Source of the DNA: Bremerella sp. P1
GTDB lineage: Bacteria; Planctomycetota; Planctomycetia; Pirellulales; Pirellulaceae
Length of the DNA stretch: 64,000 nt
Direction: 5' to 3'
Assembly (NCBI RefSeq): GCF_028748185.1
Contig: NZ_CP118164.1
Coordinates: 6,287,814-6,351,813 of the forward strand
The first letter of the stretch is position 1; each line of letters starts with the position of its first letter. Under the pieces are notes generated by a model. It searched no databases. It saw only the letters and a program-made list of their open reading frames with translations, and was not told the DNA's origin. Below, in pieces: positions 1 to 64,000 of this stretch. The translations under genes and the position numbers were made by a program.

Positions 1-10
1 GCAGAAGCCT

Positions 11-523
11 CTACGGCTCGACGCTGTCGGCACTCTCTCGAACATGCATCGCGACCGAACGTGCATTGGTCTGATCAAGTACCTGCTTGGCGAAGTCGAC
101 ATCGAATGGATCGCCATTGGCGACAACGAGGAACGCACCTTGACGGACTTCATCCTCATATTCCGCGACATGGTCCTCATGCACGCCCCAGCCAAGCATC
201 GATCCGAGAAGCCCGCCGACAATCGCTCCGGTGAATCCTGCGGTAATCGGACCAGCAATTAACATCAGTCCAAATCCGGGAATGGTCAATAGCGGAGCGG
301 CCATGAAGAAACCTAGCAGCCCGCCAACGCCAGCACCGAAGGCGGCATCCTTTTGCGACTCATCCCCATATTGAAGGATGTTGGTCGACTGAAGATCTTG
401 GTGGACGCTGTTTGCCACCAAGGAGACTTGATCGGAAGGGAATGTGCTTTCATCAAGCTTGTGGACGGCTTCTTGAGCTGCGGAAAAGTCGTCGAAAACC
501 GCGACGGTACAGTGTCTGGACAT
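11..523 (-). CDS. YflT/GSP17M-like stress protein with glycine-rich membrane segment
   Basis: A 170-aa protein. Residues 1-50 resemble the YflT/general-stress-protein-17M fold (short beta-alpha unit beginning CTVAVFDDF). Residues 65-110 form a Gly/Ala/Leu-rich double hydrophobic segment of glycine-zipper type, so it is probably membrane associated. The start is supported by a strong AGGAGGG Shine-Dalgarno six bases before the ATG. Members of this group are often stress induced, but no substrate or partner is known. The gene is complete, ending 11 bases from the window edge. The function is inferred from fold resemblance only. Confidence 0.6.
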   Translation of the reverse strand: MSRHCTVAVFDDFSAAQEAVHKLDESTFPSDQVSLVANSVHQDLQSTNILQYGDESQKDAAFGAGVGGLLGFFMAAPLLTIPGFGLMLIAGPITAGFTGAIVGGLLGSMLGWGVHEDHVAEYEDEVRQGAFLVVANGDPFDVDFAKQVLDQTNARSVAMHVRESADSVEP

Positions 524-716
524 GATTAACCCTCCTACTGAATTTTAGCCGTGTAACACCGGCTAGGCACCTATTTTTCTGAGTAAGTACCACCGCAAAG
601 TTCATGCCCGACGAGGGATTTCCTGCAAATTCAAGCGAGATCAGTGGCCGCTTGGTACGCCAGTTGCGGTTAACCGGTTCGACAACAACGCATTCCTCAA
701 AACGGAGTTTAGACAT

Positions 717-926
717 ATGAGCTCGCTAGTTTGCCTCGAATCGCCGTCGACCAACGAACAACGCTTGACCAAACGTTCGCTCGCCCAGGCCTGTCGCCAG
801 GTGCGACAATCGTGGAGCACTGAAGAGAGGGCACGTCGTAAGCAAGTAGCCGAGATGAAGCAAATTGGTCTGCTGCTGAACACGATCGACATGACCACGT
901 TTATTCAAGCGGTCGCAGCAAGTTAG
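717..926 (+). CDS. Small basic hypothetical protein
   Basis: A 69-aa ORF rich in Arg, Lys and Gln with a predicted helical middle (residues 18-50). I do not recognise the family. Support for expression is positional: a purine-rich CGGAG stretch lies just before the ATG, the ORF is divergent from the stress protein, and a textbook terminator follows 24 bases after the stop. It could be a small regulatory or nucleic-acid-binding protein, but nothing in the sequence proves that. Confidence 0.45.
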   Translation: MSSLVCLESPSTNEQRLTKRSLAQACRQVRQSWSTEERARRKQVAEMKQIGLLLNTIDMTTFIQAVAAS

Positions 927-949
927 AAAAGCATCGCTTCGCATGATTA

Positions 950-977
950 GCCACCCAACTTGGGTGGCTTTTTTTGT
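950..977 (+). terminator. Intrinsic terminator after the small ORF
   Basis: Perfect 9-bp stem AGCCACCCA (950-958) / TGGGTGGCT (962-970) with a 3-nt loop, followed by a run of seven T. Confidence 0.85.
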
Positions 978-1154
978 GTCTCTATCTGGTCAACGTGGCT
1001 ATGCTTCGATCCTTCAGCGACCGCTGGGCGACCAACCACCTTCCCATGGCGATTAAAAACCGCTTTCACCATACCCCCTAATCGGCCCTTTTCATGCCCA
1101 GAACGGGCCCCTGTGTTGAAAGAATCCGATAGTGCTTATCGCAAAATAGAGGGA

Positions 1155-1175
1155 AATGTTAAGGCGAATGTTAAG
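1155..1175. promoter_or_regulatory. Tandem repeat upstream of pstS, candidate Pho box
   Basis: Two identical 9-mers AATGTTAAG (1155-1163 and 1167-1175) separated by GCG. Read on the other strand they are CTTAACATT-CGC-CTTAACATT, reminiscent of PhoB/SphR-type tandem half-sites with 3-4 nt spacers. The period is 12 bp rather than the usual 11. It lies about 255 bp before pstS, in the 500-bp interval 927-1429 that otherwise holds only the terminator at 950-977. Binding is inferred. Confidence 0.35.
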
Positions 1176-1429
1176 ATTCTGCGTGCATGTCTTACAGCGG
1201 GTTGTGATGCTCGATTGCACCCCTTAGATTTTGTGTCTGAACGGCGATTTTGCGGCTCGATTGAGTATCTCTCGAGATGACTTGAGAGGCCTGAGAGCGT
1301 GCTCGCCACAGATGATTTTGAGTTGACCGGCGCCCCCACCTCTGGGTGTGTCGTGCAAGGAATCAACCAAGCTCCTATCACGATCTCGAATAACATCCTG
1401 GGAATCCTTAATTAGGGAATCAACCAAGC

Positions 1430-2509
1430 ATGCAAATCACTCCATCTAACTTGGGCTCGTATGTCGCTCTGGCTGCCATGATGGTCGCCACGGTCGGCTG
1501 CACCGGTGGAAACAAGCCAGCTGCCAACGGAGAAGGCGGCGGTCAGGGTTCTGGTGAACTCGTTAAGTTGCAGGGTGCCGGGGCCAGCTTCCCCGCTCTG
1601 TTGTACGGAGCATGGTTCAAGACCTACTCCAACGAACACAAAGGCGCTGTTCAGGTCGACTATCAATCGGTGGGTAGTGGTTCCGGTGTGAGCGCTGTGA
1701 TCGACGGCACGGTCGATTTCGGTGCCAGCGATGCTGCGATGACCGAAGAAGAAATGGCCAAGGTCGAACGCGGCGTTCAGTTGCTGCCTATGACCGCTGG
1801 TGCGATCGTCATTGCTTACAACCTCGAAGGGGTGGAAGACCTGAAGCTTTCCCGCGAAGCTTACGCAGGTATCTTCCTCAAAGAAATCACCAAGTGGAAC
1901 GATCCTAAGATCGCTGCTACCAACGATGGGGTTGAACTTCCTGATGAAGAAATCAATGTCATCGTTCGTTCCGATTCCAGCGGTACCACCTACAACTTCA
2001 CCAAGCACTTGGCTGCCATCAGCGAAAAGTTCAACAGCGAAGTTGGTGTCAACAAGGCTCCTAACTGGCCCGTGGGTACCAAGAGCAAGGGTAACGAAGG
2101 TGTTACCACCTCGCTGAAGCAGACCCCAGGTTCGATTGGCTACGTCGAGTACGGTTTCGCCGACAAGGCTGGCCTGTCGATGGCTTCGCTGGAAAACAAA
2201 GCTGGCAAGTACATTAAGCCTTCGATTGGTTCGGCTCAGGCCGCTTTGGCTGCCGTCGAATTCCCACCTTCTCTGATTGCGTTTTTGCCTGATCCAGAGG
2301 GGGAAGACTCCTGGCCAATCGTCACGTACACTTGGATCATTGCCTACAAGTCGTACGATGACTCTAAGAAGTTGGACGCCTTCAAGGACCTGATCAACTA
2401 CTGTCTGACGACAGGCCAAGAATCGAGTGAGGAACTCGGATATATTCCTCTGCCGGAAGCTGTTACCAGCAAGGTTAAAGCAGCGTTGGATAACATTTCG
2501 GCCAAGTAA
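1430..2509 (+). CDS. pstS: Phosphate ABC transporter substrate-binding lipoprotein PstS
   Basis: A 359-aa periplasmic phosphate-binding protein that delivers inorganic phosphate to the PstCA channel. The N-terminus is a lipoprotein signal with lipobox TVGC (Cys24) followed by a Gly/Asn-rich linker. The PstS core is clear: GAGASFPALLYGAWF near residue 50, YQSVGSGSGVSAVIDG, the DFGASDAAM phosphate-binding loop, and VRSDSSGTTYNFTKHL. The length is typical for a PstS lipoprotein. It is the first gene of pstSCAB and is separated from pstC by a strong hairpin that probably keeps PstS in excess of the membrane parts. A tandem repeat upstream may be the phosphate-control site. Confidence 0.96.
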   Translation: MQITPSNLGSYVALAAMMVATVGCTGGNKPAANGEGGGQGSGELVKLQGAGASFPALLYGAWFKTYSNEHKGAVQVDYQSVGSGSGVSAVIDGTVDFGASDAAMTEEEMAKVERGVQLLPMTAGAIVIAYNLEGVEDLKLSREAYAGIFLKEITKWNDPKIAATNDGVELPDEEINVIVRSDSSGTTYNFTKHLAAISEKFNSEVGVNKAPNWPVGTKSKGNEGVTTSLKQTPGSIGYVEYGFADKAGLSMASLENKAGKYIKPSIGSAQAALAAVEFPPSLIAFLPDPEGEDSWPIVTYTWIIAYKSYDDSKKLDAFKDLINYCLTTGQESSEELGYIPLPEAVTSKVKAALDNISAK

Positions 2510-2520
2510 GACACTTGCCA

Positions 2521-2559
2521 CCTTGGCTTGGTGAGCAACTCACCAAGCCAAGGCTTTTT
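2521..2559 (+). terminator. Strong intercistronic hairpin between pstS and pstC
   Basis: Perfect 15-bp inverted repeat: CCTTGGCTTGGTGAG (2521-2535) and its complement (2539-2553), 3-nt loop, then CTTTTTA. It lies 12 bases after the pstS stop and 24 before the pstC start. It should act as a partial terminator or an mRNA 3' end stabiliser within the operon. Confidence 0.85.
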
Positions 2560-2582
2560 ACCAACAACATGTTGCGGCATCT

Positions 2583-3614
2583 ATGGATCACCCAACAAGG
2601 TCGCCGATATCTCGGCCTCCGACGGCTGTTGAGCGGGCTACAGATCGAGTATTTCGATTTGCCTGTTCGGCGTTTGCTTGGCTAACGATCATCGTTATGG
2701 CCTATATCGTCTTGCAGATCACTTGGAAGGCGAGTCCAGCGATTCAGCAGTATGGGGCTGGATTTCTTTCCGGTCGAACATGGGACCCAAACACGGCCGA
2801 ATATGGAATCCTCCCTGAAATCTGGGGAACCCTGTATAGCTCGCTTCTAGCCCTGCTCATTGGGTCTTTTTTCGGAATCGCCGTCGCTGTGTTTCTCAGC
2901 GAAGGTTACCTTGGCAATTTCGTCTTTAGCATTTTGAAGCTTTTCGGCCTCCAGTTTCACCGCTTCTGGGGCAAGCTCCCTAGCTGGTCGGAGAGCATGT
3001 TAAAGAATCTCGTGGAACTTCTCGCTGCGATCCCGAGTGTTGTCTACGGTTTGTGGGGGATCTTCGTGGTGATGCCGCTGTTGCGAGAGCCCTGTAAATG
3101 GCTTTACGACAACATGGGGTGGTTTCCACTTTTCAGCACGCGATACCAAGGCCCCGGCATGCTGACTGCCTCATTCGTGTTGGCGATTATGATTCTCCCG
3201 ACCATTTCGGCAATTAGCCGCGATGCATTGGTTGCCGTCCCCCCAAAGCTGCGCGAGGCCTCATACGGCCTAGGTGCGACACGCTGGGAAACCATTTTGT
3301 CCGTGGTCCTACCCACGGCGTCTGGCGGCATCTTTGGTGGCATCGTCCTCGCGTTCGGACGGGCACTCGGAGAAACAATGGCTTTAGCCATGCTGGTGGG
3401 GAATGTGAATTCCATTGACGTCTCCATCTTTTCTCCCGCCAATACGTTGGCTGCCCTGCTTGCCAATAATTTTTCCGAGGCCGGCAGCGACGAAATGAAG
3501 GTGGGCGTCCTGATGTATGCAGGGGTGGTTCTGATGGCCATCACCCTGGTCGTTAATATGATCGGATCCCTGATCCTGCAACGGGCGACCAAAGGCCTGA
3601 AAGGAATGCGCTAA
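2583..3614 (+). CDS. pstC: Phosphate ABC transporter permease PstC
   Basis: A 343-aa inner-membrane permease that pairs with PstA. The first membrane helix is at residues 30-50. The MetI-type permease domain follows, with the cytoplasmic coupling loop around residue 210 (PPKLREASYGLGATRWETI, the EAA motif that docks on PstB) and VLAFGRALGETMALAMLVGN. The loop at residues 118-145 is longer than in the E. coli protein. The stop codon overlaps the pstA start (TAATG), so translation is coupled. Confidence 0.95.
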   Translation: MDHPTRSPISRPPTAVERATDRVFRFACSAFAWLTIIVMAYIVLQITWKASPAIQQYGAGFLSGRTWDPNTAEYGILPEIWGTLYSSLLALLIGSFFGIAVAVFLSEGYLGNFVFSILKLFGLQFHRFWGKLPSWSESMLKNLVELLAAIPSVVYGLWGIFVVMPLLREPCKWLYDNMGWFPLFSTRYQGPGMLTASFVLAIMILPTISAISRDALVAVPPKLREASYGLGATRWETILSVVLPTASGGIFGGIVLAFGRALGETMALAMLVGNVNSIDVSIFSPANTLAALLANNFSEAGSDEMKVGVLMYAGVVLMAITLVVNMIGSLILQRATKGLKGMR

Positions 3615-4540
3615 TGGCATCTCCTGAAAGAGAGCCTTTGTCCGGCAACGATATCGACCTTAGCCGATTGGAACGCTCGTTACGAAAGCCACGGACTTTG
3701 CTAAGCGGGTTTCTCAGCTTGGTAACTACCATTCTCACCTTCACCGCATTGGTACCCCTGTTTTCCGTTATCTTCATGCTCTTCTATCGAGGAGCCTCGA
3801 AGCTAACTCTGTCCAACTTCTATGAATTGCCACCGGCGGCATTTGATGAAGGGGGGGGATTCGGCAATGCTTTGCTCGGAACGGTCATTATGGTCGCCAT
3901 CGCGGCGCTGATCAGCGTCCCATTTGGCATCATGGCATCCATATTCCTGGCAGAGCTCGGGTCCGACAGCAAAACGGCCAGTGTTGTCCGGTTTTGTGCC
4001 AAGGTGCTCAGTGGCTTCCCCTCCATTCTGGCGGGTGTTTTCGCCTACGGTGCCGTGGTTTTGGTTACCGGGGGATTCTCTGCCTATGCAGGGGGGGTAG
4101 CGTTGTCCATTTTGATGCTTCCCGTGGTAATGCTTACCGCGGAGGAGGCAATTCGGATGGTACCGTCTCGGATGAAAGAAGCTTCTTTCGGGATGGGAGC
4201 AACACAAACGCAGACAATGTGGTATGTCACATTGCCAACTGCATTGCCTGGCATCATAACGGGGGTTATGCTGGCGGTTGCTCGTGCGGCGGGCGAGACT
4301 GCACCTCTACTGTTTACCGCACTGTTTAGCAACTTTTGGTCGATGCCCAGCTGGTCACCCACCTCGCTAGAACTGAATGAGCCAACCGCTTCGATGGCGG
4401 TCCTCATTTACAATTTTTCCTCTTCGTTCGTAGACAACCAAAGAGAAATGGCCTGGTCAGCATCATTAGTTTTAGTACTAGTGGTACTGGTGACGAACCT
4501 GATAGGGAAAAGCCTATCATCAAGCGGACCGAAGCGATAA
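3614..4540 (+). CDS. pstA: Phosphate ABC transporter permease PstA
   Basis: A 308-aa partner permease of PstC. About six hydrophobic helices are visible. The EAA coupling loop is at residues 186-205 (VPSRMKEASFGMGATQTQT), followed by MLAVARAAGETAPLLFTAL, typical of PstA. The start is fixed by the one-base overlap with the pstC stop. The N-terminal 30 residues are hydrophilic and cytoplasmic. The pstB start follows 27 bases after the stop, without a terminator between. Confidence 0.95.
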   Translation: MASPEREPLSGNDIDLSRLERSLRKPRTLLSGFLSLVTTILTFTALVPLFSVIFMLFYRGASKLTLSNFYELPPAAFDEGGGFGNALLGTVIMVAIAALISVPFGIMASIFLAELGSDSKTASVVRFCAKVLSGFPSILAGVFAYGAVVLVTGGFSAYAGGVALSILMLPVVMLTAEEAIRMVPSRMKEASFGMGATQTQTMWYVTLPTALPGIITGVMLAVARAAGETAPLLFTALFSNFWSMPSWSPTSLELNEPTASMAVLIYNFSSSFVDNQREMAWSASLVLVLVVLVTNLIGKSLSSSGPKR

Positions 4541-4567
4541 TCGGTCGAAATAGGATCGGTAAGACAA

Positions 4568-5362
4568 ATGATCGACAACCAAGCTCCCAAAGACACGGTC
4601 ATCGAATGCGACGTGAAGGAACTATACTACGGTAACTTCAAAGCGGTTCGCGACACGCATATCCCGATCAAACAAGGTCAAATCACCGCGTTCATTGGTC
4701 CTTCGGGCTGTGGAAAAAGTACCGTCCTGCGTTGCTTAAACCGCATGAACGACCTGATCCGTGGTTTTCGATTCGAGGGTCATGTTCATTTCCGCGGTCA
4801 GGACATCTACGGCCCGACCATCGACCCGGTCGCCGTGCGACGTCACATCGGAATGGTGTTTCAGCAGCCGAATCCGTTCGCGATGAGCATCTACAAGAAC
4901 ATCACGTACGGACTCCGTATCAATGGCTATCGCGGCAACTACGACGAAGTTGTCGAACGTGCCTTGCGTGGTGCGGCCCTGTGGGACGAAGTGAAGGACA
5001 AGCTCAAGCAAAGCGGTTTGTCGCTCTCTGGCGGTCAGCAGCAGCGTCTATGCATCGCTCGAGCGATTGCGGTCGAACCGGAAGTCTTGCTGATGGACGA
5101 ACCTTGTTCAGCCCTCGATCCAATCGCGACGCGCAAGATCGAAGAGCTCATGAAAGAGCTCAAGAAAAAGTACACGATCGCCATCGTGACCCACAACATG
5201 CAACAGGCACAGCGTGTTGCCGATCAAACCGCGTTTCTCTATGTCGATACGTCCGAGGGCGGACGTACTGGTTACCTAGTCGAGCGTGAAGAAACGAAGC
5301 GTCTCTTCGAAGACCCCCAGGAAGAATACACGCGACAGTACATTCGCGGTGAATTCAGCTAA
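4568..5362 (+). CDS. pstB: Phosphate ABC transporter ATPase PstB
   Basis: A 264-aa nucleotide-binding subunit that powers phosphate import. Walker [10 protein letters not shown] is near residue 44, the Q-loop is MVFQQPNPF, the signature is [14 protein letters not shown], Walker B is [13 protein letters not shown] and the H-loop is IVTHNMQQA. The length matches PstB. It is the last gene of the operon: the next gene faces it, and no phoU follows, although phoU commonly ends pst operons. No clear intrinsic terminator is visible in the 55-bp gap to the convergent gene. Confidence 0.96.
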
Positions 5363-5417
5363 CGCAGGCATATAGATCTGGTGGCGTATCGCGCTGAGAC
5401 TCCGCCGCCGAGGCGAT

Positions 5418-6599
5418 CTATTTGATCGTTTCGATCACAAACGCGTTCGCATTGTCGGTCGAACGGATCGGCAGTTCTGACGCCACAATCATTCTGTCAC
5501 CCGGCACAACCAGTCCCAGCTGTTTGGCGATTGAAGTCGTCGTCGCCAGCATCTCGGCCGTGCTATCCGGCGTTTTCATTTGCCGAGAGACCACGCCGTG
5601 GTACAAGCCCATCTGACGGACGGTCGTCGCGGAGTCAGAAAGCCCCAGCACCGGACAATCGATCCAGTTCTTGGCAATCAGCCGAGCCGTCATGCTTGAG
5701 TGCGAGTACACGCCGACAGCCGCGATTTCCTGCATCTTGAGAATGTGACGAATCGAGTACGCCAACGCAGCCGTATTCGGCGGCTGGCCAAATCCGACCT
5801 TAATGGGCCGATCCGTAATCTCCATCAGGCTCTCGGTCGCGATGACCGTCTTCGAGACAACCTCGACCGCCTGAGTGGGGTAGCTGCCCGTTGCCGTTTC
5901 ATCCTTCAGAAGAATGGCATCGGCATGGTCGAAGACGACATTCGCTATATCGAAGACTTCGCCATTGGTAGGCTCCTTTGACTGCAACATGTTGTTCAGG
6001 ATGCCGCGACCCACAAGGCATGGTTTGGCCCCAATTTGACATTGCCGGGCAACCATCTTTTGCATCACGGGGATCGACCACGTTTCCAGTTCCGAAAGCC
6101 CCGTTCCCGTTACGACGACCCCGTCAGCCGCCTGAATAATGCTGTCGATGTCTCGATAATTGGCAGCATGATCGAGTCGGGCCATCACCGCGGCTTCGCT
6201 GCCAGCTTCAGAAAGGACCTTGCGGGCCTCCGATATGTCATGAGAACCACGGGGGACCGAGATCAAAACGTAGTCCACCTCGTGATTGGCAATCCAACTT
6301 ACGAGATTCGGGGCAAGATGCGTCTCACCACCGTTGGAAGCCTCCTCGCCCGGGACGTCGACCAATAGCGTGATCGGCTGCTGGGCCATTCCTTCAACTT
6401 CCCGAACTGCCTCGTGCCGCTCATGCCAAATAGCTTCGTTGTCTTGTGACATGTCCAGCCGGAACGCATCGGCTCCGGCTCGGACAAGCTGCATGAGCTC
6501 GCCCGGTCGCGATGCGCTAGGGCCAATGGTCGCAGCGACCTTGGTCCGCTTCAGCATTGCCGAGGTCGTCGGCTGAAGAATAGGGTTTGGCTCAACCAA
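5418..6599 (-). CDS. Degenerate pyruvate-kinase family protein
   Basis: A 393-aa relative of pyruvate kinase, shorter than the usual 470-500 aa because the B domain is missing. N-terminal TIGPS (residues 25-29) and a late LLKDETATGSYPTQAVE match the family. Key sites are changed: the NFSH loop reads DMSQ, the KIEN catalytic lysine region reads RLDH, and the ARGDLG metal/substrate loop reads VTGTGL, losing the Mg-binding Asp. It is therefore unlikely to make pyruvate. The start is a TTG with GGAAGG nine bases upstream; an ATG at 6557 is the alternative. A regulatory or altered-substrate role is only a guess. Confidence 0.75.
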   Translation of the reverse strand: MVEPNPILQPTTSAMLKRTKVAATIGPSASRPGELMQLVRAGADAFRLDMSQDNEAIWHERHEAVREVEGMAQQPITLLVDVPGEEASNGGETHLAPNLVSWIANHEVDYVLISVPRGSHDISEARKVLSEAGSEAAVMARLDHAANYRDIDSIIQAADGVVVTGTGLSELETWSIPVMQKMVARQCQIGAKPCLVGRGILNNMLQSKEPTNGEVFDIANVVFDHADAILLKDETATGSYPTQAVEVVSKTVIATESLMEITDRPIKVGFGQPPNTAALAYSIRHILKMQEIAAVGVYSHSSMTARLIAKNWIDCPVLGLSDSATTVRQMGLYHGVVSRQMKTPDSTAEMLATTTSIAKQLGLVVPGDRMIVASELPIRSTDNANAFVIETIK

Positions 6600-6653
6600 A
6601 GTGGGTTACCTTCCGTGTTCGTTTAACCGTCATGCCACGCGCGGTGGATGTTC

Positions 6654-6686
6654 AAAAACAGACGCGAAACTCCATTGTCTCGCGTC
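6654..6686 (-). terminator. Terminator after the minus-strand sulfatase
   Basis: Inverted repeat GACGCGA (6661-6667) / TCGCGTC (6680-6686). On the minus strand it is followed by TGTTTTT. It lies just beyond the sulfatase stop at 6720. Confidence 0.6.
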
Positions 6687-6719
6687 CGTCGTGTTTATCA
6701 AATTGACCCAAGCTTCGAC

Positions 6720-8216
6720 TTAACGAATCTTTTCATCGGGCAGTTCCGAGCCGATCCCCTGGTCGATGGGCATCTTATCGGTGGCGGCAGTCAGTCCCAC
6801 CGATTCCATCTGCTGGGACAGTTCCTGGCGTAGCTGTTTGACCAGCTGAGCATGTTCCGGCTTTTCTGCCAGGTTGGTCCCTTCGCCTGGGTCCGCTTTC
6901 AGGTCATACAGTTCTGCCATGTGACGATCGGGCGAGCCGTCGCCATGAGGGTAGCGAATGAACTTGTAGCGGTCGGTTCGCAGTGCCCGGACATTGGGAG
7001 TGTACGGAAACTGCTTTTCGTAATTGTAGTAGTATAACCACGACTTCCGCCAATCGTCGTCACCGGCGGAGGCCAGCTTTGCCCACGATTGGCCGTGAAT
7101 GTCATCAATTTGCTTGGCGCCCGCCAGTTCGATGAGGGTCGGAGCCATATCGACCGTCAGCACCTGCTGATCGAGGGCCTTACCTTGCCCAAGCTTGGGA
7201 TACCGCACGATCAGCGGCACGCGAATGCTCATTTCGTGGGCCGTACGCTTGTCGACCATGCCATGCTCCCCTTCGAGCAGCCCATTGTCGCCCATGAATA
7301 CGACAACGGTATTATCCAGCTGGCCCGACTTATCGAGCCAGTCATACAGGCGTCCCATACTATCGTCGATGCTGAGCACGGTTCCCCAGTAGGCGTGCAC
7401 CATGTTCTCGAACGCCTTAACCCCTTCAGGGCTGTCATCCGGGAAGTCCTTACGCCAATCGAAGAGGGGACCATAAATGCCGTGCCAGGTATAGAGACGC
7501 TTCTTCATCCATTTCGGATTGTCGTCCAGGTCGAAAGCTGTGGCGGGATACTTCACTTCGACATCGTCGAAGACGTGCTCATACTTTGGCTCTGGAAAGT
7601 AGAAGCTATGCGGAGCTTTCTGGCCGATCATCAGGCACCAAGGCTTATCACCATGATCCTTCTCGAGCCAGTCAATCGCCATGTCGGTGACGACGTGCGT
7701 GTAGTAGCCTTCGACTACTTTGGCACCTTGGCCGTTAATGTTGAATGCCGTATCGAAGTACTTGCCTTGCCCCTTATGGGTCACGAACCAGTCAAAGCCA
7801 GGTCGAGGTTCGTCGTTATCCTCGCCCATGTGATACTTGCCGATGTACGCCGTTTCGTACCCGGCGTCTTGCAGACGCTTGGGGAACGTCGCCATCTCGG
7901 TCGGGAATTCCGTGAAGTTATTCGTCACGCCATGGGCATGGGCGTAAAGGCCCGTCAAAATCGAAGCTCGGCTAGGCGAGCAAAGCGAGGTCGTGCAGAA
8001 CGAATTGTTGAAGAGGATCCCTTCTTTGGCGATCTGATCGATCCGGGGGGTCTTCACGTGCTCGCTGCCTAAGCATCCGACGGCGTCGGGACGAAGGTCA
8101 TCGCACAATACGAATAAGATATTCGGCTTCTTTACCTCATCCGCAGCTTTGGCAAGCGAAAGCGGGGTCATTAGCAGACAGGCGAGAAGAAGAATGAAAC
8201 GCACGAAGTTCATCAT
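6720..8216 (-). CDS. Secreted sulfatase (iduronate-2-sulfatase-like)
   Basis: About 498 aa. The chosen start (8216) gives a clean signal peptide ([15 protein letters not shown], cleavage near AKA-AD) and has GAGGA eight bases upstream; a longer in-frame reading begins at 8279 but adds a poor N-terminus. The sulfatase core includes the metal-binding pair in [13 protein letters not shown], the formylglycine motif CSPSR in [13 protein letters not shown], and [15 protein letters not shown] with later metal ligands. Planctomycetes carry many such enzymes for sulfated algal polysaccharides; the exact substrate cannot be read. A terminator follows. The closest relative in the window is the protein at 50136. 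Confidence 0.9.
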
Positions 8217-8542
8217 GAAGAGTCCTCGTAAACTGGGGCAAAGCAGGGGGTAGCCATTGAGTAAAGGCCAGAGGTTCACTCCCTAATTTGCGTCAATAAA
8301 GGCCAACTTTCCAGTCGGGGAGGGCGAATCACCACGAAATCAATAAGAATCCAAGACAAAAAACACAAAAGAAGCGAACGGTTGGGATCCGAACGGACGA
8401 GTTTGCCCCCGTACGTGAACTTCCCAGGCACCCAACAGAATCCCGTCACGCGTTTCACTACTTGGACTTGAGCGTTCACCACGCTGATTCCTTGGATGTG
8501 GCACCCGTGGCGTCTAGGGGCAAAGTCGGATACGGTTGGACT

Positions 8543-9490
8543 ATGGATTCCACTGAACAGTTGGCAACGATTTCTCCGCCCAAGTCTCACTACTTTTTTG
8601 CTATGGTCAGCATGGCCTTGGCGGCGATATGCGTGGGCCAGGCAGCCGGAACCTACGGCGGCGAAGTCTCCGCCGCTTTGACTGCCACCGTGATCTTGCT
8701 GGGTATCTGGCTGGTCATCGCCCAATATCGGGCAACCTTTCGCGCATCGAGCCGGGGCGCGTTAACGTCGCTGGTTCTGTTGCCGATTATGGTCCTCTAT
8801 GGAGCAATCGCTTTCGCCGGCCATCTTCTCTCGCCGAATCACTTGACCACTCCGGTTATCGCCGGGATGGTTGTCACCGGCTTGGTATTGCTCGGATTTA
8901 TCATCCTGTCAGCGCGATCAAATCTGAACTGGTCCAACGCCATCGAGCAGGCCAAGAAATCGGAAGACGCCAACCTTCCTGGCCAGACTTCATCCTTCAC
9001 GAGCACCGAAATCTCGAGCGTGATTGGGGCGGTCAGCGTCATGCTGGTTTCGTTTCTGCTCTTTGCCCAAACCGTCCCGGCCAATCCCGTGTTCTACATG
9101 AAGAATGTGAACCCGTCTCGGGCGCGTTTTGATGCTCCTAAGACAGCCACCTACCTGATCGTACAGGGGCTGCCTGACGAAACGATTCTGGCCGAATGGA
9201 CCGACGCTCAAAACCGTCTTGAAGGTTGGCTGGCTGAACAAGCTAAACGACCCGGCGTGACCAATTTCCAGCAGCAAGACATCGTGGAACCGATCAAGTA
9301 CAAATATCCCAATTCATTTCTGACCTGGGGCAGCGCGGCCACCGAGCAGAAAGGCCAGCGAGCCACCTGGCAAGAAGGGGATCGTCACTACGAGGTGCTC
9401 TGGGATCCACAGTATCAAGAGGACTTCGGAGCCGTCCCGGTCAACTACATCGAGCGGAACCTCAATGCGATCGCCAATGAGCAAGAGTAA
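8543..9490 (+). CDS. Four-helix membrane protein of unknown function
   Basis: A 315-aa protein from the ATG at 8543; a TTG at 8462 would add 27 residues but has no better ribosome site. Three hydrophobic helices lie within residues 16-115 and a fourth near residue 175. The last 130 residues are soluble and contain two short Asp/Glu-rich stretches. I do not recognise the family. It ends directly at the tRNA cluster. The interval 8217-8542 holds the sulfatase ribosome site and no other clear signal. Confidence 0.6.
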   Translation: MDSTEQLATISPPKSHYFFAMVSMALAAICVGQAAGTYGGEVSAALTATVILLGIWLVIAQYRATFRASSRGALTSLVLLPIMVLYGAIAFAGHLLSPNHLTTPVIAGMVVTGLVLLGFIILSARSNLNWSNAIEQAKKSEDANLPGQTSSFTSTEISSVIGAVSVMLVSFLLFAQTVPANPVFYMKNVNPSRARFDAPKTATYLIVQGLPDETILAEWTDAQNRLEGWLAEQAKRPGVTNFQQQDIVEPIKYKYPNSFLTWGSAATEQKGQRATWQEGDRHYEVLWDPQYQEDFGAVPVNYIERNLNAIANEQE

Positions 9491-9492
9491 AG

Positions 9493-9579
9493 CGGAAGGC
9501 ATGGGATTTGAACCCACATGGCCATGATGACCGCACGGTTTAGCAAACCGGCCCGACGAACCGTATTCGGCTACCTTCC
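9493..9579 (-). tRNA. tRNA-Ser (GCT)
   Basis: 87 nt. Acceptor GGAAGGT pairs with GCCTTCC, discriminator G as in serine tRNAs. Anticodon loop TTGCTAA gives GCT. There is a long class II variable arm and a T-arm GTGGG-TTCAAAT-CCCAT. CCA is not encoded. Confidence 0.85.
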
Positions 9580-9589
9580 CAATTAAAAG

Positions 9590-9665
9590 TGATCAGAGTG
9601 GGAGTCGAACCCACAAAGTCACCACGTTCTCACCGTGGCCGCTTTTCCTGTTTGCGTACCTGATC
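9590..9665 (-). tRNA. tRNA-like gene, anticodon GAG (Leu by codon), short variable arm
   Basis: 76 nt. Acceptor GATCAGG/TCTGATC with discriminator A, anticodon stem CCACG/CGTGG, loop GTGAGAA (purine at position 32), perfect T-arm. The anticodon GAG would read CUC/CUU (Leu), but bacterial tRNA-Leu has a long variable arm and this one has only about 7 nt. Identity is uncertain. Confidence 0.6.
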
Positions 9666-9687
9666 CTGGATATGTGCTACTAATGAG

Positions 9688-9761
9688 TGGCTCAGGCGGG
9701 ATTCGAACCCACAACGTCCCCGGTTTTTAAGTCCGAGCGGTCAACCAATAGCCACTGAGCC
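9688..9761 (-). tRNA. tRNA-like gene, anticodon TAA (Leu by codon), atypical
   Basis: 74 nt. Acceptor GGCTCAG/CTGAGCC with discriminator A, T-arm GTGGG/CCCGC. The anticodon loop is embedded in GGACTTAAAAACC, with an A-A clash at the loop base. The D-arm pairs poorly and the variable arm is short. TAA is the most likely anticodon. Confidence 0.5.
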
Positions 9762-9770
9762 AGTCTTGAG

Positions 9771-9844
9771 TAGCTCGAGTGGGATTCGAACCCACAGCAT
9801 CCCTCGGTCTGAACGAAGGTGGTCTGCCAGTTGCCTACCGAGCT
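9771..9844 (-). tRNA. tRNA-like gene, anticodon CAG (Leu by codon), short variable arm
   Basis: 74 nt. Acceptor AGCTCGG/TCGAGCT (A1-U72 start), discriminator A, anticodon arm CTTCG-TTCAGAC-CGAGG, strong T-arm. The D-stem is weak and there is no class II variable arm. Confidence 0.55.
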
Positions 9845-9856
9845 ATTCGTTTAAGG

Positions 9857-9940
9857 CGGAAGCCGTGGGACTCGAACCCACAAACGACGCAGTCGTCAGC
9901 TGTTTTCAAAACAGTGTCCTCATCCAGCCGGATGACTTCC
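9857..9940 (-). tRNA. tRNA-Ser (TGA)
   Basis: 84 nt. Acceptor GGAAGTC/GGCTTCC, discriminator G, anticodon loop TTTGAAA giving TGA, and a long variable arm with stem GACGAC/GTCGT. A normal class II serine tRNA. Confidence 0.8.
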
Positions 9941-9947
9941 AAAATAG

Positions 9948-10020
9948 TGACCCGTGTGGGAGTCGAACCCTACCTGCCCGGCTTGAAAGACCGGTGACCT
10001 CACCCGAAGTCGAACGGGCC
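9948..10020 (-). tRNA. tRNA-Glu (TTC), damaged T-stem
   Basis: 73 nt. Acceptor GGCCCGT/ACGGGTC, D-stem GAC/GTC, anticodon arm CCGGT-CTTTCAA-GCCGG giving TTC. The T-stem TAGGG/CCCAC has two mismatches, unlike its neighbours. Confidence 0.7.
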
Positions 10021-10063
10021 AATAACATTGGCAGCGCAATGACGTTCAGCCACCGCGCAGAAG

Positions 10064-10135
10064 CGGACTGGGAGGCGCTCGAATCCTCGTCTGCGGTTCT
10101 TCAAACCGCCGCTACACCGTCTCAGCTACCAGTCC
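10064..10135 (-). tRNA. tRNA-Phe-like (GAA), element attachment gene
   Basis: 72 nt. Acceptor GGACTGG/CCAGTCC, anticodon arm GCGGT-TTGAAGA-ACCGC. The discriminator is G and the variable loop has only 4 nt, both unusual for tRNA-Phe. The T-stem has an A-G clash beside the loop. Its 5' half (from the anticodon arm to base 1) is repeated at 35611-35653, the other end of the phage element, so the 5' half now present probably came from the element. Confidence 0.65.
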
Positions 10136-10136
10136 A
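10094..10136 (-). repeat. Left attachment repeat (inside tRNA-Phe-like gene)
   Basis: Matches 35611-35653 except for CA versus TG in the D-loop. An uninterrupted 21-bp identity covers the anticodon arm (10094-10114), where strand exchange probably occurred. Confidence 0.9.
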
Positions 10137-10180
10137 AGTGATTTAAGTTCTTTCTGTGCCTTAGTTTAGAACATGCCCAA

Positions 10181-10226
10181 TTTGGCACACAATGCGTGTT
10201 CCATTTTGGAACACATTTGGCACACA
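10181..10226. promoter_or_regulatory. Candidate integrase arm-type sites, left end
   Basis: TTTGGCACACA occurs at 10181-10191 and 10216-10226, TTTTGGAACACA at 10204-10215. GTGTTCCA-TTT-TGGAACAC (10196-10214) is a perfect 8-bp dyad. The same TTGGnACACA theme recurs next to the integrase at 35522-35580. Confidence 0.5.
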
Positions 10227-10265
10227 AAAGTGTAATTAAGGAGCCATTTAGACGGACGAGGTTCA

Positions 10266-10296
10266 CGAAAAAAGCCACGTCTTTGAGGACGTGGCT
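10266..10296 (-). terminator. Terminator at left end of the element
   Basis: Perfect 9-bp stem AGCCACGTC (10273-10281) / GACGTGGCT (10288-10296). Minus-strand reading ends in TTTTTT after the 10308 gene. The plus side also has a T-rich tract, so it may work both ways. Confidence 0.8.
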
Positions 10297-10307
10297 CTTC
10301 CTTTTTT

Positions 10308-10574
10308 CTACATGGTAGTAGCCAAGATTTTAATGGCTTCTTCTGGGTTGATTCCCCGCTTGGAGTTGAAAGCAGCACAGAAGGACGCTGCTTCAAGTTT
10401 AGTTGGTTGAAACAAGGGGGGCTTTGATCCCGGCATGTTAGAGATTTCTCCTAGAGGCACTTTTTCTTTTCGTCCCTCCACGAGGACATACAGACGATAC
10501 CCGTCTGGCTCTTGTTCGTCCTCATGATGAAGTAACCAGCGTTTTCCAGAGTTGATGTCATCAATCGCACTCAT
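10308..10574 (-). CDS. Hypothetical element protein
   Basis: An 88-aa ORF from the ATG at 10574, chosen over the in-frame ATG at 10619 because AGGTGAG stands six bases before it. The protein has alternating hydrophilic beta-like segments and ends KILATTM. I do not recognise it. A strong terminator follows at once. It is the leftmost element gene and reads toward the attachment site; a small DNA-binding or excision role is possible by position only. Confidence 0.5.
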   Translation of the reverse strand: MSAIDDINSGKRWLLHHEDEQEPDGYRLYVLVEGRKEKVPLGEISNMPGSKPPLFQPTKLEAASFCAAFNSKRGINPEEAIKILATTM

Positions 10575-10705
10575 TTTCTCACCTGACTTACATGTTCGAG
10601 TGTTCATTAGGGTATTCATGCTTGGTATGTAGTTCTACAGCAAAACAACCCTGTTATCATTAAGGCCACTCTTCAAGCGTATCATTCCAGAAGGTGGAGT
10701 AGTCA

Positions 10706-11401
10706 ATGATTGATCGAGTTAAACGACGGTTCGAGCAACTAGCGGCCACAGCAGAAGAGATAGAGGATTCAAAGGACTTTGGGAGCGATAGTGTGCCCAG
10801 CAACGTACAGTCACTTACTGGCCCTACGAGGATGACAACCGTTCGGACATATCTAATTGACTTGCCCAAAGTACTTCAGTGGTATTCATCCGTGCGAACG
10901 CTCTTGGTTCAAGTGTTTGGCGACACTTCCCCTCTCTATACCGACTTTGAAAGGAAGCATGATGGTACTAGGCACGAAGTATTCGACTATCGGAAAGCGG
11001 TATTTTTCGCTGCCAAAGATGACTACGAAAACGGCTTTGCAAACCTTCGAGAATTGATCAGTGCTGATGTCTTCTCAGACGAACTAGAGCAAGCTGAAGA
11101 ACTTCTTGCGGCAAGTTACAAGACTCCTGCGGCGGTTGTCGCTGGTACGGTTCTTGAAACAACCATTCGTTCTCTGTGCGGCAAGCACGGCATTCAGAAT
11201 GATAGGCGTACCAAGCTCGATACGATGAACAGTGAGCTTGCTAAGGCAGGTGAGTACAACAAAACCAAAGCGGATCAGGTTCGAGCTTGGGCGAAGATTC
11301 GCAACAGTGCCGCACATGGACATGCAGATGAGTTCACTGAGACGGACGTGAAACTCATGATAGAAGGTGTCCGTGACTTTGTTGCCAACCAATTGTCATA
11401 G
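10706..11401 (+). CDS. HEPN-like protein A (tandem pair)
   Basis: A 231-aa helical protein. The C-terminal 120 residues carry KIRNSAAHG, which fits the R-x4-H catalytic signature of HEPN RNase domains, and resemble DUF4145-type proteins. The N-terminal half differs from that of its downstream twin, while the C-terminal halves are nearly identical. Start MIDRVKRRFEQL matches the twin's MNDRLKKRFQEL, which supports both starts. It is on the plus strand, opposite to the tail genes, and not part of morphogenesis. A defence or toxin role is inferred from the HEPN motif, not shown. Confidence 0.65.
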   Translation: MIDRVKRRFEQLAATAEEIEDSKDFGSDSVPSNVQSLTGPTRMTTVRTYLIDLPKVLQWYSSVRTLLVQVFGDTSPLYTDFERKHDGTRHEVFDYRKAVFFAAKDDYENGFANLRELISADVFSDELEQAEELLAASYKTPAAVVAGTVLETTIRSLCGKHGIQNDRRTKLDTMNSELAKAGEYNKTKADQVRAWAKIRNSAAHGHADEFTETDVKLMIEGVRDFVANQLS

Positions 11402-11414
11402 GTTCACAGCGAAT

Positions 11415-12074
11415 ATGAATGATCGACTAAAGAAGCGGTTTCAAGAACTATTGAATGAAGCGAATCGCATTTATGATCGGTATCAACGTAGCGAATCGCC
11501 TAATTCGCACATCGAAGAGTCAGACTGGCGGTTAGGTGAGGAGAAGTGGTTCGCTTCAGTTGATTCCTTGATTGCAAAGGTTTTTGGCGAGCAATCTCCC
11601 CATCGGGAAAAGTTTGCTGAGATTCCTTCAGGTTACTCCAAGGATGATTCTGTCTTTCGATCTCGTCTAGCCATCTTCCAAGCAGCAAAGGAAGACTACG
11701 ATTGTGGGCTAACTGACTTGAGGGCTTTGATCAGTGCTGATGTCTTTTCGGACGAACTAGAGCAAGCTGAAGAACTTCTAGCCGCTAATTACAAAACCCC
11801 TGCGGCGGTTGTCGCTGGTACAGTTCTGGAAACAACCATTCGTTCATTGTGTGACAAGCATGGGATACAGAACGATAGGAAGACAAAGCTAGACACGATG
11901 AATAGTGAGCTTGCCAAGGTAGGCGAGTACAACAAAGCCAAAGCGGATCAGGTTCGAGCTTGGGCGAAGATTCGCAATAGTGCAGCACACGGACACCCTG
12001 AAGAGTTCACCGAGACGGACGTGAAACTCATGATTGCCGGTGTCCGTGACTTTGTTGCCAACCAACTGAACTGA
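11415..12074 (+). CDS. HEPN-like protein B (tandem pair)
   Basis: A 219-aa paralogue beginning 14 bases after protein A, so probably co-transcribed. The last 115 residues differ from A at only about ten positions and include the same KIRNSAAHG motif. The N-terminal 100 residues share only scattered positions (for example VFGxxSPxxxxF). The longer in-frame start at 11367 would overlap gene A and break the start match. Recent duplication with diversification of the N-terminal part is the simplest reading. It converges with the 12079 gene, 4 bases away. Confidence 0.65.
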   Translation: MNDRLKKRFQELLNEANRIYDRYQRSESPNSHIEESDWRLGEEKWFASVDSLIAKVFGEQSPHREKFAEIPSGYSKDDSVFRSRLAIFQAAKEDYDCGLTDLRALISADVFSDELEQAEELLAANYKTPAAVVAGTVLETTIRSLCDKHGIQNDRKTKLDTMNSELAKVGEYNKAKADQVRAWAKIRNSAAHGHPEEFTETDVKLMIAGVRDFVANQLN

Positions 12075-12078
12075 TGAC

Positions 12079-12489
12079 TTAGTTCTCGCTGTTGAGGCTG
12101 AACTTAGGCGTCAAGTTGAGGATGTCACCATCTGCCAAGGTTCGGCTCACGGCGAACTTCTCAGCCCACAGAACGGTTCCACTTGGATTTTCCACGTAGT
12201 AGCCGTAAAGCGTGTTGCCGGTGGCACCACACGTCCAAGACTGAGTGGCGTAGCTGCTCTCTGCCTTGTTGGATACGGTAGCTGCTGAACTCCAACCAGC
12301 ACGTGTGAGCGTGGCTGCTGCGTAGTTGGTGAAGTTGGCTTCTGTGAATGATGCGTTCACTGCTGCTTGATCTGGGGTGTAGTCATTCGAGTACAGCTTG
12401 AGGATGTAGTCTTCATCGGAAGACAGAGCGTCCTTGAGCATCTTGTCCAGAAGTTCAAGCTCACCAAGGTTGCTGGTAACTAGGGCCAT
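12079..12489 (-). CDS. Phage structural-type protein, unknown
   Basis: A 136-aa protein with an N-terminal helix rich in Leu and Asp, then a beta-rich Thr/Ser/Tyr part resembling small phage head or tail decoration proteins. The start at 12489 has AGAGAGG eight bases upstream; the ATG at 12561 lacks this. It is divergent from the fibre genes, with a TACATA motif in each direction in the 95-bp gap. Assignment as structural is from composition and place. Confidence 0.5.
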   Translation of the reverse strand: MALVTSNLGELELLDKMLKDALSSDEDYILKLYSNDYTPDQAAVNASFTEANFTNYAAATLTRAGWSSAATVSNKAESSYATQSWTCGATGNTLYGYYVENPSGTVLWAEKFAVSRTLADGDILNLTPKFSLNSEN

Positions 12490-12521
12490 AGGGAATACCT
12501 CTCTTAAAAAAGCTTTTCCCT

Positions 12522-12527
12522 TATGTA
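12522..12527 (-). promoter_or_regulatory. TACATA element promoter motif (12489 gene)
   Basis: TACATAAGGG, 33 bases before the ATG; the leader carries a normal Shine-Dalgarno. Confidence 0.35.
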
Positions 12528-12549
12528 GTGAGATTGGCTTCAATTTCCC

Positions 12550-12555
12550 TACATA
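12550..12555 (+). promoter_or_regulatory. TACATA element promoter motif (fibre operon)
   Basis: TACATACCTC, 30 bases before the 12585 ATG, which has GAGG as ribosome site. The only plus-strand copy of the motif that I found. Confidence 0.3.
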
Positions 12556-12584
12556 CCTCAAAGAGCTTTTTCTTCTGAGGCATC

Positions 12585-13817
12585 ATGGCAGTAGCTTACG
12601 AGTCATTCACACACACAACAGCAGCAAGTACCACCAGCATCACCGGCACCAAGCCAAGTGGGACTGTTGAAGGTGACTTCCTCATAGCTGTCCACTACTC
12701 ACGAAACAATGACGTTCAATCAACTCCATCTGGTTGGACGGAACACTCAAGCAATACTGCTGGCTTTGAAAAAGGGCATGTCTATTACAAGTTTGCCGGT
12801 GGAAGTGAACCAGCTTCTTACACGTTCAGCGGTAGTGTGTCTGCCAGCAACCGTTGGTTGTTGCTCATGCGGTTCTCTGGCGTTGCGTCCATCAATGATT
12901 CTTACGGCATCACAACCATTGCCGGTGCCGATGGTTCAGATGATTATGTCTTCAGTGCTGGAACTCTCACCACAACGGTGGACAACTGCTTGAACGTGTA
13001 CGGTGGTTTTGGCTTGCTGCTGGCTTCCACGATCACAACACCGGCACTGACTGCCATCAGCAGCGGCAACAAGATCGGTGCTGGCTATAACACTCAAGCC
13101 AGTGCTGGAAGTTCTGTTGAGTCCAAGCTTCGTTGGAATGGTGGCGGTAGTGAATCAGGCATGGTGTTTGCATTGGCACTGGCTCCACCAGAACCACCAG
13201 ATGTCTTTGATGAAACTGCTTCAGGTGGTGCTGACGCTGGTGGAACATCCACCACGAGCTTCGTTGCCTACTCGGTTGGTGCCGGTGGCGTTGTTGCTGC
13301 CGGTGAAGCTTTGATTGGTGGCAGCGTCGGTGAAATTGCTTCCGGTGGCGTTGTCGCTGGGGGAACTTCACTCAGTACAAAAGTTGTAAACGTAACCGGG
13401 GAAGACGGTGTTGTCATTGGTGGCTCTGCCTTGGTGGACGGAAGCCAATCTGTCTTTGCTTCTGGTGGTGTTGTCGGCGGCGGTATCGCTACCGTTACTT
13501 CCAATCAAACCATTGCCGTTGGTGGTGGCGTCCTGTGTTCTGGTACTGCCACGATCACGGTGGCTGACTTTTACCAAAGAACCATGATCACTATTCCAGC
13601 AAGCGTGATTGACGAGGACTTGAACAACTTCATGTTCATTGTTGCCTTTGCATTCTCTGGCACCACTGACAACCTCAAAGCAACCAACGAAGGTGGAGAT
13701 GAGATTGCTTCATTGGTTCGCCAATACACTGGTGGTGTTCTTCATGTTCAGCTTCAAGCTGATCTCAGCAGCACAGCGGACAACATCTTCTACATTAAAA
13801 CGGGACTAAGTACATGA
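12585..13817 (+). CDS. Tail-fibre-like protein with Gly-Gly repeats and DUF2341-like end
   Basis: A 410-aa protein. Residues 1-200 form a beta-rich domain (GTVEGDFLIAVHYSR, SGWTEHSS) of the type seen at the base of phage fibres. Residues 205-325 are six to seven degenerate repeats of about 18-20 aa built on GGVVAGG. Residues 328-408 (MITIPASVIDEDLNNFMF onward) resemble DUF2341. Its stop overlaps the next start (ATGA). It probably acts in adsorption at the tail tip. Plus orientation sets it apart from the rest of the tail module. Confidence 0.6.
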   Translation: MAVAYESFTHTTAASTTSITGTKPSGTVEGDFLIAVHYSRNNDVQSTPSGWTEHSSNTAGFEKGHVYYKFAGGSEPASYTFSGSVSASNRWLLLMRFSGVASINDSYGITTIAGADGSDDYVFSAGTLTTTVDNCLNVYGGFGLLLASTITTPALTAISSGNKIGAGYNTQASAGSSVESKLRWNGGGSESGMVFALALAPPEPPDVFDETASGGADAGGTSTTSFVAYSVGAGGVVAAGEALIGGSVGEIASGGVVAGGTSLSTKVVNVTGEDGVVIGGSALVDGSQSVFASGGVVGGGIATVTSNQTIAVGGGVLCSGTATITVADFYQRTMITIPASVIDEDLNNFMFIVAFAFSGTTDNLKATNEGGDEIASLVRQYTGGVLHVQLQADLSSTADNIFYIKTGLST

Positions 13818-15151
13818 GCTTTCTTGATCCAGTAAATTGCTCTTGCAATCAATTCACGGAAACCACTTCCGGTGGTGTCAAAGCTGGTGGATCAGCATCA
13901 GTGTCAGATACCGTTGTGCGTGGTGGTGTTGTCCTTGGTGGTTCTGCTCTGGTTGCTGTACCTTCTCAGGACGGTGATGGCTACATCTTCGTGTACCCTC
14001 TTGATGCTCAGTACGATGGCACCAGCGGTGAAGTTGATGATGTTGCTTCCGGCTTAGACGGTACGGCTGGTGGACTTGAGTATCCAACTCTTGATGATGG
14101 TGTCTACTGTCTTGGTTCCAACAACTTTGCAGACAACGAGTACATTTCACTTCCGGCAGACAATCTCAGCGGCAACTCCTTCAGTGTGTCAGCTTGGGTG
14201 AAAATCAATGGATACTACCGTGAGCGTGTGTGGTACTCACGAGGCTTCAACACCGTCGGTGGTGATCAGTGGAGCATTCGATTTGGACACAGTGTCATCA
14301 ATAACGTTTGGGCTTCAGTCCAAACGGCTGATGGTGAGTTCCACTGCTTCAGTTCTGGCACAATGCAACGTGAGCGTTGGTATCACGTGGCGTGCTCTTT
14401 TGACGGTTCCTCGTTGAAGGTGTACATCAACGGTGTACTTGGCGGAACAACTGCTGTCACTGGTTCCTTGGTGGCACTTGGGAACACTTCGTACATTGCC
14501 CGATACAATAATGGGATTGGCTTGAACGATGGAAATCTTCAAGAGCTTCGTATGGTTCCAGATGCCAAGCCAGCAGCGTGGTTCCTTGCAGAGTACGAGA
14601 ACTTCTGTGCTTCAGGTTGGTACTTGGTGTCACCAACGGAGACGATCTCACCGTTCAGCACTTACAACGAGCTTGCTGCTGGTGGTGTGGTTGTGGCTGG
14701 TGTGGCGGTTGAAGAGTATGTGGAAGCACCAAGCACAATCACTCTTACGAGCAACTTCACTTCTGACTTCGATGGTTGGAATGCTTTCCGATGGAATTGG
14801 TTGTCTACTGGCGGGCAGTCTGGCGGTTACGTGAGAAGCTTCGATGCGGACAACAACAGCACCAAGACACTCACCAGAACTGTTGAGATTGCTTCCGGTG
14901 GTGGCACGATCAGCTTCTACTTCCAGAGACAAGGTGAGTTCATTCCCGGCTTTGCTTACTACCCAAGACTATCCAGCAACATCGATGGAACCATTTGGGG
15001 AACCACTGGCAATCCAAACTCTTGGACTCTGGCGGGACCATTTGCGTTGTCTGCTGGTACACACAACTTGAACTTCAATTGTGGATACCAAGACAGTTCC
15101 CAATGGAGAATCGGTATTGATACCATCACGATCACGAACGTGGTTCCTTAA
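13814..15151 (+). CDS. Tail-fibre-like protein with LamG domain
   Basis: A 445-aa protein. Residues 15-50 continue the GGVxxGG repeats of the upstream gene. Residues 95-240 form a concanavalin A-like LamG domain (FSVSAWVKIN, WYHVACSFDGSSLKVYING). One more repeat comes near residue 290. Residues 305-445 form a second jelly-roll-like domain with FDGWNAFRWNW. It probably binds surface glycans. DUF2341 and LamG are often fused in one protein; here a 4-bp overlap separates them. No slippery heptamer is in register at the junction, so translational coupling is more likely than frameshifting. Confidence 0.65.
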   Translation: MSFLDPVNCSCNQFTETTSGGVKAGGSASVSDTVVRGGVVLGGSALVAVPSQDGDGYIFVYPLDAQYDGTSGEVDDVASGLDGTAGGLEYPTLDDGVYCLGSNNFADNEYISLPADNLSGNSFSVSAWVKINGYYRERVWYSRGFNTVGGDQWSIRFGHSVINNVWASVQTADGEFHCFSSGTMQRERWYHVACSFDGSSLKVYINGVLGGTTAVTGSLVALGNTSYIARYNNGIGLNDGNLQELRMVPDAKPAAWFLAEYENFCASGWYLVSPTETISPFSTYNELAAGGVVVAGVAVEEYVEAPSTITLTSNFTSDFDGWNAFRWNWLSTGGQSGGYVRSFDADNNSTKTLTRTVEIASGGGTISFYFQRQGEFIPGFAYYPRLSSNIDGTIWGTTGNPNSWTLAGPFALSAGTHNLNFNCGYQDSSQWRIGIDTITITNVVP

Positions 15152-15296
15152 TCCGTTGGCGTCTCTTCCCGCAATTACAAGGCTTCCTGATGTGTGGCTT
15201 ACGGCACACACGTCTGATCACGGCTGGTGCTTTGCGGTGGCAGATAGGACACCACAGTCCACCGGTTCCGTCTTCTTCAATCTGGCATAGCTTCAC
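15132..15296 (-). CDS. Small zinc-ribbon-like protein
   Basis: A 54-aa ORF starting with GTG at 15296, three bases after the upstream gene's stop. It contains WCPICH near residue 15 and KPCNCGK near residue 40, the two knuckles of a four-cysteine zinc site, plus many Arg/Lys, which suggests nucleic-acid binding. Its 3' end overlaps the last 20 bases of the convergent LamG gene. No strong Shine-Dalgarno is visible, so expression would rely on coupling. Confidence 0.45.
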   Translation of the reverse strand: MKLCQIEEDGTGGLWCPICHRKAPAVIRRVCRKPHIRKPCNCGKRRQRIKEPRS

Positions 15297-15298
15297 GA

Positions 15299-16147
15299 TC
15301 ACAACAGCACGTCCTTCTCAAACATATTAGTGAAGAATTGGCAGTTTCCGTTTGCATAGCTCCAATAGCCAAAACAACCGGAAGCAATGTTGCTGTCTCC
15401 ACTGACGATCACATATCCATCACCAACAGCTTGAGCAGCTACATAGGGCACACTGTAAACTTCACTGTGATTGTAAGTGGCGAGTGTTGTTGCTCCACTG
15501 CCAACAATCAGTGGTTGAAGCAAGGCTGGCATCAGGAAGTCCACGTCTTGCATAATTGGTGCTGAAGTGTTCAGCGTGTGTCCGTACCAGTAAGTGAAGC
15601 CAAAGTTGTATACAGTCTGTTGCGTAACTGTTGGATCAAAGTTGCCCCAATCGTCGATGAAAGGCTGAAGCTGTTGACAACCTTCAGCAAGGAAGAAGTG
15701 ACTGTCTGGATCAAATTCAATATCTACTCCAAGATAATCTAGGAAATCATGTTGGTAGGTTCTGAGATCAACACCACGTTGGTACGTTCCACCAAGCCAG
15801 TATTCCCCCATGATGCAAAGCTTGCCACCCTCCTCAACCCAATCTTTGATGATGGGCCATTGTGTATCAGGATCAAAAAGCTGAGCTTCCCAATCGACAC
15901 AAGTAATTAGATCAGCTTCATCACCCGGAAATGTCTGATCTGATCTACCAGTGGCAAACAAAGTGAAAAGGATTTCCAAACCTTGAAGACTAGAGATGTT
16001 GTCTCTAACTGGTGATGTAGCTTTGTACGTTTGGCATTCATTCCAAACCGTTCCACCGTAGCCAGTTTCAAGGAAGTTCCCGCCAAGACGTTCGTATCCA
16101 ATTCTTGCACAGCAAGGATTACACTTGTTGAATAGTCCAACACCCAT
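15299..16147 (-). CDS. Phage distal-tail-region protein, unknown
   Basis: A 282-aa protein. The start at 16147 shares its A with the upstream stop (TAATG), so it is coupled. The N-terminus has paired cysteines (NKCNPCCARIG). The middle (WVEEGGKLCIMGEYW) looks like an alpha/beta sheet of the DUF4350/GATase-like kind. The remainder is rich in aromatic residues. Place downstream of the tape measure suggests a tail-tip or baseplate part. I do not recognise a defined family. Confidence 0.5.
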   Translation of the reverse strand: MGVGLFNKCNPCCARIGYERLGGNFLETGYGGTVWNECQTYKATSPVRDNISSLQGLEILFTLFATGRSDQTFPGDEADLITCVDWEAQLFDPDTQWPIIKDWVEEGGKLCIMGEYWLGGTYQRGVDLRTYQHDFLDYLGVDIEFDPDSHFFLAEGCQQLQPFIDDWGNFDPTVTQQTVYNFGFTYWYGHTLNTSAPIMQDVDFLMPALLQPLIVGSGATTLATYNHSEVYSVPYVAAQAVGDGYVIVSGDSNIASGCFGYWSYANGNCQFFTNMFEKDVLL

Positions 16148-16782
16148 TAGGAGCACCCCGCACCAGTCACGAACCAAGCTCGATCACTTTGGAAGTAAGT
16201 GATGTCCACGTATCTGAAGTTGACTGAATCAGTAGTGATTGCTGTTGCAAAGTTGTTGAAGACAGTGAGTTCTTCTTCCGTGTCTCCAATCGTGAAGCTC
16301 GATCCAGTCCATTCAGCAGATTCAATGGTTACGGTTCCTTGTCCCGGTGTATCGGCTGATCGTGCTGTGATGGAATTAGCGGCAGGAAGACGAGCCAGCT
16401 TGGAACCGGGAACATATTCAAACAAATAGTATTCCTGATTTCTGCTTGGAGTGATCCAGACAATATCGTTCTTTACGACGTAGATGGATCGGTAGATTTC
16501 CACGGCATAGTTGTACGGCTCTTCATCAGTTACACCTTGAAGAAAAGCATTGTTCTCAGCAAGGGCATCAGAAGACTCATCCACGTCTTGAGGTTCGAGG
16601 AACTTCCACGTGTACTTGAATTTGTCGGTGGCGTCTTGTCCGGTGATCTTTGCCCACCATCCACCATCACCACGATGAGCATTGCCGCCACGTTTTCTGA
16701 CTGGATTCTTCTTATGCCTCTCTACCCACTTGGTAGCACCAACGATTCTTCTTGCTCCACTCTCTTCAAAATTGACTGGCAT
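16147..16782 (-). CDS. Phage tail-region protein, unknown
   Basis: A 211-aa protein with a basic N-terminus (residues 10-35, many Arg/Lys/Gly) and a beta-rich remainder. GGGGG lies seven bases before the ATG. Its stop overlaps the next start. No family recognised; a minor tail protein is likely from position between the tape measure and the fibres. Confidence 0.5.
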   Translation of the reverse strand: MPVNFEESGARRIVGATKWVERHKKNPVRKRGGNAHRGDGGWWAKITGQDATDKFKYTWKFLEPQDVDESSDALAENNAFLQGVTDEEPYNYAVEIYRSIYVVKNDIVWITPSRNQEYYLFEYVPGSKLARLPAANSITARSADTPGQGTVTIESAEWTGSSFTIGDTEEELTVFNNFATAITTDSVNFRYVDITYFQSDRAWFVTGAGCS

Positions 16783-16791
16783 GGTGCCCCC

Positions 16792-17616
16792 TTAGAAGTT
16801 GAAGACACTGCTGAATGGAAGCCTTGGGTATCGTCTAAAGTCCAGATATTCCGGTTCAGCATCATCAGCCAAGATTCCACCAGCACCATCCAAGAGCACT
16901 GGTTCTGATGCTGGTGCATTGTTGATGAGTATCTGTTGCTTCTCGTCGTTGTCATCGATGTAGTTGAAGCCTTGATCTAAGACACGAGCGTCCCAACCTT
17001 GTGGGTTCACAGTGAAGGAGTAGTTGACTCGGTAGTAAACTCCGTAGAATTCATGCCGTTGTGATTGCCACGAGATGGCAACTCGAACTGTACCCGGTGG
17101 CAATCCACGATAGGTGTCACTGTTGGTGACTCGTGAGTAGTTCGCTTGAAGTGCCTCTGGTGGACTTGCCTCGTTCCGGCTGATCGTGAAGGTTGGCCTT
17201 GGATCGTCTCTTGTCAGTGGTTCGCTGAAGGGATCACCAGCAGAGTTCAAACAAGGTGTGCCTTGTGCGTCCTCTTCCATGAGTTCTTCTTCATTCGAGA
17301 ACTCACCGTTGTATTCCAAGTCTTGTAACAGTGGATCAGGGTTGGATCTCTCTGGTGTGCTGTAGCTAATGCTCACAATCCAAGAAGCTGAGTCCTCAGC
17401 TTCCGGTTGGATGTTCCAGTCCAAAGCAAACAGCGTGGAATCCACTGGATGAGCGGTTCCAAAAACAATGCTCGTCTGTGCTTGGAAATAAAGAGTAACG
17501 GCAATGTGACTGGAAGTGGCAGCATCCATGATGACACGCCAATTCCTTGTGAGACTACGCTGGTAGTCTTTGCTAACTGTAAAAGCACCGGGCTGAATTT
17601 CGCATACTGAAGCCAT
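16792..17616 (-). CDS. Phage tail-region protein, unknown
   Basis: A 274-aa protein, mostly beta, with an acidic linker near residues 100-115. It follows the tape measure, where distal tail or hub proteins usually lie. TATATA ends four bases before its ATG (17616) and no ribosome site fits, so the transcript may be leaderless. No family recognised. Confidence 0.5.
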   Translation of the reverse strand: MASVCEIQPGAFTVSKDYQRSLTRNWRVIMDAATSSHIAVTLYFQAQTSIVFGTAHPVDSTLFALDWNIQPEAEDSASWIVSISYSTPERSNPDPLLQDLEYNGEFSNEEELMEEDAQGTPCLNSAGDPFSEPLTRDDPRPTFTISRNEASPPEALQANYSRVTNSDTYRGLPPGTVRVAISWQSQRHEFYGVYYRVNYSFTVNPQGWDARVLDQGFNYIDDNDEKQQILINNAPASEPVLLDGAGGILADDAEPEYLDFRRYPRLPFSSVFNF

Positions 17617-17620
17617 GCCT

Positions 17621-17626
17621 TATATA
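17621..17626 (-). promoter_or_regulatory. TATATA element promoter, leaderless type
   Basis: TCTATATAAGGC-ATG. The same 13-mer TATATAAGGCATG is found at the start of the 23318 gene. The hexamer-to-ATG gap of 4 nt puts transcription start at or very near the start codon. Confidence 0.5.
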
Positions 17627-17644
17627 GACTTGGCTTTCTGTTTT

Positions 17645-19861
17645 TTAGAAAGTCACCACCGTTGGTGGTGCTGTCAGCAACCGGAGAATTGGCGGCAACT
17701 GATTCAACGTGTTCAACTGCTGCTTGTTGATCTCCGTGAGTTGTCTCACTGGATCTTGCTTAGATGTCCGAGATTTGTTCCTGAGTATGGCCTTGTATGC
17801 AGCATCAGAACCAAACTCGGCAAGCTCGGCAAACTGCTGTTGCCCAAACGTATCTTCTTGAATCTTGGACAATGCAATCTTGTACTGCTCAGCACTGAGC
17901 AAGCCTGAGTCAAAGTATTCTTTGAGGATGTTCCCTTGCTCCTTGAATCGCTCGATTGGAGTCTTGGCACCTTCGATGGCATCCTTCACCGTATCAGGGA
18001 GAATCTTGAGGCTTTGCAAGCCTAGTTCCTCGTCCGAGATTAAACCGGCATCCCGTAGCTCAAAGAGCTTCTTGAACTCTTCTTCAAACGATTGAAGGGG
18101 CGTCTTCAGTCCTTCCTTGATCTTCTCAGCAGCTTCACGCCAAGCTTGTGGAATCTGGTTGGTGATGCTGTACGTGATCTTCCCAATGGTATCGGCAAAC
18201 GTGTCTTCTACTTCGTTAGCCGAGTCTTGAGAACCATTCGAGAACATCCCATAGATTTCATCTCTACGTTGATTCATGAAGCGTTCATAGTCTTTGAACA
18301 ATCCTTGGCGTCCATTGAGCAATGCTTCAAGTTGTGCGTTGGCTTCCTTGGTGGCTTGGCTGAACTCTTGGAAGTAAGGGTAGTTCTTCTCAGCTTCAGT
18401 GAAATTGTCCCACTTCGTACCCTTGAAGATTTCGCCAAGGGGATCTTCTGGATTGAACTGTCGATTGTCAGCCCAAGGGAAGATGCTTGAACCTTGGATG
18501 TTCTCAAGAATCGTAGGGATGTTGGCAATGGTGTCCCTGAAGCCTTGTACATAAAGATCAATCGTTGCAAAGAACTGTCTGAACTTGAGCGTCATGTCAT
18601 CCATGAAGCCATACACGCCAACCTTCATTCCAAGCCATGCAACATTCCAGATTCTTTCCAGATTGTTCAGGGCGAACTCCGTGCTGATTAGGAAGTCCAC
18701 AAGGATTTGCTTGGCGTTCTCAAAGGTGAAGGTGATGTCCACACCCAACATCTTCAAGTATTTGGACACCTGCTGAATTGGATCGATGAATGAAGCAAGC
18801 TGCATCAACACCTTGTTCATGGAAAGCTGTGTATTGACGGCTTGTCTTAGGATTCCAAACCATTCTTTCATTCCACTGGTGATGTCCTTGAGTGACGGAA
18901 TCCAATTAGTCAGAGCACCATCTTGGTTCAGCACCTTGTACCAGTGCTGTACATACCCAATCGACAACTTCACCTGAGCGGTAAACTCTCGTAGTGGCTG
19001 AAGGAATTGCTTCAAAGAATCCACGTTGGACAAAGTAGCAATAGCATTCTTTAGGATGTCCTTGATGCCCAATGTGTCGATCAGTTCAGCACCAAAGTCC
19101 TTGCCAACTTGTTTGATTCTTCCAATTAAGGTGCTCCACAAACCAAGCACAGTGCCACTCTGCTTCTTCATCAAGTCTGCAAAGTCACCAGCGGCAAGAG
19201 CTTCAAGAGCTTTGCTGATCTCGACAAAGCCAATAGTCCCCTCACTGACAAGTTCTCTCACTTCCTCGTTGGTGACACCAAGTTGCTTGGCCAATTCCTT
19301 GGTGACGTTGATACCACGTCCCTGAAGTTGGTTAATGTCTTCTGCAAAGACTCTTCCTTGTACCCTGATCTTCCCGTAGATTTCAGCAAGTTCGTCCAGT
19401 GGGGCACCGATACCAGCGGCAATGTTGCCAAGTGCGTTCAGAGTTGGCAGAAGGTTCTTGGCTTCCACACCGAAAGCAAGAAGCTGGCGTCCGGCTTGCT
19501 TCACTGGTTCCGGTTCAAAGGGTGTGACATCAGAGAACTTGTTCAAGGCAGAGATGACTTGCTGAGCTTCCTTGGCAGAACCTACGAGAACTTCAAAGGC
19601 AACAGCAGTTTGCTCAGCTTCAGCAGCAAGTGTGATTGGCCCAATTACAGAAGCTTGGAGAGACTTGGCAGCAACCACAACAGCACCAATGGCCAGTGCA
19701 ATTTTTGAAAAGGCTGTGACGATGTTGGTGCTGGCTTGCTTGATGCCATTACTGAAACCAGTGATTTCGACACGAGCTTCACGGAATCCTTGAGTGAGCT
19801 TTCTGGTGCTCACTGTCATCCCGATACTGATGGTTCCAACTCTCGAATTGTTTCCCGGCAT
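17645..19861 (-). CDS. Phage tail tape-measure protein
   Basis: A 738-aa protein that sets tail length and is ejected with DNA. Residues 45-75 form a hydrophobic segment (IALAIGAVVVAAKSL). Residues 80-230 match the tape-measure N-terminal domain (EQTAVAFEVLVGSAKEAQQV, GRVFAEDINQLQGRG, GTIGFVEISKAL). The rest is long amphipathic helix. AGGAG lies six bases before the start. The chaperone genes directly upstream are the usual neighbours. The implied tail is medium length for a siphovirus-type particle. Confidence 0.9.
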   Translation of the reverse strand: MPGNNSRVGTISIGMTVSTRKLTQGFREARVEITGFSNGIKQASTNIVTAFSKIALAIGAVVVAAKSLQASVIGPITLAAEAEQTAVAFEVLVGSAKEAQQVISALNKFSDVTPFEPEPVKQAGRQLLAFGVEAKNLLPTLNALGNIAAGIGAPLDELAEIYGKIRVQGRVFAEDINQLQGRGINVTKELAKQLGVTNEEVRELVSEGTIGFVEISKALEALAAGDFADLMKKQSGTVLGLWSTLIGRIKQVGKDFGAELIDTLGIKDILKNAIATLSNVDSLKQFLQPLREFTAQVKLSIGYVQHWYKVLNQDGALTNWIPSLKDITSGMKEWFGILRQAVNTQLSMNKVLMQLASFIDPIQQVSKYLKMLGVDITFTFENAKQILVDFLISTEFALNNLERIWNVAWLGMKVGVYGFMDDMTLKFRQFFATIDLYVQGFRDTIANIPTILENIQGSSIFPWADNRQFNPEDPLGEIFKGTKWDNFTEAEKNYPYFQEFSQATKEANAQLEALLNGRQGLFKDYERFMNQRRDEIYGMFSNGSQDSANEVEDTFADTIGKITYSITNQIPQAWREAAEKIKEGLKTPLQSFEEEFKKLFELRDAGLISDEELGLQSLKILPDTVKDAIEGAKTPIERFKEQGNILKEYFDSGLLSAEQYKIALSKIQEDTFGQQQFAELAEFGSDAAYKAILRNKSRTSKQDPVRQLTEINKQQLNTLNQLPPILRLLTAPPTVVTF

Positions 19862-19868
19862 TCTGCTC

Positions 19869-20201
19869 CTAGTGACTTATCGTCTTGCCTCTTGTCTTGC
19901 TCTTGGCGTTGGCTTTGTCCAATTGATCCATGAGCTTCAGCTTGCCACCTTCCTTGGTTGCCATGTGTGGCCAGATTTCTTCAGGGGTGAAGGCTGTTCC
20001 CTTCTTCCCCCCTTGGGCATTGAGTGACATGGCAGCGATCATTCCCGATTGAAGCCAAGTGTCTGGAAGTGGTTTCCGTTTGCTTCTGGCCAGCCACAAC
20101 TTGAACTCACTCACCGGCATCTTCTGCCTCAACTCCCACAGCGGCATTCTGAAGTGTTCAGCCAAGTCCATCTCAAATTGAAGGATTGGCTGATCACTTA
20201 G
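19869..20201 (-). CDS. Tail assembly chaperone, frameshift extension (gpT-like part)
   Basis: An open frame of 110 codons reached by a -1 shift at the end of the upstream chaperone gene; the fusion would have 222 aa. An internal ATG at 20171 (MDLAEHFRMP) exists, but the frame is open back to the slip site. The content (LWELRQKMPVSEFKLWLA) resembles small tail-assembly chaperone domains. Only the fused form would couple chaperone to tape measure, as in lambda gpG/gpGT. It ends eight bases before the tape-measure start. Confidence 0.75.
   Translation of the reverse strand, partial: LSDQPILQFEMDLAEHFRMPLWELRQKMPVSEFKLWLARSKRKPLPDTWLQSGMIAAMSLNAQGGKKGTAFTPEEIWPHMATKEGGKLKLMDQLDKANAKSKTRGKTISH
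20159..20192 (-). promoter_or_regulatory. Stimulatory hairpin for frameshifting
   Basis: On the minus strand CAGCCAATCC pairs with GGA-C-TTGGCTG (10 bp, one bulge). It begins 8 nt after the slip site, the classic spacer. Confidence 0.6.
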
Positions 20202-20536
20202 TTTTTTTCCGCTTCCTCAACTTCACTCAGAGTGAGACTGTTCAGCTTGCGGACTTCCTCACCAAGGGCTTTCAGCTTCTTGGTTGGATGTGCCATGAAC
20301 ATCTTCACGTCTGCTGGAAACTGGAAAGCCGGTGTTCCGTCTTCCTCACACAGACAGAAACAAAGGAAAGCAGCGGTAAGCTCGTGCATGTCCTTTGACT
20401 TTTGCTCGTACTTCGAGAACTCTGAGATGTCAGCCATGCTCAGTTCTCGTGCGTACATCTTGGGCCAACCTTCCACTTCTACTGGAATGACTTGAAGCTC
20501 TGGCTTCAGGCTGGCGAATTGATCACGAATACTCAT
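20198..20536 (-). CDS. Tail assembly chaperone (gpG-like)
   Basis: A 112-aa protein with alternating helices (SMADISEFSKYEQ, AAFLCFCLCEEDG) like many phage tail chaperones. GGAAGG precedes the start. It ends AEKN-stop, with the slip sequence covering the last codons. In tailed phages this gene makes the short chaperone in excess and the fused form in minority. Confidence 0.75.
   Translation of the reverse strand: MSIRDQFASLKPELQVIPVEVEGWPKMYARELSMADISEFSKYEQKSKDMHELTAAFLCFCLCEEDGTPAFQFPADVKMFMAHPTKKLKALGEEVRKLNSLTLSEVEEAEKN
20201..20207 (-). promoter_or_regulatory. -1 ribosomal frameshift heptamer
   Basis: A-AAA-AAC in register with the zero frame (GAA-AAA-AAC-TAA), right before the stop. 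This is a canonical X-XXY-YYZ site. Confidence 0.85.
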
Positions 20537-20549
20537 CAGTCCGCCTTCC

Positions 20550-20972
20550 TTAGTAGCTCGTCTTGGTGAAGTCGGAAGTTGGACGGATGGTTGCTGTGCC
20601 AGTGATCACACCATCATTGGTGAAGCCACCGTACACAAACTGATTCACCTTGCCGGTGAAGACGTAGTAGTAGCCAGCACCGGTGCCGTCATCCATCGTG
20701 ATACGGAAGGTGAACTCAGTGTCATCCACAGATTCCAAGTCTTCATGGACTGAGTTGCCCGGATCGAAGATGAGAACCACGTCAAACGGCTGGAACTCCT
20801 GAGTGGTGCTCACTCGGTAAGTCTTGGCAGCGGCACCCAAGCAAGTGGTTTCCACTTCGGTGGTGCTGATCGTGATGTCCCCAATGGACTGAATACAACC
20901 AAGGCTGATGTACGTTGAGCCTGAGTTGGTAGAGATTTCGAGGGTTGCGTCCCCTCCAAGATATGTGGCCAT
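20550..20972 (-). CDS. Major tail tube protein
   Basis: A 140-aa beta-rich protein (STTEVETTCLGAAAKTYRVS, GGFTNDGVITGTATIRPTSD) that matches the tail tube/gpV-like pattern of forming hexameric rings. It lies directly before the chaperone pair, the usual order. The ribosome site AGGAGG is strong, and an own promoter-like motif lies 28 bases upstream, fitting high expression. Confidence 0.8.
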   Translation of the reverse strand: MATYLGGDATLEISTNSGSTYISLGCIQSIGDITISTTEVETTCLGAAAKTYRVSTTQEFQPFDVVLIFDPGNSVHEDLESVDDTEFTFRITMDDGTGAGYYYVFTGKVNQFVYGGFTNDGVITGTATIRPTSDFTKTSY

Positions 20973-20980
20973 AGATGCCT

Positions 20981-21005
20981 CCTAAAATCGATTTAGGGGT
21001 ATCTA
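20981..21005 (-). promoter_or_regulatory. Promoter motif and leader hairpin of the tail tube gene
   Basis: TAGATA (21000-21005) is followed by CCTAAA-TCGAT-TTTAGG (20981-20997). The hairpin's 3' arm overlaps AGGAGG (20978-20983), so it could modulate initiation. Confidence 0.4.
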
Positions 21006-21018
21006 TGCTTCTGGCTTT

Positions 21019-21282
21019 TCAATTTTTGTATTGGCTGATCACTTCCAATAGCTTGTCTTCCGTCTGCTTGGTAATCTCGTTGAGTTCCGGTTCATTCATC
21101 CTTCCAAGATCAGCATTGCCCATCTCATCGATGATGTCCTTCAACTGCTTGTATAGAGCACAAGCTTCTTCATCCAGCGTGGTTGTCTGGGGTACTGACT
21201 CTGGCAATGGATCACCCTGATTGAAGGAGTTTTGGCCACTCAAGACACGCTTCCTCAGACGTACTCCACCTTGGACGATCAT
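21019..21282 (-). CDS. Small phage protein, connector region
   Basis: An 87-aa acidic helical protein. The start overlaps the upstream stop (ATGA). It lies between the tail-completion genes and tail tube. The helical C-terminal half (YKQLKDIIDEMGN) suggests a small oligomeric protein. No family recognised. Confidence 0.5.
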   Translation of the reverse strand: MIVQGGVRLRKRVLSGQNSFNQGDPLPESVPQTTTLDEEACALYKQLKDIIDEMGNADLGRMNEPELNEITKQTEDKLLEVISQYKN

Positions 21283-21518
21283 TGGATTTCACCCCTTCTG
21301 AGCCTGATGGTTGTTTCCAGTGTGTTGATTGCAAAGTCCATCATCTCACGGACAAGAGCTTCATCACGTTCACGATACAACCAGCCCATTGGATGCAAGC
21401 CATTGATACAACTCAGAAGAGTATCCAAGTAGTTGGCGGCAATCTTCTCTGGTTGCGTCTCGTCTTGGACGTGAACGTGCTGGCGTCTGACTCGTTTTCT
21501 CTTGAGGCAATAGGGCAT
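21279..21518 (-). CDS. Small basic phage protein
   Basis: A 79-aa ORF from the ATG at 21518, two bases after the preceding stop. It opens with a very basic stretch (LKRKRVRRQHVHV) and continues as a helix. Family unknown. It is coupled to both neighbours. Confidence 0.5.
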   Translation of the reverse strand: MPYCLKRKRVRRQHVHVQDETQPEKIAANYLDTLLSCINGLHPMGWLYRERDEALVREMMDFAINTLETTIRLRRGEIQ

Positions 21519-21520
21519 GA

Positions 21521-21952
21521 TCAATACTTGTAAAGGATTTGGAATTGCACTTCGTAGACGTACTGCCAATCGTCAGAACCTTCATCAGGATCACGTTGGT
21601 AGATTGTCTCACCCTGAATCGTTGAATTGGAAACCACGTAGTTCTGATCAACATCGAGATGTCCACGGTATCCACTGAACAAGTCCTTGAGGACTTTGGC
21701 CAACTCACTTGCTCCTTGTTCTATAACTGAGAAGCAACCAAAAGAGATGGTGGCGGTTGCCAGTCCAAGTGGGCCATTCAAGCAATACTCATGCTCAATA
21801 TCGCCAAGTTCGTACACGACAGCGGGAACACGTTGGACACCTTGCCTCACTTCAGGAAGAACAAGAGGGAAGACTCGTGTTCCAATAATTGCAGTGATCG
21901 GTTCATCATCAAGGATGGTTTCAACGATTGCATTCTCAAAGCTACTAGCCAT
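21521..21952 (-). CDS. DUF3168-like tail terminator/completion protein
   Basis: A 143-aa protein. IVETILDDEPITAIIGTRVFPLVLPE and AVVYELGDIEHE fit the DUF3168/tail-terminator pattern of small proteins that cap the tail before joining the head. The start at 21952 lies in AGGAAGAATGG, overlapping the end of the gp10-like gene by 8 bases. The order (connector, adaptor, gp10-like, terminator, tube) is that of siphoviruses. Confidence 0.7.
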   Translation of the reverse strand: MASSFENAIVETILDDEPITAIIGTRVFPLVLPEVRQGVQRVPAVVYELGDIEHEYCLNGPLGLATATISFGCFSVIEQGASELAKVLKDLFSGYRGHLDVDQNYVVSNSTIQGETIYQRDPDEGSDDWQYVYEVQFQILYKY

Positions 21953-22409
21953 TCTTCCTGCCTTCCTCGTCCACAGCATCCATGATGCCTTTGAGGATTT
22001 CTTGTTGTGCGGTTTTGCTGGCTACTTCACCTTTGTTGGCATAAGCCTTGGTGAAGTAACTCTTGGGCTTGATGCCCGTCTTGGTTCCGTACTCTTGCCA
22101 CTTGGCGTACCAATTCTCAAAGCCCGGTTCTTTAGCGATCACTTGAACACCGAACCTCACACGTGATCGGGGCAATGATCTGATCTTGATGGACTTCTTC
22201 AGTTCACCGGTTCTGGATGGTGCATTAGTCTTGGCAGCGTCTTGAACTGGCTTGAGTGCCTTCCTCATGGACTTCCTCAGAATCTTCTTCTGAGTTTTCA
22301 CTTCCACCTTCTTGAGGCTTTCACTGATTTCCTCTGCACCGAGAATGACAAAGCCTTCATTGAGTTTATTGAGTGACGGCACTGGTGCCCCCCATCTCAA
22401 TACCACCAT
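21945..22409 (-). CDS. HK97 gp10-like head-tail protein
   Basis: A 154-aa basic protein with AKTNAPSRTGELKKSIKIRS and a later WQEYGTK, both characteristic of the HK97 gp10 family that works at the neck. The ORF start at 22409 overlaps the adaptor gene by 44 bases; a GTG at 22382 with GGGGGG before it is an equally good start. Confidence 0.8.
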   Translation of the reverse strand: MVVLRWGAPVPSLNKLNEGFVILGAEEISESLKKVEVKTQKKILRKSMRKALKPVQDAAKTNAPSRTGELKKSIKIRSLPRSRVRFGVQVIAKEPGFENWYAKWQEYGTKTGIKPKSYFTKAYANKGEVASKTAQQEILKGIMDAVDEEGRKNG

Positions 22410-22752
22410 CAGCTTCCACGGTGTACGTGCTGTTGATCACGCCAGACTCAACACAGTCCACCATCACTTCATGGTTCTTCTCGTCGATGTTGCGTACACC
22501 AACGATGTTCAGAATCCTCGTGTTGAAGATCAGCCTGTCATCAGGCTTGAGGTTGTAGAACCTCATCATGACTTGATGTGTGACTTCCGGTGTGACTTGC
22601 ACAGCGTCTTTGTCGGTGCGTGTTGCTACCGGTTCAACAAAAACTCTACGGCTGGCAAGCGTTTCCCAGACTTTGACGTACTGTCCTGAGCTTTGCTGTT
22701 CTTCTGTGAATCTCTGGATTTTTACGGAATGCCTCATCTTGCCAAACTGCAT
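22366..22752 (-). CDS. Head-tail adaptor/joining protein
   Basis: A 128-aa protein. KMRHSVKIQRFTEEQQ and TLASRRVFVEPV match the phage head-tail joining (SPP1 gp16-like) family. The start at 22752 shares its A with the upstream stop (TAATG). It forms the ring below the connector. Confidence 0.75.
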   Translation of the reverse strand: MQFGKMRHSVKIQRFTEEQQSSGQYVKVWETLASRRVFVEPVATRTDKDAVQVTPEVTHQVMMRFYNLKPDDRLIFNTRILNIVGVRNIDEKNHEVMVDCVESGVINSTYTVEADGGIEMGGTSAVTQ

Positions 22753-23318
22753 TAGCACCCCCAGACACTACGATGTTGGGACAAGAGACGATCCACACCA
22801 AGCTTCAATTCAGTGGTGATGGTGCCGGTGATTTCTGCCTGTCGGTTCTCGTACAAGTGCCCAACAATCAGCTTGATTGCTGCGTCTACTTGCCAAGGAA
22901 GGGCAGTGTAGCCAGCACTGAATCTGATCGTGATAGCATCAGGACGAGCCTTGAGGGAAGGCTTCGTGATGTTGGCATCTGGAACCAAGATGGCTGGCAT
23001 GTTGGTTGGAATGATCGTGTAGTAATTTGATGAACTCCACGTCTGTTGGGAGTTGTCCGAATCGTAATACTTCAGAGAAGTAATGGCCGTAACTGGTACA
23101 CGAGGAAGTTCAAACTTCTCGTGCCAACAAGACAGCACCCAATCATACGTGGTTGCTGTGAAGTCTCGGCCTGTGTAATCCTCTGCGTAGCTGATGGCAG
23201 TCCAGATGTAGGAAGTGATCAAGTCATCATCCAAGTCATGTTCAACGAGGAGATGAGATTTCACGTCAGCCAACGTGATAGGAAGTGTGTCTGATTTTGT
23301 AACGGTGATTAAGCTCAT
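22752..23318 (-). CDS. Head-tail connector (gp6-like)
   Basis: A 188-aa protein. LADVKSHLLVEHDLDDDLI and WTAISYAEDYTGRDF are the hallmark N-terminal helices of gp6-like/phiE125 gp8 connectors, followed by a beta domain. The start lies directly after TATATAAGGC and has no proper ribosome site. Confidence 0.8.
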   Translation of the reverse strand: MSLITVTKSDTLPITLADVKSHLLVEHDLDDDLITSYIWTAISYAEDYTGRDFTATTYDWVLSCWHEKFELPRVPVTAITSLKYYDSDNSQQTWSSSNYYTIIPTNMPAILVPDANITKPSLKARPDAITIRFSAGYTALPWQVDAAIKLIVGHLYENRQAEITGTITTELKLGVDRLLSQHRSVWGC

Positions 23319-23322
23319 GCCT

Positions 23323-23328
23323 TATATA
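23323..23328 (-). promoter_or_regulatory. TATATA element promoter, leaderless type (connector)
   Basis: GCTTATATAAGGC-ATG. It sits just after the capsid-side terminator, forming a compact terminator-promoter unit. Confidence 0.5.
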
Positions 23329-23340
23329 AGCACCGAAACA

Positions 23341-23370
23341 AAAAAAGCCAGCACAACGAGTGCTGGCTTT
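23341..23370 (-). terminator. Terminator in the capsid-connector interval
   Basis: 11-bp stem AAAGCCAGCAC (23344-23354) / GTGCTGGCTTT (23360-23370), with TTTTTT on the minus strand. It lies between the capsid gene's 3' end and the connector promoter. Confidence 0.85.
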
Positions 23371-23403
23371 CCAGACAGATGACAGTCTGCGTTTCGTGTT
23401 TCA

Positions 23404-24744
23404 TTAGTCGTTCACACTTGGAGCACCAGAAGAAGTGTTCAAGCGAAGATGCTTCACTGGATTGGTGCCAGCGTTGAGCAACTTAGCGTCAGCACGAAGC
23501 GTGCTGATCATAGCCACAGCGTCTTCCAAGAAATACTTCTCGTTGCTCACACGAGTGGTGATGTCTCGAACCATACGGACATGAATCTTAGAGAAGTCAC
23601 CGAAGTAGACAACCTGATCACCAAGTCCCGGTGTACCCGGAATTGCCGAATCCAACCAATCATTGATGATGACTTCCTTGCCCATCAAAGTGAGACGAGG
23701 AGCACCTACAAGAGGATCATTGAACGGCATGTACATCGGGCGTCCATAGCTGTCTACCAACTTGCAGATGAAGGCAAGCGTCTGGCTGCTCATCATCCAG
23801 CGTGCATTGCTGCGGTATGCCTCATCGACACTGAAGAACAAGTCAATAAGATCATCCCAAGCGAAACCATCAGTATAGTCAGCGGTTACACCAGTAACGG
23901 TATCGTTGGTGAAGCCACGGAGATGGTTAGATGCACCATCACCATTGGTGATTTCACGGCTCAACTTACGTCCAAGGCGTTCGGCCAATCCGTCTGCAAC
24001 AATGCTGCTGATATTGATTTCATTGTCTTCAAGAAGCTCGTTGGATACCGGGAACACACCGGAAGCAATCTTGTAGGCATTCAGCACGGTACGTGCAAAC
24101 GTCATGCTGGTGTTGCTTACTGCGGTAAGCTCATCAAGATATGCACCCTCGTTGCTCGTATCGTTGTTGGTGACGATGGTGAGCGGTGAATGATTTGCAG
24201 TGCGGTGAGTCGTTACGATGTCACCCCAATTCCAGTAATTGGCAAGAGCCTTCTCAAAACCGATGACGATACCATCAGAGATTGAGTATCCACCTTCAGC
24301 ATCGGTGGTGCTCTGCTGTCGCTTCTCGATCAAGTCCGATTCACTCAACATACGGATAGTGAACTCAGACGAGCCATTGCGTAGGTTTAGCTTGTCACCA
24401 GCTTCACGCCACTCTTCCAAGTTAGCGAAGCGAGACTCAACACCGTTGGCCAATACAGAACGAAGGGCCAAGTCAGCATCCTTCTTGGATGGTCCAGCCT
24501 TGCGGGTGATGTGCTTGCTCTTTACTGCCTTGAAGATGTCTTCACGCTTGGAGAGTTTCTGAACACGTTCCAAGCTGTCAGCTTGACGGAACAGTTCTTC
24601 CTTACGTGCTTCAAGATCATCGAAGGCTTCCATCTCTTCATCAGAGAATGCCTTCTCGTTGCGAGTTTCCAACTCTGCAACCATTGCCTGCTGTTGTGCT
24701 TCGAGTTCAGCAGCTTCCTCACGAATCAATTGTGCGTTTTCCAT
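23404..24744 (-). CDS. HK97-type major capsid protein
   Basis: A 446-aa protein from the ATG at 24744, chosen because AAAGGG lies nine bases upstream; the frame is open further up to 24879, but only through a hairpin with a TTG start. Residues 1-105 are a charged coiled-coil delta domain removed by the protease. The body shows GGYSISDGIVIGFEKALANYW and later AYRSNARWMMS and DPLVGAPRLTLMGKEVI, typical of HK97 capsids. It stands as its own transcription unit between terminators. Confidence 0.88.
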   Translation of the reverse strand: MENAQLIREEAAELEAQQQAMVAELETRNEKAFSDEEMEAFDDLEARKEELFRQADSLERVQKLSKREDIFKAVKSKHITRKAGPSKKDADLALRSVLANGVESRFANLEEWREAGDKLNLRNGSSEFTIRMLSESDLIEKRQQSTTDAEGGYSISDGIVIGFEKALANYWNWGDIVTTHRTANHSPLTIVTNNDTSNEGAYLDELTAVSNTSMTFARTVLNAYKIASGVFPVSNELLEDNEINISSIVADGLAERLGRKLSREITNGDGASNHLRGFTNDTVTGVTADYTDGFAWDDLIDLFFSVDEAYRSNARWMMSSQTLAFICKLVDSYGRPMYMPFNDPLVGAPRLTLMGKEVIINDWLDSAIPGTPGLGDQVVYFGDFSKIHVRMVRDITTRVSNEKYFLEDAVAMISTLRADAKLLNAGTNPVKHLRLNTSSGAPSVND

Positions 24745-24860
24745 TTGCTCTACCCTTTGTAGATGTGCGTCATTGGCTGCGGCTGAAGCACTTGGGCTTC
24801 CGGCTTTGCGGGCCACATCATGGGTAGCTATGAAGCTGGCGTTGATTTTTTTCAGAAGGG

Positions 24861-24906
24861 CTAAAAAGAAACCCAGCAAGAGCGGAATTGCGTTACTCTT
24901 GCTGGG
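24861..24906 (-). terminator. Hairpin in capsid leader, possible attenuator
   Basis: Perfect 11-bp stem CCCAGCAAGAG/CTCTTGCTGGG (24896-24906 with 24872-24882), followed on the minus strand by TTTCTTTTTAG. It lies between the capsid promoter motif and the capsid start. The 5' arm is also the end of a 12-codon ORF. Confidence 0.6.
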
Positions 24907-24931
24907 CCAAGTAAAGGAGAATATCTGTCAT
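24893..24931 (-). CDS. Possible 12-codon leader peptide upstream of capsid
   Basis: ATG at 24931 opens a frame MTDILLYLAQQE-stop whose last codons form the 5' arm of the hairpin at 24861-24906. No strong ribosome site. Translation through it would open the hairpin; this is inference. Confidence 0.25.
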   Translation of the reverse strand: MTDILLYLAQQE

Positions 24932-24951
24932 GGCTAACAGACTTCCACACT

Positions 24952-24957
24952 TATATA
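24952..24957 (-). promoter_or_regulatory. TATATA element promoter (capsid)
   Basis: AACTATATAAGTG, about 210 bases before the capsid ATG. Unlike the leaderless copies, it has a long structured leader. Confidence 0.45.
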
Positions 24958-24970
24958 GTTTGCTGCCAAC

Positions 24971-25001
24971 AAAAAAAGCCGGTGAAAACAATTCACCGGC
25001 T
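24971..25001 (-). terminator. Terminator after the protease gene
   Basis: 10-bp stem AGCCGGTGAA (24977-24986) / TTCACCGGCT (24992-25001) and seven T on the minus strand. Confidence 0.88.
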
Positions 25002-25039
25002 CGAAAGAACTTACTGCAACAGCGACGTAAAACAGTGTC

Positions 25040-25600
25040 TTATGTACGCTTCAACTTTTGGATTCTCTTCTGAGTCCCTTCAAGTTGCTTCCAATTTTTG
25101 TAGCTGGTTTCAGCACTACGCTTCTCAGTCCCTTTGTATGCAGGGTTGGCAACGATACTGATTTCCACCAAGTCCAACTTCGTGATCGTCCTCACGTCCT
25201 TGCTTCCTTCTCGGTGCCACTTGTCTTCACGTGGCACAAAGCCAAACGAGCTTCCTCGTAAGTCACCACGATCTACCTTGGCCTTGATCCTACGGTGATC
25301 TTCATCATTGGCATCGAAGGGAATACTGTACTTCAGCCCCTTGGCGTCTTTGCGTAGGTGAAGCGTGTTGGCTGATGTGCGTCCAAGAAGAATGTCTGGA
25401 TTGTGCTCGTAGAATGCCATGACATCTTTTTCGTTTTTGATTGCATCATCAAAAGCGGTTGGATCAATACGCTCAAACGTACCTTGCCAAAGTTCGTACT
25501 CGGTGCCGGGTGTGCCATCGTAGAAGACGGAAGCATAGCCGGTGAAGCCTTCATCACCCCTGTATCTCAATTCAATGTTGTTGTTTCTGGTTTCCATCAT
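25040..25600 (-). CDS. HK97-family prohead protease
   Basis: A 186-aa U35-type serine protease that cuts the capsid delta domain during maturation. Family marks: FTGYASVFYD, FYEHNPDILLGRTSA (catalytic His in the EHN stretch), GDLRGSSFGFV (catalytic Ser) and VEISIVANPAY. The start overlaps the portal stop (ATGA). The length is complete. Confidence 0.9.
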   Translation of the reverse strand: MMETRNNNIELRYRGDEGFTGYASVFYDGTPGTEYELWQGTFERIDPTAFDDAIKNEKDVMAFYEHNPDILLGRTSANTLHLRKDAKGLKYSIPFDANDEDHRRIKAKVDRGDLRGSSFGFVPREDKWHREGSKDVRTITKLDLVEISIVANPAYKGTEKRSAETSYKNWKQLEGTQKRIQKLKRT

Positions 25601-27174
25601 GCCCCCAATGCCTGAATGTATGTAGGAATGTTTTCATACTGGCGTTGGAACACTTTTTCCAAGTCAGCACGGCTCGTGGCCTGTAGCTCTTCCTTCAACT
25701 CTGACAGCCACTCATCAACAAAGGTGTTAGCTCTGGTTCCAAAAGCTGGCTCTAGCTGACTCGTGGCAATGTCAGAGTGTTCTTCCCTCAATCGCTCTAG
25801 GTACTCTTGCCAATCATCCTTCTTGGCGTGAGCTTCTACTGATTTCGCAACACGCTTCACGAGCTTCCTCACCACCGTATCAGTGAGCTTGGACAACCTG
25901 TTGTCCGGTTCTTCTACGTCTTCGCCTGGTGCTTGTACCTCGTCCATCGGTGCTTCCACTTCTGGTTCTGGCTCAAACATCTTTGCAACATTTGTAACCA
26001 TGAAGAACTCTTGGCTTTTCTCAGTTGGACGGTTCAAGAGTTCACGAGCTTCTTCCCAACTCAGCAAGCCATTGCTCACCTGTTGGACAATCAAGTCAAT
26101 TTCCTTCTGTGCGTCCGTCTGGATCAGTGCTTTTCGCTCTGCCTCAATCCAGTGTGTTCCACGGAGAAGCTGGCGATTGGAGCACAGCTTGAGAGTTAGT
26201 TCTTGATCCAACTGAGTAAACCAAGGGCCAAGCGTCTGGCTTACAAGGTTCTGTTGATCCATCTCAAGTGATTTGTAGCTGGTATTGGTTTGAGAGTTCA
26301 CCCAAGATGCCGGTAGATTTAGAGCATTGGCCACAGCAACCAAGTCTGCTTCTCTACTCTCAATCCACTGTCCTTCATTGTTGGCTACCGTGATCGGTGT
26401 AACCTTCATGCCGGGATAGATCAGGGCAGGGCGTTGGCTGTTTTCAACTCCCTCGTGTGCTTCCTTCCACTTCTCCTTGAAGTCCTTGAACTTCTCAGCA
26501 TTGTTGGCAACGTGATCTGACAACTCGATCACCACCGATGGTTTCCCGTTGTTCTTGAAGTACCTTGCTCCATATTCGATGGTGGCAAGTCCAAGTCCTA
26601 AACTCGTGCGTAGAAGTTGGAAGAGCGGTTCACCTGATACACCACCGTTACGGCTCAAGCTTCTGATGTGAATTACATCATTGGGACTGATTCTGAATTG
26701 GCGGTTTCCCAAAGTTGTAACGTAGGCAAGTGGGCCATTGCTCTTGTCTGGATAGGTTGCATCAGGATCAAGCCACAACAGTTCTGTTGGGTTGCCAAGT
26801 GCGTCCCTCATAATCATGGAATAGCCGTTGCCATAAATGATTGCATCGTGAAGAAGAGATTGCTTCCACACTATAGGCGTAAGGTTCTCGGCTGGTTGTT
26901 GAGTCAGAAGCCAGTGTGCCGGATGGTTCCGTGCAACAGTGCTGTTGTTGCCGTCAGCCTTGTACACCTTGAAGGGGACTTGGCCGATGGAACCACAGAT
27001 GGTGTCCAGCCCCTTTTTCACGGCTGGATTACCAAGGATGCTTTCAGCGGTGACTCGGACACCAGCGGCGTTGGCTGTTCCCTTGAGGATGTCTTCAAGG
27101 TTGAAGCCCATGAACTCAATGCCATCTCCAACAGACAGTGAGCGTGATTCGATTTCTTGTGTTACGTGCAGCAT
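25597..27174 (-). CDS. HK97-family portal protein
   Basis: A 525-aa protein forming the dodecameric DNA channel. VKKGLDTICGSIGQVPFKVY, GNGYSMIMRDALGNPTELLWL and a wing/stem region (PGMKVTPITV, LVAVANALNLPASWVN) are typical. The C-terminal 120 residues are a charged extension (EEPDNRLSKLTDTVVRKLVK) longer than in HK97. TAGATA ends four bases before the ATG, which lacks a ribosome site. Confidence 0.9.
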   Translation of the reverse strand: MLHVTQEIESRSLSVGDGIEFMGFNLEDILKGTANAAGVRVTAESILGNPAVKKGLDTICGSIGQVPFKVYKADGNNSTVARNHPAHWLLTQQPAENLTPIVWKQSLLHDAIIYGNGYSMIMRDALGNPTELLWLDPDATYPDKSNGPLAYVTTLGNRQFRISPNDVIHIRSLSRNGGVSGEPLFQLLRTSLGLGLATIEYGARYFKNNGKPSVVIELSDHVANNAEKFKDFKEKWKEAHEGVENSQRPALIYPGMKVTPITVANNEGQWIESREADLVAVANALNLPASWVNSQTNTSYKSLEMDQQNLVSQTLGPWFTQLDQELTLKLCSNRQLLRGTHWIEAERKALIQTDAQKEIDLIVQQVSNGLLSWEEARELLNRPTEKSQEFFMVTNVAKMFEPEPEVEAPMDEVQAPGEDVEEPDNRLSKLTDTVVRKLVKRVAKSVEAHAKKDDWQEYLERLREEHSDIATSQLEPAFGTRANTFVDEWLSELKEELQATSRADLEKVFQRQYENIPTYIQALGA

Positions 27175-27178
27175 GTCT

Positions 27179-27184
27179 TATCTA
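27179..27184 (-). promoter_or_regulatory. TAGATA element promoter, leaderless type (portal)
   Basis: GCATAGATAAGAC-ATG, in the 15-bp gap after the large terminase stop. Confidence 0.4.
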
Positions 27185-27189
27185 TGCTC

Positions 27190-28788
27190 CTACCAGTCCA
27201 AACTCACCAAGCCTGTTTGCCCAAGAAGAACACTTCTTCCAACAGCCATCACCATTGCTATGGTTCCGTCAATGCGTGATCTATCTGAGCACTTCTCAAG
27301 CATCACCTTGTCATCTCTCACAATGCGTGGCTTGGTGTTCGAGATGCACCAGTTGAGACAGCTACAGTTGGGATGAACTAGCTTCTTGTCCTCAATCTGT
27401 CGGTGTGTCTGTTCAATCAATTCCGGCATCACCGATGATGTTTGAGGAATCTCCACCATTGGCATTCCATAGTCATATTCAAGACGTTGCCGAATGAGTT
27501 CAAAACCGTAGCTGTCATAGGCCACTTCCATGAACTGGAACCTGAATGAGTCTTCCACGAGATGGCTGATTAAACATTCAGGATCGATCACGTCACCCGG
27601 AGTCAGTACCAAGTTCGGCCAAGATCGATAGGGCACCTTATCTTCCTTGGTTCTACGCTGGGCTTGCTCTTCCGGCATGAAGAACTTGGGGAAGACGTAG
27701 AACTTCCCGTCTCTTGCAAAACACTTCACATAACAAGTCAAGTCTGTTGTCTTGGAAGCGTCGATACCGACAACACAAGCTTCACCTTGGAAGTCATCTT
27801 CAGACAATCCCTTGTCACCTAAGTTGTCCCAACTGATCTGTGACAACCAAGCTTCAGCACTACCAACAAACTGGTTACACATTAGTGTTCTGAACTCTGC
27901 TTCCTTGGCCGGATTGTTCTCACACTGATGGAACTGCTGTCTGACGTTTGCCATCGTGACAGTCTTGCCAAGACTAGGAAGAGCGTGGTGCCAGTATTCT
28001 TCCTTCTTCCAAGCGTCCGGTGGATCAGTTGGGACTGTGAACACCTTGCCCCAAGTACGAGGATCAATGATGGTTCCTTCCTGAAGCTCTTTGGCATAGC
28101 GGAACAGTTCGTGTCCCACTGTTTCCACTTCAAAGCCAGCGTGGCCAATCACAATCTGAAGAAAGTTCTGACGAGCAATACCGGCTGGCTCAAGATGACT
28201 CCAAGTCTCACGAGCATAGGCACCCCAAGAAGCAATCTCGTCTGCAACTAGGAAGCTTGGGTTGTGGCCTGCTGCGTTGCGTGGTTCAGAACTGATGATC
28301 CTCGCACGAGCATCACGCTTCTTGTCTTCAATGGCCAAGGCTGATCGCCTAAGCCACAGACGCTTGGACAATACCGGGTGAGCTTCAATCATCCGGTATG
28401 TCTCGTCATAGATGATCTTGGCTTGCTCCTTGGTTCCCGCAACTATCAGACAGTCAGCACGTTCTTGCTCAAAGAGATGGTAGAGAAGAAGGGAACTGAG
28501 CAGTGTGCTCTTGCCTTGCTTCTTACCACAGCTAAACCTCACCCGATTGAAGCGACGTTCAAGCCTTCCATCGAAGTCACCTTGCCAACCGTACACCGTA
28601 TCAATGAACTCGTGTTGCCAATCCAAAAGTTGTATTGGTTTCCCGTTCCAAGGGGGCACTGACAACCGGCAGAACTGGTTCAGAAAGTCTTTGACACGAT
28701 CAGCCTTGGATTGATCGAACCAGCAACCTTGTTGGACTGCGGCTTCATCACTTGGCGTCTTGATGAGATGCTGGGGAACTTCCCTCAT
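27190..28788 (-). CDS. Terminase large subunit
   Basis: A 532-aa packaging motor. The ATPase part has a Walker A-like FSCGKKQGKST (residues 85-95), Walker B PSFLVADEIASWG, and motif III near LQIVIGHAGFE. The nuclease part starts at CVVGIDASKTTDLTC, with a later acidic site VEVAYDSYGFE-like (FMEVAYDSYG). The ATG at 28788 follows AAGGAGG closely; a TTG further up is less likely. It overlaps the upstream gene by 41 bases. Confidence 0.9.
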   Translation of the reverse strand: MREVPQHLIKTPSDEAAVQQGCWFDQSKADRVKDFLNQFCRLSVPPWNGKPIQLLDWQHEFIDTVYGWQGDFDGRLERRFNRVRFSCGKKQGKSTLLSSLLLYHLFEQERADCLIVAGTKEQAKIIYDETYRMIEAHPVLSKRLWLRRSALAIEDKKRDARARIISSEPRNAAGHNPSFLVADEIASWGAYARETWSHLEPAGIARQNFLQIVIGHAGFEVETVGHELFRYAKELQEGTIIDPRTWGKVFTVPTDPPDAWKKEEYWHHALPSLGKTVTMANVRQQFHQCENNPAKEAEFRTLMCNQFVGSAEAWLSQISWDNLGDKGLSEDDFQGEACVVGIDASKTTDLTCYVKCFARDGKFYVFPKFFMPEEQAQRRTKEDKVPYRSWPNLVLTPGDVIDPECLISHLVEDSFRFQFMEVAYDSYGFELIRQRLEYDYGMPMVEIPQTSSVMPELIEQTHRQIEDKKLVHPNCSCLNWCISNTKPRIVRDDKVMLEKCSDRSRIDGTIAMVMAVGRSVLLGQTGLVSLDW

Positions 28789-29032
28789 CTGCCTCCTTGG
28801 GGACAATCTCACCTTCCTTCTTGGGAACAAGCTCGTAGTTCTTCACCACTGTTCCAATCTGCTTATCGTTTATGTCCACCAACAGAGTGGCTTGCACGGT
28901 TGGCACCTTGTCCACGGCACAAGTCAGGGTGAACTTTGAACAGTTCTTCAGCCCAAGAGCTTCAACCAATACTTTTCCAAGTGATTCTTCTTTTAGTTCT
29001 GGCTTCTTCTTAAACCAACTGAATAGATTCAT
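28748..29032 (-). CDS. Small phage protein next to terminase
   Basis: A 94-aa protein: basic start (FSWFKKKPELK), a beta-like core (QATLLVDINDKQIG) and an acidic tail. It begins at the base after the GNAT stop and overlaps the large terminase start. No family recognised; its position suggests a packaging accessory. Confidence 0.5.
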   Translation of the reverse strand: MNLFSWFKKKPELKEESLGKVLVEALGLKNCSKFTLTCAVDKVPTVQATLLVDINDKQIGTVVKNYELVPKKEGEIVPKEADEGSSPASHQDAK

Positions 29033-29362
29033 TTATCCTCCTAGCTTCTTTCCATACGTGTGAATCGTTCCAAGGCACCAATAGCCTTGTGAGTGATAGA
29101 AGTCCAAGTCTGTGATTGCTGGATCAACCTGAAGCCTTACACCGAAGAAGCCTTCTTCACGAGCAAGCTCTTCAACTGACTCCATCAACTGTTTGCCTAT
29201 GCCTTGTCTGCGGTGAGCTTCCTCAACAAAAAGATTGCTGACAAACAAACCAGACTCATCACGCTTGGCGTGAACGTACCCAACCACCTTGCCTTCATTC
29301 AGTGCGAACCACTGCCAGCAAGTCTTATCGATTGGACAGAACTGTCTTTGAATGTTGATCAC
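29033..29362 (-). CDS. GNAT-family acetyltransferase
   Basis: A 109-aa compact GNAT domain: VSNLFVEEAHRRQGIGKQLM contains the acetyl-CoA loop (RRQGIG), followed by LDFYHSQGYW. Substrate unknown. It sits between the two terminase genes, with end-to-end junctions, an unusual place for an enzyme gene and perhaps a cargo insertion. Confidence 0.8.
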   Translation of the reverse strand: MINIQRQFCPIDKTCWQWFALNEGKVVGYVHAKRDESGLFVSNLFVEEAHRRQGIGKQLMESVEELAREEGFFGVRLQVDPAITDLDFYHSQGYWCLGTIHTYGKKLGG

Positions 29363-29689
29363 TTAGCCCCCTAGAAACTCGTCCAGTGGATCACCTTCAA
29401 CTTCAGGATTCTCTTTGTACAAGTCCTTCAGAATCTTGGTGAGCGTGTTCACGGCTCGTTCCTTGATTGCAATACAAGGATGAGGCTTCACCGTACCGGA
29501 TGCACTGAAGACAGTGAGTCCATCTTGCTGGATGGCCACGGAAGCTTGGCGGTATGTCGAGTAAGCTTCAGCGGCAACCTCAAGACGTTTCTCGTTGCGT
29601 TCCGTGACAGCCAATTGCTTGGCGAGTTCTCGCCAATACTGTTGGCCGATCTTGTCCAGATGTTTTGGTGGTTGGGGGCGTTTAGCCAT
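29363..29689 (-). CDS. Terminase small subunit (P27 family)
   Basis: A 108-aa DNA-recognition subunit. QPPKHLDKIGQQYWRELAKQL and FSASGTVKPHPCIAIKERA are P27-type signatures. The start at 29689 follows GAGGGGG; an ATG at 29704 is possible. It overlaps the RHH-like gene by 8 bases. Confidence 0.85.
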   Translation of the reverse strand: MAKRPQPPKHLDKIGQQYWRELAKQLAVTERNEKRLEVAAEAYSTYRQASVAIQQDGLTVFSASGTVKPHPCIAIKERAVNTLTKILKDLYKENPEVEGDPLDEFLGG

Positions 29690-29858
29690 TGTTGGCCCCC
29701 TCATGTTCCGTCTTGGCCTGTCGCCAGATGGCATAGATTGCCAAGAAGAATTGACTCAGCGTCTTGTGCTGGCGAATTGCGTCAATCCTGATCTCTTCGT
29801 GTAAGTCCTCTGGAACCATGAGAACAACACGCTTGTAATTTTCGTTGGGTTTGTTCAT
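29682..29858 (-). CDS. Ribbon-helix-helix-like small protein
   Basis: A 58-aa protein. YKRVVLMVPEDLHEEIRIDAI reads like a beta strand followed by helix A of an Arc/CopG-type DNA-binding fold, then a second helix. It lies directly before the small terminase gene. TATATA ends five bases before its ATG. A regulator of the morphogenesis operon is plausible. Confidence 0.55.
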   Translation of the reverse strand: MNKPNENYKRVVLMVPEDLHEEIRIDAIRQHKTLSQFFLAIYAIWRQAKTEHEGANNG

Positions 29859-29863
29859 GCACC

Positions 29864-29869
29864 TATATA
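29864..29869 (-). promoter_or_regulatory. TATATA element promoter, leaderless type (packaging operon)
   Basis: CACCTATATAGGTGC-ATG. The hexamer is centred in a perfect 14-bp palindrome GCACCTATATAGGTGC (16 bp with flanks), so a dimeric regulator might bind here. Confidence 0.5.
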
Positions 29870-29978
29870 GGTGCCTTGCCTCCAAGATTTACCATCACTT
29901 AGCGAATTACCCGTTAATAACCGGAAAAATGTACACAGCCCTGCGGCGATCTGGTGAAAGCGACACCCTAGAAAAATG

Positions 29979-29997
29979 GCCCACCGGGGTGGGTTCT
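29979..29997 (-). terminator. Terminator after the HNH gene
   Basis: CCCACC/GGTGGG stem; minus strand continues CCATTTTT, plus strand TTCTTT, so possibly bidirectional. Confidence 0.5.
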
Positions 29998-30018
29998 TTG
30001 GCTAGAGCTTGGCCTGAG

Positions 30019-30348
30019 TCAGCCTTGGTTGTGCCTCTGACGGTGACAACTTGTGCAAAGGCTTCTCAGCTTGCTTGAGTAGAAGAGATGAGGAACCGGT
30101 GATCCATTTATCCACCACTCATCCATGTGGTGAACCTCAGTGGCTTCTGTGATCCTCTGGTGCTGCTCCATGCAGTCCAAGCAGATTGGCTCATCTGCAA
30201 TGTGTGCGTTGCGTAGATTCTGCCATCGACGAGAAGAGTAGAGTTGTTTGGCTACTGGATGACGTTGGTACTTGGGCTTCTGCTCACACGTCGTTCCATC
30301 GTGTACTTGGTGGCAGTGGGGGCATACCCTCTTTGATTTGGAAGGCAT
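30019..30348 (-). CDS. HNH endonuclease
   Basis: A 109-aa phage HNH protein. N-terminal CPHCH zinc knuckle, then CLDC, the catalytic TEVHHMDEW, and CTSCHRQRH closing the zinc site. In HK97-like phages such an enzyme next to terminase helps DNA packaging. The start directly follows the preceding stop (TGAATG). Confidence 0.88.
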   Translation of the reverse strand: MPSKSKRVCPHCHQVHDGTTCEQKPKYQRHPVAKQLYSSRRWQNLRNAHIADEPICLDCMEQHQRITEATEVHHMDEWWINGSPVPHLFYSSKLRSLCTSCHRQRHNQG

Positions 30349-30546
30349 TCAGAAGCCTTCTCTCTGCCAGTCCACATCATCGGCTTCATCAAATAGTTCC
30401 TGCTGCATTTGCTGCATCTGCATCTGCTGCTGAATCCGATTGAGAAGAGCAACATATTGCGGATCAAACCGAAACCGGATGTCAACCTTACGTTCGGCAA
30501 GCACTGGTTTGCCGTATGGTTTTTTAAGGATGCGTGTATTGCTCAT
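30349..30546 (-). CDS. Small Gln/Met-rich protein ending DVDWQREGF
   Basis: A 65-aa protein: basic N-terminus, beta-like DIRFRFDPQYVALL, a Gln/Met-rich helix, and an acidic end DDVDWQREGF. The same C-terminal motif ends the next gene upstream. No known family. Two bases separate it from the preceding stop. Confidence 0.5.
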   Translation of the reverse strand: MSNTRILKKPYGKPVLAERKVDIRFRFDPQYVALLNRIQQQMQMQQMQQELFDEADDVDWQREGF

Positions 30547-30549
30547 CAG

Positions 30550-30696
30550 TCAAAAGCCTTCCTGCTGCCAGTCCACATCTTCAGCTTCATTGTCTTGTGG
30601 TTCTTGTTGATCCATCCATTGTTGCCAGAACTCAATGTCCATCCTTACTGCTTGGATGAGTGGATCTTCAATGTAGTGTTCAATGATTTCATTCAT
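30550..30696 (-). CDS. Small acidic protein ending DVDWQQEGF
   Basis: A 48-aa ORF from the ATG at 30696. A longer reading from 30795 would begin right at a TATATA promoter but runs through a strong hairpin. The C-terminus EAEDVDWQQEGF matches its neighbour. It is rich in Trp, Gln and Glu. Unknown function. Confidence 0.45.
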   Translation of the reverse strand: MNEIIEHYIEDPLIQAVRMDIEFWQQWMDQQEPQDNEAEDVDWQQEGF

Positions 30697-30715
30697 GGTG
30701 TTGTCCCTACAAGCG

Positions 30716-30762
30716 ACAAGCCCAAGCAGAGAAGGGGCTTTCTTCTTCCGGCTTGGGCTTGT
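30716..30762 (-). promoter_or_regulatory. 12-bp leader hairpin
   Basis: Perfect stem ACAAGCCCAAGC (30716-30727) / GCTTGGGCTTGT (30751-30762), 23-nt loop, no T-run. It lies between the promoter motif and the 30696 start. Confidence 0.5.
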
Positions 30763-30798
30763 GGGTAACAAAGATTGTCTACGAGGAATAGACATCCT

Positions 30799-30804
30799 TA
30801 TATA
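30799..30804 (-). promoter_or_regulatory. TATATA element promoter (small genes and HNH)
   Basis: CGACTATATAAGG-ATG. It directly follows the TTTTTG tract of the terminator at 30823-30888. Confidence 0.45.
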
Positions 30805-30822
30805 GTCGCCTGAAAACAAAAA

Positions 30823-30888
30823 TCCCCGCCAATTCCAAGAGTTGTATTTTCGCTGGGACGATGGAGCAACTTCTGACATTGGCGGGGA
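30823..30888 (-). terminator. Branched terminator
   Basis: Outer 11-bp stem TCCCCGCCAAT/ATTGGCGGGGA enclosing 44 nt with its own AGTTG/CAACT stem; minus strand continues ATTTTTG. It lies after the 30945 gene. Confidence 0.7.
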
Positions 30889-30944
30889 AGTAAATCATTC
30901 CACGAACATATCAGAGTGATGTTCGTTGAATATCCCAAACTTCT

Positions 30945-31373
30945 TTAGGTGGACTTGGATTTTCGCATGAACTGAATAGGTTTGAGAACAAGTACGAACT
31001 GGCCGATTTCGGAAGCCAGCTTCTTTACTTTGGCTTCCGACAACTTGAAGCAGACGATAGCCAAGGGGGTAGCCTTAAAACCATTCTTCCCGGCTGGGAT
31101 GAGGAAATCACCGTGCGGAACGATGACGTGATATTCATCACCAATGAGTAGGCCAAGCTGAGTGAGCTTGATGAAGGCGATATAGGGAACCTTGCAATCA
31201 TGGACAAACTGATTCAATCTGACTGGCACATCACTCTTGGCTTTCAGTGCGTTCATCACGAACCGTTGCTTTTTGTCCGTCAAGAAGCTCTTGGGATCAA
31301 TCGTGACTGCTGTTTTGCCAAGGGTGGCCAAGCAAGCTTCAGTGAGTGCTTCAATCTTGGTGATCTCTGACAT
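30945..31373 (-). CDS. Hypothetical element protein
   Basis: A 142-aa protein from the ATG at 31373, preceded by AGAGGAG. A helical N-terminal half, then beta-like IGDEYHVIVPHGDFLIPAG. Not recognised. It is alone between a terminator and the next gene. A role in early gene control is possible from its place, but there is no motif to support it. Confidence 0.5.
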   Translation of the reverse strand: MSEITKIEALTEACLATLGKTAVTIDPKSFLTDKKQRFVMNALKAKSDVPVRLNQFVHDCKVPYIAFIKLTQLGLLIGDEYHVIVPHGDFLIPAGKNGFKATPLAIVCFKLSEAKVKKLASEIGQFVLVLKPIQFMRKSKST

Positions 31374-31459
31374 TGCGTCTCCTCTTGAGGGTTGATGAAA
31401 TTGACGCTCCACAATACCGGTCCAAAATCCACCCTAGAAGGAGCTTCCCACAAGATTCA

Positions 31460-31873
31460 TCATTCCTTCACCTGAAGCCAACTAAGAACTGCCTTTGTCC
31501 AATGGCGTCCATCGTATGGGCCAAGCCTCTTGAGTTGTCCCTTGTCATAGATGAGGAAACTGAAGCTGATGATGTCTTTGGTGGTGTCAATTGCTCGATC
31601 TTCTGATACTACAATCTTTGCAAGAGCGTAGGCTTGCTTGCCTTTGCCATTGCGGGTGAAGTTCTCACCTAAGATACGTTGGCCGTTAGTCAACTCGTTG
31701 AGGTTGTCTGTCTTGCTGGATAGTTCAACCAGAAGCAAGCGTCCTGCGTTGTCTAAGATCATGTCTCCATCACTTGGCGTGATCTTCCTTGGAAGATGTT
31801 CTGTCCAACCACTGTGATCCAACAGCTTGGCCTTGATGTAAGCATCAAGGTGCTTTATTTCTCCACGTCCCAT
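31460..31873 (-). CDS. Possible PD-(D/E)xK-fold protein
   Basis: A 137-aa protein. SDGDMILDNAGRLLLVELSSK has the spacing of a restriction-like nuclease core (Asp, then Glu-x-Ser/Lys), followed by a Gln in TNGQ. The Lys of the usual E-x-K is shifted, so catalysis is uncertain. The start lies five bases after TACATA, suggesting the leaderless mode. It is divergent from the structured RNA. Confidence 0.45.
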   Translation of the reverse strand: MGRGEIKHLDAYIKAKLLDHSGWTEHLPRKITPSDGDMILDNAGRLLLVELSSKTDNLNELTNGQRILGENFTRNGKGKQAYALAKIVVSEDRAIDTTKDIISFSFLIYDKGQLKRLGPYDGRHWTKAVLSWLQVKE

Positions 31874-31878
31874 GAAGG

Positions 31879-31884
31879 TATGTA
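31879..31884 (-). promoter_or_regulatory. TACATA element promoter, leaderless type
   Basis: TACATACCTTC-ATG in front of the 31873 gene. Confidence 0.3.
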
Positions 31885-31925
31885 TTCATGAGGAGGAATC
31901 TTTTGGTTCTAAAGTCAACAGAGTA

Positions 31926-31949
31926 TTACAACTTGACTAAGAGTTGTAA
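31926..31949. promoter_or_regulatory. Operator-like dyad between divergent units
   Basis: TTACAACT (31926-31933) and AGTTGTAA (31942-31949), a perfect 8-bp dyad with 8-bp spacer. It sits between the 31873 gene and the structured RNA and could control both. Confidence 0.5.
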
Positions 31950-31975
31950 CAGTGATGAGTCGTTCTTAAATATCT

Positions 31976-32004
31976 TTGTAAAATTGAAGTCGAGATGCTA
32001 ATAT
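31976..32004 (+). promoter_or_regulatory. Promoter of the structured RNA
   Basis: TTGTAA (31976-31981), 17-bp spacer, TAATAT (31999-32004); start expected near 32010. Confidence 0.5.
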
Positions 32005-32007
32005 ACT

Positions 32008-32580
32008 CGTGCCTCTTGGAGACATCTGAGAAGGAAGTCAAGTGTTGAACGGCTTGGCGGGTTTCTGGAACTGTATCACGCTTCAGTTCTTGTGCTGGCA
32101 ACAAAAGCCCCAATTTGGCACTGCTGAAACCTTTGGCAAAGTGTGAACTTCTTGTTCCGCCTCACCGGGGAAGTTCCGGTAGGTATGGGCGAACGATAGC
32201 CGAGAACATACTTGAGTTGAGTCTATCGTTACAACTTTGGTGACAAGGTTGTCTGTCTACGGGCAGTTAAGGGAAAGAGGACGTGGAGTTGCCCTGAGTA
32301 CACCGGAGTATCTTAGTTGTCTTGTACAACTGAGTCAGGTGTAAGCAACGCTATACTAAGGAACAAAGCTCTTGAGCTTTGAGGTTGTCTTGTCTTCTTT
32401 GGAGATAAGGCAGGGAAACCCCAGCAGGATCAACCACCTTTTGGTTGGGCAGGGAATACCAGAGTCCAGTAGTTGTGGCACTGTGCATAGCAAAAGCGAA
32501 GCAACCAGAGCGAACAATCGAAACACTCCCTTACCTTCTTCCGTGGCAGCGAGCGATCTCAGACGAGGGTGGTACGTACT
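32008..32580 (+). ncRNA. Candidate giant structured phage RNA
   Basis: About 570 nt without a convincing ORF. Stems seen: 32192-32199/32223-32230 (8 bp), 32261-32265/32290-32294, 32299-32304/32338-32343 enclosing the 9-bp 32312-32320/32326-32334, 32364-32370/32375-32381 with a CUUG tetraloop, 32389-32395/32403-32409 (7 bp), 32431-32436/32442-32447, 32164-32168/32176-32180, 32131-32134/32138-32141, and a closing GUGCC/GGUAC of the two ends. Several stems need G-U pairs that work only on the plus strand. Size and phage context resemble ROOL/GOLLD RNAs; a group I intron or a new class are alternatives. I could not match a family consensus from memory. Confidence 0.7.
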
Positions 32581-32612
32581 TATAGAAAGTTTTAGATATA
32601 GGGCGTGGCAGT

Positions 32613-32804
32613 ATGGAAACCACCAGACAACAGAAGACAACCTACCCAATCCTCAGCAACTATAGAGTGAAGTGGTTTGTTGGCAGGACACTTAATAGAG
32701 GAACCGTCAAGGAAGGATACAAGGAAAATGGTATCCTGATGCTCAAAATCATTACAGACGATGGGAAGACAATCACGCTGCCTTCTAGCAGGCTTGCCGA
32801 CTAA
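32613..32804 (+). CDS. Small beta-rich protein downstream of the structured RNA
   Basis: A 63-aa ORF: YRVKWFVGRTLNRGTV and GILMLKIITDDGKTITLPSS read as a small beta barrel. A weak GGGCGTGG lies before the ATG. No terminator separates it from the RNA, so both may share one transcript. Family unknown; an RNA- or DNA-binding barrel is one possibility. Confidence 0.5.
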   Translation: METTRQQKTTYPILSNYRVKWFVGRTLNRGTVKEGYKENGILMLKIITDDGKTITLPSSRLAD

Positions 32805-32864
32805 AGAAGTGTAATGCTAGAATCTCGCCGTTTGAAGGTTATTGAACGCCAAAAGGATTTACCG

Positions 32865-33134
32865 ATGAATCACTTTTTCAAAGTATTTGCGGCAACCGCA
32901 CAAGACGTAATCTCAGCATATCAGGGCACGGACGAGAAATGTCAATTAAATGTTCCGCCCGATGATGAAGCCAGCGGTTCATGTCCCGTACCTGACGGCA
33001 TGTCGCCTGAGGAGATGGAAAATTGGGTGGCCAATAGGTTTTCTCAACTCGCAGTTAAGAATATCGGCAATGCGATTATCGTTCGCTTGAACGTCCCAAC
33101 TCTCACCGCCACTTACTGGCTCATTCCACAATGA
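32865..33134 (+). CDS. Small hypothetical protein, second after the RNA
   Basis: An 89-aa ORF from the ATG at 32865, preceded by AAAGGA with good spacing; the in-frame ATG at 32814 has none. It holds a Pro/Cys-containing acidic middle (NVPPDDEASGSCPVPDGM) and beta ends. A terminator follows directly. Unknown. Confidence 0.5.
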   Translation: MNHFFKVFAATAQDVISAYQGTDEKCQLNVPPDDEASGSCPVPDGMSPEEMENWVANRFSQLAVKNIGNAIIVRLNVPTLTATYWLIPQ

Positions 33135-33135
33135 A

Positions 33136-33168
33136 AAACCCCTCTAATTCAATCGAATTGAGGGGTTT
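33136..33168. terminator. Bidirectional terminator
   Basis: AAACCCCTC...GAGGGGTTT with an AATT-ATCG-AATT core, between the convergent plus unit and the 33193 gene. Confidence 0.75.
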
Positions 33169-33192
33169 AGGCTCAACGAGGCGTTTTTTGGC

Positions 33193-33948
33193 CTATTCAG
33201 CTTTTGAAACTTCCTTTTTGGCTTTCTCAAGCTGAAGACTCAGCAACTCGTCTTGCCTCATTTGCACACGGAAGAACCACGACACGAACCCTAAGAACGT
33301 AAGGACAATCCCAGCGATTATGCCATTCTCTGCATAATCCCCTGTCGTCTTCAATCTGTCGTGTTTCAGCCACAATTGTTCAACTGTAGACGAATGCTCC
33401 AAGAGGCGTTTCCGTAGTTCAATGACAACATTGTCACGATCTCCAAAATCGTCGTATTGAGAACTGGCTGCTTCAGCCATGAAATCCATCTTCCTTAACG
33501 TCTCTCTGTGCTTACGCCGATTCTCTTCCTCGTAAAAGAGGGAGAACTCTGAACCGGGGCGGAAGTCTCGAATTGTGACAGAAGGGCCAGATAGATGAGA
33601 TGTAAACCTGTCAATCGGATCAGATGGCTCAGCCTTAGACTTTTTGTTTCCATCCTCTTCTTCAGCAAGAGGGGCAGGAGGAGCCACCCCACGAGCACCG
33701 GGTAAATCTTTGGCGAAATAGTAAATCATTACGCATTCCTTAGAACCCTTTTCGGGAGGTAGACATGTGGCGTCCGTAATTTCACCAAAGTCATCATGGA
33801 TTACGATGAACTGACTCCGAGCCTCACCCTCGTCGTTGAGCAAGTTTGCTGTCATCGTCCAGTGCGACCAAATACAAAACCCAATTCCGACAAGTCCACT
33901 TAGAGCCATGAACTTATAGAGATTGTCGGTTGGCAAGTTTGGTATCAT
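33193..33948 (-). CDS. Two-helix membrane protein, probable accessory gene
   Basis: A 251-aa protein with a membrane helix at residues 14-30 and another near 205-225, a soluble Pro/Glu/Lys-rich part between (GVAPPAPLAEEEDG) and a charged coiled C-terminus. AAAGGA stands eight bases before the start. The topology suggests an external or periplasmic central domain. It lies beside the integrase, where phages often keep accessory genes. Family unknown; superinfection exclusion is only a guess. Confidence 0.55.
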   Translation of the reverse strand: MIPNLPTDNLYKFMALSGLVGIGFCIWSHWTMTANLLNDEGEARSQFIVIHDDFGEITDATCLPPEKGSKECVMIYYFAKDLPGARGVAPPAPLAEEEDGNKKSKAEPSDPIDRFTSHLSGPSVTIRDFRPGSEFSLFYEEENRRKHRETLRKMDFMAEAASSQYDDFGDRDNVVIELRKRLLEHSSTVEQLWLKHDRLKTTGDYAENGIIAGIVLTFLGFVSWFFRVQMRQDELLSLQLEKAKKEVSKAE

Positions 33949-34049
33949 CTCGAAGTCCTTTTACGATGTTGCCGTTTAGGGTGTATTCGTCGATTCTCCC
34001 GTAATATTGTGTTCTGTAAACAGAATTTGTGATGCCGTCAATATGTCGT

Positions 34050-35507
34050 TCAACGTTCCGTCTTCTGGTTGAATTGTTCACCAAGCCAGATGACAGCTTG
34101 ATCAAAGTCATCACGATCAGGGTTCACCTTGTACCTTTGATCGATCAGAACTCGTGGTGCTTGGCCAAGAAAGTGCTGAGCCATCGAACCATGTTCCTTG
34201 GACTTTGCCATCAAGTCAGAAGATGTCTTCCGTAAACTCATCATCTGCTTTCGTTGTGCCTTGGGAAGTTCAAGCTTCACCCGTTGAAGATAATCCCAAG
34301 CAAGAGCAATGTTGTTGGTGTAGCCTACGTTGGAACCTTTGCCGTTGAACTCACGCTTGACGAGTGGATTCCCTTCAGCGTTGAGGATTGCAAAAGTTGA
34401 ATTGGGTGAACCGTACTTCTTGAGAAGTTCAAAAGTCTCGTCCCACAACAAGTGATCCACCACCGGCACTGATCCACGTTTCTTTGTCTTCTTCCGTTTG
34501 CGTTTGATGCGTCCTTGCTTCCAATCAATCTCACTGCTCTTCACGTCTGCAATATCTGCTGGATAGTACCCACAGTTGAGCATGAGCAAAATGAAGAACT
34601 TGGTTCTCTCGGTGGCGTTGTCCAGCAGTCGCTTGACTTCTGGCTTGGTGAAGACAACCACTTCTGGTTGTGTGACGGCAATGCTGAGACTCTTCCAAGC
34701 TCGTGGCAGTTTGTCTATGACTTCATCTTCATAGAGTTGATTGGTGAATGTCTTGGCGACGTTCAAGAGGTTGGCAGCGTAACGTGTGCTGATCGGCTCT
34801 TCTACGTGCTTGGATTCTCCAATGACTCGATCTTCAAGCTCACCCTTCCAACGAGTCAGAAGCGTCTTCTCAAGCTCTTGGACGGGCTTTGAGCCAGCCC
34901 ACTTCAGAAAGTGCTCAAGACGCTCATAGATCGTCTTAAAGGTGCTTGGCTCGATTTCACCGATCTTGGTGGCACGTCTCTTGGTGGCTATAAAGTCTCG
35001 TCCGTGCTTCTCAATGGTGTCCTTCTCCTTGGTTGCGGTGTTGCTCCACTGCTGGTGTGCCTTCACCTTGGCAATTCCCCTTTGCCAGTGGGAAGCGTCA
35101 TCCACATCAGTAAGTGGATCAAGCTGGATTTCAGAAGGGGAAGACTTCAAGAGGTTCACCATCAGTGGTGGTGGAGTCTTCAACTTGGCCTGCTTGCGTA
35201 GCTGCTGAAGTTCCTTAGACACCCGCTTCTTCAACGGCTCGTCCACTTGGCCTGAGAGTTCCATGAACTCAATCAACTGTTCACGCTTCAGGATGGCCAA
35301 GTCATATCTGGCGTGTTCTCGGTTCACTCCTTGATTGGCCAACCACTCAGCAGCAACCTCTTGCTGCTTGCGGTAGTTCTCTCGATCAGTCTTGCCACCA
35401 CCACCGTTGAAGAACTTGTGCTTGCGGTTGTGGATCAGATACCAGCGTCCACCAGCCTTGCGGTTCTTGTCCGGTTGCCACGTCAGCTTGGGAAGATGCT
35501 TTCCCAT
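34050..35507 (-). CDS. int: Tyrosine recombinase/integrase
   Basis: A 485-aa integrase from the ATG at 35507 (GGGG upstream; the 35573 start adds a Cys-rich leader). N-terminal 180 residues: charged arm-binding part. Core-binding part around residues 180-300. Catalytic part: LNCGYYPADIADVK where box I normally has the first Arg (absent), Lys-rich KRKRKKTKKRG, SLRKTSSDLM (box II Arg present, His replaced), LGQ instead of LGH, and the likely nucleophile in DQRYKV. It ends with DDFDQAVIWLGEQF. It lies at the attachment repeat it presumably uses. Confidence 0.85.
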   Translation of the reverse strand: MGKHLPKLTWQPDKNRKAGGRWYLIHNRKHKFFNGGGGKTDRENYRKQQEVAAEWLANQGVNREHARYDLAILKREQLIEFMELSGQVDEPLKKRVSKELQQLRKQAKLKTPPPLMVNLLKSSPSEIQLDPLTDVDDASHWQRGIAKVKAHQQWSNTATKEKDTIEKHGRDFIATKRRATKIGEIEPSTFKTIYERLEHFLKWAGSKPVQELEKTLLTRWKGELEDRVIGESKHVEEPISTRYAANLLNVAKTFTNQLYEDEVIDKLPRAWKSLSIAVTQPEVVVFTKPEVKRLLDNATERTKFFILLMLNCGYYPADIADVKSSEIDWKQGRIKRKRKKTKKRGSVPVVDHLLWDETFELLKKYGSPNSTFAILNAEGNPLVKREFNGKGSNVGYTNNIALAWDYLQRVKLELPKAQRKQMMSLRKTSSDLMAKSKEHGSMAQHFLGQAPRVLIDQRYKVNPDRDDFDQAVIWLGEQFNQKTER

Positions 35508-35521
35508 GAGAAACCCCTTGT

Positions 35522-35580
35522 GGATACACCAAAATGTTGGAACACACTCAATTGTGTATCCAATTACATCCATTTGGCAC
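35522..35580. promoter_or_regulatory. Candidate integrase arm-type sites, right end
   Basis: TTGGAACACAC at 35537, TTGGATACACA on the minus strand near 35552-35563, TTGGTGTATCC on the minus strand near 35522, and TTTGGCAC at 35573. They match the left-end motifs and overlap the integrase 5' region. Confidence 0.5.
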
Positions 35581-35610
35581 TACAAAACAAGGGGTTTTTG
35601 TATTCTTAAA

Positions 35611-35653
35611 CGGTTCTTCAAACCGCCGCTATGCCGTCTCAGCTACCAGTCCA
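35611..35653 (-). repeat. Right attachment repeat (orphan tRNA 5' half)
   Basis: Copy of the tRNA-Phe-like 5' half (anticodon arm to base 1), 41/43 identical to 10094-10136. It is probably the host's original 5' half, now cut off from the rest of the gene. Confidence 0.9.
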
Positions 35654-35673
35654 GATTGGTTGATTACGTCACG

Positions 35674-35806
35674 AAAAAAGCCCGAAGTCGCGTTGACTCC
35701 GGGCTGAAGGTCTTTTCGATCTTCAAGCTCGAAATCAACACGAACTGTGTTCTCGCGATAGGGATAGAAATCGCGATTCGCGGCGCAGAGGTTCGCCCAG
35801 TGAACC
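35674..35806 (-). ncRNA. Hairpin-rich minus-strand region with terminator
   Basis: On the minus strand: GGTTC/GAACC (35790-35806), ATCGCGA/TCGCGAT (35753-35776), AACAC/GTGTT (35737-35751), TTTCGA/TCGAAA (35714-35734), then a 10-bp terminator stem (35679-35688/35696-35705, one G-U pair) and TTTTTT. It may be a small RNA or the leader of the tRNA cluster. The remainder, 35807-36215, shows no feature apart from the ribosome site of the next gene. Confidence 0.4.
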
Positions 35807-36215
35807 TAAAAACAGACTAAAATTGCGGCGCGACATGGGAATCAATTCCTTCTAAAGCCTACAAGGCACTTCCAACAGGTGAATCGTATGTTCAAAGGTT
35901 TAGACGAAGGCAACGCGATTAGGTTCGCTGATTGAGCATCTTTTTCTGTAAATCAATCCGCTTAATGATTCACGATAATGCACGTTATTTGTGGAGAATA
36001 CCATCTCATGCGACTCCATTCGCCATTAAGGAATTTCCACCGGCAGGTTAAGCACGCCGACAACGGTGGCACGATGACTTGCGAATTGCTCTCCGCAAAG
36101 ATCCTCAAAACCTAAACGTAACAACTCATTAGTTTTGGGGCATCCGTATGGCAAAATAGAACTACCTGCCACATCACGCTCTTCCGCCCCAATCTAGATA
36201 ACGGAGTCATGAATC

Positions 36216-38516
36216 ATGAATCTTCGCGATGTGTTTCATCCCAGAAGACTGAGTTGGCTGTTCACATTGGTAGTCATGTTGTTACCACTTTCCGCGAACG
36301 CCGCGGAGGATGATCCCCATAGCATTGATGGTCCCTGGAAGTACACGCTCATTCCGCCGGTCGACGGATGGAAGCAAGCAAACTACGACGATGGCAAGTG
36401 GAAGGAAGGGTACGGTGGGTTCGGAACTCGCGGAACACCCAGCGCACGCGTTGGGACTGTCTGGGATACCGAACACATCTGGTTGCGACGCACCTACGAC
36501 CTGGAGACGGTCCCCAAGAAGCCAGCTCTCTTGATTCATCATGACGAAGATACCGAGGTCTTTATCAACGGCGTCCAGGTCGGCAGTTTCGCCAGATGGT
36601 CCACCGAGTACAGCGTTTATCCGTTAACCGACGAAGGACGGCGGGCCTTGAAGGTGGGTCACAACATTCTGGCAGCGCACACGCGACAAGATACCGGCGG
36701 GCAATACATCGATATTCACCTGATCGACGAAGACAACGTCCCCAAGCTTCCTCCGGCGCGACTTCCCGAAACTCCGTATCAATCTGATTTGATTACCACG
36801 TGGGGGTCCGAAGTGACGCCTGAGAATGCCTGGCAAGAGTATCCCCGTCCACAAATGACGCGCAACCAGTGGAAGAACCTGAATGGTCACTGGAACTTCG
36901 CGATCACCTCTGAAAATGAAGCCAACATTCCCGAAGCATGGGCAGGTCAGATTCTAGTTCCCTACGCCATCGAATCGAAGCTTTCCGGCGTTCAACGCAA
37001 CCTTCGCCCAACGGAGGCACTCTGGTACCACCGCAGCGTCGAACTGGCCCCCAAGGAAGACGAACGGACGCTCTTGAACTTCGAGGCGGTCGATTATGCC
37101 TGCCGCGTTTATGTCAACGGCGTGGAAGTCGGCAGCCATGTGGGTGGCAGCACGCCATTTAGTATCGACGTTACCAAGGCAGCGAAATCAGGACAGAACG
37201 ATCTCGTTGTCCGCGTCGAAGACAAGACCGGCGGCGCCCAGTTGCGCGGCAAGCAAACGCTTCACCCGGAAGGGATCTGGTACACCCAGGTATCCGGCAT
37301 CTGGCAAACGGTGTGGATCGAACAGGTTCCCAGCACTTACATCGCGGACGTGAAGATCCTCACCGATCCCCAAACCGGCAAGATTCAAATCGCTCCAACT
37401 CTCACCGGCAGCGGCGACGCGAAGGTAACCCTGAAGGCCACCATCTACGACAACGGTGAAGCAGTCGCGGATGTCACTTCCGCCAAGAACGATCTCGTTG
37501 CTGAGATTCCTAACGCCAAGTTGTGGTCGCCGAGTCGTCCTCACCTCTATGACATCAGCGTGGCCGTGCTGGATGAAAACGGCGCGGTCATCGATACGGT
37601 CGATACCTACGCGGGAATTCGTTCGGTTGGAACGGTTCGCGACGACGCTGGCAACTTGCGTTTTACATTGAACGGAGAGCCTATCTTTCACTGGGGTCCG
37701 CTTGATCAAGGTTGGTGGCCGGACGGGCTGCTGACTCCTCCATCCGACGAGGCGATGCTGTTCGACATCGAATACCTACAGGCTGCCGGATTCAACATGA
37801 TCCGCAAGCACATCAAGGTCGAACCGCGTCGTTACTATTATCACTGCGATCGACTCGGGATGATGGTCTGGCAAGACCAGGTCAGCGGCGGTAAGAGCCC
37901 TCCATGGACGCGGATGCGTCCCGATCCGGTCGACGCCCAATGGACCGATGAGGATCATGCCCAGTACCTGCAAGAGTTCGACGAGATGGTCGACACCCTG
38001 GAAAACCATCCAAGCATCGTCGTCTGGGTACCTTACAACGAGGCCTGGGGGCAACACCGAACCGTTTCGACCGGCGAGTGGATCATGAAGCGTGATCCGA
38101 CACGTCTGATCAACATTGCCAGCGGTGGCAACTACTGGCCCGTTGGTCACATTGCCGACCAGCACAGCTACCCCCATCCTTCGTTCCCCCTGCAGCAAGA
38201 GCGTCTGAACAAGATGGTCAAGGTCGTGGGCGAATTCGGCGGTCACGGCTGGCCGGTCGAGGGTCACCTGTGGAAGAAGACCCAGGCCAACTGGGGATAT
38301 GGCGGTCTGCCGCGATCGGTCAAAGAGTACCAGGCCCGCTATCAGGAATCGATCGACAAGCTTCTTCAGTTGAAGTCCCAGGGTATCGCCGGTGCGGTTT
38401 ATACCCAAACGACCGATGTCGAAAGCGAAATCAACGGACTGATGACCTACGACCGAAAAGTCATCAAGATTCCAGCCGCGGACCTCAAGCCAATTCACGC
38501 TCCGCTCACCAAGTAG
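36216..38516 (+). CDS. Secreted GH2-family glycosidase (beta-galactosidase-like)
   Basis: A 766-aa glycoside hydrolase 2. Signal peptide 1-29 (cleavage after SANA). Residues 30-175 are a jelly-roll domain, with a second sugar-binding domain at 210-370 (ESKLSGVQRNLRPTEALWYHR). Then an Ig-like domain and the TIM barrel from about residue 470. Catalytic acid/base in WVPYNEAWGQ; nucleophile in VVGEFGGHG. CGGAG precedes the ATG. It probably trims galactosides or glucuronides of algal polymers; the sugar cannot be read from sequence alone. A terminator follows. Confidence 0.9.
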   Translation: MNLRDVFHPRRLSWLFTLVVMLLPLSANAAEDDPHSIDGPWKYTLIPPVDGWKQANYDDGKWKEGYGGFGTRGTPSARVGTVWDTEHIWLRRTYDLETVPKKPALLIHHDEDTEVFINGVQVGSFARWSTEYSVYPLTDEGRRALKVGHNILAAHTRQDTGGQYIDIHLIDEDNVPKLPPARLPETPYQSDLITTWGSEVTPENAWQEYPRPQMTRNQWKNLNGHWNFAITSENEANIPEAWAGQILVPYAIESKLSGVQRNLRPTEALWYHRSVELAPKEDERTLLNFEAVDYACRVYVNGVEVGSHVGGSTPFSIDVTKAAKSGQNDLVVRVEDKTGGAQLRGKQTLHPEGIWYTQVSGIWQTVWIEQVPSTYIADVKILTDPQTGKIQIAPTLTGSGDAKVTLKATIYDNGEAVADVTSAKNDLVAEIPNAKLWSPSRPHLYDISVAVLDENGAVIDTVDTYAGIRSVGTVRDDAGNLRFTLNGEPIFHWGPLDQGWWPDGLLTPPSDEAMLFDIEYLQAAGFNMIRKHIKVEPRRYYYHCDRLGMMVWQDQVSGGKSPPWTRMRPDPVDAQWTDEDHAQYLQEFDEMVDTLENHPSIVVWVPYNEAWGQHRTVSTGEWIMKRDPTRLINIASGGNYWPVGHIADQHSYPHPSFPLQQERLNKMVKVVGEFGGHGWPVEGHLWKKTQANWGYGGLPRSVKEYQARYQESIDKLLQLKSQGIAGAVYTQTTDVESEINGLMTYDRKVIKIPAADLKPIHAPLTK

Positions 38517-38543
38517 CGTGAATCAAGTAAGCGTTCCATCAAT

Positions 38544-38580
38544 AGCTCCGGTGTCGCGTCTGGCGATACCGGAGCTTTTT
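38544..38580 (+). terminator. Terminator after the GH2 gene
   Basis: AGCTCCGG (38544-38551) / CCGGAGCT (38569-38576) with an inner GTGTCGC part, then TTTTT. Confidence 0.85.
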
Positions 38581-38581
38581 C

Positions 38582-39277
38582 TTATCCGTCCGACTCTTGC
38601 TTCGGCACGGTTCGCGACTTCCGTTCGAGTCGTTCGCTAACCCACAGGGCCGCTGCCGCGATGAGGATCGACACGACGATCACTCCCGTTGCATTATGTA
38701 CACCGCCAGGCGTTTCCATCTGATCGTAGACATAAAGTGGCATGGTCTGCGTCTTGCCTGGTATGTTGCCTGAGATCATGATCGTAGCCCCAAACTCTCC
38801 AAAACCGCGTGCAAACGCCAAGATACACCCGGCAATGATGCCTGAGCGCGCCAGCGGAACGGTCACCGTCCAGAAAGCATCCCAACGCGTCGCACCAAGC
38901 GTTTCGGCAGCCATCTCCAAGGTTGGATCGACCGACGAGATCCCCAGGCGGATTGAGCGGACCATCAAAGGAAACGCGACCACCGCCGCGGCCACGGCGG
39001 CTCCCTTCCAGTCGAAGACAATCGAGATTCCGAACCAGCTTTCCAGCGGCGCACCCAGCACGCCATTGCGTCCGAATGCGACCAGCAATAGATACCCCGT
39101 GACCACTGGCGGAAGGACAAGCGGCAGATTAATAACCGTCTCGAGGACCGTCTTACCCCAGAACGACTTACGGGCCAGTAGCCAGCCGCAGGCCAAACCA
39201 GGCGGCAATCCCAGCAGCACTCCAATGAGCGACACCCGGAGGCTTAGTAGCACGGCAGCGATTTGGTCGGAGTCCAC
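38582..39277 (-). CDS. modB: Molybdate ABC transporter permease ModB
   Basis: A 231-aa inner-membrane permease. LPPVVTGYLLLVAFGRNG and the coupling loop AAETLGATRWDAFWTVTVP are typical of ModB, with FARGFGEFGATIMISGNIPGKT near the end. Five hydrophobic helices. It starts two bases after the modA stop. No modC ATPase gene follows: the next gene converges from the other side, so the ATPase must be elsewhere. Confidence 0.93.
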   Translation of the reverse strand: MDSDQIAAVLLSLRVSLIGVLLGLPPGLACGWLLARKSFWGKTVLETVINLPLVLPPVVTGYLLLVAFGRNGVLGAPLESWFGISIVFDWKGAAVAAAVVAFPLMVRSIRLGISSVDPTLEMAAETLGATRWDAFWTVTVPLARSGIIAGCILAFARGFGEFGATIMISGNIPGKTQTMPLYVYDQMETPGGVHNATGVIVVSILIAAAALWVSERLERKSRTVPKQESDG

Positions 39278-39279
39278 CG

Positions 39280-40086
39280 TTACTCCTTTCCCTTGGCGGT
39301 CGACAACGCTTGAAAGCCGTAACTTTCGGCAATCTTCCGTGCTGCGTCGCTCAGATAAAACTGATACACCTGCTTCGGAGCATAGGCAGCCGAACGCAGT
39401 TTTACCAAGGGGTAAACAACGGGCGAATGGGAATCGGGCTCTAGCTCAGCGATCACGCGGACTTGATCTGTCAGACGAGCATCGGTGGCGTAGACAATCG
39501 CGGCATCGACTTCACCTCGTTCGGCATAGGCGAGCGTACTGCGGACGTCGTGCCCCCGAATAATCTTGCCCGATGCGTTGAGTGGCTCCCAAAGTTCGTA
39601 GTACGACAATGCCTGCTTGGCATAGATACCTGCAGGTACGTTTTCGCCGGCGATCGCCACGCGTTTGACCTGGTCGGATGTGAGGTCTTCGAGGCTGTTG
39701 ATTTTCAGCTCCGATTTCGCGGGAACGATCACGACAATCCGATTGGCCAGCCAATCGACCGACTCGCTTGCCATGTCAGCCGCTTCGATCGCTTCCGCCC
39801 ACTTGCGATTGGCCGATACGTAAAGATCTGCCGGAGCCCCCGAAAGGATTTGCTGAGCCAGGGCATGCGAAGGGCCGGTGCTGATCTCGATCTTGACGGC
39901 ACCATCCAGTGAATCTTCGGCCGCCGCAGAGATTTCCTCCAGCAAGTCCTTCGTGCTGGCCGCGCCGAGAATCACTACCGTGGGTACATCCGATGGTTGT
40001 GGATTCGAACAGCCTAACACCACTGCGGACAGGGCACAGACCCAAATCCCCCAGCGCAAAGCGTGCGTAGACTGAAGCTTGATCAT
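39280..40086 (-). CDS. modA: Molybdate-binding lipoprotein ModA
   Basis: A 268-aa periplasmic binding protein for molybdate or tungstate. Lipobox VLGC (Cys26). AASTKDLLEEI and STGPSHALAQQILSGAPADLYVSA form the oxyanion-binding lobes; VPAGIYAKQAL and DAAIVYATDA complete the fold. It is co-transcribed with modB. An inverted repeat overlaps the start region. Confidence 0.93.
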   Translation of the reverse strand: MIKLQSTHALRWGIWVCALSAVVLGCSNPQPSDVPTVVILGAASTKDLLEEISAAAEDSLDGAVKIEISTGPSHALAQQILSGAPADLYVSANRKWAEAIEAADMASESVDWLANRIVVIVPAKSELKINSLEDLTSDQVKRVAIAGENVPAGIYAKQALSYYELWEPLNASGKIIRGHDVRSTLAYAERGEVDAAIVYATDARLTDQVRVIAELEPDSHSPVVYPLVKLRSAAYAPKQVYQFYLSDAARKIAESYGFQALSTAKGKE

Positions 40087-40116
40087 GTTCGGACTCTTGT
40101 TAAAGGAATCCGAACA
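40086..40116. promoter_or_regulatory. Dyad at the modA start
   Basis: TGTTCGGA (40086-40093) and TCCGAACA (40109-40116), 15-bp spacer, ending at the ATG. Either an operator or an mRNA hairpin. It does not look like an E. coli ModE site. Confidence 0.45.
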
Positions 40117-40154
40117 TTTTAGGCAGATAGAGTACCGATCTAAAAGGTGCCGGG

Positions 40155-42962
40155 CTAATTCGGTCGCACGTGCAACAAGACTGGCTGCGTCGCGTGACCT
40201 CCATCGGTGCCGGTTTGCAGGTGAAACAGGCGCGAAGTAGGCTGCGCGACTTCATCGGCCGTGATGAAGAACTCTCGCTCGTCGTGCCCCGACATGATCA
40301 TCAGGCCGTTCAGTCCCAGGTTGGCCACGTTGACCGCGAAGGGAAGGTTCCGGCCTGACCCTTCCTTGCCAAAGCTGATGTTGCCTTTCTCGCCGTCTCG
40401 CTTGGCGACCACTTTCAGCATGATCGTTTCGCCAGCGTGCACCTCGAATTCCAGCAAACCGTCTTCACTCTGCCGGATCGGCTTGGCACCACTTTCGGCG
40501 GCCTCGATACGCACGCCCAGCTTCGTCTTATCGCGGACTTCAATCGACTTGAAGCCAGCCACATCGTGCGTCACTTCCTTGTCGCCGATCTTCGCCGAAG
40601 CCGTGACTTTGATCTGCTTCAACTGCTCTTCGTTAAGCGTCTTCGCCGTCTCATCTGCGTACAAGACGCCCATCGCTTCAATCTGACCTTCTTCGATCGT
40701 GATCGGCGAGGTCACGGTAAAGCCATCAGGCAAGCCTTCCACTCGGACGTCGATCGGTCCGTCGAAGTTGTCCATCCGGGCACAGCGAAAGCGGACTTCG
40801 CGGTAGCTCTTCGCGCCAATCTTGACGTCGCGGAAAGCATTGTCCACACGAAAATCTTCCTGGCGAGGACGAGCGGAAAGTTCGTACGAGAACTTCTCGC
40901 CTTCAAAACCGCGCACGTCACGCACCTTCACCAGGTAGTCGCCATCGGCCGGGACAGTGAAGAAGAGCCGCGAGTCGTCTCCCATCGTACGGCGCGATTC
41001 GTCGTCGTTCTCGTAGTAAAGGGTAAAGACAGGGAGCCCGTTAGGAACGATCTCTTGCCCGGTGGGGACTGGTTCGACCACGTAGCACGGTTCGCCCAGG
41101 GCGTGGGCGAGCGGGGTCGTATCAAAGTAACCCCAGCGGCTTCCTTCGCCGGGGTAGACTTTAAAACCGCTATCAGGGCCACGAGGGTGAAGCCAAAGTC
41201 GAGCGACCTCGCCGCTGGAATAGAGATACTGATTCAGCTTCATCTCTTCCCAGTTGAAGATTCGGAAGTCGTCCGAGATCGAATCATTCTTACCGCGGAA
41301 CGTGAAGTAGGAATCGCGAATTGCCTGAAGCTTGAGACGCTCGACGGGCGTTCCATCGGCATGGAAGACGGAGATGTGCGAGTCGAGCGGGCTCTTCGAG
41401 CGCGCCGCGTTCGTTTCCAACACCCACGTCTGGCCTGCTAATGCCGAGAACCGATAATAGTCGACGTCCGGGCCCTCGGCCTCGTTGTGGATCGTTCCCT
41501 TAATCTTGGCCGGAAAAACAACCTTCTGGGCCGACTCCGGCGTATCGTTTCCTTCTTTCTCTTCAGTCGCGTTCATGTCGGTCGCGGTGATCGGCATGGG
41601 CTCGATCGATGCGACCTGCTGCGCCGGTTTCGCGTTCAGCTCCTCCGCAGTCCAGGTAATCCGCTGCACCTCGCCATTCATTTGCCCCAGGAAGAGTGAC
41701 TTCGACGGACCTGCGTATGCGACGGCCATGGCCACCTCGGGGCGATCACTCCAGAGCTTTAGCTCCGAGTAATTCGACGTGTCCCACAGCTTCACGGCAA
41801 GATCATTGCCGATAGTGAATAGCTTCTTGCCATCGTCTGCAAACGCCAGCCGCTGGACAGGGCCTTCGTGCGCAAAGCGGGCCTGAATCATTGGATTGAT
41901 TTTGGGACCATTCTTGGAAACGAACTTCCAGACCCGCAGGTTATTGTCTGCACCGCCAGCGACGATGGTCTTCCCGTCCGGCGAGAACGCACAGCAGTAA
42001 ACTTCCTTGAGCGGTTGCGGCAAGGTATCCAGTCGCATCGCATCGCTGACGCGCCACACTTTACAGGTATCGTCCGCGCTGCCAGATACGAGGAACTTAC
42101 TGTCGGGGCTGAAGCCAACATCGTAGACCGCACCGTTGTGCCCGGTCATTTCGCGTAGCTGCTTGCCGCTTTCGATATCCCAAATGACAATCTTCCGATC
42201 GTAGCCGCACGTCGCCAGCGTTTTTCCGTCCGGCGAAATCTCGGCGTCGAAGAGGATGTCGGAGTGCCCCTCAAACGCCTGAACTTCTTCCCCTTTGTCT
42301 GTCGTGAAGATTGCCGCGTAGCCAGCAAGTCCGGTGACGCCTGACGCAACGGCAATTCGGCTGGCTTCGCGATTGAATTGCAGCGACGTTACCTTCCCAG
42401 GCAGTCCGGCGATTTCCAAGACCGGCTTGCCCTGGTCATAGGAACCCTCCTTGTCGAGTTCAAACAGTTGTACCTGGCCGTAGCGGCCAATCGCGATCCG
42501 CTGGCCATCCGGCGAAACGGCTAGCGCGGAAACCGGTCGAACGCTAACGCTCGATGGAATGGGATCGACGGGCAGTTTCCACGAACCGCTTTGTGGTGAA
42601 TCGCCATGCGGGGCACCTGCCTTGATCCACTCGACGATTTTGTTGATTTCGTCCTTCGAGGGTTGCGGTTCGTCTTCCGGAGGCATCTTTGGGTCGGCCG
42701 AGTCGAGCATCACCGCTACCAGTTGGCTGGCCTTCACGTCGCCAGGCTTCAGCAGGGGGCCTTCCGACGTCGCTCCCTGAAGCGACTTCAGAGATTGAAG
42801 GGAAATGTCCGCTTCCGGCTCGGTGTCGTTGTGGCAGCCCACGCAATACTTGCGGAGGATTGGCTCGACATCGTTCTGGTAGCTCGGCGCTTCGGCTGCG
42901 GCCAACTGCCCAAGGCAGCAAACGATGGCCAAAGCAGGAAAAAGTAGGCTTGCGTATTTCAT
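40155..42962 (-). CDS. Planctomycete cytochrome-c-domain / WD40 protein
   Basis: A 935-aa secreted protein with signal peptide 1-23. Residues 28-120 are a planctomycete cytochrome c (PSC1-like) domain with haem motif CVGCH. Residues 140-440 are WD40 repeats (for example VYDVGFSPDSKFLVSGSADD). Residues 480-650 include a pre-peptidase-like beta domain (DYYRFSALAGQTWVLET) and the C-terminus is further beta sandwich. It is the last gene of a three-gene operon with DUF1549/1553 and DUF1501 genes, an arrangement typical of planctomycetes. The electron partner and substrate are unknown. Confidence 0.85.
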   Translation of the reverse strand: MKYASLLFPALAIVCCLGQLAAAEAPSYQNDVEPILRKYCVGCHNDTEPEADISLQSLKSLQGATSEGPLLKPGDVKASQLVAVMLDSADPKMPPEDEPQPSKDEINKIVEWIKAGAPHGDSPQSGSWKLPVDPIPSSVSVRPVSALAVSPDGQRIAIGRYGQVQLFELDKEGSYDQGKPVLEIAGLPGKVTSLQFNREASRIAVASGVTGLAGYAAIFTTDKGEEVQAFEGHSDILFDAEISPDGKTLATCGYDRKIVIWDIESGKQLREMTGHNGAVYDVGFSPDSKFLVSGSADDTCKVWRVSDAMRLDTLPQPLKEVYCCAFSPDGKTIVAGGADNNLRVWKFVSKNGPKINPMIQARFAHEGPVQRLAFADDGKKLFTIGNDLAVKLWDTSNYSELKLWSDRPEVAMAVAYAGPSKSLFLGQMNGEVQRITWTAEELNAKPAQQVASIEPMPITATDMNATEEKEGNDTPESAQKVVFPAKIKGTIHNEAEGPDVDYYRFSALAGQTWVLETNAARSKSPLDSHISVFHADGTPVERLKLQAIRDSYFTFRGKNDSISDDFRIFNWEEMKLNQYLYSSGEVARLWLHPRGPDSGFKVYPGEGSRWGYFDTTPLAHALGEPCYVVEPVPTGQEIVPNGLPVFTLYYENDDESRRTMGDDSRLFFTVPADGDYLVKVRDVRGFEGEKFSYELSARPRQEDFRVDNAFRDVKIGAKSYREVRFRCARMDNFDGPIDVRVEGLPDGFTVTSPITIEEGQIEAMGVLYADETAKTLNEEQLKQIKVTASAKIGDKEVTHDVAGFKSIEVRDKTKLGVRIEAAESGAKPIRQSEDGLLEFEVHAGETIMLKVVAKRDGEKGNISFGKEGSGRNLPFAVNVANLGLNGLMIMSGHDEREFFITADEVAQPTSRLFHLQTGTDGGHATQPVLLHVRPN

Positions 42963-42968
42963 GGCGAA

Positions 42969-45488
42969 TTAATGGTTGAAGAGGAACTCGCGGGTGCTCA
43001 TCAGGCCCCAGAACAGGTCTTCGATCGTGGCCCGTTCTTCGGCCGAATTTACAGGCGGAAGGAACTGCACCAGTTGGCGACGTTTTTCCGGCGTGGGGTA
43101 ACGCGAGAAACAGGTCATATAGATCTCGTCGACAATCGCTTCATCCGAGAGGCCACTACGGCGAAGCTGAAGCAGCTTCTCTACGCGGCTGTCCTTGGAC
43201 TGCAGCTTCTGATTGATCGTATTGCCGTTGGAAATGTGCATCACCTGAACCATGGTGGGTTCGGATGAGCGTTCACACTCACAGACTATGTTCCGAGGGT
43301 TTCGGCCGAACGTACTGAGGAAGTAGTTCTCCACGGCCGAGTCATATAGTTGAATCGCCTTGGTGCCCTCGGGATAGAAGTCGGTCTTCTGCTTGTCGTT
43401 ACCGGGGAAGGCAATCGTATCGAACTTGCTCGGTACGCCCGTCACGTGAACCACGGCATCGTGTAGGACTTCCGCCATGATGCGTCGGGGATAATAGCGA
43501 CTATAGAACCGGGTTTCTGCTTCATTGCCAGCGATGGGCTTACTCGAACGCTGATAGGCGTTGGACTGCAGAATCGCTCGCATGAGTGATTTCAGGTCGA
43601 ACTTGCTGTCGACGACATGCTTGGTCGCAGCGTCAAACAACTCGCCGTTACTCGGAGGATTCGAGATCCGCAGATCATCGACTTCTTCGACCAGGCCAAC
43701 TCCAAAGAAGTTTGCCCACACCCGGTTGGTGATCGCCTTGGCGAAGTAAGGATTGTCGGGCGAAGTTAACCACTGGGCAAACTTAACCCGGCGGTCTTCT
43801 GGGCTATCGAAGGCCATCGGCTCGCCATCCAGTGGCGTCGGTGGCTGCGGCTTGCCCGTTCGCGGTTGAACCAGTTCGCCGGAGGTGGCCACGTACAACG
43901 TCCGGGCACCATCCCCGTTGCGACCTTCGCCACCCCAGCCTTTGGCCTTCACACGCGAGAAGATATTGGCCATCGCGTAGTATTGGTCGTTCGTCCACTT
44001 CTCGAGCGGGTGGTTATGGCACTTGGCACAGCCGATCGACAGGCTCATGAAGGCCTGCGAGGCGTTTTCGGTCATCTCTTCCGGCGTTTGATTCAACGCG
44101 AAAAAGTTCGTCGCACCATTCTCGGTGCTCTCGCCGGTTGAGGTGACAATCTCGCGAACCATTTGATCCCACGGCGTGTTCTTCTCGACGTGCCCGTGAA
44201 TCCATTGGTAATACGTCTTGAGCGCCGTCGGGCGAAGCAGCGTGCCGTTGAGCATCAAGATATCGGACCACTTGTAGGACCAATAATCGACGAACTCAGG
44301 GCTTTCCAGCAGCTTCTCGATCAGCTTGTCGCGTTTATCTTCGCTCGTATCCGCCAGGTAAGTGCGTGTTTCTTCGAGCGTCGGAATGCGACCGATCGTA
44401 TCGAGATAAGCGCGCCGCAGGAATTCGGCGTCGGTACAGTTGGGCGAAGCTACCAGGTTGAGCCGCTCGAGTTGGGCATTGATGTGTTCGTCGATAAAGT
44501 TGCGTGGTTTTCGATCATCCGCGCCGACAATCTCTGACTTGTCGGCCTCCATCGCGTAGGGAACGGTTGTGCGAGCAATGGCCAGCTTACTGTCGTACCA
44601 CGCCACAATAGCCCCTTCGCCAGGTCCCATGATCGTGGCAAGACCTTCGTCATTGACCTGCGAGACCGTATCGTTGGTGCTCGACCAACGAACCCAACGC
44701 GTCACATCGCGCGAGGTTCCGTCGCTGTAATGGGCACGCACCGAGAACTGCTGCGTGGCTCCAATCGTCTGTAGGGATGCTTCGGGAAAGACTTCCAGCC
44801 GCTCGGTCACAGCGTCGCTCGACTCAGGAGGAGCTGCTCCATGCGCGATCCATTGGGCCAGAACCTCGAAGTCTTCGCTGTCGCGAGGAAGCTTCAAGCC
44901 ACCTTTGTGCGGAACGGCCGTTGCAGGTTTGTTCAGCAGCAAACTGTACTCCGGGGCGGCGAACTCGATTCGGCGTCCCTTGTCTTGCTTCACGATATTG
45001 AAATAGTCGGACTCGGGATCGTAACCATTGAGCGACAGGCGAAACCCACCTTTACCGGCCAGGGCTCCATGGCATCCGCCTGCGTTGCAATCTCGCTTCG
45101 ACAAAATAGGCAGCACGTCACCGCGTAAGCTGTACTGCGTCGCTTGGTCTTGGCCTGACACAACGACAGGAACCGATGCCGTCTGTTCTCCGGCTTTCAC
45201 CGTGATGGTTGTCTTTCCGTTACCAACCGGTTGAACGACACCATCTTCGATGGTGGCAACGGAAGGGTCTTCCGAATTCCACTCCAGCGCATCGGTTACC
45301 TGGCCCATAAGTTGATCGCCCATCTGCTGCTGAACGATCACCAACTGCCGATTTTGGGGCGATCGCAGTTCGATCTGTTGAGGCAGGATGACGAGCGAGG
45401 CATCTTCAGCCAACGCTGGCGAACTCATCAAGGCCAGCAAGGCAGCAAGAACCACCGCCGCTTGGGATATAGAAAGCCGCATATTCAT
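42969..45488 (-). CDS. DUF1549/DUF1553 protein with Ig-like domains
   Basis: An 839-aa secreted protein with signal peptide 1-27. Bacterial Ig-like segments lie near residues 35-110 and 230-310. A CNAGGCHG haem-like motif is near residue 136. DUF1549 spans about residues 330-530 (DEHINAQLERLNL, CAKCHNHPLEKW) and DUF1553 about 575-825. It carries two CxxCH-type motifs in all. It lies six bases upstream of the cytochrome-WD40 gene. Confidence 0.88.
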   Translation of the reverse strand: MNMRLSISQAAVVLAALLALMSSPALAEDASLVILPQQIELRSPQNRQLVIVQQQMGDQLMGQVTDALEWNSEDPSVATIEDGVVQPVGNGKTTITVKAGEQTASVPVVVSGQDQATQYSLRGDVLPILSKRDCNAGGCHGALAGKGGFRLSLNGYDPESDYFNIVKQDKGRRIEFAAPEYSLLLNKPATAVPHKGGLKLPRDSEDFEVLAQWIAHGAAPPESSDAVTERLEVFPEASLQTIGATQQFSVRAHYSDGTSRDVTRWVRWSSTNDTVSQVNDEGLATIMGPGEGAIVAWYDSKLAIARTTVPYAMEADKSEIVGADDRKPRNFIDEHINAQLERLNLVASPNCTDAEFLRRAYLDTIGRIPTLEETRTYLADTSEDKRDKLIEKLLESPEFVDYWSYKWSDILMLNGTLLRPTALKTYYQWIHGHVEKNTPWDQMVREIVTSTGESTENGATNFFALNQTPEEMTENASQAFMSLSIGCAKCHNHPLEKWTNDQYYAMANIFSRVKAKGWGGEGRNGDGARTLYVATSGELVQPRTGKPQPPTPLDGEPMAFDSPEDRRVKFAQWLTSPDNPYFAKAITNRVWANFFGVGLVEEVDDLRISNPPSNGELFDAATKHVVDSKFDLKSLMRAILQSNAYQRSSKPIAGNEAETRFYSRYYPRRIMAEVLHDAVVHVTGVPSKFDTIAFPGNDKQKTDFYPEGTKAIQLYDSAVENYFLSTFGRNPRNIVCECERSSEPTMVQVMHISNGNTINQKLQSKDSRVEKLLQLRRSGLSDEAIVDEIYMTCFSRYPTPEKRRQLVQFLPPVNSAEERATIEDLFWGLMSTREFLFNH

Positions 45489-45512
45489 GGAATGTCCAGG
45501 AAGGAGAGTGCT

Positions 45513-46889
45513 CTAGAACAGTTCGTGAATCGGATTGTGGCCCGAATCGACGATGGGGAAGGGACGGCCGCCGGGTCCCGGCAGCGCCTTGTGAACATCG
45601 AAGCCGAGACTATGGAAAATGGTCGCCGCTACATCCGCAGGCTGCACGGGTCGATCGGCAGGCACGGCACCAATCGGGTCGCTGGCACCAACAATGCGTC
45701 CTCCTTGGACGCCACCCCCGGCAAAGCCGCAGGTAAAACATTGCGGCCAGTGATCACGTCCGCCGGCTGGGTTCACCCGCGGCGTCCGACCGAATTCGGC
45801 CAGATTGCAGACCAGTGTCGAATCGAGCAGGCCGCGTTGATCCAGGTCTTCGATCAACGCCGAATAACCTTGGTCGTAGAGCGGAGCGACCGTGTTCTTC
45901 ATCCCGTCGATCGAAGTGAACGGCTTCGACCCGTGAATATCCCAGGTAATTTCGTTAAACACGGTCAGGAACGTATTGATCGTCACGAAACGGACACCGT
46001 TTTCGATCAGTCGCCGCGAAAGCAAGCAGCATTGACCGAAGCGATTCATACCGTAACGCTCACGAACCTTCTGCGGTTCTTTGGTCAGATCGAATGCTTC
46101 TCGCGCCTTGGGGCTGGTCATCAAACGAAAAGCGGACTCGAAGTTACTTCCCAGAAGGTCGGCGCTCTCGCTGGCCTCGAAGTTGGCTGCGGCTTGATCG
46201 ACCAGGTCGCGAATTCGCCGCCGTCGTTCCAACCGAGTCGAATCGATCTCGACCGGAGGAAGCAGGTCGGGGACCTTGAAGTTCTCTTTGGAAGGATCGG
46301 CATTGAGTGCGAACGGATCGTGAGCCTTGCCCAGAAATCCGCCTGCTTGACCGTTGGGCATGTTGCCACCGCCACGTCCCATCAATTGCGGCAGCACGGC
46401 GAACGCAGGCAAGTCGGTCTTGCGGCCGCGCTCGAAGCTGACCACCGAACCGATATGCGGTGTGTTCACCCCGCCAGAGAACAGCCGCCCGGTCTGCATC
46501 ATCTGCCAGCCCGCATCATGCACGGCGGCACCGGTGTGGTGAACCGAGCGGACCAACGAGAACTTATCGGCGATCTTCGCGTGGTTGGGAAGAATCTCCG
46601 AGATCTGCAGGTCGGGGTTATTGGTGGCGATCGGCTTGAACGGCCCGCGTACCTCCGACGGAGCATCTGGCTTCATGTCCCACAGGTCGAGCTGACTGGG
46701 AGCGCCCAGGTTGAAGATCATGATGCAGTTGCGGTCGTCGTGATCCGGCTTGACGGCCCCTTGGGATTTAGCCGCAAACAGATGAGGAAGGCTCAGCCCT
46801 AAAGCTCCGAGCGTTCCCACTTGCAGGAAGTCACGGCGTGTTTGTCCATTGCAGGTGACCGATTTGCCACGCCCTTGAAAAGTGAACAT
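45513..46889 (-). CDS. DUF1501 protein, Tat-exported
   Basis: A 458-aa sulfatase-fold DUF1501 protein. The N-terminus has the twin-Arg motif TRRDFLQVG, so it is exported folded. CIMIFNLGAPSQLDLWD, VHHTGAAVHDAGWQMMQTGR and AEFGRTPRVNPAGGRDHWP are family marks. First gene of the operon; the AraC-type regulator is divergent across 200 bp. Confidence 0.9.
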   Translation of the reverse strand: MFTFQGRGKSVTCNGQTRRDFLQVGTLGALGLSLPHLFAAKSQGAVKPDHDDRNCIMIFNLGAPSQLDLWDMKPDAPSEVRGPFKPIATNNPDLQISEILPNHAKIADKFSLVRSVHHTGAAVHDAGWQMMQTGRLFSGGVNTPHIGSVVSFERGRKTDLPAFAVLPQLMGRGGGNMPNGQAGGFLGKAHDPFALNADPSKENFKVPDLLPPVEIDSTRLERRRRIRDLVDQAAANFEASESADLLGSNFESAFRLMTSPKAREAFDLTKEPQKVRERYGMNRFGQCCLLSRRLIENGVRFVTINTFLTVFNEITWDIHGSKPFTSIDGMKNTVAPLYDQGYSALIEDLDQRGLLDSTLVCNLAEFGRTPRVNPAGGRDHWPQCFTCGFAGGGVQGGRIVGASDPIGAVPADRPVQPADVAATIFHSLGFDVHKALPGPGGRPFPIVDSGHNPIHELF

Positions 46890-47089
46890 CGCGTTCTCTT
46901 GTTTTCGTTCAGCCAGGAGGAAAAGTATTGGCTTGGGTGTAGGTCGCTAAGGAAGGAAGTCCGTACCGTTTTCCGCCCGATACGAACCAGATGTTCTTAA
47001 TCTATCTCGCCCGATGCGTGAAATACTAGGGATTTTTCCGCAATGTGTGGTATTATCTGCGCATCGCCCTAAATATCGGAGTGAACTAA

Positions 47090-47857
47090 ATGAACGCCAG
47101 TATCGGTGCCGAACTCGCCCTTGCTGGGCTATTTGACTATCTTCCTGACGTCTATCTTTACGTTAAGGACCGCGAGGGTCGGTTCGTCGCCGTCAACGAT
47201 GCGCTCTGGAAACTGCGGGGATGGGAGTCCGAGGCGGATCTGCTCGGAAAGACCGATCTCGATGTGCACCCTCGCTATCTGGCCGAGCGTTACATGGCCG
47301 AAGACCGGCAGGTGATGGAGTCTGGCGAACCACTTCCCAATCAAATCTGGCTTGTCCCCAGCAAACCAGGGGAGCTGAAATGGTTTATTTCGAGCAAGAC
47401 GCCCCTGAAATCAAGCACCGGTGAGATCATCGGAATCGCGGGCGTGATGCGTGATCTTGAGAAGGCCAAGTCGGTTGCCAACTCGTTTGATGCGTTCGAG
47501 AAGGTCGTCAACTACGTGCTGCGAAACTACGAACAGCCCCTCCGCGTCAATGAACTGGCCGCCATGGTGCATCTATCGGTCAGCCAGTTTGATCGCCGCT
47601 TCAAAGCCCTATATCACATGACGCCTCAGCAGTACATTTTGCGCGTACGACTTCACGCAGCATGTCACGAAATATTAGCGTCGCAAGGGACATTCGCCCA
47701 AATTGCGAACGCGTGCGGGTTTTATGATCAAAGCTACTTTACCAAGCAATTTCGCAAGCACCTGGGGATGTCGCCGACCGACTATCGGGTAAGGTATCAG
47801 GATTCGCTGGGGCAACTATCCGACTCACTGGGGCTGGCACCGCTGCTTCCCTCCTGA
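47090..47857 (+). CDS. PAS-AraC transcription regulator
   Basis: A 255-aa cytoplasmic regulator. Residues 10-125 are a PAS domain (LPDVYLYVKDREGRFVAVND). Residues 145-245 are an AraC double HTH (LRVNELAAMVHLSVSQFDRRF and IANACGFYDQSYFTKQFRKH, closing with SPTDYR). The pairing suggests direct sensing of a small molecule or redox state. Its divergence from the DUF1501 operon makes that operon a likely target; the permease downstream is another. Confidence 0.88.
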   Translation: MNASIGAELALAGLFDYLPDVYLYVKDREGRFVAVNDALWKLRGWESEADLLGKTDLDVHPRYLAERYMAEDRQVMESGEPLPNQIWLVPSKPGELKWFISSKTPLKSSTGEIIGIAGVMRDLEKAKSVANSFDAFEKVVNYVLRNYEQPLRVNELAAMVHLSVSQFDRRFKALYHMTPQQYILRVRLHAACHEILASQGTFAQIANACGFYDQSYFTKQFRKHLGMSPTDYRVRYQDSLGQLSDSLGLAPLLPS

Positions 47858-47874
47858 AATAGACTACCGACACG

Positions 47875-49167
47875 ATGAACCAGCCTCAGGGCCAGCTTCG
47901 CCGCGAATTGGGCATTCCCGGTGCCGTAATCACCGGTCTCGGCTCCATTCTGGGGACCGGAGTTTTCGTAAGCATCGGCATCGCGGCCGGCGTAGTAGGG
48001 GATTCGGTGGCGTTGGCGATCGTTGCGGCCGCCTTCGTCGCGATTTGCAATGGACTGAGTAGTGCACAGCTCGCCGCGAATCATCCCGTCAGTGGTGGCA
48101 CGTACGAATATGGCTACCGCTGGTTAAGCCCCAGCCTTGGGTTTCTCGCAGGCTGGATGTTCCTGTGGGCCAAGTCCGCATCCGCCGCGACTGCGGCGCT
48201 CGGCTTCGCAGGCTATCTGCTTCCGCTCTTAGGTAACGACAAAACCTCTTTTCTCGTGCCGCTCGCCTTGCTGGGGCTAGTCGCCCTGACGGTGATTGTG
48301 CTGTGGGGAATCCGCCGGACATCGCAGGTCAATGCGCTGATCGTGGGAACGACCGTGCTGGTTCTGATCGCGTTCATCCTCCTGGGAAACGCCACCACTG
48401 CGCCACGAGCACTTACTCTGACCGACCTTTGGCCCGCCAGCGACTCGTACGGGGCGTTTGCCCAGGCAATCGGCTTGATGTTTGTCGCCTACACCGGGTA
48501 CGGACGGATCGCCACGCTAGGCGAAGAAGTCAAATCTCCCCGCCGCACGATTCCCATCGCGGTGATCGTAACGCTGGCGATTTCGATGCTTCTTTACTTC
48601 TTGGTGGCGATTACCTCCCTACGCAACGTCGATGCCGATTCGTTATCAAAGTACGCCAGTCAAGACGCAGCGCCGCTGGAAATGGTTGCCCGGCAGTTTG
48701 ACGTTCCAGGCTCGATGGCCCTGATGACCGTCGGGGCGGTGACCGCCATGCTGGGTGTGCTGTTGAACTTGCTCTTAGGTCTCTCACGCGTTCTGCTGGC
48801 GATGGGACGCCGCGGAGACATGCCGCGCGGTCTATCGCTGGTAGCCCAGTCGAGCGGAGTTCCCTGGACAGCAACGATCGCCATCGCCGTTTTGATCGGG
48901 GCGATCGTCTGTGTGGGGAGTGTGAAGCTGGCCTGGTCGTTCAGTGCGTTTACCGTGTTGATCTACTACGCCATCACCAATGCGTGTGCATTGCGATTGA
49001 AAGCGGAAGAGCGCCTCTACCCGCGGATCATCCCCATCTTGGGTTTGCTCTCGTGCCTGACCCTCTCATTCTGGGTCGATCGCCAGGTGTGGTTCGTGGG
49101 CATCGGTATTCTCGTCGTGGGTCTCGTATGGCATCAAATTGCGCGGCGTCTTTCTCAGGCCAACTGA
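47875..49167 (+). CDS. APC-family amino-acid permease
   Basis: A 430-aa transporter with about twelve helices. TGLGSILGTGVFVSIG in helix 1 is the APC substrate loop; GGTYEYGYRWLSPSLGFLAGW follows the family pattern. It starts 17 bases after the regulator stop, so it is probably co-transcribed. Substrate not evident. Confidence 0.85.
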   Translation: MNQPQGQLRRELGIPGAVITGLGSILGTGVFVSIGIAAGVVGDSVALAIVAAAFVAICNGLSSAQLAANHPVSGGTYEYGYRWLSPSLGFLAGWMFLWAKSASAATAALGFAGYLLPLLGNDKTSFLVPLALLGLVALTVIVLWGIRRTSQVNALIVGTTVLVLIAFILLGNATTAPRALTLTDLWPASDSYGAFAQAIGLMFVAYTGYGRIATLGEEVKSPRRTIPIAVIVTLAISMLLYFLVAITSLRNVDADSLSKYASQDAAPLEMVARQFDVPGSMALMTVGAVTAMLGVLLNLLLGLSRVLLAMGRRGDMPRGLSLVAQSSGVPWTATIAIAVLIGAIVCVGSVKLAWSFSAFTVLIYYAITNACALRLKAEERLYPRIIPILGLLSCLTLSFWVDRQVWFVGIGILVVGLVWHQIARRLSQAN

Positions 49168-49296
49168 AGCACGTTTGGGCTGTCTGAAAATAATTTCCAG
49201 GCGCACTATCCTACTGAGGCGCTGCGCCTCTAAATTGCTTGTATCGGCCTCGCATCTCTCCCGCTTCGGGGCGAAACCATTTTCTTTCTCAAGTCA

Positions 49297-49959
49297 ATGA
49301 GCATCACCATGTCATCCGCCGACCCACAACCCGATCATCGTGGATCGCTCTCGCCAGAGAACGCTCCCCAGGTCGTGGTGCGCGCTGACAAGGTGTATGT
49401 CTGCTCGGCCTGCGGGACATTGGTCGAGATCCCAGCCGATGTTGTGGGCCAACTCGTCATCCCGGTCGCTCCTTCAACTCAGGATGAGCCAACAGCGACA
49501 GCGGCTTCCTCAGAGGCTTCCCCTCCCACCGAGCCGAAACAAAAGGCCGACCCAAATCAAGCTCTCACTGAAGAACGCCCATCAAAGTTCGTACCACCAA
49601 GCTCTCGGCCACCGCGCCCACGACTTCCTCGAAGGCCAAAGCGCAACGCATTCACCGGCGAGATCATCGACGGGCTTCGCGTGCCGTCTTCCCACCAACT
49701 GGACCGTGCGCTGGCGTGGGTCTCGTTCCATCTCAAAGTGCTCGACCGCCAAGGGAGCGAAATCAAGCGTCTGCAGAAGCTGCTCAAGAATCGCTGCTCG
49801 GCAGACCGGGTGGCACCGAATAGTCCTCACAGCAGTGCGCATGATCCTCCGGCCCGCGATTCGATCGGCCCGCCAGATCGTACCGATCACGGGCCTGCGC
49901 GCGCTGACTTGAACGTGGCCTCGCCATGCACCCAACCCAAAGGGCGCGAGCCTCCCTAA
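49297..49959 (+). CDS. Hypothetical Pro-rich protein with one Cys knuckle
   Basis: A 220-aa protein. Residues 25-45 hold VCSACG, half of a zinc ribbon. Residues 60-110 are Pro/Ser/Arg rich and disordered. Residues 120-165 are helical (LDRALAWVSFHLKVLDRQG). The second half could be a coiled coil. An internal ATG at 49309 is possible. Unknown function. Confidence 0.5.
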   Translation: MSITMSSADPQPDHRGSLSPENAPQVVVRADKVYVCSACGTLVEIPADVVGQLVIPVAPSTQDEPTATAASSEASPPTEPKQKADPNQALTEERPSKFVPPSSRPPRPRLPRRPKRNAFTGEIIDGLRVPSSHQLDRALAWVSFHLKVLDRQGSEIKRLQKLLKNRCSADRVAPNSPHSSAHDPPARDSIGPPDRTDHGPARADLNVASPCTQPKGREPP

Positions 49960-50135
49960 ATACGTTGCTTTCTCCCTCATAGAAAGAGCACGCAAGCGGT
50001 GCTGGGTACCCGTTACCGAGCCTGCTTGGGTGTGTTCGATGCTGCGCATAGGGAAAACCGGCAAAAGTTGACCTGTGCTGCCGGGCGTACGATACTAGAG
50101 CAGCCCTCTCTTTATCCCTCCCTAACTAGATTTCC

Positions 50136-51698
<1,563 letters not shown>

Positions 51699-51746
51699 GT
51701 CTCGCTCCCGTTTGATTATCCTAATTTCTCCTTTGGGACACTCCTC

Positions 51747-53060
51747 ATGCGTTTAGTGATTACCGCTCTATTTGCCTTGACGATGGTCGCCGGGCTTTGC
51801 GCTCGCGTGGCGAGCGCCGCCGACCAACCGAATGTGGTCATTTTGCTTTCCGATGACCAGCGCTGGGACGACTATTCGTTCCTGGGGCACGATGCGATCA
51901 AGACTCCGAATATCGACAAGTTGGCGAGCCAGTCGCTCGTCTACGAACGTGGTTACGTGCCGGCCTCGCTGTGTCGTCCCTCGTTGGCCAGTCTGATCAC
52001 GGGGCTTTACCCTCATCAGAACGGCATCACGGGTAACGATCCGGCAGAGAACAAGCGGACTCCGGCAGGGCGGGCCGTTTTGGTCGATCGCTTCCAAAAG
52101 AATCCTCGCCTGGCCGCTATTCTCGGTCAGCACGGGTACATCAGTTTCCAGTCCGGCAAGTGGTGGGAAGGTAACTTCTCCAGCGGCGGTTTCACCGAAG
52201 GGATGTCTCACGGAGACGTTACCAAGGGGGGACGCCACGGCGACGTTGGACTTCAGATTGGTCGTAAGACGATGAAGCCGGTCACCGATTTCATCGATAA
52301 GGCTGTCGCCGAAGATAAGCCGTTCTTCCTGTGGTACGCCCCGATGATGCCTCACCTGCCGCACGATCCACCGAAGCGGATCCTCGACAAGTACACGCAG
52401 GAAGGTCGCCCGCTTGAGATCGCCAAGTACTTCGCCATGTGCGATTGGTGGGACGAAACTTGCGGCCAGGTGCTTGACCACCTCGACAAGAAGAACATTG
52501 CTGATAACACGGTGGTGATCTACTTGTGCGACAACGGTTGGATTCAAGAGGCCGAGAAGGGTGGCGGTGCCGTTGGTGGTCCACGCGGCAAGCGTTCCGT
52601 CTATGACGGCGGCACGCGAACTCCGATTATGATCCGATATCCAGGCCATGTGAAACCTGCTCGTAACAAGACCGATCTGGCCAGCAGCATCGACGTTGTG
52701 CCGACCATTCTGGATGCCGTCGGTGTCGAAACCGATTTCAACTTCCCGGGCATCAGCCTCTTGGATCACGCCAAGGCCGCTGAGCGAAAAGCGATCTACG
52801 GCGAGATCTTCGCCCACGACATTCCCGACTACCGCAAGCCGGAGCTGGGGTTACATTACCGCTGGATTATCGATGGCGACTACAAGCTGATCGTCCCCAG
52901 CGGCATGGAAGAGGGGGAATACGGACCCGAGGAAGTGGCATTGTTCAATGTCACCAAGGATCCGGAAGAGGAGCAAAACTTGATCGCCGATCATCCCGAG
53001 ATCGCGGCTAAGCTCCGTAAGAAGCTCGATGCCTGGTGGAACCCAACGCTGAAACCATAA
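51747..53060 (+). CDS. Secreted sulfatase with CRPSL motif
   Basis: A 437-aa sulfatase, signal peptide 1-24. The metal site is LLSDDQRWDDYSFLGHD. The formylglycine motif reads SLCRPSLASLITG, so the Arg of the usual C-x-P-S-R is Leu. Later motifs (SGKWWEGNF, YLCDNGW) are present. It may still be modified and active, but the Leu is noteworthy. It probably shares a transcript with the upstream sulfatase, ending at the hairpin after it. Confidence 0.85.
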   Translation: MRLVITALFALTMVAGLCARVASAADQPNVVILLSDDQRWDDYSFLGHDAIKTPNIDKLASQSLVYERGYVPASLCRPSLASLITGLYPHQNGITGNDPAENKRTPAGRAVLVDRFQKNPRLAAILGQHGYISFQSGKWWEGNFSSGGFTEGMSHGDVTKGGRHGDVGLQIGRKTMKPVTDFIDKAVAEDKPFFLWYAPMMPHLPHDPPKRILDKYTQEGRPLEIAKYFAMCDWWDETCGQVLDHLDKKNIADNTVVIYLCDNGWIQEAEKGGGAVGGPRGKRSVYDGGTRTPIMIRYPGHVKPARNKTDLASSIDVVPTILDAVGVETDFNFPGISLLDHAKAAERKAIYGEIFAHDIPDYRKPELGLHYRWIIDGDYKLIVPSGMEEGEYGPEEVALFNVTKDPEEEQNLIADHPEIAAKLRKKLDAWWNPTLKP

Positions 53061-53071
53061 GCCCACTTGGA

Positions 53072-53115
53072 TGCGCCAAGATGCAGTTTCCAACCGCTGC
53101 ATCTTGCGCATTCTC
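53072..53115 (+). terminator. Hairpin after the sulfatase pair
   Basis: TGCGCCAAGATGCAG (53072-53086) with CTGCATCTTGCGCA (53097-53110), one bulge, then TTCTCTCTC. A fair terminator with a weak T-run. Confidence 0.55.
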
Positions 53116-53311
53116 TCTCTCGTCCAACCAAGCATGAAGCCTGGGTAAAGTTCTGGACGAAATTGGGCGATAGGCTGAAACGCGCGATGCATTTCGGCAC
53201 TCGATTGGCAATGATTAGTGCGGGCAAGCAGCAGGAAGGCGGTATCGGAACGGGCAGTTACAACGGAATCTTTTTGCGCACATTTTCTAGATCCGCGCGG
53301 ATCGAGATACC

Positions 53312-54001
53312 ATGCAATATCGCTGCCCTCTGTGTCAGACCAATGGAGTCGTTCCTGATAAAGCTCGCGGGCATGAAGTTTTATGCCTGAAGTGTCGCGA
53401 GCACTTCTTCATCCCTGACCAATCGTTGGAAGATCGCATCAAGCTGGGCCTCTTCACTGCCGCTCGAAAGAATGACGGTGAAGTAGTCATCGCGTTTGCG
53501 GAGAGTGGGGCCGACCTCGATATCCAGGAAGAGGAAACCGGGCACACACCGCTTCATATCGCCTCGTACTACGGCAAGCTGTACGCAGGCCGCGAACTGA
53601 TTCAGCATGGTGCGTCGCTCGAGATCCGCGCCTCGAAAACCGTTCAAACACCGCTCTTCTATGCCGCTCGAGAGAACAACCCCAAGATCGTTCGCTGGCT
53701 ACTTGAGAAAGGTGCCGAGCCCAACTGCCAAGATCCCGACGGCACGACACCGCTGCACTGGGCGGCCCGCAAAGGCTACCTGGAAGTGGCAAAGGCTCTC
53801 GTCGCAGGCGGGGCCAACCATCGCGCCGAAACCCATAATGGACTCAGGCCGCTTCAATTCGCCGTATCGTATCACCAGCCAGAGCTGCGGGACTTTCTGG
53901 TCTCGGTCGAACGCGCATCGAAGTTCATGCAAAATCAGCGAAGTAAGACCAACTCCAAGACCGGCACGCTTAATAAGTTCTTGTTTGGATTCGGCGATTA
54001 A
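53312..54001 (+). CDS. Zinc-ribbon plus ankyrin-repeat protein
   Basis: A 229-aa protein. Residues 4-32 hold CPLC and CLKC, a complete four-Cys ribbon. Residues 45-200 are about four ankyrin repeats (TGHTPLHIASYYGKL, DGTTPLHWAARKGYLEVAKAL). A basic tail follows. Probably a cytoplasmic protein-interaction module. It converges with the metal permease gene. Confidence 0.85.
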   Translation: MQYRCPLCQTNGVVPDKARGHEVLCLKCREHFFIPDQSLEDRIKLGLFTAARKNDGEVVIAFAESGADLDIQEEETGHTPLHIASYYGKLYAGRELIQHGASLEIRASKTVQTPLFYAARENNPKIVRWLLEKGAEPNCQDPDGTTPLHWAARKGYLEVAKALVAGGANHRAETHNGLRPLQFAVSYHQPELRDFLVSVERASKFMQNQRSKTNSKTGTLNKFLFGFGD

Positions 54002-54014
54002 CTCGTCGAACGGA

Positions 54015-55553
54015 TTAGTTCTGAGCTTGCGACGTATCTAACAGCCGGACGGTGATGGAGTCGGCCTGGTGGTGATCGAGATCCAGTTGCCGTTGGCCAT
54101 CGTTTACTTGGAACGTCCACGTCTGCTCGTTGTCGGTTCGTGGACCAGTGATCAATCGATCGCCCGCCGTCAGGTCGAAACTACCTTCCGGCTCCACATG
54201 CATAACCTCCGCCACATGCCCTTCGCGCAGGAGACTCGCAGGCACTTCGTGTCCGGGCACAAGGTGCAGAAAGTCTTCCGGGATCTCCTGACCGTGCGGG
54301 TCGGTGATCGGGTGGCCGAGTCGATCGTCCAGGTAGTCGACGGCAGCTTCGTCGTTGACGTGCTCCAGCAGATGAGCACGGTCGTGGATTTCTTCCTCCG
54401 GCATGCCCAGGCGTGCCAGATAGGCTTCCCAGATCCGGTGGGCACGCATCAAGCGTCGGGCTTCCAACTCGCCTGCCTCGGTGAGCTGATACGCATCGTT
54501 TTCCATGGGCTGAATGAGCCCGCGGGTCACCATGCCATCGAGTGTTCGACGCAGACGCTGGCCATCGGTCGGCACGTTCGCGATGATCGTCGCAAGCGAT
54601 GTCTCCAAGCCTTCGTTACGACGCATACAACCGAGGATGTCTTCCGCCAATGTATGAGGGATCGCGGCCCGCTTGCGTATCCAAGTAGAAAGCAGCCCGA
54701 AGCGCGGCGAGAACACCAAGACCACCATGAACTGAAATGTACTGAACAGCACGATCGGTGGACTCGTCGCGACATTCAACCATACCGAAAGGTAAACGCC
54801 ACACACGACGCTCGAAATACCAAACAGGGCCGAGAGGGCCATCATATGGCTCAATCGATTGGTCAGCAGATAGGCGGTCGCGGCCGGGGTAATCAAAAGA
54901 CCTACCACGAGAATCACGCCCACAATCTGCACCGCACTGACCACCACCAGCGACGTACACGTAGTCATCAGCATGTGGATCAACAGCACCGGCAGGCCGA
55001 TCGAAGCGGCCATGATCGGGTCGAACGAAGTGAGCAGTAACTGGCGATACCAAAGGATGGTTACGAACAACACAACAGCCGTAACACCGGCCATCATCCA
55101 CAAACGTTCGGCATCGACTGCCAGGACGTCTCCCATCACGAAATGAAAGAGGTCCAAATGAATGTAATGCGAAAACATGCTCGCCAGCGCACCACCCAAC
55201 GCGAAGATGCCGGTGTACATGATTCCGATCGCCGTATCTTCTTTGATTCGCGACACGCGCGAGACAAAGCTCACCAACAGGACGGTCGTGAAGCCTGCGA
55301 TCAGCGCGCCCAGAATCATCCCGGCGAAGTGGGCCTCGTGACCATAGACGACTTTCATCAAAAGGTAACCACCGGTCACACCAGCCAGCATCGAGTGCGA
55401 AATGGCATCGCCCAGAAAGGCCATGCGCCGCAAGATGATCAAGCAACCCACCACGCCAGCGGAGATGGCCACCAGGCAGCCCGCAACCACGGCTCGCAGC
55501 AGGTAGCTGTTGCCTTGGAACGGTTCGACGAACAGGGTATAGAAAGCGTCCAT
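54015..55553 (-). CDS. Zn/Mn ABC permease fused to a DtxR-like domain
   Basis: A 512-aa protein. Residues 1-285 are an ABC-3-type permease with eight or nine helices (GDAISHSMLAGVTGGYLL). Residues 300-370 form a winged helix, residues 370-430 match the DtxR/MntR metal-binding and dimerisation part (RRLMRAHRIWEAYLARLGM, HDRAHLLEHV), and residues 440-512 an SH3-like end. So the transporter carries the metal sensor of its own regulator family. The start shares its base with the ATPase stop. Confidence 0.85.
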   Translation of the reverse strand: MDAFYTLFVEPFQGNSYLLRAVVAGCLVAISAGVVGCLIILRRMAFLGDAISHSMLAGVTGGYLLMKVVYGHEAHFAGMILGALIAGFTTVLLVSFVSRVSRIKEDTAIGIMYTGIFALGGALASMFSHYIHLDLFHFVMGDVLAVDAERLWMMAGVTAVVLFVTILWYRQLLLTSFDPIMAASIGLPVLLIHMLMTTCTSLVVVSAVQIVGVILVVGLLITPAATAYLLTNRLSHMMALSALFGISSVVCGVYLSVWLNVATSPPIVLFSTFQFMVVLVFSPRFGLLSTWIRKRAAIPHTLAEDILGCMRRNEGLETSLATIIANVPTDGQRLRRTLDGMVTRGLIQPMENDAYQLTEAGELEARRLMRAHRIWEAYLARLGMPEEEIHDRAHLLEHVNDEAAVDYLDDRLGHPITDPHGQEIPEDFLHLVPGHEVPASLLREGHVAEVMHVEPEGSFDLTAGDRLITGPRTDNEQTWTFQVNDGQRQLDLDHHQADSITVRLLDTSQAQN

Positions 55554-56353
55554 TACTTCGCTTTCTCCTCGATCACCCGCCGCAGGTGCTCAAACGCTCG
55601 CACGTTGCCGTCGTACACCTCGCTCAACAGTTCCGGCTGCAAGATTTGTAGCGGCGTACCGAAGGCAAACAGGCGTTGTTTCAACAGGATCAAAGCGTCG
55701 AAGAACTCCGCCGCAGTGGCCAGGTCGTGATGCACGACGACCAGTGTTCGACCTGACTTCTTGGCGTTCTCCAGCACACTCAAGATTGCACGTTCCGTTG
55801 CTGCATCGACGCCTGCGAAGGGCTCGTCCAGCAGCACGACCTGGGCTCCTTGCGCAAGTGCACGGGCCATGAAGACGCGTTGCTGTTGTCCGCCGGAAAG
55901 CGCTCCGATCTGGCGTTTGCGGAGGTCGGCCATGCGAACGATCGACAGGGCTTCCTCAACGATCTCCCAGTCGGCCTTCGAGGGTCCCCATTGCCACCAG
56001 GGGATATTACCGTAGCGGCCCATCATAGCGACTTCCTCCACCGTCACGGGGAAGTCCCAGTCGACGCTGCCACGCTGGGGCACGTAGGCGACCAGTTTGC
56101 GGGTACGTTCGACCGGCGTACCGAAGATGCGTACATCACCCACATCGGGACGTAAGAAACCGAGGATCGCTTTGATCAAGGTCGACTTGCCTGAGCCGTT
56201 CGGACCGATGATGCCGACCAGTTGGCCTTGAGGAATCGCGAACGAGACGTCCAGCAGTGCCGGAACGGCGCCGTAGCTGACCGTTAAATGTTCGACTTCG
56301 ATCGCCGGTACGCTGGGATCGTTCGATTCCGGGGAAGGTTCTGCCGTGATCAT
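55553..56353 (-). CDS. Zn/Mn ABC transporter ATPase
   Basis: A 266-aa nucleotide-binding subunit. Walker A GPNGSGKST, Q-loop YVPQRGSVDW, signature [15 protein letters not shown], Walker B VVLLDEPFAGVD, H-loop VVHHDLATA. QRGSVDWDFPVTVEEVAMMGRYG is typical of the Mn/Zn (MntB/ZnuC) branch. It begins in a 4-bp overlap with the 56350 gene. Confidence 0.92.
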   Translation of the reverse strand: MITAEPSPESNDPSVPAIEVEHLTVSYGAVPALLDVSFAIPQGQLVGIIGPNGSGKSTLIKAILGFLRPDVGDVRIFGTPVERTRKLVAYVPQRGSVDWDFPVTVEEVAMMGRYGNIPWWQWGPSKADWEIVEEALSIVRMADLRKRQIGALSGGQQQRVFMARALAQGAQVVLLDEPFAGVDAATERAILSVLENAKKSGRTLVVVHHDLATAAEFFDALILLKQRLFAFGTPLQILQPELLSEVYDGNVRAFEHLRRVIEEKAK

Positions 56354-56856
56354 TCTTCCTCCTGAGGCGAGGAAGGATCGCCTTTCACTTGAAACGGAAC
56401 GCGGCCGACTAACTTCGTTTCGGTCCCTTCCGCCCAGATGGTTTGCGAGTGGATCGGCTGCCGACCGTTACCCTCGTACAACTCGACGTGAATAGCCTTG
56501 GGAGTGATATCGGACGAATTCGCTGGCGTCATTTCAACGAGGAACTCGCTTTCGCCTTCACGAAGCTCAAGCTCCAAGGTCTTATCGACCGGCTGACCTG
56601 CAGGAATGGGCTCGTCGATCGAAATTACATTTTCACCCAGCAGAGACACTTTCAGCGAAGAGGCCTTCGAGACATCTTCAGCGAACGGATCGATTCCGGC
56701 GGCAAATGTGGCCACGATACGCAGGCGATAACTGCTGAGGACCTCGCTCGTCTCCGTGGGGATCGAAGGCAGCTGATTCTCAGCGAGGGTCTGCTGATAG
56801 AGCCAGGTCAGACCCAGGACAATCGAGGCACTCAGGATGGCAACAACGATGCGCAT
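56350..56856 (-). CDS. Single-helix protein of the metal operon
   Basis: A 168-aa protein with one N-terminal helix (residues 4-22) and a periplasmic beta domain. The family is unknown. Its location between binding protein and ATPase, with overlapping stop/start, places it in the transport operon. It may assist the binding protein or sense metal outside. Confidence 0.55.
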   Translation of the reverse strand: MRIVVAILSASIVLGLTWLYQQTLAENQLPSIPTETSEVLSSYRLRIVATFAAGIDPFAEDVSKASSLKVSLLGENVISIDEPIPAGQPVDKTLELELREGESEFLVEMTPANSSDITPKAIHVELYEGNGRQPIHSQTIWAEGTETKLVGRVPFQVKGDPSSPQEEE

Positions 56857-56875
56857 AGGTAGGAAGTTTGCTGAA

Positions 56876-57778
56876 CTATTTCAACGACTGAACGATCGTG
56901 AGGACATTCTCTCGCATCATGCCGATGTATGTTTCTCCGGCGGTGTCCGGGGCTCCCATCGAGTCGGAATAAAGTTCGCCGCCGATTTTCACGCCCGCCT
57001 CGCGGGCAATCTCTCGAACCATTGTAGGGTTAACCGACGTTTCGACAAAAATGGCTTTCACGTGATGCTCGCGAATCGAGTCGATCGTTTCCTGACGCCG
57101 TTGGGGACTGATCCCGGCACCGATTTCCTTTCCCGTCGACCAACCGACCGGCGTAGCGGACTTCATTCCATAGGCATGGCAGAAGTAATTGAACGCGTCG
57201 TGGCTGGTCACCAGAACACGCTGCTCGACCGGAATGTTGTTAACTTCGCGCACGATCCAGCTGTGCAGCGTTCTAAGTTGATCCAGGTAAAGGGCCGCGC
57301 GACTGCGATATTCGTCGGCGTGGTCTGGGTCAAGTTTGACCACTGCATCGCGAATGTTGCGAACGTAAATGGCCGCGTTGGTGCACGAGAACCATGCGTG
57401 AGGATCGTGCATTCCCTCGTCGACACCTGGGACTTGCAGCGGCTGACAACCCTCCACGCACGTCACAATCGGGCGGCCTGTCTGGGTGGCAAGCTTCCGC
57501 ATCCAGTCGTTGCCTTCGAGATGCCAGCCGTTTTCCAGGCATAAATCGGCGCCCGACACCAGTTGGGCATCGCCAGGCTTTTTCTCATACAGGTGAGGAT
57601 CCTGGCCGGCTGCCAACACGCTTTTGACTTCCATCCGATCGCCGACCACCTGCCGAGCAAAGTCGGCCACTTGGGTCGTCGAGCAGACGATCACCGGCCG
57701 CGTTTCCTCTGCGGAAAGCGTTAGTGGAAGCAGTAGCGTCACAATCAGGGCCGAAGCCAGTCGACAGGCGTGCGTCAT
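56876..57778 (-). CDS. Zn/Mn-binding protein of ABC transporter (ZnuA/MntA-like)
   Basis: A 300-aa periplasmic binding protein. Start set at the ATG 57778; a TTG at 57790 would spoil the signal peptide (MTHACRLASALIVTLLLPL). Ligand regions: GQDPHLYEKKPGDAQ, GMHDPHAWFSC (His pair), SHDAFNYFCHAYG, and a late Asp in ELYSDSMG. First gene of the operon, controlled from the palindrome just upstream. Confidence 0.88.
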   Translation of the reverse strand: MTHACRLASALIVTLLLPLTLSAEETRPVIVCSTTQVADFARQVVGDRMEVKSVLAAGQDPHLYEKKPGDAQLVSGADLCLENGWHLEGNDWMRKLATQTGRPIVTCVEGCQPLQVPGVDEGMHDPHAWFSCTNAAIYVRNIRDAVVKLDPDHADEYRSRAALYLDQLRTLHSWIVREVNNIPVEQRVLVTSHDAFNYFCHAYGMKSATPVGWSTGKEIGAGISPQRRQETIDSIREHHVKAIFVETSVNPTMVREIAREAGVKIGGELYSDSMGAPDTAGETYIGMMRENVLTIVQSLK

Positions 57779-57798
57779 TTGTATAACCAAAGCAGCAG

Positions 57799-57814
57799 TT
57801 TTGAGTACTCAAAA
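57799..57814. promoter_or_regulatory. Perfect 16-bp palindrome, metal-operon operator
   Basis: TTTTGAGTACTCAAAA, 20 bases before the binding-protein start and directly after the -10 box, the place for a DtxR/MntR-type repressor. Confidence 0.65.
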
Positions 57815-57815
57815 T

Positions 57816-57844
57816 ATCATAATTGGGGTCCAGACGAAAAACAA
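57816..57844 (-). promoter_or_regulatory. Promoter of the metal ABC operon
   Basis: Minus strand TTGTTT (57844-57839), exactly 17 bp, TATGAT (57821-57816). Transcription should start inside the palindrome. Confidence 0.65.
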
Positions 57845-57980
57845 GGGCTGTTCAGTTCGCCGTAACTGGTCAGAAACTTGACTTTTGGTAGATAACCCTC
57901 GAAACTTCGCGCGGTCCGATCGGTTTCATTGATTACCAAGCTATTGCAATTGCTAACCTTCTCCCAGGAAGAGATCTGTT

Positions 57981-59453
57981 ATGAAATCTTCGTTCTTCGC
58001 GCTATTCTTGCTCGCCTTTCTTCTCACCGGTGTCTTCGCAAGTACGGCCGCGGCCACCGAAGCGTCGCCTGAAGATTGGGCCAACTGGCGAGGCCCTGAC
58101 TACAACGGCACCTCACCCAGTGCCAAGCCTCCGGTGAAATGGAGCGAGGAAGAGAACATCCGCTGGAAGGTTCCGATCTCGGGGAAGGGGAGTTCCTCGC
58201 CAATTATCTGGGGAGACAAACTCTTCGTGCTGACGGCGGTGCCGGTGGAAACAGAGGAAGCCGAGACGGAGAGCGACGAGGGAGAAGCAGCCGAGCCGGA
58301 AGCCCCGCAGCCACGTGAAGAGTCGGCCGATCGTCCTCGCCGTGGTCCTGGCAACTTCCCGGGAGGGCCTCGTGGTCCCGGCGGTCGTGGCCCTGGTGGC
58401 CCGCGAGGGCGTGGCGGATTCGGTCGCGGTGCGGCCCCGACCACGCCGATGGACTTCACCGTCGTCTGCCTTGATAAGTCGACCGGCGAGAAGATCTGGT
58501 CGACGGTCGCCATCCAAGCGGTTCCCCACGAATCGGGTCACAATACGAACACGTTCGCTTCTTCTTCCGCCGTGACCAATGGCGAGATCCTGGTCGCCTT
58601 TTTCGGTTCGCGCGGTATTTACTGCCTTTCGATGGACGGAAAACTACTCTGGAAACGCGATCTTGGCCAACAGCAGACGCGTAACGCTTTCGGCGAAGGA
58701 AGCACGCCGGCCCTGTATAAGAACACGATCATCATTCCCTGGGACCATGAAGGGGACTCTTTCGTATTAGCCCTGAATGCAACCACCGGCGAAGACCTTT
58801 GGAAAGTCGACCGAGACGAAGCCACTAGTTGGGCCACGCCTGTGGTGACCGAGCACAACGGCACGGCGCAGGTGATTCTCAATGGTTCTACCCGCGTCCG
58901 GAGCTACGACGTCACCTCGGGCAAACTGATCTGGGAATGCGGTGGGCAGGCCACCAACCCAATCGCGACCCCGATCATCTACGACGGCAAAGCGATCTGC
59001 ATGACCGGCTATCGAGGTTACGCGGTCTACGCGATCGACCTGAATGCGAAAGGGGACGTGACGGACAACGAAGACTACATTGCCTGGAGCCGGTCGGACG
59101 TTGGACCGTATATCGCCTCCGCGACGCTCCTGAACGATCGTCTTTACGTGACCAAGTCGCGTGATGGCGTGCTCTACTGTCTCGATGCCAGCACTGGCGA
59201 AACCATTTTCGGCCCAGAACGCCTGCCGGAAGCCTCGACGCTGTATTCCTCGCTAGTCGCAGCCGATGGCAAGGTCTATGTTTCGGACCGAGATGGGACC
59301 ACGGTCGTACTGGAAGATGGCCCGGAATTTAAAGTCCTGGCAGTCAATCAGTTAGCAGAAGGGATCGATGCATCCATCGCTTTGAGTGGGAATCAACTGT
59401 TCCTCCGCAGCGAAGGGCACCTCTACTGCATCCAGCAAGCGGACGGCAAATAA
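57981..59453 (+). CDS. Secreted PQQ-like beta-propeller protein
   Basis: A 490-aa protein, signal peptide 1-25. Repeated propeller blades (YCLSMDGKLLWKRDLG, LALNATTGEDLWKVD, YAIDLNAKGDVTDNEDY). A long insert at residues 90-150 is acidic and then Gly/Pro/Arg rich (GPRGPGGRGPGGPRGRG). Similar to BamB/PQQ-like proteins, but with no enzymatic motif. Unknown ligand. Confidence 0.85.
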   Translation: MKSSFFALFLLAFLLTGVFASTAAATEASPEDWANWRGPDYNGTSPSAKPPVKWSEEENIRWKVPISGKGSSSPIIWGDKLFVLTAVPVETEEAETESDEGEAAEPEAPQPREESADRPRRGPGNFPGGPRGPGGRGPGGPRGRGGFGRGAAPTTPMDFTVVCLDKSTGEKIWSTVAIQAVPHESGHNTNTFASSSAVTNGEILVAFFGSRGIYCLSMDGKLLWKRDLGQQQTRNAFGEGSTPALYKNTIIIPWDHEGDSFVLALNATTGEDLWKVDRDEATSWATPVVTEHNGTAQVILNGSTRVRSYDVTSGKLIWECGGQATNPIATPIIYDGKAICMTGYRGYAVYAIDLNAKGDVTDNEDYIAWSRSDVGPYIASATLLNDRLYVTKSRDGVLYCLDASTGETIFGPERLPEASTLYSSLVAADGKVYVSDRDGTTVVLEDGPEFKVLAVNQLAEGIDASIALSGNQLFLRSEGHLYCIQQADGK

Positions 59454-59568
59454 GAGGGGGGAAATCGCGGCATTTCCTTACCAACGCGAAGAGCGTATTC
59501 ACGAAGTCTTCATATTGCCTTCATCGCTCAGCGACTTCGTTGAGTGAAAATGTGCTGAATTGTTTCTG

Positions 59569-59602
59569 GCGTCCAGGCTTATCTAAGGGGTAAGCCTGAC
59601 GC
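59569..59602 (+). other. 12-bp bulged hairpin between propeller and glycosyltransferase genes
   Basis: GCGTC-c-AGGCTTA pairs with TAAGCCT-GACGC, loop of nine. No adjacent T-run; TTTTTC comes 20 bases later. Possible terminator or mRNA structure. Confidence 0.4.
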
Positions 59603-59644
59603 TGGCAAGCTGAGCATTTTTCACGCTTCGAAAGACTTGCTGAC

Positions 59645-60343
59645 ATGCCGCAAGAGGCAAACTCAGGTCCCAACATTTGGATTGTCGTGCCTGCCTATAA
59701 CGAGGCAGCACGGATTGGACGTACGGTTCAAGGGTTGATCCACCACTTTCGCAATGTGGTCGTCGTCGACGACGGATCTCGAGACGCCACGTTCGACAGC
59801 CTGAAACACCTTCCGGTTTGGGCGCTGCGTCATCCCATCAACCTGGGGCAGGGAGCAGCATTGCAAACGGGCATCGACTTTGCGGTTGGTCACGGCGCGG
59901 ATGTTGTCGTGACCTTCGACGCCGATGGTCAGCACGACGTCCATGACATTCAGCGGCTCGTCGAACCCGTTGTGTCCCAGCGTGCCGAAGTTGCCCTCGG
60001 TTCCCGCTTCCTGGGTAACGATGCGGTCAACATGCCGACCAGTCGCTGGGTGATCCTCAAGCTGGGCGTTCTCTTCACGCGTGTTTGCTCGCGCATCAAC
60101 GTGACCGACACCCACAATGGCCTGCGGGCACTCTCTCGCGCGGCCGCAACAAAGATCCGTATTCGCCAGAACCGCATGGCGCACGCTTCGGAGATTTTGG
60201 ATCAGATCCAGTATCTTGGTCTGAAGTATGAAGAGGTCCCCGTCACGGTGCACTATAGCGATGCGGTCTTAGAAAAAGGCCAGCAGAATTCAGCTGCCGT
60301 CAAAGTAGCGGCTCAATTCCTGCTGGGAAGGATGGTGCGATGA
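59645..60343 (+). CDS. GT2 polyprenyl-phosphate glycosyltransferase
   Basis: A 232-aa glycosyltransferase family 2 enzyme. IVVPAYNEAARIGRTV, VVVDDGSRDAT, VTFDADGQHD (metal DxD-like) and ALGSRFLGND are typical of dolichol-phosphate-mannose synthase relatives. It probably loads a sugar on a lipid carrier at the membrane. Overlaps the DUF2304 gene by four bases. Confidence 0.88.
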   Translation: MPQEANSGPNIWIVVPAYNEAARIGRTVQGLIHHFRNVVVVDDGSRDATFDSLKHLPVWALRHPINLGQGAALQTGIDFAVGHGADVVVTFDADGQHDVHDIQRLVEPVVSQRAEVALGSRFLGNDAVNMPTSRWVILKLGVLFTRVCSRINVTDTHNGLRALSRAAATKIRIRQNRMAHASEILDQIQYLGLKYEEVPVTVHYSDAVLEKGQQNSAAVKVAAQFLLGRMVR

Positions 60344-60705
60344 ACCTGTTTCAATGGGTTGCTTTAACCTTCATTGGCTGTTCGCTTCTGGTGGAAGTCG
60401 TTCGAGCCATTCGTCAGAAACGAACGAGCTGGGCGAAGTCGTTCCGCATTTCCATTTGGTTAGCCGCCGCGATCAGTGTGTTGAACCCAGGCCTTGTCAC
60501 GCGTATGGCTCACTCGATCGGCATCGGTCGTGGAGCGGATGTTCTCATTTACGTGGTGACGTTGACCTTCATTGCCACCACCTTTTACTTCTATTCGCGC
60601 TACCTCCGACTTCAGCGTCAGATCACCGACCTGACACGGTACCTGGCCATTCATGAAGCAAAGCACCCCGAGACATCGTCGGCCGATGTGATCACTGAGA
60701 GTTGA
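60340..60705 (+). CDS. DUF2304 membrane protein
   Basis: A 121-aa protein with three membrane helices, the last followed by a basic coiled tail (YLRLQRQITDLTRYLAIHE). DUF2304 proteins usually follow GT2 genes and may help flip or anchor the lipid-linked sugar. The start is coupled to the GT2 stop (ATGA). Confidence 0.8.
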   Translation: MNLFQWVALTFIGCSLLVEVVRAIRQKRTSWAKSFRISIWLAAAISVLNPGLVTRMAHSIGIGRGADVLIYVVTLTFIATTFYFYSRYLRLQRQITDLTRYLAIHEAKHPETSSADVITES

Positions 60706-60706
60706 A

Positions 60707-62923
60707 GTGCCCCAACGGTCCAGCGCAACCCACCAGAAAGCCGGTGCTCCTGAAGCGTCAGAGAGTTGGGCAAGTCAACTCGTGCATCAGCCGAATTGGC
60801 TACGAGCCATTCTTCTTGTCGCAGTCGTAGCGGCCTATCTGACTTCTCTGAATGGCGCGTTTGTCTTCGATGACCTTCCTCACATTGCTGAGAACGAGAA
60901 CCTCGCGAACGTTTCCCGCGCCGCCTGGTCGATGGCTCAGCTGCAAACCAGGTCGACGACGCAAATGTCGTTCGCACTGAATGCCGCATTGCTCGGTAAA
61001 ACGCCGTTCACTTTTCACCTGGTGAACTTACTGATCCATGTGATCTCGGTGTTAGCCCTCTTCGAGTTGGTCCGCGGATCGATCACCTGGTGGAACGAAA
61101 GACATACCCCGGTACTCAACGCCAACCTGACGGGCTTTCTGGCGGCACTACTCTGGGGCGTCCATCCGCTGGGGACGATGGCGGTCACCTATATCGTGCA
61201 GCGTCACGAGTCGTTGATGGCCATGTTCTACTTATTGACCCTCTACTGTTTGCTGCGGGGCCACCTCGCCAAGACGGCGTGGCCCTGGTACATCGGCAGT
61301 ATTGTTTGCTGCTGCCTGGGCATGGGAGCGAAGGAAGTCATGGTGACACTTCCGCTCGTGGCCGTGCTGTACGATCGGTGTATTTTGTCCAGTTCGTGGC
61401 GAGAATTGGTCACCAAACGAGGCTGGGTGTTCGTGTTGCTCCTGGTACCTGCGTTGATTCTTTTCGGCAAGCACCTGTCGGTATTCGGAAGTACGCACAC
61501 CGAGGCCCACGATGCGGCTCTGGGTGCCCACGAAACGGCTTCGTCCTGGCTCTATCTGTGGACCCAGGCAGGCGTGATCGTGCACTACCTTCGTCTGTCG
61601 ATCTGGCCTGATTACTTAACCTTCGACTACGACTGGCCGGTCGCGAATACGGAAGGAGAGTACTTACTGCCAGCAATCTTTGTGTGCGGTTTATTAGTCC
61701 TTTCGTTCTGGCTGCTGTTTAAGCGACCAGCGATTGGCTTTGTGGCGCTGACCTTCTTTTTCATTCTGGCCCCCACGTCCAGTATCGTGCCCATCATCGA
61801 CGTTGCGTTTGAACATCGCATGTACTTGCCGCTGGCCTGTCTGTGTGTCCTGGCTGCGATGGTGCTGAGCATCGCCATTGAGAAATGGCGCTCACGGCAT
61901 GGTGAAGAATCCAAGTACCAAACACTTCTCTTGATCGGATTGACACTCGCGATTTTGCTAGGCATACGAACCGTCTATCGGAATCTCGACTATCACTCGC
62001 AGCTTGCCTTATGGACCACGACCGTTCAGGCCCGTCCGATGAACCTGCGGGCCAATCACAACCTTTCTCAGTACTTGCGACAGGCCGATCGGCTACCGGA
62101 ACTTGAACAGATTCTGTTGCGATCGATTGCCTACTGTGAGCAGCATGGCTACGAATCCTTCCCGCTGCACGGCGACCTGGCTGAGACTTACGTCTACGCC
62201 GGTCAATTCGACCAGGCGTACGAGCGTTTCCAACGAGCGTTGGAAGCCGCTCAGTCGCCACCTACGAAGATCAGCGAGTATCACACGCTGCTTCGCAATC
62301 GAAAACTGGCCGAAACACGTACCAGTTTCGGAGCGCTGTTAGACCTGCTGCAGCGACCCGCCGAGGCTGCCAAGCAGTTCGATCAGGCGATTGAGCTCCG
62401 TCCCGATGTGACGCAGTCGTACGTCATGGCCGGCGATGCCTATCGGAAGTCCGGCGATTTTGAAACGGCGCTTGTCCGCTGGAAAGAGGCCGTTCGACGT
62501 GATCCTAAACGTGTCTCGGTTGCGCGTGACTACGCGATGCTACTTATCCAGCTAGGCCGTTACGACGAAGCGGCGAAGCGACTTCAGCAAATCACCAAGA
62601 CGCAGCCGGATGACCTGCTTACGCAATTTCAGCTAGCCAGACTTGAGGCGGCGGCTCCGAGTGACAAAGTTCGCGATCCAGATTCGGCCATCAAACGATG
62701 CGATCAACTCCTGCAGGCCCACCCTCAGCACGCGCTCGAAATTCAGCAGATTAAAGCGATGGCACTGGGCAACGGGGGACAGACGGACCAGGCAATCGCT
62801 CTGCTTACCTCACTCAGTAAGCAGATATCCGACGCCGAGGTCCGGAAGGACCTCGACGCGATGATGACACGCTTTCAGCAAAAGCAAAAAGTCTTGCTGG
62901 GTGGCGACGACACGAAGCGTTAA
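60707..62923 (+). CDS. Multi-pass membrane protein with TPR tail (TMTC/PMT-like)
   Basis: A 738-aa protein from a GTG start one base after the DUF2304 stop. Residues 30-440 contain about ten helices with an early FVFDDLPHIAENENL luminal loop as in TMTC/PMT-type transferases. Residues 445-720 are TPR repeats (PLHGDLAETYVYAGQFDQAY). It probably transfers a lipid-linked sugar made by the two upstream genes to a protein target. Ends overlap the convergent gene. Confidence 0.75.
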   Translation: MPQRSSATHQKAGAPEASESWASQLVHQPNWLRAILLVAVVAAYLTSLNGAFVFDDLPHIAENENLANVSRAAWSMAQLQTRSTTQMSFALNAALLGKTPFTFHLVNLLIHVISVLALFELVRGSITWWNERHTPVLNANLTGFLAALLWGVHPLGTMAVTYIVQRHESLMAMFYLLTLYCLLRGHLAKTAWPWYIGSIVCCCLGMGAKEVMVTLPLVAVLYDRCILSSSWRELVTKRGWVFVLLLVPALILFGKHLSVFGSTHTEAHDAALGAHETASSWLYLWTQAGVIVHYLRLSIWPDYLTFDYDWPVANTEGEYLLPAIFVCGLLVLSFWLLFKRPAIGFVALTFFFILAPTSSIVPIIDVAFEHRMYLPLACLCVLAAMVLSIAIEKWRSRHGEESKYQTLLLIGLTLAILLGIRTVYRNLDYHSQLALWTTTVQARPMNLRANHNLSQYLRQADRLPELEQILLRSIAYCEQHGYESFPLHGDLAETYVYAGQFDQAYERFQRALEAAQSPPTKISEYHTLLRNRKLAETRTSFGALLDLLQRPAEAAKQFDQAIELRPDVTQSYVMAGDAYRKSGDFETALVRWKEAVRRDPKRVSVARDYAMLLIQLGRYDEAAKRLQQITKTQPDDLLTQFQLARLEAAAPSDKVRDPDSAIKRCDQLLQAHPQHALEIQQIKAMALGNGGQTDQAIALLTSLSKQISDAEVRKDLDAMMTRFQQKQKVLLGGDDTKR

Positions 62924-63999
62924 GTCAAACGCTTAAGCTTCGACACGCGCCCGGTCGAGACCCACTCGGCAACAAAGATATCGCCATTGGGTCCGAAGCA
63001 CGCGTCGTGCGGATGCACGAACTTACCTTCGGTCCAGTTGTCCGGCTGCGTTCGCAGTGCCTTGTTGGACGTGACTCGCTTGACGTCATCACCTAGTTGG
63101 GCCAGGACGTTGTAGTCCTTGTCGACGATCGAAAGTCGTGCGTGAAGTTCCGGCACGATCATCCAATCGTTCCACGTATCGAGATTGGCAGGCAGCCCGA
63201 AGCCACTCACCGTGCTGAGATACTTCTGGTCTTTGTCGAATACCTGCAGCGTGTGATGGGCTCGGTCACACACGACCGTCTTCGGATTGGCTGCGTCGCG
63301 ACGATCGATCCAGATACCATGCGGCGTGGCAAAGGTTCCTTCCCCCTTTCCGGGACCGCCAAACTTTCCTTGCCAGTTGCCATCGTGGTCGTACTGATGG
63401 ACGTAGAAGGAACCATATCCGTCGGCCAGGTAAAAGCCGCCATCATCCAGGAAGGCGAAATTGGTCGGCATGAAGCGATCGCGGCCCCAAACCTTTTGCG
63501 GATTGGTCGCTTCCCCCTCGGCGTAGACCCCAGCTTCCATCGGGGCATACTTCTGCCAGACGGTCTCGCCTTGCTTGGTGAGCTTGGCGAACGACTTCAC
63601 TTGCTGATAGGCGCAGACGTAGAGGAATTCTTCGCCACCTTCTTTGCGAACTTCAATCCCGTGGCCGCCGCCCTGGAACTGCTCGCCAAAGGCCCGAATG
63701 AACTTGCCCTCCTTATCAAACACAAAGATGGAAGGGTGGTCCTTCAGGTCAGGATTCCCTTCATGGATCACGTAGAGGTTTTCTTCACTGTCGACGGCCA
63801 CATTATGGGTGGTCTGCCAGTGGTACTTATCCGGCAGGGACGGCCAACCGTGGGTAATCTCAAACTGGTACCCCTCAGGCCCGATGACCATTCGCGAGCC
63901 TGATTTGTCGCTCGCATGGACCGCAGGAGAGGGGAATAGACCAGTAGCAGCAAGAGTTAGGGCCGATCCGGCCAAAATAGCTTCGCGACGTGTAGGCAT
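62920..63999 (-). CDS. Tat-exported NHL-type beta-propeller protein
   Basis: A 359-aa protein. TRREAILAG at residue 3 is a twin-Arg signal. Repeated NHL-like blades (HNVAVDSEENLYVIHEG, TFATPHGIWIDRRDAANP) form a six-bladed propeller. The C-terminus HPHDACFGPNGDIFVAEW is the last blade. Related to peptidyl-glycine lyase-like propellers, but substrate unknown. The ATG ends one base before the window edge, so the promoter and ribosome site are outside. Confidence 0.8.
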   Translation of the reverse strand: MPTRREAILAGSALTLAATGLFPSPAVHASDKSGSRMVIGPEGYQFEITHGWPSLPDKYHWQTTHNVAVDSEENLYVIHEGNPDLKDHPSIFVFDKEGKFIRAFGEQFQGGGHGIEVRKEGGEEFLYVCAYQQVKSFAKLTKQGETVWQKYAPMEAGVYAEGEATNPQKVWGRDRFMPTNFAFLDDGGFYLADGYGSFYVHQYDHDGNWQGKFGGPGKGEGTFATPHGIWIDRRDAANPKTVVCDRAHHTLQVFDKDQKYLSTVSGFGLPANLDTWNDWMIVPELHARLSIVDKDYNVLAQLGDDVKRVTSNKALRTQPDNWTEGKFVHPHDACFGPNGDIFVAEWVSTGRVSKLKRLT

Positions 64000-64000
64000 G

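Follow-up and report, generated by a model that had tools for sequence, protein, structure and literature searches.

A stretch of about 570 nt inside a prophage, positions 32008–32580 of the window (the whole 64,000-nt stretch of DNA analysed here), had been singled out in a first-pass annotation as a candidate giant RNA, read from the plus strand and belonging either to one of the phage-associated classes ROOL and GOLLD or to a new class. Does this DNA specify a structured RNA at all and, if so, of which family and with what mode of action? A large structured RNA on the plus strand is borne out by a full-length homologue, a consensus fold, covariation and the contrast between the two strands, and as to its class a new family is favoured.

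The locus and its setting

The prophage is about 25.5 kb long (10094–35653) and lies in tRNA-Phe, as indicated by its repeat ends, GC content and phage genes. The att-like direct repeats at its ends (10094–10136 and 35611–35653) are 43 nt long and 95% identical, the left one being inside tRNA-Phe 10063–10135, and the GC fraction in 1-kb steps is 0.46–0.52 in the prophage and 0.52–0.61 in the flanks. The gene content includes an integrase, the terminase large subunit, an HNH endonuclease, a tape measure protein, a major head protein and a head maturation protease; the flanking host genes, which encode sulfatases as well as the domains PSCyt1 (planctomycete cytochrome C), PSCyt2 and PSD1, fit a planctomycete host. 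Among the prophage proteins searched, which comprise part of its ORFs, none was identifiable as a repressor or a replication protein. Near the prophage end, at 10706–12074, two tandem ORFs have weak HEPN-like matches under the Pfam cut-offs and a 300-nt repeat is 88% identical; this segment is a duplication, perhaps of defence or toxin-like cargo.

The stretch 32008–32580 is situated between leftward late genes, the first of which is 31460–31873, and a short rightward unit, in which it is followed by two small plus-strand ORFs and an inverted repeat. The ORF directly downstream of the RNA (32613–32804) encodes 63 aa, predicted to form an SH3-like beta-barrel. The next (32865–33134) encodes 89 aa from an ATG behind AAGGA, a start chosen by eye within the listed ORF 32814–33134, and has no PHROG. 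The terminator-like inverted repeat at 33137–33167, which would work in both directions, was recognised by eye and not flagged by the scan.

In agreement with the first-pass annotation, 32008–32580 contains no convincing ORF: each of the six frames has 4 to 7 stops, and none stays open for more than 74 codons. A 97-aa ORF beginning at a TTG (32372–32665) was rejected; it matches no PHROG or Pfam family, and by eye its start is absent from the homologue described below. The prominent stems listed at the outset do exist, namely 32312–32320/32326–32334 within 32299–32304/32338–32343, the stem 32192–32199/32223–32230, and the CUUG-capped stem at 32364–32381. The folding energy of the single sequence is nevertheless ordinary, no more than expected by chance, with z-scores of −1.95 on the plus strand and +0.30 on the minus strand; 28 of 86 non-overlapping prophage segments, both strands counted, have a z of −1.92 or less (mean −1.45, sd 1.31). 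A strand difference of this size is rarer, occurring at 3 of 45 other prophage positions. One further strand argument, from 15 G–U and no A–C cells in hand-picked helices, was dropped because only standard pairs of the plus strand had been admitted, which excludes A–C beforehand.

A homologue in a distant prophage

Because DNA searches failed, relatives were sought via the protein encoded at 25597–27174 (a portal protein by its position), and the interval between integrase and terminase was then inspected. In L096, a locus in G736:C5 that is apparently WGME01000011.1 of a metagenome-assembled genome, this interval contains a full-length homologue of the RNA, at about 8444–7862 on the minus strand. 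The L096 prophage comes from another family of the same class as that of the window, and its RNA copy has the same place and orientation, pointing away from the structural genes; over the two copies the RNA is about 570–585 nt long. Protein identities between the two prophages are 33% for the terminase, 30% for the protein at 25597–27174, 36% for the head protease, 30% for the capsid, 40% for the protein at 22752, 32% for that at 22366, 29% for the HNH protein and 28% for the integrase.

The full Smith–Waterman alignment of window 32020–32580 with L096 8432–7864 scores 427, with 349 identities over 525 aligned positions and 80 gap positions, and 200 dinucleotide shuffles of L096 score 109.6 on average (sd 10.8, maximum 147). 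The next best score among 38 loci over 6 kb, after exclusion of L115 (a second copy of the L096 contig), is 132. This procedure, with shuffles, was used after the L096 copy had been missed by single-sequence nhmmer and by BLASTN of the pooled loci, a miss for which heuristics and scoring are an unproved explanation; BLASTN against L096 only finds 48 nt at 87.5% identity (E = 1e-7). At the 3′ end, the plus-strand block GGGTGGTACGTACT (32567–32580) is identical in the two copies.

The comparison also bears on coding. In the MAFFT alignment the mismatches are spread evenly over the codon positions (86/184, 90/184 and 83/182) and 11 of the 12 gap runs have lengths not divisible by three. Together with the contrast between the strands described below, this points to a plus-strand RNA and away from a protein gene; a pseudogene was rejected on the same mismatches and gap lengths. 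A protein-coding pattern, which the first-pass annotation had regarded as speaking against an RNA, is thus not found in 32008–32580 when it is compared with L096.

Upstream of the RNA, the promoter-like sequence TTGTAA-17-TAATAT to which the first-pass annotation had pointed is present at 31976–32004 (plus strand; start expected near 32011), and at the aligned position L096 has the counterpart TTCAAA-17-TATAAT, with 10/12 matches. The window site receives no scan call because it has 8/12 matches, counted by hand, against a threshold of 9. Directly upstream of it, at 31926–31949, is a wider-spaced TTACAA..TTGTAA palindrome (0.03 expected in the prophage). Five TTACAA..TTGTAA palindromes are found in the 19 kb of L096 (5519–5533, 7196–7210, 9699–9713, 14385–14399 and 17712–17726; 0.005 expected in shuffled sequence), and these repeats are possible operators of a prophage regulator. 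L096 also encodes, at 6389–7210, a 273-aa protein that appears helix-turn-helix-like by eye and has a weak PHROG hit only.

Further members were sought by several routes. A sequence-only search of the own genome and of phage records yielded no RNA homologue; of 98 related genomes, 52 gave matches at E ≤ 1, all of them short apart from the window itself (best E 0.02), and plasmids gave no homologue, one 5% match in Prevotella being taken as chance. No close relative was found with the terminase in viral and genome contigs (four viral-contig loci are at 24–28%), with the small ORF in viral contigs and phages, or with the 31460 protein in 241 genomes and phages, and no close prophage relative with the protein at 25597–27174 and the integrase in viral contigs. 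Sixteen regions around distant terminases gave no match to RNA model R1, and most of the eight that were mapped looked by eye like another type of element. Motif patterns shared by both copies retrieved 0, 7, 5 and 2 stretches from viral contigs (IMG/VR), with no member among them, and a motif pattern retrieved 5 stretches from 84,980 species genomes, the sole member being G736 again; of these stretches only L115, an already known contig, scored well, the rest having at most 13.9 bits. Model R1 in 170, 241 and 392 genomes and model R2 in 58 genomes and 45 sources gave, beyond the window genome and G736, weak hits of at most 24.7 bits. The R1 and R2 genome sets overlap, and a distant member could be missed because scoring was limited to 16, 11 and 7 candidates per genome at most, under strict filters. 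Five of the weak model hits bypass the covarying hairpin and were discarded; a further five score 16.5–20.8 bits.

Consensus fold and helices

The fold was tested on alignments of the whole RNA and of local blocks. On the sequence-only global alignment, for which no helix is chosen, the alifold energy is −89.5 kcal/mol compared with −55.2 ± 6.4 for shuffled columns, none of the 200 shuffles being as low, and 24 pairs are two-sided, that is, changed on both sides, compared with 13.2 in shuffles (2/200 as high). For the reverse strand, the same alignment gives −51.7 compared with −46.9 ± 5.6, with 40 of 200 shuffles as low. The strand is assigned on this basis, since the consensus fold is strong on the plus strand (z = −5.4) and ordinary on the other (z = −0.8). 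The MAFFT alignment yields −81.05 compared with −53.2 ± 6.5 (0/100 shuffles as low) and 34 two-sided pairs compared with 24.3 (1/100 as high). With the structure-aware aligner the energy, −85.9 compared with −49.3 ± 8.0, is beyond all 100 shuffles, and the number of two-sided pairs is unexceptional (25; shuffle mean 23.5, with 38/100 at least as high).

Covariation in homologues, which the first-pass annotation had suggested as a check, was examined with one distant prophage copy; as only two copies are known, each covariation is a single comparison. The helices for the tests of H1–H3 and H10 were chosen with both sequences in view, and the alignments were not. In the ungapped MAFFT block of H1–H3, which has 88 columns, all 20 pairs are kept and 12 of them are changed on both sides; none of 500 shuffles is as good, and slid versions give 1 to 3. 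A larger set of 107 pairs combines the 12 stems that the window can form with H3x and PK1, the latter two taken from a scan of both copies. On the sequence-only alignment 71 of these pairs are kept (17 two-sided), 24 are broken and 12 fall in gaps, and sliding the set by 1 to 4 positions leaves 34–48 kept and 1–5 two-sided. H2, H8, PK1 and the inner H10 pairs fare well on this alignment; H3, H7, the outer H10 pairs and the CUUG stem fare poorly. When 94 pairs are placed on the MAFFT alignment of the entire region, 77.6% of their cells are paired and 13 pairs are two-sided, compared with 32–47% and 3–8 when slid. The hand alignment of the eight shared hairpins contains 66 pairs, of which 31 are two-sided, 6 one-sided, 29 unchanged and none broken, a count that illustrates the fold and is no test, because the hairpins were picked for their presence in both copies. 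Cut out of either copy, these eight hairpins fold into the same stems, although not every one beats its shuffles. An open helix scan separates real from shuffled sequence moderately, with 248 hits compared with a shuffle mean of 169 (maximum 217) and a top two-sided count that does not exceed that of the shuffles.

Hairpins H1 to H3 are at the 5′ end. H1 (32012–32034) keeps its GACA loop, and in the hand table 9/9 of its pairs are kept, 6 of them two-sided. Its inner pairs in the ungapped block are kept 6/6, with 4 two-sided, and the hairpin of either copy, folded by itself, adopts this stem; the three outer pairs were left out of this test because a one-base bulge puts them out of register. 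H2 (32037–32058), with the loop (C/G)UUG(A/G)ACG, and H3 (32067–32090), with a 10-nt loop, each keep 7/7 pairs without gaps, 3 and 5 of them two-sided. On the sequence-only alignment a gap enters the H3 stem, and 3/7 pairs are kept. The H3 loop provides one arm of a candidate pseudoknot, PK1, in which 32077–32083 could pair with 32139–32145 through seven pairs in both copies; five are two-sided when the loop is shifted by one, and the sequence-only alignment keeps 7/7 with 3 two-sided. Any such contact arises in 9 of 500 shuffles, and one with as many changes in 4 of 500. A candidate helix, H3x (32060–32065/32126–32131), would close H3 with six pairs in both copies, five of them two-sided; it is not significant alone, because the open scan yields many such helices in shuffles.

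Further along the plus strand, H6 (32160–32183) is found in the hand table and the cut-out fold and keeps 6/8 pairs on the sequence-only alignment. The H7 stem (32192–32199/32223–32230) is present in both copies, with 6/6 two-sided pairs in the hand table and only 2/8 kept on the sequence-only alignment. H8 (32231–32252) retains its GUGA tetraloop and keeps 8/9 pairs on that alignment, and is likewise seen in the hand table and the cut-out fold. The two-part hairpin H10 (32299–32343) conserves a GGAGUAU/UCA internal loop and a CUUGU loop; 12/12 pairs are kept, 5 of them two-sided, with 23 of 500 shuffles as good and with three inner pairs excluded as out of register, similarly to the outer pairs of H1. 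The sequence-only alignment keeps 2/6 pairs of its outer part and 8/9 of its inner part, and on local alignments the pairs of both H3 and H10 are in register. H13 (32431–32447), recognised in the hand table and the cut-out fold, keeps a CCUUU loop, has no covariation and is one base pair longer than in L096.

On the sequence-only alignment, not every pairing seen in the window recurs in the homologue. The CUUG-capped stem at 32364–32381 keeps 1/7 pairs there, with one broken and five in gaps. As for the suggestion that the 5′ and 3′ ends pair, the inner helix 32025–32031/32557–32563 keeps 2/7 pairs, none two-sided, and its 5′ arm lies within the 3′ arm of the conserved hairpin H1. The outermost helix, 32008–32013/32571–32576, keeps 5/6 pairs on the sequence-only alignment, a weak sign that says little because four pairs are unchanged and one is changed on one side. 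Closure of the RNA through its two ends is thus mostly not supported. An inverted repeat makes a long-range helix, 32265–32274/32527–32536, a weak possibility; the sequence-only alignment keeps 6/9 of its pairs, none two-sided.

As judged from these comparisons, the plus strand of 32008–32580 corresponds to an RNA whose elaborate structure and genomic position are conserved between two prophages that are only distantly related. On the evidence of two copies, it has the attributes of a large structured phage noncoding RNA, namely great length, numerous helices that covary and the lack of a coding pattern.

Family and possible mode of action

Rfam 15 contains no family that reaches threshold in either copy (gathering threshold over the window), and when 1001 bases surrounding the window copy and 901 bases surrounding the L096 copy were searched with permissive filters, neither ROOL nor GOLLD gave a match with an E-value as high as 5. 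The covariance-model check against ROOL, GOLLD and other large RNAs, which had been proposed together with the candidate, thus returns no family match in either copy. The weak candidates were rejected: RAGATH-32 and alpha_tmRNA in the window copy (19.2 and 12.7 bits; gathering thresholds 41.8 and 50), and GABA3 and snoTBR17 on the other strand of L096 (15.4 and 12.9 bits; 57 and 40). With ROOL and GOLLD unmatched and all other Rfam hits far below their thresholds, a new structured RNA family is the better reading, and we consider it very probable.

Few RNA classes of such size are known. In PMC12286853, ROOL, GOLLD and OLE are represented by models taken from Rfam, and ROOL and GOLLD are described as phage or prophage RNAs of unknown function that are often, not universally, near tRNA islands and form cages whose structures are solved. 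The same paper links to ROOL a 520-nt RNA of L. salivarius (PMC5643018, in the available text of which the name ROOL is absent), and reports that GOLLD expression rises in lysis and that many GOLLD members exceed 800 nt. The RNA described here resembles ROOL in being large, highly structured and prophage-encoded, and in size is similar to the L. salivarius copy. It differs in lacking a match to the ROOL covariance model, in its probably planctomycete host and in having no tRNA island beside it, the tRNAs found in the window being confined to 9492–10135, 22 kb away. With GOLLD it shares a complex fold and a phage context, but many GOLLD members are longer, and the GOLLD model does not match. 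OLE is about 600 nt long, intricately folded and active in a protein complex, but it belongs to Gram-positive extremophiles or anaerobes, and its model does not match either. The RNA is akin to ROOL and GOLLD in kind and, by the covariance-model test available, a member of neither. Among the titles and abstract openings listed for the open-access papers searched, no large RNA of planctomycete prophages was found.

A ROOL or GOLLD so far diverged that the Rfam models miss it would share the size range, the prophage location and, as far as those sources describe them, a structured RNA like the present one with its candidate pseudoknot; because neither copy and its surroundings match those models even with E-values of up to 5, we consider it very unlikely. 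More improbable still is a DNA element, such as a replication origin, packaging site or operator region, or a decayed gene, in which the stems would be incidental. The divergent intergenic position and the adjoining operator-like palindrome at 31926–31949 would suit a DNA element, but it would not account for a consensus fold on one strand only, for compensatory changes or for the lack of codon phase.

Two other readings concern the downstream ORF. The RNA might be a very long structured 5′ leader that regulates translation or transcription of this ORF in cis. No terminator between RNA and ORF was found by the scan in either prophage, and both ORF starts share GATATAGGGCG, the start codon and ACCAGACARCAGAA. 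In addition, a 21-nt inverted repeat, 81% complementary, connects 32382–32402 of the RNA with 32623–32643 at the ORF start, a shorter version being apparently present in L096 by eye; this pairing could switch the transcript between its RNA and leader roles. A regulator would be expected to keep its gene, however, and the downstream proteins (63 aa in the window, 72 aa in L096) give no BLASTP alignment with each other; such length and complexity are also unusual for leaders. We regard the leader as rather unlikely. It is doubtful, and less probable than a leader, that the RNA forms a ribonucleoprotein with the downstream protein, as OLE does with its partner proteins. The barrel gene is a co-directional neighbour, and its 63-aa product is predicted to be a small beta-barrel (mean pLDDT 80.7) that matches tudor, chromo and BAH-type domains, with a KOW domain among the rows.

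If the RNA is a new family, a free-standing mode of action is the one we lean towards; that the downstream proteins are unalike while the RNA is kept was counted in its favour. In this free-standing reading, transcription would start from the RNA's own promoter directly upstream of hairpin H1, and the transcript would fold compactly into many helices, including conserved tetraloops and a probable pseudoknot. The RNA may then act by itself in the phage cycle, as is thought for ROOL and GOLLD, most likely as a structural scaffold or a self-assembling RNA; the small barrel protein encoded next to it is a possible partner. We infer that such a free-standing scaffold or self-assembling RNA is the likeliest mechanism, followed by a leader of the small ORF and then by a ribonucleoprotein with the barrel protein. 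To the whole statement, a new family of large phage RNA with its own promoter, a compact fold and free-standing action, we assign a probability of roughly 0.6. By analogy with ROOL and GOLLD, one might tentatively go further and picture another class of giant phage RNA that forms RNA-only particles in planctomycete prophages, where the co-transcribed barrel protein would load, cap or regulate the particle; we think this unlikely.

An independent family, probably from another bacterial phylum, suggests that phages have resorted to large structured RNAs repeatedly. The RNA described here adds a further case whose function can be sought through its conserved neighbours, its position and its expression.
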